Assembly (NCBI GenBank): GCA_016844285.1
Contig: JAENIS010000012.1
Location: 1-22,194, forward strand
Reading direction: 5' to 3'
Length of the DNA: 22,194 nucleotides
DNA from: Dehalococcoidales bacterium
Lineage (GTDB): Bacteria; Chloroflexota; Dehalococcoidia; Dehalococcoidales; UBA2162
Shown: positions 1 through 22,194 of the stretch, piece by piece
Position numbering within the stretch: the stretch's first letter is position 1
Layout: each line of letters begins with the position of its first letter
Program-made: the position numbers and the translations under genes
The notes under the pieces: model-generated
What the model saw: only the letters and a program-made list of their open reading frames with translations
What the model was told of the DNA's origin: nothing
Database searches by the model: none

Positions 1-37
1 TAAGGTATCAGGGCAAACCAAGAGAGGTAATGAGACC

Positions 38-502
38 GTGAAACCCCTAATCAGCAAGTTTAAAAAGTGGTTCATCCTTTCCCGGAAGGATGGGGAGCAG
101 GGTTTCACCCTCATCGAGCTTCTCATCGTGATTGCGGTGCTCGGTGCCCTGGCCTCGGTGGTTGTCCCCAACGTTGCCAGCTTCATGGGTGTGGCCAATA
201 TCGCCGCCGCCAATACCGAAATACTGAATGTGAAAACAGCGACGAACGTCTATCTGGCTGATAGTGGCACTGCCTTTCCTGCCAGCTCGGATAACCTGAC
301 CATCTCCGGTGGAGGTAGCGTTAACTACCTCAGCGGCACACCCAAGGCAAAGTATACCTTTAACACTACTAACGGTCTCGTCACCCAGGTAGATGCACTG
401 ACGCCATCTGGCGGCTGGACGGATATTGTTTTTGACCTTTCGGAGCAGAAGTGGGTTAAGGGTGCCGATGACGGGACAGGTGGCTCGCAAGACCGGTCTT
501 AA
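38..502 (+). CDS. Type IV prepilin-like protein (pilin 1 of a tandem pair)
   Basis: This is a secreted pilin or pseudopilin precursor of 154 residues. A short basic leader (residues 1-22) ends in Gly22, followed by the prepilin peptidase site GFTLIELL; Glu27 is the conserved Glu5 of the mature protein. Residues 23-45 form the hydrophobic helix that anchors the subunit in the membrane and packs in the filament core. The remaining ~110 residues are Ser/Thr/Gly-rich and end in a charged tail, as expected for a small globular head. The GTG start follows a GAGAGG Shine-Dalgarno at about 23-28. A paralogue starts 163 bp downstream. No assembly ATPase, platform protein or prepilin peptidase is in the window, so pilus, secretion and DNA-uptake roles cannot be told apart. 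The family assignment is firm; the exact role is not. Confidence 0.88.
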   Translation: MKPLISKFKKWFILSRKDGEQGFTLIELLIVIAVLGALASVVVPNVASFMGVANIAAANTEILNVKTATNVYLADSGTAFPASSDNLTISGGGSVNYLSGTPKAKYTFNTTNGLVTQVDALTPSGGWTDIVFDLSEQKWVKGADDGTGGSQDRS

Positions 503-665
503 GGTAGTGACAGTCCCGAACCGGCCGGAGTCAGCTTTAGGCAAGTATCGTTGCTGATAAAGGGAGGTGAGGCTATCGTCACCAGCAGTGAAATTTGGGC
601 TATCATGCAAAAGCAGCTACGACCACCCGGTGGTCTAAAATAGCAATAAGGAGGAGGATAAGAAA

Positions 666-1052
666 GTGAACAGATTAAGTAAAAAAATAGCCAGGTTGTT
701 TCGTTATGGGGAGCAGGGTTTCACCCTCATCGAGCTTCTCATCGTTATCGCCGTGCTCGGTGCCCTGGCGGGTGTGGTCGCCCCTAATGTGAGCAACATG
801 ATGGGCAGTGCCAATGTCGCCGCCGCCAATACCGAGGTATCCAATGTGAAGACCGCGGCTAACTCCTATCTGGCGGACCAGGGCGTCTACCCAACCACGT
901 CGACCAGCTTGAACAGCACCTATCTCAGCGGCACGCCCAAGGCAACCTACCCCATTGACGCCAGCAGCGGTAACATAAGTGGGGCGCCGACCGGCATAAC
1001 GTGGACGGGGGTTAATTTTGTCGTTGCCACCCAGAAGTGGGTCAAGGACTAA
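666..1052 (+). CDS. Type IV prepilin-like protein (pilin 2 of a tandem pair)
   Basis: A second prepilin of 128 residues. The leader is 18 residues long; cleavage is expected after Gly18, giving mature FTLIELL with the conserved Glu at residue 23. The first ~70 residues closely match pilin 1, including a shared block around NVAAANTE, and both proteins have a TYLSGTPKA-like loop and finish near QKWVK. The head is shorter than in pilin 1. The GTG start is set by a strong AAGGAGGAGG-type ribosome site at 648-658. The 163-bp gap after pilin 1 holds only a short perfect inverted repeat (621-635), so the two genes are probably co-transcribed. A 7-bp stem with a 4-nt loop at 1093-1110 lies just downstream but has no T-tract. 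Confidence 0.88.
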   Translation: MNRLSKKIARLFRYGEQGFTLIELLIVIAVLGALAGVVAPNVSNMMGSANVAAANTEVSNVKTAANSYLADQGVYPTTSTSLNSTYLSGTPKATYPIDASSGNISGAPTGITWTGVNFVVATQKWVKD

Positions 1053-1145
1053 GGTAACGGAATAGACGGCCGGTAAGACAAACTGTAAGTTGGTCCTTCC
1101 GTAGAAGGACGGCTTGCCACATTGCGAACACGAGACAACATTATT

Positions 1146-1345
1146 AATCCATCCCTCTTCCCCTATCATGGGAAGGGGGGGGAACTATGGGGGAGAGAGG
1201 CGAAGCCTCTCTTTCTCTATTTTCCCCTTTGGAAAAGAGCCTGTCCCGTGCTTGACACGGGAGGGACTAAGGGGGATTTTCAATCCCCTAAATCCCTCTC
1301 TATCTCCCTTTACAAAAGGGAGATGCTCTCATCAAGACCATTTTC
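1146..1345 (+). repeat. Dispersed hairpin repeat, copy R1
   Basis: This non-coding block fills most of the 490-bp gap between pilin 2 and the DUF362 gene. It contains a GAA-loop hairpin with 8-bp stem at 1194-1212, a CCCGTG/CACGGG hairpin near 1250, and a CCCTTT/AAAGGG hairpin near 1315. Bases 1215-1280 reappear almost unchanged, in inverted orientation, at 16896-16958. The tail (1300-1345) matches 20490-20540. Open frames across it (about 1114-1503) are translations of the repeat and not genes. Confidence 0.8.
1194..1223 (+). terminator. Terminator-like hairpin of repeat R1, after the pilin genes
   Basis: AGAGAGGC pairs with GCCTCTCT across a GAA loop, followed by TTCTCTATTTT. An 8-bp GC-rich stem with a T-rich tail fits an intrinsic terminator for the pilin transcript. 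Activity is inferred. Confidence 0.5.
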
Positions 1346-1368
1346 GCGGTATCTGCTCGGCTTTCTTG

Positions 1369-1397
1369 TTGACTATCAGTGCCGACTATACTATTAT
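1369..1397 (+). promoter_or_regulatory. Predicted sigma-70-type promoter for the DUF362 gene
   Basis: TTGACT (1369-1374) and TATTAT (1392-1397) are separated by 17 bp, close to consensus. It lies about 150 bp upstream of the DUF362 start and just after repeat R1. The leader would be about 140 nt. Confidence 0.5.
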
Positions 1398-1545
1398 TTC
1401 GCTGGGATGTGAAACTTCCTTGAGAACATTCTTCCCAGACGGTTGGAGGACTGAGCTAATGAAGAACGCCGTGAAGCCTGTGTTGAGGGAGATTCCGTAT
1501 TAGCACGGCGGATGATTATCGGCACTTTGGAAAGGAGGAGTAAAT

Positions 1546-2934
1546 ATGGTATCTAAGGTATATTTTATGGACGCCCGTGGCACAACTCCCGAATCAAGTC
1601 TGGTTTCGAAGATGCTCACTGTTTTCGAGGCCGCCGGCTTTGACCGCCTTATCAAGCCGAGAGACGTGGTTGCCATCAAGCTCCACTGCGGTGAATGGAA
1701 TAGCACCGCCTACCTCCGTCCGGTTTTTGCCCGCGCTATCGCAGACCGAGTTAAGGCTCTGGGTGGCAGGCCATTCGTGTGCGACACCACCACCATGATC
1801 TATAACCCTTGGGCCAGCCGTTCCACCGCTCTTGACATTCTGGTCACGGCAGAGCGGAACGGGTATAACTCCGGCACGCTGGGCTGCCCATTCATCTGCG
1901 CTGATGGTTTCTGGGGTACCGATGACCTCCGGGTGGAACTGCCCGAGGGTTACATCCTGAAGGAGGCCTTTATTGCCCAGGCGATTGCCTCAGCCGATGT
2001 CCTCATCGCCCTTACTCACTTCAAAGGCCATCCCATGGCGGTTATCGGTGGCGCCATTAAGAACCTCGGCATTGGTGCCCAAAGCAAGCGGGGTAAGTTC
2101 AACGTTCACATGGGTGGTCACCCCAGGTACAGTATGGCCGATAGCTCCACGTTTTATCCGGAGACTTTCAAGGGGCGGCAGGGCGAGAAGGACTGGCAGG
2201 TATTGGAGCAGATTTGTCCTTATGACCTCATCCACGTGACTGAGACTTCCATCGAATGGGAACGGGACAAGTGCAATGACTGCCGCGCCTGCGAGGCCGT
2301 TCTCACCAACCGCGGCATTATCAAGCCGTCCGTTGAGAAGAACAAGGCAACAGATGCCGCCATTGCCGATGCCTGCTTCGCCACCATAAAGGCAGTTGGC
2401 AAAGACAAGGTCGCCTTTATCAATCTGGCCATAGATATCACGCCTAAATGCGACTGTGTTAGCTATTCTGATGTGCCCATTCTCCCGAACATCGGGGTGT
2501 TTGCCAGCGATGACCCGGTGGCGATTGATAAAGCCTGTCTGGATATGGCGAGAGAGACCGCTGGTATCAAGGGCTCGGTAGCCGAGGAAAAGAAAGTTCT
2601 CGGCCCGGATACGTGTAAGTTTGAGGCGTGCTCTCCTACTCTCCCTGGTATGGGTGAGGAGATTCAGGTGAACACCGGTGAAATCATCGGCATGGGGACG
2701 AGGAATTACGCAATCGTGAAGATACCGGAGAAACCGCAGAGCGAATTCGTCTTCCCACCCGACCCGCGCCCGGTGGGGGTACGCTTTAAGGATAAATTCT
2801 CCAGACTGGTTGTGCCGTATGACAGCTACTATGAAGGCAGGAACTTCCAGAGAGAGGACCAGGTTGACCTGGAGCGGTTGAACGCCTACTATAAAAACTC
2901 CGAGAGGCTCACCAGGACCGGGGAAGGGTCATGA
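1546..2934 (+). CDS. DUF362 domain protein with a three-cysteine cluster
   Basis: This 462-residue protein matches the DUF362 family, whose biochemical role is not settled and which often carries ferredoxin-like clusters. Family hallmarks are the N-terminal block KPRDVVAIKLHCGE (37-50), the THFKGHPMAVIGGAIKNLGIG region (157-177) and the SDDPVAIDKACLDMA block (321-335). A Cys-x2-Cys-x2-Cys run (Cys243, 246, 249) sits where many DUF362 proteins have a 4Fe-4S motif, but the usual fourth Cys-Pro is absent; Cys302 and Cys304 are the nearest alternatives. There is no signal peptide or membrane segment, so it is probably cytoplasmic. The ATG start follows AAAGGAGGAG at 1531-1540 with ideal spacing. 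It appears to be a single-gene transcript between two repeats. Family confidence is high, function unknown. Confidence 0.85.
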   Translation: MVSKVYFMDARGTTPESSLVSKMLTVFEAAGFDRLIKPRDVVAIKLHCGEWNSTAYLRPVFARAIADRVKALGGRPFVCDTTTMIYNPWASRSTALDILVTAERNGYNSGTLGCPFICADGFWGTDDLRVELPEGYILKEAFIAQAIASADVLIALTHFKGHPMAVIGGAIKNLGIGAQSKRGKFNVHMGGHPRYSMADSSTFYPETFKGRQGEKDWQVLEQICPYDLIHVTETSIEWERDKCNDCRACEAVLTNRGIIKPSVEKNKATDAAIADACFATIKAVGKDKVAFINLAIDITPKCDCVSYSDVPILPNIGVFASDDPVAIDKACLDMARETAGIKGSVAEEKKVLGPDTCKFEACSPTLPGMGEEIQVNTGEIIGMGTRNYAIVKIPEKPQSEFVFPPDPRPVGVRFKDKFSRLVVPYDSYYEGRNFQREDQVDLERLNAYYKNSERLTRTGEGS

Positions 2935-3013
2935 GACAGGCATAAATATGAACCTCGTCTCTCTCCTCATCCAGACCAAATACCACTATTGCATGCCCTC
3001 CAAGGAGAGTTAA

Positions 3014-3153
3014 ATAAAAGGGAGGGGTCTACGCCCCCTCCCTTAAATCTCTTCCCCTTCTCCTGAGTAGGAGAAGGGGAGCAAGGGGATGAGGTCGTCC
3101 GTAAGTGGTAATGTGTGCTGAAGCAGTCATTGGCTTAATAACCTGACAGAACA
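3014..3153 (+). repeat. Dispersed hairpin repeat, copy R2 (empty-site homologue of R4)
   Basis: This copy lies in the 270-bp gap after the DUF362 gene. It has a 10-bp stem at 3018-3027/3035-3044 and a second of 10-11 bp at 3054-3063/3070-3079 (CCCCTTCTCC with GGAGAAGGGG). From about 3050 to 3150 it matches 14436-14455 plus 14597-14690, so it shows the uninterrupted form of the repeat into which the 14456-14596 element inserted. The match extends into a unique-looking tail, TGCTGAAGCAGTCATTGG. Confidence 0.8.
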
Positions 3154-3205
3154 CTAAGGAACTGCGCTATATTCTTCAGTGAACCTCTTTAGAAAGGAGC
3201 CGTCT

Positions 3206-3877
3206 TTGAGACCGGATGAAGTCTGGCCAAGCATCTACAGAATCGGCAAGCTTTATGATGATTATGATTCTTGTGTATATGTCATTGATGCCCAATCAGA
3301 GCTAGTGCTGGTGGACGCCGGTACCTGCGGCAGCTTTAACGAGCTGGTGAACGACTTGGAAGAGCTAGGGCTGGAAGCGAAGAAAGTCGGGACTATCATT
3401 GCGACTCATTGCCACTTTGACCACATTGGCAGCCTGGCGGAATTTAAGGAGAAATTTGGCACCATAGTTTTTGCCCACAAACTCGATGCCAGGGCCATCG
3501 AGACCGGCGAAGGGACCCACGCCGAAAGATTTGGGCTGGACTATAAGCCCTGCAAAGTAGATGTGAATTTGGAAGGGGGAGAAACGCTAAAATTCGGACA
3601 GTACGAGTTAAAGATTGTCCATACCCCCGGTCACACGCCGGGCCATATCGCCTGCTATTTAGACCTGGCTGATGGTGAGCAGAAACGCATTCTTTTTGGT
3701 GGAGATGTGAATGGTCCTTACCGAACACCCGGGGAGCCTCGTGCCCAGGCAATAGACTCTCTGCAAAGGCTCATGGCTCTAAAAGCGGACATCCTCTGCG
3801 AAGGTCATTTTGGTGTCTTCCAACCGGCAAGCGAAGCTCAGAGATGCATCAAGTTTTACCTGGATTTGCTCTTGTGA
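3206..3877 (+). CDS. MBL-fold metallo-hydrolase
   Basis: A metallo-beta-lactamase-fold hydrolase of 223 residues, probably cytoplasmic. The metal-binding motif THCHFDH is at residues 67-73 (His68, His70, Asp72, His73). Further ligands are His143 in HTPGHTPGH, Asp167 in GGDVNG, and His201 in CEGHFG. The set is complete, so the protein should bind two metals. The compact length and lack of extra domains fit the broad glyoxalase II-like group, but the substrate cannot be told. I chose TTG at 3206 because AAAGGAG (3193-3199) lies 6 nt upstream. An in-frame GTG at 3179 would add nine residues but has no ribosome site. It stands alone, downstream of repeat R2 and 210 bp before the efflux operon. 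Confidence 0.85.
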   Translation: MRPDEVWPSIYRIGKLYDDYDSCVYVIDAQSELVLVDAGTCGSFNELVNDLEELGLEAKKVGTIIATHCHFDHIGSLAEFKEKFGTIVFAHKLDARAIETGEGTHAERFGLDYKPCKVDVNLEGGETLKFGQYELKIVHTPGHTPGHIACYLDLADGEQKRILFGGDVNGPYRTPGEPRAQAIDSLQRLMALKADILCEGHFGVFQPASEAQRCIKFYLDLLL

Positions 3878-3931
3878 ATGGGTAACTCCCGGTACTTAGC
3901 CAAATCGAGGTAAACAAAGAGCTAGCTCGTG

Positions 3932-3947
3932 CCGGGCTTTGGCCCGG
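3932..3947 (+). terminator. Possible terminator hairpin after the MBL gene
   Basis: CCGGGC pairs with GCCCGG across a TTTG loop. The sequence after it is GTTTGGGG rather than a clean T-tract, so this may only be a structural hairpin. I see nothing else in the gap 3878-4087 apart from the ribosome site of the next gene. Confidence 0.3.
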
Positions 3948-4087
3948 GTTTGGGGAGGAACACATTCCATCTAAAAGTGCGGCAGGATGGGCTTTAGTAT
4001 CCCTTAGCGCCCGGTTTGCACCATCGTCTCCCTCCTGCCGCTATTCTGAGAGACAGTTATCATAAGAGGCAATGGAAGGAGGAGAAT

Positions 4088-5209
4088 ATGAAAGCGCTTA
4101 GATTGGTGGCAATTGTGCTAATTGCGCTGGCAATTGTCTTGACTGGAGTATGGTGGTTGGTTAACTCTGCCTCTTCGGAAACCTCCTCAGACATCTTAAC
4201 GTCGGGGTTTATTGAAGCCAGGAATGTCGCGGTTGCCCTTGAGACTGGTGGGCGTATTGCAGAGATAGCCGCGGAGGAAGGTGACCGGATAGAAAAGGGT
4301 ATAACCCTGGTTAGATTGGACGCCTCTCTTCAACAAGCCCAGTTGCAGCAGGCTGAGGCCGCGGTAAAAGTGGCTCAGTCCGCTCTCGAGCAGACTATAG
4401 CGTCTCATAACCAGACCATGATATACCGGGATGGCGCTAAGAAAGCGTGGGAGGATGCGCTGGATGTCCAGAAAAACCCATTGGAGCTGGATGCCCAAAT
4501 TGCTCAGGCACAAAGTCAAGTTGACTTTGCGGAAGTAGCGCGAGAATTTGCACTGGACAGGACTTTATATAGTACCGTCCCCAAGGGTCCTTGGGTGCTT
4601 GCTTTAACCAAGCAGCAACGTGATAGTGCCCAAATGATACTGCAGAGTCTACTGGACATCAGAGACAACCCGCAAGTAATCAACACCAAAGTTGACCAGG
4701 CGTATGCCGCCTATCAAACTTCTCTGGCAGCAATCGCAGTGGCAGAGAAGGCAGTTGGATTGGCAACGACACAGGTAGAGCAAGCACAGGCGTCTCTGGA
4801 TGTGATGAAGATACAACTAAGCAAGACATCGCTTGTATCACCGGTATCGGGAGTAGTCGCGGCAAGGTATGCGGAAGTCGGAGAGATGGCTAAGCCAGGA
4901 GCTCCTGTGCTAACCATCACTGAATTGGATACGGTAACTCTCACTGCCTATGTTCCCGAAAGCAAAATCGGACTGGTCAAGCTGGGGCAGAAAGTGCTTG
5001 TGTCTTTAGATTCACACCCTACTGACAGTTTCCCCGGCAAAGTAGTCTATATTTCACCTCAGGCACAATTCACGCCGAGAAATGTGCAGTTGAAAGAGGA
5101 GCGGGAGAAAACGGTCTTTGCGGTCAAAATCAGGCTGGATAACCCTGACCAGAAGCTGAAGCCAGGCATGCCGGCAGATGCCCGGATAGTAACTAAGTCT
5201 GAAGGATAA
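4088..5209 (+). CDS. HlyD-family efflux adaptor (YbhG-like)
   Basis: This 373-residue periplasmic or extracytoplasmic adaptor is the first gene of the efflux operon. Residues 5-25 form an N-terminal membrane anchor. A split lipoyl-like half-domain (residues 40-78, with GGRIAEIAAEEGDRIEKG) leads into a long Gln/Ala-rich coiled-coil hairpin (about 79-245). The second lipoyl half (SPVSGVVAARYAEVGE, 251-266) follows, then the beta-barrel region and a C-terminal segment with KPGMPADARI. This order is that of HlyD/YbhG membrane-fusion proteins. ATG 4088 is preferred because GGAAGGAGGAG at 4073-4083 lies just upstream; the frame is open back to 4016 without a ribosome site. The ATPase gene follows 13 bp later. 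The exported substrate is unknown. Confidence 0.88.
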   Translation: MKALRLVAIVLIALAIVLTGVWWLVNSASSETSSDILTSGFIEARNVAVALETGGRIAEIAAEEGDRIEKGITLVRLDASLQQAQLQQAEAAVKVAQSALEQTIASHNQTMIYRDGAKKAWEDALDVQKNPLELDAQIAQAQSQVDFAEVAREFALDRTLYSTVPKGPWVLALTKQQRDSAQMILQSLLDIRDNPQVINTKVDQAYAAYQTSLAAIAVAEKAVGLATTQVEQAQASLDVMKIQLSKTSLVSPVSGVVAARYAEVGEMAKPGAPVLTITELDTVTLTAYVPESKIGLVKLGQKVLVSLDSHPTDSFPGKVVYISPQAQFTPRNVQLKEEREKTVFAVKIRLDNPDQKLKPGMPADARIVTKSEG

Positions 5210-5222
5210 AGGGTTGGTGCCC

Positions 5223-7151
5223 ATGAATATTCCGGCGATTGAAGCCCATGGCCTCCAGAAGAAGTACAAGCATGTTCTCGCCGTGCGCGGCTTGGAACTG
5301 AAAGTGGAACGAGGGGAGATATTCGGGCTGGTGGGTGCCGACGGCGCTGGAAAAACCACGATAATGCAAATGCTTTGCACGCTGAGTCTTCCCTCCGCCG
5401 GTGAAGCCAGGATTCTTGGCATGGACACCGTAAAACAGGCGGGTAGCATTAAGGAAAAAATCGGCTACATGTCAGAACGTTTCAATTTGTACCCCACACT
5501 AACCGTAGAAGAAAACCTGGACTTCTTTGCCCGGCTGCGCAATATACCCCGCGAGGTTAGTAAGCAGCGCAAGAAAGAACTCTTAAGCTTCTGCCGCCTG
5601 GAGCCATTTCGCAAGCGACAAGCCGAGCATCTCTCTGGGGGTATGCAGAAAAAGCTGGCACTGGCGTGCAGTTTGATACACGAGCCAGAAGTAGTTTTTC
5701 TTGATGAGCCGACTACTGGTGTTGACCCGGTTTCACGGCGTGACTTCTGGAGAATAATTACTGGTTTCTTATCCAAGGGCATCACTGTCCTGGTATCAAC
5801 CCCCTATCTTGATGAAGCGGAAAGATTCAATCGAGTTGCCCTTATCCACCAGGGGCAAATCATCGCCTGTGATACTCCTCAGAACTTGAAAAACGAACTA
5901 GCCGGCGAAATACTGGAAATCAGAGCCAATCCGGTTCGTCAGGCAGTAGCAACCCTAAGGCAGTCACCCTTCTCCAGCACCCCTCAGTTATTTGGTGACA
6001 CCATCCACATTATGGTAGATAAGGCGGAAGAACGTCGCTCGGAAGTTAGACATTTACTGGAGCAAGAGAACATCACAGTACAGAACATAGTACCCATACC
6101 CCCTAGCCTGGAAGATGCTTTTGTGACTCGCCTCGCTGGTCTCGAAGAGAAACCGTCAAGCCAGATTGCACTCAATAATTTAGCCGGTGCTTTGCTAAAA
6201 AAAGATGAGCGGAGTGAAATTGCCATCAAAGTCTCGGATTTAACGCGCAAATTCGGTGACTTTACTGCGGTTGAGCAGGTGAGCTTTGCCGTAAAGCAGG
6301 GTGAAATTTTCGGTCTTCTAGGACCTAACGGCTCAGGCAAGACCACCACTATACGCATGATTACCGGGCTCCTGGCGCCAACCTCAGGGAGTGCCCACAT
6401 ATTGGGTCATAACATGGCAACAGAGGCGGGGGCATCACGCTCTAAAATGGGCTACATGTCGCAGAAGTTTTCCCTTTTTGCCGACCTTACTGTGGAGGAG
6501 AATATCAACTTCTACGGCGGTCTCTATGGCCTCCCGGCACTACAACTGGCAGAAGGGAAAAAATGGGTCCTGGAGATGGCTGGGCTTCGGGGCAAGGAGA
6601 AACTAACGCCCCTGGAGTTGTCCGGAGGCTGGAAACAGCGGTTGGCTCTGGGCTGCACTATTATCCATAGTCCGGAGGTGGTTTTCCTGGATGAACCAAC
6701 GGCTGGTGTTGACCCGCTTTCCCGCCGCTCTTTCTGGGAACTGATACAGGAACTGGCTGCCAGAGGCACAACTATATTCGTCACCACGCACTACATGGAT
6801 GAGGCAGAACACTGTCACCGTCTGGGTCTATTGTACCAGGGGAAATTAGTTGCCTTAGGAAGCCCTCAGCAACTGAAGGCGGAGCAAGTAAAAGGTGAAC
6901 TGATTGAAGTGGTTAGTTCGGACTACGCACGAACGCTGGAATTGCTCTCCACGGATACCAGCTATCATCAGGTGAGTTTGTTCGGCAGTGCCATCCATGT
7001 CGTGGTTGACGATGTAAAAACGGCGTACCCAAAAATCAAGGGGCTTTTAGAAAGCGGTAACATTACCGTTTACAGTATCAGTCGCATACCTTTTACCCTG
7101 GAGGACGTGTTTATTTCGCTGGTCGAAGAGTACGAAGAGAAAGGAGCCTGA
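5223..7151 (+). CDS. Double-NBD ABC transporter ATPase (YbhF-like)
   Basis: A 642-residue cytoplasmic protein fusing two ABC ATPase domains, which powers the adaptor/permease pair in this operon. NBD1 has Walker A GADGAGKTT (38-46), signature LSGGM (137-141) and Walker B VVFLDEP (157-163). NBD2 has GPNGSGKTT (367-375), LSGGW (466-470) and VVFLDEP (486-492). NBD2 keeps the Q-loop Gln and the switch His (His523, TTHYMDEAE). In NBD1 the Q-loop position reads YMSERF (Glu for Gln) and the switch position reads STPYLDEAE (Pro194 for His), so it is probably catalytically weak. From memory, E. coli YbhF also lacks the NBD1 switch His. ATG 5223 is chosen over TTG 5214 and GTG 5217 because AAAGGG at 5208-5213 suits it best. 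It ends 2 bp before the permease. Confidence 0.9.
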   Translation: MNIPAIEAHGLQKKYKHVLAVRGLELKVERGEIFGLVGADGAGKTTIMQMLCTLSLPSAGEARILGMDTVKQAGSIKEKIGYMSERFNLYPTLTVEENLDFFARLRNIPREVSKQRKKELLSFCRLEPFRKRQAEHLSGGMQKKLALACSLIHEPEVVFLDEPTTGVDPVSRRDFWRIITGFLSKGITVLVSTPYLDEAERFNRVALIHQGQIIACDTPQNLKNELAGEILEIRANPVRQAVATLRQSPFSSTPQLFGDTIHIMVDKAEERRSEVRHLLEQENITVQNIVPIPPSLEDAFVTRLAGLEEKPSSQIALNNLAGALLKKDERSEIAIKVSDLTRKFGDFTAVEQVSFAVKQGEIFGLLGPNGSGKTTTIRMITGLLAPTSGSAHILGHNMATEAGASRSKMGYMSQKFSLFADLTVEENINFYGGLYGLPALQLAEGKKWVLEMAGLRGKEKLTPLELSGGWKQRLALGCTIIHSPEVVFLDEPTAGVDPLSRRSFWELIQELAARGTTIFVTTHYMDEAEHCHRLGLLYQGKLVALGSPQQLKAEQVKGELIEVVSSDYARTLELLSTDTSYHQVSLFGSAIHVVVDDVKTAYPKIKGLLESGNITVYSISRIPFTLEDVFISLVEEYEEKGA

Positions 7152-7153
7152 CC

Positions 7154-8269
7154 ATGTGGCAACGTATTATCAGCATCATTCTCAAGGAGTTTATCCAACT
7201 CCGGCGTGACCGGCGTACGATGGCGATGGTCATCGCCATACCCATCATTCAGATGAGCATCTTCGGCTACGCTCTGAGCACCGATATCAAACATGTTCCG
7301 TTGGTAGTCTGGGATGCGAGCAACACAATGGAAAGCCGCGAGCTTATTGAGAGCTTCCGCCAGACGGAATTCTTCTCGGTTAATTTCTATGCCACTGACT
7401 ATGATGATATTGCCAAACGTATCGAATCGGGAGATGCTAGAGTAGCCCTGGTGATACCTCCTGAATACTCCCGTCACTTGCATCGGGGAGAGACAGCACC
7501 GGTGCAGTTTTTAACCGACGGTTCTCATCCTACCACAGGCATACAGGCACTGGCCAACGCCAGTCTAATCGTGCAGGCAAAAGGTGCTGAGCTGATGAGC
7601 AAAGCCCAGCTAAGTGAAGTAGCACTACCTATCTCACTCGAGCCGCGGGTCTGGTACAACCCGGCGATGCAGAGCTCCATCTTCTACCTTCCCGGTTTAG
7701 TAGGACTTATCCTTCAGATGCTCACGGTAATGCTAACTTCTTTCGCCATTGTCCGCGAACGGGAGAACGGCACCATCGAACAACTCAACGTTACTCCCCT
7801 GCGACGGGGTGAACTTATCGTGGGTAAGCTCATCCCTTACATTATTGTGGCCTACTTCCAGGTAATCCTGGTTCTGACCACGGCAGTACTGATTTTCAAT
7901 ATGCCAATTCGGGGCAATCTGCTGCTTCTTTTATCGCTCACTTCCCTCTTCCTCATGTTCTCCCTGGGTATCGGCCTTTTCATCTCCACTATATCCCATA
8001 CTCAATTTCAAGCGATGCAAGCCAGTATTCTGATATTATTACCCAGTATCATACTCAGCGGGTTTGTTTTTCCGGTCGAATCCATGCCAAAGCTGGCACA
8101 ATGGTTCGCAGCGATATTGCCACTAACCTACTACCTGCGCATCGTACGTGGCATTATCGTCAAAGGGATAGGCATGGAGTACCTCTGGCAAGATACGGTC
8201 ATTCTGGCGGCAATGGGAGTAATAACTCTAGCGATAGCGACATTCCGGGTGCGTAGAACCTTGACTTAA
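7154..8269 (+). CDS. ABC-2 type permease (YbhS/YbhR-like)
   Basis: The 371-residue membrane subunit of the export system. It has the ABC-2 architecture: one N-terminal membrane helix (about 23-43), a large external domain (44-175), then five helices (about 178-199, 224-248, 255-279, 289-307, 345-365). The cytoplasmic coupling segment RERENGTIEQLNVTPLRRGE (201-220) is the family signature. Its ribosome site (AAGGAG, 7141-7146) lies inside the 3' end of the ATPase gene, so translation is probably coupled. E. coli YbhGFSR uses two permeases; here no second one follows, and the next gene is convergent, so the permease may work as a homodimer. Short hairpin AGGCAA/TTGCCT at 8290-8304 lies downstream without a T-tract. 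Confidence 0.9.
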   Translation: MWQRIISIILKEFIQLRRDRRTMAMVIAIPIIQMSIFGYALSTDIKHVPLVVWDASNTMESRELIESFRQTEFFSVNFYATDYDDIAKRIESGDARVALVIPPEYSRHLHRGETAPVQFLTDGSHPTTGIQALANASLIVQAKGAELMSKAQLSEVALPISLEPRVWYNPAMQSSIFYLPGLVGLILQMLTVMLTSFAIVRERENGTIEQLNVTPLRRGELIVGKLIPYIIVAYFQVILVLTTAVLIFNMPIRGNLLLLLSLTSLFLMFSLGIGLFISTISHTQFQAMQASILILLPSIILSGFVFPVESMPKLAQWFAAILPLTYYLRIVRGIIVKGIGMEYLWQDTVILAAMGVITLAIATFRVRRTLT

Positions 8270-8375
8270 AGGATAAGAAACCACAGCTAAGGCAACACTT
8301 GCCTGGCATAGGTCCCCCCTGGTACTGGCGAAGCCACTAATGATAACTGCTCCCAGCGTGTGAGAGAACTATAGT

Positions 8376-8425
8376 GAGGGTGAGTTCCCCCTCATCCAGC
8401 TTCTCCCCTCAAAGGAGAGGAATTA
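8376..8425 (+). repeat. Degenerate fragment of the hairpin repeat, copy R3
   Basis: The stretch includes GAGGGTGAG, CCCCCTCATCCAG and a decayed CTCCCCTC/GGAGAGG inverted repeat, matching pieces of the better copies. It lies between the convergent ends of the permease and the dehydrogenase. Confidence 0.35.
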
Positions 8426-8451
8426 TCCAGTGAATTTCCAGGACATTACAC

Positions 8452-9465
8452 TTAGTATCCCTTCGTCCGGTCAACGGTGTTTATTAACTTTTTGCCGGCC
8501 AAGTACCGTTTAATGTTTTCACAAAACAGTTGCACCGTGCGCACCCCCATGCCATAAGTATTGCCGGCGACATGGGGACTGATGATAAGATTAGGTGTAT
8601 CCCACAATTCACTTTCCGGTGGTAGTGGCTCAGGGTCAGTGACATCGATAGCCGCACCGGCAATCCAGCCCTCTTTCAAAGCTTTAATGAGGGCTGTCTG
8701 GTCAATCACCCGTCCTCGTGAGGTATTGATGAAGAAAGCCGTCTTCTTCATTGCCCGGAACTGAGCCTCACCAATCATTTTGGTGGTCTCAGGCGTCAGT
8801 GGAACCGTCACCGCAATAAAGTCAGATTCTTTCATGAGACTGAGCACGTCCGCAGACTGTGCCTTTAGCCGGTTGAGTCTTCCCGCGCTGACATATGGGT
8901 CATAGATAAGCAACTTCATTTGGAAAGCGTGGGCTCTTTTGGCGATGTCTTCACCGACATGACCCAGACCAATGATGCCAATGGTCTTATCATACAGTTC
9001 CTCCGAGATGAAATTGTCCCATTTGTGAGCCACCTGACTATTCCAGGAGCGACGGCTTTGCTTGACGAACATGAGCATGAATCCGAATACTTGCTCAGCG
9101 ACGGGAGCAGAATTACCACCAGTGGCATTGGTAAGCACCACGTTTGAGCTTAGACCACGGCTTTCCTGAGCACTTTCTACTCCAGCCGATATCAATTGTA
9201 CCCACTTGAGCCTGGGAGAACGTTGTGCCAGATTATCCGGCAACCGCAAGGCATAGAGAACCTCTGCCTCACGCATCATATTCTCCAGCTCTTTTAGTAC
9301 GGCAGCTTGCTCAGGCGTTGCCTTCCCCTTTTCCTGTTCTACCTGCCGTGCGACACGAAACAACGGCCCGGCCCTTTTTAGGCGCAGACGAGGGTCAGTG
9401 GCTTCTATCTTACGCAAATGCTCTTCGGGTATGTTGGGGATTATCACCACATTCAAAGTGTCCAC
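8452..9465 (-). CDS. D-isomer-specific 2-hydroxyacid dehydrogenase
   Basis: An NAD-dependent oxidoreductase of 337 residues that interconverts a 2-hydroxyacid and a 2-oxoacid. The Rossmann nucleotide site is GLGHVG (166-171); Asp189 in IYDPY fits NAD rather than NADP preference. The catalytic triad is present: Arg250 in NTSRGRVID, Glu279 in DPEPLPPES, and His298 in ISPHVAGNT. The N-terminal substrate domain (about 1-105) is diverged and gives no clue to the substrate. GTG at 9465 is preferred, 8 nt after an AAGGAGG site (9474-9480 on the plus strand). An adjacent TTG at 9468 would add one residue. It is divergent from the 4-hydroxybutyryl-CoA dehydratase-like gene, so a shared pathway is possible but unproven. 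Confidence 0.88.
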   Translation of the reverse strand: MDTLNVVIIPNIPEEHLRKIEATDPRLRLKRAGPLFRVARQVEQEKGKATPEQAAVLKELENMMREAEVLYALRLPDNLAQRSPRLKWVQLISAGVESAQESRGLSSNVVLTNATGGNSAPVAEQVFGFMLMFVKQSRRSWNSQVAHKWDNFISEELYDKTIGIIGLGHVGEDIAKRAHAFQMKLLIYDPYVSAGRLNRLKAQSADVLSLMKESDFIAVTVPLTPETTKMIGEAQFRAMKKTAFFINTSRGRVIDQTALIKALKEGWIAGAAIDVTDPEPLPPESELWDTPNLIISPHVAGNTYGMGVRTVQLFCENIKRYLAGKKLINTVDRTKGY

Positions 9466-9572
9466 CAAATCTACCTCCTTTTTTGACTCTGGTCAGAGAT
9501 GATGTTTGCCGCATCATAGCGGAACTCAGGGCATATGTCAAAGAAAGCAGCCTACTCAAATTAAAGACAAAG

Positions 9573-9581
9573 TGTTATAAT
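9573..9581 (+). promoter_or_regulatory. Possible extended -10 promoter in the divergent intergenic region
   Basis: TGTTATAAT is an extended -10 (TGn plus TATAAT). No good -35 is seen. It would give a leader of about 200 nt for the gene starting at 9787. Confidence 0.35.
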
Positions 9582-9674
9582 ATCTTCAGACAGACGTTCT
9601 CGCCAGACAGCCAGGGCGCCAAGTGCGCTTTTCCCGGTTAGTTACCGCAAGATGCCACTCCATCCACTGACCGT

Positions 9675-9688
9675 AGGCGCCGGCGCCT
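9675..9688. promoter_or_regulatory. 14-bp perfect palindrome, possible operator
   Basis: AGGCGCCGGCGCCT is a perfect dyad between the divergent dehydrogenase and dehydratase-like genes. A regulator site is possible, but short GC palindromes can arise by chance. I see no gene in the 321-bp gap 9466-9786. Confidence 0.25.
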
Positions 9689-9786
9689 GCTGAAAAGCGT
9701 GCTGCCAGGCCATCAATTATTGGCACTCCAATCACAGGCAGGAAACTCCGAAAAAAGGTGAAAGAAGAGGCCCCATAGGAGGGAAA

Positions 9787-11223
9787 ATGACTCTGAAAAA
9801 CGCCAAGCAGTACATCGATAGCCTCAGGGAACTCAGCCCCACGGTCTATATTCTGGGAGAAAGAGTGAAGAATGCAGTCGACCACCCAATGATAAGTCAC
9901 CAGGTAGCTGCTACCGCCCTTACCTACGAGCTAGCCCATGACCCCAAATACAAAGACCTGCTCCTCGGCATTTCCCCTCTTACCGGTGACTTAACACATC
10001 GCTTCCTCCTGCTCATGCAGAGCACTGATGACCTGGTCAAGAAGGTCAAGATGCTCCGGCTTTTTGGCCAGAAGACGGGTACTTGCTTCATGCGATGTAC
10101 TGGCTTGGACGTTCTTAATGCCGCCGCCATTACTACCTATGAAATCGACCAGAAATATGGGACGGAGTATCACCAAAGGCTTCTGACATATTTGAAGTAT
10201 CTTCAGCAAAACGACCTTGTCTGCCATACCGGGGTGACTGACGTCAAGGGTGATAGGTCACTCCGCCCCGCTGACCAGCCTGACCCCGACATGTACCTGC
10301 ATGTCGTCGAAGAGAGAAAGGACGGCATTGTGGTCAGGGGGGCAAAGGCACACCAGAGCGGCTCCTTGAATGCTCACGAGGTTCTGGTGGCTCCATCCCG
10401 GGAGATGAGAAAAGAGGACAGGGATTACGCCATCTCATTCGCCATTCCGACTGATGCCAAGGGCATGATTCATGTCTATGGCAGAGGGTCGATGGACACT
10501 CGTGAGCTTGATGGAATTGACCTGGGGAATATCAAGTACAGCAAGTATGCCCCGCTAGTCATCTATGATAATGTCTTCGTCCCCTGGGAAAGGGTTTTCA
10601 TGTATAAGGAATACGAGTTCGCCGGACCAATGGTGAGAAGATTCGCTGCCTACCACCGCCAGTCTCACGGGGGCTGTAAATCAGGTGTGGGCGATGTGCT
10701 TGCCGGGGCGGCAGCGACCATCGCCGAATACAATGGTGTCCCGGATGCTTCCCACATTCGCGATAAAATCACCGAGATGATTCATATGACCGAAACGATG
10801 TATGGCCTGTGCCTTGCATCCTCCACCGAAGCCAAACTGACACCATCGGGAGTCTATTTTATCGACAGTGTCCTGGCTAACGCCTCGAAGCTCCACGAGG
10901 GGAAAGTCATGTACGAGATGAACCGCCTTCTGCAGGACATCGCCGGTGGGCTAGTCGGTACTTTACCCTCGGAGAAAGACCTCGATAACCCGGAGATAGG
11001 ACCACTCATCGATAAGTACATGAAGGGGATAGCGAGCGTTCCCGCTATACATCGCATGCGCATGTTCCGTCTCATCGAGAAACTAACCTTCGAAAGTAGA
11101 GACCTCGTCTCCCATGTCCATGGGGGAGGTTCTCCCGAAGCACATCGGATGACCCTCCTGCGCGAGACCAATATGGAGGAGAAGAAAAAGCTGGCCAAGG
11201 ACCTGGCGGGAATCAATGAATAA
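9787..11223 (+). CDS. 4-hydroxybutyryl-CoA dehydratase-like flavoprotein (HpaB/AbfD family)
   Basis: A 478-residue member of the 4-hydroxyphenylacetate 3-hydroxylase/4-hydroxybutyryl-CoA dehydratase family. Clostridial AbfD converts 4-hydroxybutyryl-CoA to crotonyl-CoA by a ketyl-radical route, using FAD and a [4Fe-4S] cluster held by Cys99, Cys103, His292 and Cys299. All four ligands are here with matching spacing: Cys100, Cys104, His290 and Cys297, followed by Lys298. That favours the anaerobic dehydratase branch over oxygen-using monooxygenases. The position of AbfD Tyr296 is His294 here, so substrate or mechanism may differ. AGGAGGGAAA directly before the ATG fixes the start. The gene is apparently monocistronic. 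Its role could be in C4 acyl-CoA or aminobutyrate metabolism; the exact substrate is not established. Confidence 0.85.
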   Translation: MTLKNAKQYIDSLRELSPTVYILGERVKNAVDHPMISHQVAATALTYELAHDPKYKDLLLGISPLTGDLTHRFLLLMQSTDDLVKKVKMLRLFGQKTGTCFMRCTGLDVLNAAAITTYEIDQKYGTEYHQRLLTYLKYLQQNDLVCHTGVTDVKGDRSLRPADQPDPDMYLHVVEERKDGIVVRGAKAHQSGSLNAHEVLVAPSREMRKEDRDYAISFAIPTDAKGMIHVYGRGSMDTRELDGIDLGNIKYSKYAPLVIYDNVFVPWERVFMYKEYEFAGPMVRRFAAYHRQSHGGCKSGVGDVLAGAAATIAEYNGVPDASHIRDKITEMIHMTETMYGLCLASSTEAKLTPSGVYFIDSVLANASKLHEGKVMYEMNRLLQDIAGGLVGTLPSEKDLDNPEIGPLIDKYMKGIASVPAIHRMRMFRLIEKLTFESRDLVSHVHGGGSPEAHRMTLLRETNMEEKKKLAKDLAGINE

Positions 11224-11367
11224 TATACCTACCCACAAAGGCAATCCTTTTGGAGCACCCACTTGAGCCTTTATCCACCGCGCTGAACAACAAGCCCTAG
11301 CTTCCGGCTGACGCCAGGACCGAATACATCGCAAGAGAATAACCATCCCCCCGCCATGGTATAAGAA

Positions 11368-12621
11368 ATGATTAATAATACAGAATTACAATCTTGTTTG
11401 CAGACACTAGCTCAATTTACTTTAAGCCTCTACTATAAGCATTTACCACCCGATAAGCTTAAGCAATATGAGGAACATATCAGAGTTTTTGCACTTACGG
11501 ATTTAGATTCAGAGGTAAAAGAGAACCCTATGTTTGCTGAATGTGTTGCCGTGATGGAGAAGGATGAGCATATCAAAGCGTTGAATGGTAAGTTGGTTGG
11601 TACGCCCGATAGCTCAAGTATTATTCAAGATAACATGTTTACAATACTTAGTTTTCTTAGCCAACTGTATATCAGTAATCCAACTTATGACCAAGACCTT
11701 TTTAACCAAGCTTACTCATCATTCGAGGAATTGTTTTACTCTGACGTTCTTCGAATTAGGGACACTTCCCGTCTCAATAATTTTCAGTCCAATTCCTCTT
11801 TAATCGAACTAGGACACGGGATTAATATGAGGAAAGTACCTATACAACGAGTTATACATACAGCCTCAGAAAGAATGCAAAGCTGGGTGTATGCTAAACC
11901 GTATATATCTGATTTTATTATAGAAAGATTGTACGAAAGGAGAAAAATAATTGGCGATATAAGTAAGCTGAATGAGAATGATAGCCTGCAAGGATTATCC
12001 AAGACGGGAGAACTATTCGACTTTGTCATTTCTGCATTTAGAATCTTGAAGCCATCGGCTGTATTTAGAGATGCAACAATTTCATCGGAATTGCTGACGT
12101 TTCATCCTATGCCAAGCACAGGCACAATGTATACAATGCCATTATCTGAAACCATTGTCTTGGGAGAAAAATGTGTAATTGAAGAAAAGGATATTCCTGA
12201 ACTTAAGAATATTTTTACCTTTCTTATTGCTGAGAATGACAGCCGATTCAATGTCGCGCAGAGACGCCTTCGCCTTAGTATGGAAAGAAGTAGCTTAGAA
12301 GATCGCCTTATAGACTACATGATTGGACTAGAAACATTATATTTGCCAGATGGAAACCAAGAGTTGTCTTTCAGGCTATCCTTAAGAATGGCTTTCTTAC
12401 TATGTTCCGCCCCTAGCGAGAGAAAAGAGACGTATTATTTTGTAAGAAATATTTACAACACTAGAAGCAACATAGTTCATGGTAATAAATACAACTTGGT
12501 CAAGGATGAAATAGATAAATTTGAGGAGTTATTACGCAAATCACTAAAACTCTGGCTTAATGATAAAAGTAATTTCTCGAAAAAAGCATTAAGCAATATC
12601 TTTTTTCCGATACTTAACTAA
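11368..12621 (+). CDS. HEPN-domain protein (Apea-like), probably foreign
   Basis: A 417-residue protein whose C-terminal third looks like an Apea-like HEPN domain. The HEPN signature R-x4-H is at Arg366-His371 (TRSNIVHG), preceded by ERSSLEDRLIDYMIGLETLYL-type helices (306-326) and FRLSLRMAFLL (335-345). HEPN domains with this motif are often metal-independent RNases, and several act in phage defence or toxin systems. The N-terminal ~290 residues are not recognised. The gene is visibly AT-richer than its neighbours and uses AT-ending codons, which suggests recent acquisition. No clear Shine-Dalgarno precedes the ATG. Its stop codon directly abuts the duplicated dnaX fragment. No partner antitoxin is adjacent, so a defence role is an inference. 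Confidence 0.65.
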   Translation: MINNTELQSCLQTLAQFTLSLYYKHLPPDKLKQYEEHIRVFALTDLDSEVKENPMFAECVAVMEKDEHIKALNGKLVGTPDSSSIIQDNMFTILSFLSQLYISNPTYDQDLFNQAYSSFEELFYSDVLRIRDTSRLNNFQSNSSLIELGHGINMRKVPIQRVIHTASERMQSWVYAKPYISDFIIERLYERRKIIGDISKLNENDSLQGLSKTGELFDFVISAFRILKPSAVFRDATISSELLTFHPMPSTGTMYTMPLSETIVLGEKCVIEEKDIPELKNIFTFLIAENDSRFNVAQRRLRLSMERSSLEDRLIDYMIGLETLYLPDGNQELSFRLSLRMAFLLCSAPSERKETYYFVRNIYNTRSNIVHGNKYNLVKDEIDKFEELLRKSLKLWLNDKSNFSKKALSNIFFPILN

Positions 12622-12753
12622 ACGGGCAAAGCCTTCTTAGGAAACAACCGGGTTATGAAGTATAATAGTAACCAAGAAAATGACTTCACCGGTTTTTTAT
12701 CGAAAGTGGCGCCCGCAAACCCTGGCTGAGGTCGTCGGTCAGGAAGCGGTATT
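12622..12753 (+). pseudogene. dnaX: Duplicated dnaX promoter and 5' end (truncated)
   Basis: This ~132-bp block repeats 14711-14843 in direct orientation with about eight mismatches by eye. It includes the TATAAT box (12661-12666), the leader AACCAAGAA and the first 24 codons of dnaX from ATG 12680, encoding MTSPVFYRKWRPQTLAEVVG and four further residues. Only one mismatch falls in the coding part, against about seven in the promoter part. The homology stops at 12753; the frame then runs through seven unrelated codons to TAG at 12773-12775. The copy keeps a promoter and start codon, so it could still make a 31-residue peptide, though that is probably without function. Confidence 0.85.
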
Positions 12754-12821
12754 ACTATTGCATAGGCCAACGTAGTCATCACTACAGAAAGTGCAAAGCT
12801 AATCCCGCCGGCGGCGACATA
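12754..12821 (-). pseudogene. Scrap of an MFS-like N-terminus fused to the dnaX fragment
   Basis: Read on the minus strand, this stretch encodes YVAAGGISFALSVVMTTLAY and a few more hydrophobic residues, resembling the first membrane helix of MFS transporters. It is preceded by an in-frame stop and ends abruptly at the dnaX junction. It is probably the remnant of a second transporter gene cut by the same rearrangement. The evidence is one short hydrophobic segment, so confidence is low. Confidence 0.3.
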
Positions 12822-12852
12822 TTACCGCCTGATTCCCGCCACGGACACAGTA

Positions 12853-14160
12853 TCATAACACATTACGAACATCGGTGACCTGCGCTGGCGGTTTGGGCGG
12901 TAGAACAAAAACAGCCAGAACCCCGGCAAAAGCAAGTACGGCGGCGATTACGGTAAAGGCACTCAGGTAACTACCGGTAGTGTCATATACCCAGCCGAGG
13001 TAAATTGGAGCGATTACTCCGACCGGCATGAGGAATCCTGCTGAGGTGCCCTGAATTGACCCGAAAGCCTTGCGGCCAAAGTAGCGTGCTCTCATTGGAC
13101 CCATCATCGCAATGACGATGCCATGACCAATGCCCCAGAAAACAAACCAGACATAAATCATGGCTTCGGTTTGCCTGAGCAGGAATATAGCCGTCCCAAT
13201 CGCCTTCAGCATGTATCCTCCCGCCACGATGAAGCGCAGTTGGTTTTTCCGGACACGGTCGGCCAGAAATCCGCCGATAAACCTGAAGGGTACGCTGACG
13301 GAAACCCACATTGCCACCATACCGGCTGCCCGTACGGAGTCAATCCCGGTATCTGTCAAAAAAGGGACAAGATGGATGTTAAGGGCGGCTCCTCCCAGGC
13401 TGAAGCCGGCAAAGGACATAATTAACAACCAGTAGGTTGGTGTTTTCATTGCTTGCCTGAGGGTGAACTCCACCTCTTCAACTTCGCCGGCGTACTTGAT
13501 GCCTTTCTCAATAATTCGGTTCGCTTCGGTTGTCTCTCTATTGACCACGGCACCATCAGGCAATAATCCGTAATACTCGGGCCGGTGTGGTTTGAAAAAG
13601 AACCAGGCAAGCGGTAAACCAATCAACCCCATCACTAACCCACCGATGACACAGGTCATCCGCCAGCCTTGAGAAGGTATCAGCCAGGCAACAAGGGGTA
13701 GGACGATTGCCCCGGAAAGCCCGGTAAGTACCCATTTGATACCCAGGGCCGTACCCCTTTTCTTGACAAACCAATCGGCTATTGCCTTATCTATCGGTAC
13801 GCCTGAGGTGATATTATGCCCGGTTCCCAGCAGAACTCCCCAAACCAGATAAAAAGCCCAGAGCGAATTTACCCAGTTCATTAAGATGAGGCTTATCGCG
13901 ACGAGGAAAACACCGGAGAAGATTATCCACTTGGACCCGAATTTATCGGCAAGCCACCCCGCTATCGGTCCTTCAAACCCTCCTTCAAGCCGGGCAATAC
14001 TGGCAGGAACAGATGCGGCTGCCCGGCCCAAGCTTAGCTCGGCAGCGATAGGCTTGAATAATGCCGAAAATCCATAAGTGGCATAACCGGCCGCCCAGAA
14101 GGCGATAATCCCACCAGAAAGAACTGTCCACCAGCCGAAGAATATCTTTGGGGACTTCAT
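12853..14160 (-). CDS. MFS transporter
   Basis: A 435-residue major facilitator superfamily permease with about twelve hydrophobic helices. The loop 2-3 motif GWLADKFGSKW is at residues 68-78, near the family consensus. A charged central loop of about 35 residues (around 215-235) separates the two six-helix halves, and GGFLADRVRK around 297-306 is the corresponding loop of the second half. The N-terminal FFGWWTVLSGG start is typical of the oxalate/formate-antiporter-like and monocarboxylate-like MFS group, so a carboxylate substrate is possible but unproven. The ribosome site before the ATG is weak. The gene is oriented against dnaX and lies between the two dnaX 5' copies, so it is the main cargo of that segment. 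Confidence 0.85.
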   Translation of the reverse strand: MKSPKIFFGWWTVLSGGIIAFWAAGYATYGFSALFKPIAAELSLGRAAASVPASIARLEGGFEGPIAGWLADKFGSKWIIFSGVFLVAISLILMNWVNSLWAFYLVWGVLLGTGHNITSGVPIDKAIADWFVKKRGTALGIKWVLTGLSGAIVLPLVAWLIPSQGWRMTCVIGGLVMGLIGLPLAWFFFKPHRPEYYGLLPDGAVVNRETTEANRIIEKGIKYAGEVEEVEFTLRQAMKTPTYWLLIMSFAGFSLGGAALNIHLVPFLTDTGIDSVRAAGMVAMWVSVSVPFRFIGGFLADRVRKNQLRFIVAGGYMLKAIGTAIFLLRQTEAMIYVWFVFWGIGHGIVIAMMGPMRARYFGRKAFGSIQGTSAGFLMPVGVIAPIYLGWVYDTTGSYLSAFTVIAAVLAFAGVLAVFVLPPKPPAQVTDVRNVL

Positions 14161-14257
14161 TGCTTAACCCAAAAACCTCACTGCAGTGATGAACTCCCTT
14201 TCGGCTTTTCCGGTGTCATGAGCCCCGGTATCACCAGCCCCGAAGTTCGAATTGCCT

Positions 14258-14287
14258 ATTATGGGCATATCCTAACTAACATTGCAA
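14258..14287 (-). promoter_or_regulatory. Predicted promoter of the MFS gene, with overlapping dyad
   Basis: On the minus strand TTGCAA (14282-14287) and CATAAT (14258-14263) are 18 bp apart, giving a leader of about 90 nt. The inverted repeat ATTGCA/TGCAAT at 14281-14300 overlaps the -35 and could be an operator. I see nothing else definable in 14161-14435. Confidence 0.35.
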
Positions 14288-14435
14288 GTACATCTGCAAT
14301 TAGGTGGATGTTTAAGGTGGTTTTCTAGCCGAGTGGTCTACCAGTGTCACGTCAGGTGTGGCTATTGCTACTTCATGAAAATAGGGGGAATGCTCTGACT
14401 CACCGGTAAGCTTCCGTCGAATGCCCATCCCCCTA

Positions 14436-14690
14436 GCCCCCTTCTCCTGAGTAGGGGCTTTGTATCAAAAGTGATTTCTCCATGTCACCCTGAGCGTAGC
14501 GAAGGGTCTCGGGGTGGTAGGACTTTTGGCTCACTGCCGACCCCGCGCCTAGATTCTTCGTCGCTTCGCTCCTCAGAATGACATTTGATACAAGACCCTG
14601 AGTAGGAGAAGGGGAGTAAGGGGATGAGGTCGTCCGCAGGTATTATTGTGTGCTGAAGCAGTCATTGGTTAAGTAATTAGCCAGAGAGGA
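14436..14690 (+). repeat. Dispersed repeat, copy R4, split by a MITE-like insertion
   Basis: The outer parts (14436-14455 and 14597-14690) together reconstruct the sequence of R2 at about 3050-3150, including the hairpin arms CCCTTCTCC and GGAGAAGGG and the tail TGCTGAAGCAGTCATTGG. The middle 141 bp is a separate inserted element. The repeat lies upstream of the dnaX promoter. Confidence 0.8.
14456..14596. mobile_element. 141-bp MITE-like element with inverted ends and 10-bp target duplication
   Basis: The ends are imperfect inverted repeats: GGCTTTGTATCAAA on the left and TTTGATACAAGAC on the right. Inside them the inverted homology continues imperfectly (TGTCACCCTGAGCGTAGCGA against the complement of TCGCTTCGCTCCTCAGAATG). 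CCTGAGTAGG flanks the element on both sides (14446-14455 and 14597-14606) and occurs once in the uninterrupted homologue R2 (3062-3071). That is the signature of a transposition with a 10-bp target-site duplication. There is no coding capacity, so movement must have relied on a transposase supplied elsewhere. Confidence 0.85.
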
Positions 14691-14727
14691 CGCTGGGGCT
14701 GGACCACTTAGAACGGGCAAAACCTTC

Positions 14728-14757
14728 TTGGGAATCAACCGGTTTATGGGGTATAAT
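14728..14757 (+). promoter_or_regulatory. dnaX promoter with a very short leader
   Basis: TTGGGA (14728-14733) and TATAAT (14752-14757) are 18 bp apart. Transcription should start about 7 nt before the dnaX ATG, leaving almost no leader and no clear Shine-Dalgarno. The duplicated copy at 12639-12666 keeps both boxes (TTAGGA, TATAAT). Confidence 0.6.
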
Positions 14758-14770
14758 AGTAACCAAGAAG

Positions 14771-16426
14771 ATGACTTCACCGGTTTTTTATCGAAAGTGG
14801 CGCCCGCAAACCCTGGCTGAGGTCGTCGGGCAGGAAGCGGTCACGCGGACACTCCTCAACGCCCTGAGCAGTGGCCACATCTCCCACGCTTATCTTTTCT
14901 GCGGCCCGCGCGGCACCGGTAAGACCAGCACCGGGCGCATCCTGGCGAAGGCAGTCAATTGTCTCAGCAACGGCAAGGGTGAGCCGTGTAATACCTGCTC
15001 CATGTGCCAGGCAATCACGGAGGGCCGGGCTTTTGACGTCATCGAGATTGATGCCGCCAGCAACCGTGGGATTGATGATATGCGCAGCCTTCTTGAGAAG
15101 GTCAACTACGCTCCGAACCAGGCCCGCTACAAGGTCTACATTGTAGACGAAGTCCACATGCTCACTGAACCTGCCTCAAACGCCTTGCTCAAAACTCTCG
15201 AAGAGCCACCACCGCATGTTATCTTTGTCCTGGCAACCACTGAAGCTCATAAAATCCTGCCCACGATTCTGTCACGATGCCAGCACTTTGATTTCCGGCG
15301 CCTCTCCCAGGCGGATATCGCCTCAAAGCTAGCTCAAATTGGCGGTGCTGAAGGCATTCGTGTCGAGCCTGAGGCATTGCGGCTCATTGCCCGGAACGCC
15401 ACCGGTAGCTTAAGAGACGCCGAAAACCTGCTGGAACAGCTCACTACCTACTACGGCTCTGAAATTGGACTCGAACAAGTGCGGGCTATCCTGGGTATCA
15501 CCGGTGACTGGCGGGCTAAGGAGTTGGCCAAACACATTGTGAACCATGATATTTCGGCCGGGATGGCCACCATCAACAGCGTTAATAGTGATGGCCTGGA
15601 TTTACGCCAGTTTCACCGGGAACTGGTCGCCTACTTGAGAGCACTGCTGCTAATCAAGACCGGCGCGGCGGAGAGCGCCGACCTCACTGCCGAAGACCTG
15701 GCCGAGCTAAAGGACATGGTCGCACGGGCACCACTGGCTCAAATATTAAAGGCAGTTAAGCTCTTTGGTCAGCTTCAGTTTACTTTTGACAACTACTCCA
15801 CCTTACCCCTGGAGTTGGCACTGGTCGACTGTGCCCTGGCCTCTGAGGAGGAACAAACCAGCCAGGCAAAGCCTATCGAGGCGGAACCACGCCCACCACA
15901 GAAAACAGTGGCTTCGCCGGCACCCCCAGCGCGCCCCAAACCACCCGCGGCCAAAGCAGTCCCAGCCAGCGTTCCCCCACCTGCAAAAGCGACTCCAGCG
16001 AGCGTTCCCTCACGAGCGATTCCAGCCATGCCGGCGTCAGCCAGTGTTACCACGCCGGCAAAAGTAGCGATATCCAGCCCTATCTTATCTCCTATCGAGG
16101 CTGGAACTGATATTGAGCGGCTCAAACTTAACTGGAAACTGATTATCCAACAGGCTCCACAGGATACCAGAACGAGCAACGCTGCGGCCATTCTCAGGAG
16201 CGGGGTAAAGCCGGTGTCCATCGAGAATGACATCGTTTGTTTAGCCCTGAAACACTCCATCCACAAAGAGCAAATCGAGAAGATAGAGAATCAACGGGTA
16301 GTGGAAAAAATCATCAGCAACTTCCTCGGTCGTCCCTGCCATGTGCAATGTATACTGGAAGAAAATCATCTGCTAAAAGAGGCACTAAAGTTGGGTGCCC
16401 AAATTACTCATGTGGAGGAAAAATGA
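14771..16426 (+). CDS. dnaX: DNA polymerase III clamp-loader subunit gamma/tau
   Basis: This is the 551-residue AAA+ clamp-loader subunit that drives loading of the beta sliding clamp at the replication fork. Walker A GPRGTGKTS is at 45-53 and the zinc ligands are Cys64, Cys73, Cys76 and Cys79. Walker B (VDEVHM) has Asp126 and Glu127, sensor 1 is near LATTEAHK, and the SRC arginine finger is at 168-170. Residues ~355-430 form a Pro/Ala-rich linker with repeated PASVP units, followed by a small C-terminal domain. I see no A6G-type slippery site with a downstream structure, so there is no sign of a programmed gamma/tau frameshift. The gene overlaps ybaB by 4 bp (ATGA). The 5' end is duplicated 2.1 kb upstream. 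Confidence 0.95.
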   Translation: MTSPVFYRKWRPQTLAEVVGQEAVTRTLLNALSSGHISHAYLFCGPRGTGKTSTGRILAKAVNCLSNGKGEPCNTCSMCQAITEGRAFDVIEIDAASNRGIDDMRSLLEKVNYAPNQARYKVYIVDEVHMLTEPASNALLKTLEEPPPHVIFVLATTEAHKILPTILSRCQHFDFRRLSQADIASKLAQIGGAEGIRVEPEALRLIARNATGSLRDAENLLEQLTTYYGSEIGLEQVRAILGITGDWRAKELAKHIVNHDISAGMATINSVNSDGLDLRQFHRELVAYLRALLLIKTGAAESADLTAEDLAELKDMVARAPLAQILKAVKLFGQLQFTFDNYSTLPLELALVDCALASEEEQTSQAKPIEAEPRPPQKTVASPAPPARPKPPAAKAVPASVPPPAKATPASVPSRAIPAMPASASVTTPAKVAISSPILSPIEAGTDIERLKLNWKLIIQQAPQDTRTSNAAAILRSGVKPVSIENDIVCLALKHSIHKEQIEKIENQRVVEKIISNFLGRPCHVQCILEENHLLKEALKLGAQITHVEEK

Positions 16427-16728
16427 ACCTTTCGATGTTGAAACAGGCACAGGAGCTTAAGTCAAAGCTCGAAAAAGCTCAGAAAGAGTTGGGCAAGACT
16501 GTCGTTGAAGCTGACTCCGGCCATGGTGCCGTTAAGGTCACCATCAACGGTCACCTAAAAATACTATCCGTGGAAATATCGCCGAAGGTAATTGACGCCA
16601 ACAAACCAAAGCAGCTAGAGGAGCTGGTACTGAAAGCAGTGAACGAAGCGATTGACAAATCCCAGAAAGTGGCCGCCAAACAGCTAAAGGGGATTACCGG
16701 CGGTTTGAAAATCCCGGGGCTAACCTAA
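16423..16728 (+). CDS. ybaB: YbaB/EbfC family nucleoid-associated protein
   Basis: A 101-residue DNA-binding protein of the YbaB/EbfC family, which forms a tweezer-like dimer and usually sits between dnaX and recR, as here. An N-terminal helix rich in Lys, Gln and Glu (MLKQAQELKSKLEKAQKEL) is followed by the conserved block GHGAVKVTINGHLKILSVEI and a C-terminal helix ending in GLKIPGL. The ATG at 16423 overlaps the dnaX stop (ATGA), and its GGAGG-type site (16414-16418) lies in dnaX, so translation is coupled. An upstream extension of the frame into dnaX is not used. A 309-bp repeat-filled gap then separates it from recR, which is unusual. Confidence 0.93.
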   Translation: MNLSMLKQAQELKSKLEKAQKELGKTVVEADSGHGAVKVTINGHLKILSVEISPKVIDANKPKQLEELVLKAVNEAIDKSQKVAAKQLKGITGGLKIPGLT

Positions 16729-16795
16729 GCAATAGAGGCAATCTCAAATAAAACAAGGGAGTTTGAGAGGGTATTAGACTCTCAATAGTGCTTCC

Positions 16796-17018
16796 CCCTC
16801 CAGGGAGGGTGTGTAACAACTCCTCACCCTATATCCCTCTCCCCTTATTAAGGGGAGAGGGAAGAGATTGTAGAGAGGGGGCTTCGCCCGGAGGGAAATC
16901 CCCCTGAGTCCCTCCCGTGTCAAGCACGGGACAGGCTCTTTTCCAAAGGGGGAAATAGAAGCTTCGTATTGACAAAACAGGGAGACCTCTCCCTTTAAGA
17001 AAGGGAGAGTGAGAGGGA
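16796..17018 (-). repeat. Dispersed hairpin repeat, copy R5, inverted orientation
   Basis: This copy fills the 309-bp gap between ybaB and recR. It contains a 12-bp stem (16835-16846/16850-16861), a GGGC-GAA-GCCC hairpin on the minus strand near 16880, the CCCGTG/CACGGG hairpin near 16920, and a 10-bp stem at 16987-16996/17000-17009. Bases 16896-16958 are a near-identical inverted copy of 1215-1280. Its terminator-like part points against ybaB and recR, unlike most other copies. Confidence 0.8.
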
Positions 17019-17037
17019 TTTTAACAAGGAGGCAAGG

Positions 17038-17667
17038 TTGAAAGAAAAAGTCACCTTGAATCAGGGGCTTCCGGCCACGGCGGAACCAATACATAAGCTT
17101 ATCCAGGAGTTTAACCGGTTGCCTGGTATTGGCCCCAAGAGTGCCCAGCGGATTGCCTATTACTTGCTGCGCGCCTCCGGGGAGCAAGCCCGGCTCCTGG
17201 CCGAAGCGATACTGGCCGTCAAAGAGCAGGTGACACTATGCTCATCTTGCTTTAATGTTACCGATACTGACCCCTGTCTCATCTGCCGTAACGAGGAGCG
17301 TGACCGGAGCAAGGTTTGCATTGTCGAGCAGCCGCAGGATATCCTGGCTCTGGAGCATACCCGGATTTACAAAGGACTCTATCATGTCCTCCACGGCGCC
17401 ATCTCGCCCACTGAGGGCATTGGCACCGAGGATATCAGAATCAGGGAGTTTCTTGAGCGTCTCAAGAACAGCCAGATTAGCGAGGTTATTTTAGCCACCA
17501 ACACCACCCTTGAAGGAGAGCAAACGGCCATGTATCTAAGCCGGTTGATTTCCCCTTTGAGTATCAAGGTTACCCGCCTTGCCCGTGGACTCCCCTTCGG
17601 CAGCGAGCTGGAATACGCCGACGATTTTACTCTGACCAGGGCTATTGAGGGAAGGCAGGAGTTTTAG
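17038..17667 (+). CDS. recR: Recombination mediator protein RecR
   Basis: RecR works with RecO (present 2 kb downstream) to load RecA on SSB-coated gaps. The 209-residue protein has a helix-hairpin-helix ([17 protein letters not shown], 28-44), a C4 zinc finger (Cys68, Cys71, Cys80, Cys83) and a Toprim domain starting at VCIVEQPQD (93-101), with [12 protein letters not shown] at 153-164. The TTG start is supported by AAGGAGG at 17026-17032. This gives an N-terminal extension of about ten residues compared with typical RecR. The last 48 bp (17620-17667) recur in decayed form at 18201-18247, beyond hicBA. Confidence 0.95.
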
Positions 17668-17690
17668 TTACTGAAGATGTCTATCAAGAG

Positions 17691-17783
17691 GGTAGTTTAA
17701 GAGGGGCGAAGCCCCTTCTTTTAATCCCTCCCCCTCTCCTTCCAGGAGAGGGGGATAAAGGGGGTGAGGTTGATAAAAACCTT
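17691..17783 (+). repeat. Dispersed hairpin repeat, copy R6
   Basis: A compact copy between recR and hicB. It holds the GGGGC-GAA-GCCCC hairpin with T-rich tail and an 11-bp stem (17730-17740/17744-17754) made of C5TCTCCT and AGGAGAG5. It closes with AAAGGGGGTGAGGTTG, as R7 and R8 do with variations. It is very similar to R7 at 18783-18870. Confidence 0.85.
17702..17722 (+). terminator. recR: Terminator-like hairpin of repeat R6, after recR
   Basis: AGGGGC pairs with GCCCCT over a GAA loop, followed by TCTTTT. It is placed and oriented to end the recR transcript. Confidence 0.55.
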
Positions 17784-17810
17784 GATTCAAGGGCAAGGGG
17801 AGGATAGATT

Positions 17811-18014
17811 ATGTTAAGACACTTTACACTGGAATACTGGGTAGACGATAGATGGTATGTTGGCAGACTCAAAGAAGTTCCTGGCGTATTTAGCCAGGGC
17901 GAGTCCCTCGAAGAATTGGAGGAGAATATTCGGGATGCTTATCGCCTGATGGTTGAGGAAGAGTTCTCACCACAGACAACTGTCCAGACCAAAGAAATAG
18001 GTATCGAGGCGTGA
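17811..18014 (+). CDS. hicB: HicB-type antitoxin
   Basis: The 67-residue antitoxin partner of HicA. It has the partial RNase H-like fold pattern of HicB: strands FTLEYWVDDRWYVGRLKEVPGVFSQGES followed by helix SLEELEENIRDAYRLMVEE. There is no C-terminal ribbon-helix-helix or HTH domain, so it is the short form that neutralises HicA and may depend on the complex for autoregulation. The antitoxin-first order is the reverse of classical hicAB, but known. The stop overlaps the hicA start by 4 bp (GTGA). GGGGAGGA at about 17798-17805 gives a usable ribosome site before the ATG. Confidence 0.85.
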   Translation: MLRHFTLEYWVDDRWYVGRLKEVPGVFSQGESLEELEENIRDAYRLMVEEEFSPQTTVQTKEIGIEA

Positions 18015-18190
18015 AACGGCGCGACCTTATCAGGGAATTGGTGGATGCCGGATGCTATTTGAGACGGAGTGGCAAGAAGCACGACATTTACATGAACCCT
18101 AAGAACGGGAAGAAGGCACCGGTTCCTCGTCACTCCGAAATCAAGGAGAGTCTTGGCGAGCTAATCAGAAGGGAGCTTGGTCTCAAATGA
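18011..18190 (+). CDS. hicA: HicA-type toxin (mRNA interferase)
   Basis: A 59-residue toxin with the HicA double-stranded-RNA-binding fold, which cleaves or blocks mRNA when unpaired. It begins MKRRDLIRELVDAGCYLRRS and then has GKKHDIY with His24, the catalytic residue position in this family. The later block KKAPVPRHSEIKESLGELIRRELGL matches the conserved C-terminal half (P-x-H-x-E-I). The GTG start overlaps the hicB stop by 4 bp, so the toxin is translated only with or after the antitoxin. All family landmarks are intact, so the toxin is probably functional. The pair lies between the two recR 3' ends. Confidence 0.87.
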   Translation: MKRRDLIRELVDAGCYLRRSGKKHDIYMNPKNGKKAPVPRHSEIKESLGELIRRELGLK

Positions 18191-18200
18191 TAGCAACATT

Positions 18201-18247
18201 GACGATTTTACCATAATAAGGCTACCGAGGGAAGGCAGGAGTTTTAG
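18201..18247 (+). pseudogene. recR: Decayed duplicate of the recR 3' end
   Basis: This 47-bp segment matches recR 17620-17667. The first 11 bp (GACGATTTTAC) are identical, the next 9-10 are diverged with a 1-nt gap, and the last 27 differ at two adjacent bases and end in the same GAGTTTTAG. The frame is shifted, so it is not coding. It forms a direct repeat that brackets repeat R6 plus hicBA. Confidence 0.75.
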
Positions 18248-18319
18248 CACTACTTCAGGTGAAATGCGAGTTTGGCTATATGGCCATTGAACGAAAACCT
18301 AAACAGTTGGAGACATACA

Positions 18320-18781
18320 ATGCCTGAGACGATAACAGTAGATACCACACTTATAAATATAGTCAAATCAGCTATTGAAGTCGCATTGGTATATGAAACG
18401 GCAACTCATGGTAAAAGAAAACTTGGCATCGCTGGCGAAGCTGGTGAGGTCTTAGTCTGCTACCAACTTGGACTTAAATTAGTATTGGATTCTCGTTCAG
18501 AGGGTTTTGATGCCATAGATAAAGATGGCCTGCAAGTTCAAATTAAGACTCGCCGAAGCGAATCTGAGGGGTTACCTCGTGATGTAGGTCGAACAAGTCC
18601 TTTTTCTCGACATAAATTCGACTATGCACTTCTCGCTTTACTGGACCATAATTACAAACTCTGTGAGATTTGGCGTGCTGATTATAGTAAGTTAAAGCCA
18701 ATTATAGAAAAGGAGAAACGGCGAAACCCCAGTCTTTCATCCTTCAAACATGTGGGAGAACTTATCAAACCGAAGCCATAA
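18320..18781 (+). CDS. Uncharacterised AT-rich protein with a PD-(D/E)XK-like motif
   Basis: A 153-residue protein that I recognise only by pattern. GIAGEAGEVLVCYQLGLKLV (about 35-54) and the later SEGFDAIDKDGLQVQIKTRR (about 61-80) look like the helix and the D-x(n)-Q-x-K core of PD-(D/E)XK-type nuclease-fold proteins. From memory, families annotated DUF6998 share the GFDAIDxDGxxxQIKTRR string. ATG 18320 is chosen because GGAG (18309-18312) lies 7 nt upstream; an upstream in-frame ATG at 18272 has no ribosome site. Base composition is clearly AT-richer than the housekeeping neighbours, which suggests transfer. It follows the decayed recR end with no partner gene. A DNA-processing role is a guess. 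Confidence 0.6.
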   Translation: MPETITVDTTLINIVKSAIEVALVYETATHGKRKLGIAGEAGEVLVCYQLGLKLVLDSRSEGFDAIDKDGLQVQIKTRRSESEGLPRDVGRTSPFSRHKFDYALLALLDHNYKLCEIWRADYSKLKPIIEKEKRRNPSLSSFKHVGELIKPKP

Positions 18782-18782
18782 T

Positions 18783-18870
18783 AAAAGGGGTAGTTTGAAG
18801 GGGCGAAGCCCCTTCTCTTAATCCATCCCCCTCTCCTTTGAAAGGAGAGGGGGACACAGGGGGTGGGTTC
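18783..18870 (+). repeat. Dispersed hairpin repeat, copy R7
   Basis: The copy contains both standard hairpins: GAAGGGGC-GAA-GCCCCTTC (18797-18815) and a stem of up to 13 bp formed by C5TCTCCTTT and AAAGGAGAG5 (18827-18839/18841-18853). It ends 3-4 bp before the ATG of the next gene, so its final GGGGGTGGG probably serves as, or replaced, that gene's ribosome site. Confidence 0.85.
18797..18819 (+). terminator. Terminator-like hairpin of repeat R7
   Basis: An 8-bp stem GAAGGGGC/GCCCCTTC with a GAA loop is followed by TCTT. It points the right way to end the preceding AT-rich gene. Confidence 0.5.
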
Positions 18871-18872
18871 AT

Positions 18873-19661
18873 ATGAAAATAATCGATTTGACCGACCAAT
18901 ATGAAAAGCTATACTTCGTCTGCCTCGAAGACTGGTCGGAAGAGATGAAAGAGGCGGGAAACCACAAAGAGGTCTGGTATAACCAGATGAAGGACAAAGG
19001 CCTCCGGGTGAAACTGGCACTGGATGACCGTGGCGAAGTTGGCGGCATGATACAGTACATCCCCATCGAGCACTCATTTGCCGAAGGCAAGGAGCTATAT
19101 TTCATCAATTGTATCTGGGTTCACGGACACAAACAGGGCAGGGGTGACTTCCGAAAACAGGGGATGGGTAAAGCCCTGCTCCAGGCGGCAGAGGATGACG
19201 CTAAAGCGATTGGGGCAAAGGGTATTACCGCCTGGGGCATTCCACTGCCTTTCTGGATGAAGGCATCCTGGTTTCGCAAGCAGGGATACACCAAGGTAGA
19301 CCAGCAAGGATTTTTAGGACAGGTTCTGCTCTGGAAACCTTTTAGCCATGATATAATTCCCCCGAAATGGTTCAAGCGCCAGAAAAAACCCACAGGGACA
19401 CCTGGTAAAGTAGCGGTGACCGCATTCCTCAACGGATGGTGTCCGGCTCAGAGCCTGACCTTCGAAAGGGCAAAACGAGCGGCTGCCGAGTTTGGCGATA
19501 AAGTGACCTTCCGACCGATTAACACCCTGGATAGAGAGCGCTTCCTGGAATGGGGCATATCCGATGCCCTGTTTATCGACGACAAGGAGGTGCGCACCGG
19601 ACCACCTCCTTCCTATGAAAAAATAAGGAAAATGATTGCAGCGAAAGTGACTAAATTATAG
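18873..19661 (+). CDS. GNAT acetyltransferase fused to a YoaP-like domain
   Basis: A 262-residue two-domain protein. Residues ~1-155 form a GNAT N-acetyltransferase; the acetyl-CoA loop is DFRKQGMGKALLQAAEDDA (92-110) in the R/Q-x-x-G-x-G pattern. Residues ~178-258 match the YoaP-like C-terminal region: a thioredoxin-like strand VAVTAFLNGWCPAQ with one cysteine (Cys190), then FGDKVTFRPINTLDRERFLEWGISDALFIDDKEV. Similar fusions are annotated in Firmicutes and archaea, with unknown acceptor substrate. The ATG directly follows repeat R7. recO begins 14 bp after its stop, so the two genes are likely co-transcribed; that link may simply reflect the insertion of R7 and its neighbours. Confidence 0.8.
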   Translation: MKIIDLTDQYEKLYFVCLEDWSEEMKEAGNHKEVWYNQMKDKGLRVKLALDDRGEVGGMIQYIPIEHSFAEGKELYFINCIWVHGHKQGRGDFRKQGMGKALLQAAEDDAKAIGAKGITAWGIPLPFWMKASWFRKQGYTKVDQQGFLGQVLLWKPFSHDIIPPKWFKRQKKPTGTPGKVAVTAFLNGWCPAQSLTFERAKRAAAEFGDKVTFRPINTLDRERFLEWGISDALFIDDKEVRTGPPPSYEKIRKMIAAKVTKL

Positions 19662-19675
19662 TCGAGTAGACCAAA

Positions 19676-20470
19676 ATGCCCAAGCCACGAACTTATCAGA
19701 CGGAAGCCATTATTATCAAGAAGACCAGGCTCGGAGAGGCGGATAGAATCCTTACCCTCTATACCCCGGAAATGGGCAAGATTCAGGCCGTCGCCAAGGG
19801 GGTGAGACGTCCCCGGAGCAAGCTCACCGGGCACCTGGAGCTGCTCACCCATAGCCTGGTATCACTGGCGCGCGGCCGGAACCTGGATACTATCACCGGC
19901 AGCCAGAGCATCAATAGCTTCCTGCCGCTGAAAAGCGACCTCCGGCTTAGCTCCTACGCTCTCTATACTTGTGAGCTGGTTAACCAGTTCACCGCCGAAG
20001 GTATGGAGAATCGTCCCCTGTTCCAGCTATTTCTGGAGACAATGCACCAGCTCTGTCAGTGTGACGATAGCGAACTGGTGCTGCGCTACTTCGAGCTTCA
20101 CCTGCTCAACGAGGTTGGCTACCGGCCTGAGCTTCAGCAGTGTGTCGTCTGTCACCAACCATTAAAACCGGTCGTCAACCTCTTTGGCTCCAGTGCCGGT
20201 GGTATACTCTGCCCTGATTGCCGCCAGAGCCAGCCTTTTACCTACCTTCTTTCCGTGAACGGCTTGAAGGTGCTGCGCTGGCTACAGGATGGCGACTGGA
20301 GTGCGGTCAGCCGGCTGAGGATGAATCCCGAACTAGCTACTGAGCTAGAGTCAATCGTCAGAAAATACCTCAGATATCTCCTCGAGCGAGAGGTAAAATC
20401 GGTAGCATGGTTGGATAGTTTAAGGGAATGGGGAAACGCCGGTATTAAGCAAGGCGAAGCACATCTCTAA
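19676..20470 (+). CDS. recO: DNA repair protein RecO
   Basis: RecO (264 residues) binds ssDNA and SSB and, with RecR, loads RecA in gap repair. The N-terminal OB fold is YQTEAIIIKKTRLGEADRILTLYTPEMGKIQAVAKGVRRPRSKLTG-like (7-52, key residues Gly20, Asp23, Arg24 and the KGVRR basic patch). A helical middle domain contains a zinc-finger pair Cys156/Cys159 and Cys179/Cys182. Length is typical. The ribosome site is poor (GAGTAGACC), so translation may be coupled to the upstream GNAT gene 14 bp away. lysS follows after repeat R8, a common neighbourhood for recO in this kind of genome. Confidence 0.93.
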   Translation: MPKPRTYQTEAIIIKKTRLGEADRILTLYTPEMGKIQAVAKGVRRPRSKLTGHLELLTHSLVSLARGRNLDTITGSQSINSFLPLKSDLRLSSYALYTCELVNQFTAEGMENRPLFQLFLETMHQLCQCDDSELVLRYFELHLLNEVGYRPELQQCVVCHQPLKPVVNLFGSSAGGILCPDCRQSQPFTYLLSVNGLKVLRWLQDGDWSAVSRLRMNPELATELESIVRKYLRYLLEREVKSVAWLDSLREWGNAGIKQGEAHL

Positions 20471-20473
20471 CTC

Positions 20474-20645
20474 TCCTACTTAAATCCCTCTTAATCTCCC
20501 TTTACCAAAGGGAGAAGCCTTGCTAAAGACCATTTTGGTAATTCATAAAAGGGAGTAGCCTGCGAAGAGGGGCATTAGCCCCTCTTTCTCTATTTCCCCC
20601 TCTCCTGGAAGGAGAGGGGGAATAAGGGGGTAAGGTTAATAAACA
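20474..20645 (+). repeat. Dispersed hairpin repeat, copy R8
   Basis: This long copy fills most of the 284-bp gap between recO and lysS. Its left part (20485-20540, with CCCTTTACCAAAGGG and AAAGACCATTTT) matches the tail of R1; its right part has both standard hairpins, AAGAGGGGC/GCCCCTCTT (20565-20586) and C5TCTCCT/AGGAGAG5 (20596-20606/20610-20620), then the end GGGGGTAAGGTT. The remaining gap (20646-20754) holds a 5-bp GAGAG/CTCTC hairpin with TTTTT near 20699-20725 and no clear gene. Confidence 0.85.
20565..20595 (+). terminator. recO: Terminator-like hairpin of repeat R8, after recO
   Basis: A 9-bp stem AAGAGGGGC/GCCCCTCTT with an ATTA loop is followed by TCTCTATTT. Its orientation fits termination of the recO transcript. 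Confidence 0.55.
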
Positions 20646-20754
20646 ATCCCATCATCAACCCGCTTTACTAGAGCCTTAATAAGGTGGATAATGAGGACTG
20701 AGAGTTTGGTGCTCTCCGCCTTTTTACGATACTATTTAAGGATAATGAATTGAT

Positions 20755-22194
20755 ATGGAACCAAGATTAGACCGCATTACCCAACAGCGACTGGAAAAAC
20801 TTGGCCAAATACGTGCCCGTGGCATCGACCCCTATCCCCACCGCTACCAGCGGACCCACACTGCTCAGGAAGCCGTTACCTTGCTTGAGCAGAAAGAAAA
20901 GGGGGTGACCACCGAGGACAAAGTTAGTGTTGCGGGCAGGATTACCGCCATGCGGCGCATGGGTAAGAGCGCTTTTTTTGATATCCGGGATGATTCGGGA
21001 AAGATGCAGCTCCTCTTCCAGGATATTAACAAGTATGACGAGGAACAGCGTGAACTTTTCAAGAACCTGGATATTGGTGACATCATCGGCACCAAAGGTA
21101 GTCTAGTACGGACAAAGACGGGAGAACCAACCGTTTGGGTAGGCGATTTTACCATCCTGGCGAAATCTCTCCAGCCTTTACCGGAAAAGTGGCACGGTCT
21201 CACCGATACCGAGCAGCGATTCCGTCAGCGCTACCTTGATTTAATCAGTAACCCTGAGACCAAAGAGACTTTTCGGCGGCGCAGTCAGATTATTACCGCA
21301 GTTCGCCAGTTCCTCAACCAGCAGGGATTTAGCGAAGTCGAAACGCCGGTGCTGCAACCGGCCGTCGGCGGTGCTCTAGCTCGCCCCTTTATCACCCATC
21401 ACCATGCCCTCGACCAGGATTTCTACCTGCGTATTGCCACCGAGCTTCATCTGAAGCGACTCATCATCGGCGGCTTTGATAGGGTCTATGAGCTGGGACG
21501 TATCTTCCGCAATGAGGGTATTGACACCACGCACAACCCCGAGTTCACTACCCTGGAAAGCTATCAGGCCTACGCCGACTATAATGACGTGATGCGGATG
21601 CTGGAAGAGATGGTGACCACCGTCAGCCAGCAGGTTCTGGGCACAACCGAAGTGAAGTTCGGTGAGCATACCATCAACTTTGCGGCACCATGGGCGCGAC
21701 TCAGCCTACGTGAGGCGATTGAGCAATATAGTGGTATTGACTTTACCAAATATCCCGATGCCGGTTCTTTGCGGGCGGAGATGCAACGACTAAAGATGAA
21801 GGTTGACCCGCAGAAAGACCTCGGTCGTCTCATCGATGAGCTTATTTCAACCTTTGTCGAGCCGCATTTGATTCAACCCACTTTCCTGATTGACTACCCG
21901 CTGGACATGTCCCCCCTGGCGAAGAGAAAGCCGGGTAGCGACCAACTGGTGGAGCGGTTTGAAGCCTTTGCCGGGTGCATGGAGATTGCCAATGCCTTCA
22001 CCGAGCTTAACGACCCTATCGAGCAAAGGGAGCGTTTTGTCCAGCAGCAAAAGCAGCGCCAGCCGGAAGGTGAGCCGGTAGAGAGCATTGACGAAGATTT
22101 TCTGCTGGCGATGGAGCATGGCATGCCCCCCACCGGCGGCCTGGGCGTCGGCATCGACCGCCTGGTGATGCTCCTCACCAACCAGCAATCCATC
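20755..22194 (+). CDS. lysS: Lysyl-tRNA synthetase, class II (3' end beyond window)
   Basis: LysRS charges tRNA-Lys with lysine. The open frame runs 480 codons without stop to the window edge, so only about 10-20 C-terminal residues should be missing. The N-terminal anticodon-binding OB fold is around 56-140 (VSVAGRITAMRRMG then SAFFDIRDDSGKMQLLF). Class II motif 1 lies at about 180-202 (FSEVETPVLQ), motif 2 at 243-268 (RVYELGRIFRNEGI then HNPEFTTLE), and motif 3 at 461-474 (GGLGVGIDRLVMLL). The ATG at 20755 is the first methionine; AAGGAT at 20738-20743 is a weak ribosome site 11-12 nt upstream. The gene is intact within the window. Confidence 0.95.
   Translation, partial: MEPRLDRITQQRLEKLGQIRARGIDPYPHRYQRTHTAQEAVTLLEQKEKGVTTEDKVSVAGRITAMRRMGKSAFFDIRDDSGKMQLLFQDINKYDEEQRELFKNLDIGDIIGTKGSLVRTKTGEPTVWVGDFTILAKSLQPLPEKWHGLTDTEQRFRQRYLDLISNPETKETFRRRSQIITAVRQFLNQQGFSEVETPVLQPAVGGALARPFITHHHALDQDFYLRIATELHLKRLIIGGFDRVYELGRIFRNEGIDTTHNPEFTTLESYQAYADYNDVMRMLEEMVTTVSQQVLGTTEVKFGEHTINFAAPWARLSLREAIEQYSGIDFTKYPDAGSLRAEMQRLKMKVDPQKDLGRLIDELISTFVEPHLIQPTFLIDYPLDMSPLAKRKPGSDQLVERFEAFAGCMEIANAFTELNDPIEQRERFVQQQKQRQPEGEPVESIDEDFLLAMEHGMPPTGGLGVGIDRLVMLLTNQQSI

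Follow-up and report, generated by a model that had tools for sequence, protein, structure and literature searches.

A second, decayed recR 3' end beyond hicBA in a Dehalococcoidales genome, and signs of recurrent small insertions at the recR end

We analysed a stretch of 22,194 nucleotides of a Dehalococcoidales bacterium (the window), in which the interval from recR to recO contains a toxin-antitoxin pair followed by a second copy of the recR 3' end. The features of this region are the following:

17038..17667, forward strand: recR, intact, with Toprim and RecR domains (Pfam)
17620..17667, forward strand: block at the recR 3' end which occurs twice in the window (alignment with 18201-18247)
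17683..17774, forward strand: R6, a dispersed repeat of about 90 nt (nhmmer), found at the same distance from recR in L014, L016, L021 and L035
17811..18014, forward strand: HicB-like antitoxin ORF, 67 aa (UPF0150 and HicB_lk_antitox matches below the cut-offs; position and overlap with hicA)
18011..18190, forward strand: hicA toxin gene, 59 aa (Pfam HicA_toxin, E 3e-8)
18201..18247, forward strand: second recR 3' end, decayed, starting 10 nt past the hicA stop
18320..18781, forward strand: DUF6998 gene past the second recR end, 153 aa (Pfam; PADLOC mREase_II, E 3.2e-11)
18781..18872, forward strand: second R6 copy (nhmmer)
18873..19661, forward strand: GNAT gene, present in the same interval in L001, L002 and L066 too
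19676..20470, forward strand: recO, the right border of the interval (Pfam)

The two recR ends of the window begin with 11 identical nucleotides (17620-17630 and 18201-18211), go on through a diverged middle and finish with 28 nt (17640-17667 and 18220-18247) in which there are 2 differences (93% identity); the first is 48 nt long and the second 47 nt, one base fewer. The same TAG closes both, the sequences differ past it, and an unusual TTT codon is common to the two. When an HMM of recR ends was run against 458,742 nt of recR-downstream DNA, the far copy of the window came out with E = 6.4e-5. A preliminary description of the window had proposed that recR bases 17620-17667 recur at 18201-18247, with 11 identical bp, a diverged middle, a 3' part with two differences and a common stop: the coordinates hold and the pattern is borne out, the 3' part being 28 nt long.

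The pair between the two ends resembles HicBA type II toxin-antitoxin systems in that HicA lies above its Pfam cut-off (34.1 bits against 27) and its HicB-like partner overlaps it by 4 nt; unlike those systems, the HicB-like ORF is short and remains under the cut-offs of its families (22.6 against 27 bits and 23.7 against 27.3 bits). HicA has 202 relatives at E <= 0.001, the best with 88% identity. The ORF 18320-18781, which encodes the DUF6998 protein, matches PADLOC models of type II methyl-directed restriction enzymes (E 3.2e-11), so that a defence-like gene adjoins hicBA. The scans of the window for tRNA and Rfam families gave no match, nor did NCBIfam for six proteins, and no recombinase family was detected in the 16 window ORFs scanned with Pfam.

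In every distinct recR region at our disposal, we then aligned the final 60 nt of its own recR with as much as 5 kb of the DNA downstream. A RecR scan had given 80 loci, most of them titled Dehalococcoidales, Dehalococcoidia or Chloroflexi and a few titled Proteobacteria, Gracilibacteria or actinobacteria; together with genome stretches of the same order they make 106 distinct regions, sequence duplicates being merged and L075, L076 and L078 (recR incomplete or with no stop) being left out. A second recR end lies downstream in five of the 106: L065 (score 105), the window (54), L001 (50), L081 (48) and L028 (30). The 101 other regions do not score above 24, and the reverse strand of all 106 does not score above 26; the L028 copy, of 20 nt, is therefore the weakest, its 30 standing against a reverse-strand best of 26. 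All five copies finish at the recR stop codon and none exceeds 61 nt, out of a recR of about 630 nt. Thus the target gene is intact and its end is repeated at the far border in the window, L065, L001 and L081, and weakly in L028. A search of the regions at the protein level revealed no convincing longer recR fragment downstream: besides L001, L065 and L081, stretches came up in L049 (E 0.002) and L030 (E 0.007) alone, at 35-36% identity, and we took these as noise; the copies of the window and of L028 are invisible at this level.

One could think of chance similarity or of an assembly artefact, as the assemblies are mostly metagenomic and the window copy, taken alone, is short. Against this, the copies occur in five separate genomes with different cargo and score above the 101 other regions and the reverse-strand control. 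Chance was rejected on these scores, and we hold this whole explanation to be very improbable.

Larger sets were run with strict filters, which miss short copies (G003, which is L028, gives one match only). In the order of G001, 125 of 156 genomes match at E <= 0.02. G001, G002 and G087 show a second end which is strong and lies on the contig of the first; the further second matches are weak, and G009, whose two ends lie on different contigs, was left out of the count. A draw from the class yielded 300 genomes with a match at E <= 1e-4 out of 393, with two matches only in G001 and G087. As to possible vehicles, viral contigs contain neither the recR-end pattern nor a RecR relative, and no plasmid record resembles window 17811-18778.

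The preliminary description had suggested looking for other cargo between the same two ends, and each of the five regions indeed carries a different cargo gene: hicBA in the window, a 104-aa NIPSNAP-like ORF in L065, a 161-aa PF20603 protein in L028, a 107-aa ORF with weak GLTT and pentapeptide matches in L001 and a 260-aa TPR protein in L081, all in the same direction as recR. The hicBA pair is incidental to the insertion site. ORF reading and Pfam detected no integrase in the DNA enclosed by the recR ends of the five cases, in agreement with what had been said of the hicBA cargo.

Two of the five cases can be compared with relatives free of the insert. The recR of L053 is 91% identical to that of L065 over 581 nt; L053 has a single recR end with recO 145 nt past it, while L065 has recR, an extra gene, the second end, and then a spacer and a recO which align with those of L053. 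As the spacer is repeat-rich, this alignment rests more firmly on recO and on the recR end. In the same way, L081 can be aligned with L040 and L046, from which its TPR gene is missing: the far copy of L081, its spacer and the start of its methyltransferase gene correspond to their recR end, spacer and methyltransferase start. Both comparisons show the far copy to be the original recR end, still at its original position; a residual end on the far side had been supposed in the preliminary description. No relative with an empty site and both ends was seen, relatives with a single end being the rule (101 of the 106). The search for strains deprived of hicBA with a single recR end did not succeed for the window itself: no empty relative of its own hicBA was found among the 106 recR regions, and the nearest to the window by recR body, L001 (78% at the nucleotide level), carries its own insert.

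These comparisons also bear on a duplication within one genome, in which a tandem duplication would have doubled the recR end and other DNA would later have taken the place of that between the copies. The ends of L065, which are 95% identical, and the TTT codon present in both window ends speak for it. However, the DNA past the far copy in L065 and L081 matches the recR-downstream DNA of the insert-free relatives and holds no second cargo copy. Moreover, 12 of 55 sites in L001 and 9 of 45 in L081 are not the same in the two ends, a difference of 20-22%; when read from the codons, 10 of the 12 and 6 of the 9 differences are silent, a predominance which indicates that each end derives from a functional recR gene, the two genes belonging to different lineages. 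Such a duplication thus appears improbable to us.

We find it likely that recR received a short segment at its 3' end and that the displaced old end was left beyond the cargo; five cases are few for this reading. In the window, the incoming segment would have comprised a recR 3' end with R6 and hicBA behind it; recR would have been completed by the incoming end, and the displaced old end would have stayed past the cargo, where it would now be decaying (18201-18247). We infer that the window insert arose in the same way as the inserts of its relatives, and the cargo can presumably be transcribed together with recR. As for the integrated element of the preliminary description, the layout it relied on does recur, in 5 of the 106 regions and with different cargo; the element itself finds no support here, as no integrase is near and R6 is dispersed.

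Indeed R6, whose inner part is hairpin-like (GGAGAGGGGG/CCCCCTCTCC), occurs in the window at 3023-3095, 16818-16889 (reverse strand), 17683-17774, 18781-18872 and 20549-20640. It is also found in pieces of G125, G001 and G087, and is absent from 200 kb of G145. It lies within 150 nt of recR in 10 of the 106 regions, and starts 16-20 nt past the recR stop in L014, L016, L021 and L035 too, all of which are without a second end. R6 is therefore more likely to be ordinary recR-downstream DNA than cargo of an element: R6 and the toxin-antitoxin pair do both lie between the ends, as had been proposed, and it is the place of R6 in the cargo which is doubtful. It follows also that the donor probably had an ordinary recR-R6-hicBA arrangement.

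Two routes contend for the entry of the segment. In the first, donor DNA from a relative, made of recR and a following gene, might have paired with the host recR over this anchor, its other end being joined without homology in the last stretch of the host recR; the far copy would then be a leftover of the host and no dedicated recombinase would be needed. Scar-free arrangements with the same gene behind recR do exist: L013 has the cargo of L065 there, and L012, L025 and L009 have that of L028. The cargo is more alike than the recR bodies (91% against 81% between L012 and L028, 85% against 78% between L013 and L065), and R6 travelled together with hicBA. A precedent is given by the immunity-gene arrays of the Vibrio type VI secretion system (T6SS), where the 3' end of an E-type effector has been shifted back; these arrays were formed by displacement, and homology-facilitated illegitimate recombination was proposed (PMC5361080). 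They resemble our cases in that an upstream part is conserved, a new gene stands behind it and the old 3' part is pushed downstream; unlike our cases, what is displaced there is an effector with its immunity gene, while here the target recR remains whole and the duplication is confined to 61 nt or fewer at its end. By itself, such an anchored recombination accounts neither for a scar limited to 61 nt in all five cases nor for the fact that recR stands alone among the gene ends that we scanned, and the ends of L001 and L081 are only 78-80% alike. The argument from the 61 nt is weakened by the fact that long copies might be lost by recombination. We regard this course of events as quite possible, if less likely than not.

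The scan of gene ends just mentioned covered 1434 ends of ORFs of at least 100 aa, recR ends included, with a copy looked for within 3.5 kb, in 800 kb of DNA from G125, G001, G087 and G145 together with L001-L080 and the window. In the 36 rows which score at least 28, 12 come within 3 nt of the stop. Six of these are recR (L065, the window, L001, its repeat G001, G087 and L028); the six others are L017 and L075, which are full-length tandem paralogues, G125 236627 (50), which we take to be a repeated ABC-ATPase motif, L059 (41), window 18272-18781 (34), where the match is at the start of recO, and G125 86888 (28). Five of the remaining rows are masked N runs and the others stop short of the stop codon. 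A clear scar is thus seen only at recR among the 1434 gene ends, next to four stop-reaching rows which are neither recR nor paralogues, and we rejected the idea of a general habit of gene ends.

A further case is L096 (G061:C5), which has no second recR end. The last 90 nt or so of its recR are 95% identical to L065 and 93% to L053, its body only 66%; it is the largest outlier among 5253 pairs, but by 3.7 standard deviations only. This recR looks like a mosaic in which an end resembling those of L065 and L053 is joined to a distant body, and the divergence seems too high for ordinary homologous exchange. The ORF behind it was taken for a DNA alkylation repair gene.

The derivation of both ends from functional recR genes, the 61-nt limit, the lack of convincing longer fragments downstream, the solitary position of recR in the scan of gene ends and L096 all speak for a process bound to the end of recR. 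On account of the 61-nt limit and of the L096 mosaic, we consider a site-specific recombination at the recR end, with a recombinase acting in trans, to be quite possible, if somewhat short of an even chance, and we lean slightly towards it rather than towards illegitimate recombination anchored by homology. A search of seven genomes found recombinases of the tyrosine type in all seven and of the resolvase type in two (G001 and G087), none of them tied to recR. A more specific version, in which the last 60 bp or so of recR would be an attachment site and the Dehalococcoidales would draw on a common pool of integrase-less cassettes, each with one or two genes and its own recR end and put in by a recombinase in trans, seems rather doubtful to us.

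Whatever the mechanism, very small cargo enters the small genomes of this group of uncultured Chloroflexota recurrently at one spot, with no integrase of its own and with the target unbroken, and the insertion at the recR end leaves a datable scar. If a recombinase acts in trans, recR would represent a novel attachment site, and the cassettes would be mobile units of very small size; should the attachment site and the cassette pool be real, this would be an integron-like gene-capture site on a DNA-repair gene. If there is no such recombinase, the five cases document, in nature, the illegitimate capture of genes with a conserved gene as the anchor. Our literature search, with most subscription journals outside its scope, found no report of recR as an insertion site. 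The nearest parallel is given by the ssrA-specific genomic islands of Dehalococcoides, 15 of which are without an integration module (PMC3146451). They are like the recR site in their position at the 3' end of a single-copy gene, in the short direct repeat at the far border, in their recurrence and in their varied cargo; they are unlike it in that the target is here a protein gene, recR, that one or two genes are inserted and not an island, that no recombinase is found in the five recR cases, and that the repeat is of 20 bp at ssrA and of up to 61 nt, diverged, at recR (PMC3146451).

Integron gene cassettes are compact single genes which lie in one direction beside a repeated short site. The recR site shares with them the compact genes of the same direction next to a repeated short site; it differs from them in that the recR-recO interval shows no order of age. 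No significant age order was found along it (20 against 15 with 3 ties, of 38, p = 0.18).

In this bacterial order, insertions of one or two genes recur between recR and recO, and the gene turnover of this stretch is high: the distance between recR and recO goes from 6 bp to 5.4 kb across the sample. In the 88 intervals for which recO was located, 120 of the 129 ORFs of at least 70 aa follow the direction of recR, and 15 of the 88 intervals are without any such ORF.

Finally we must note a few minor observations. Elsewhere in the window, at 11368-12621, there is an ORF of 417 aa with no Pfam or PADLOC match. Two protein families recur in the recR-recO interval, in 19 and in 17 of the 88 regions, often right before recO; by reading, the second of them is methyltransferase-like.
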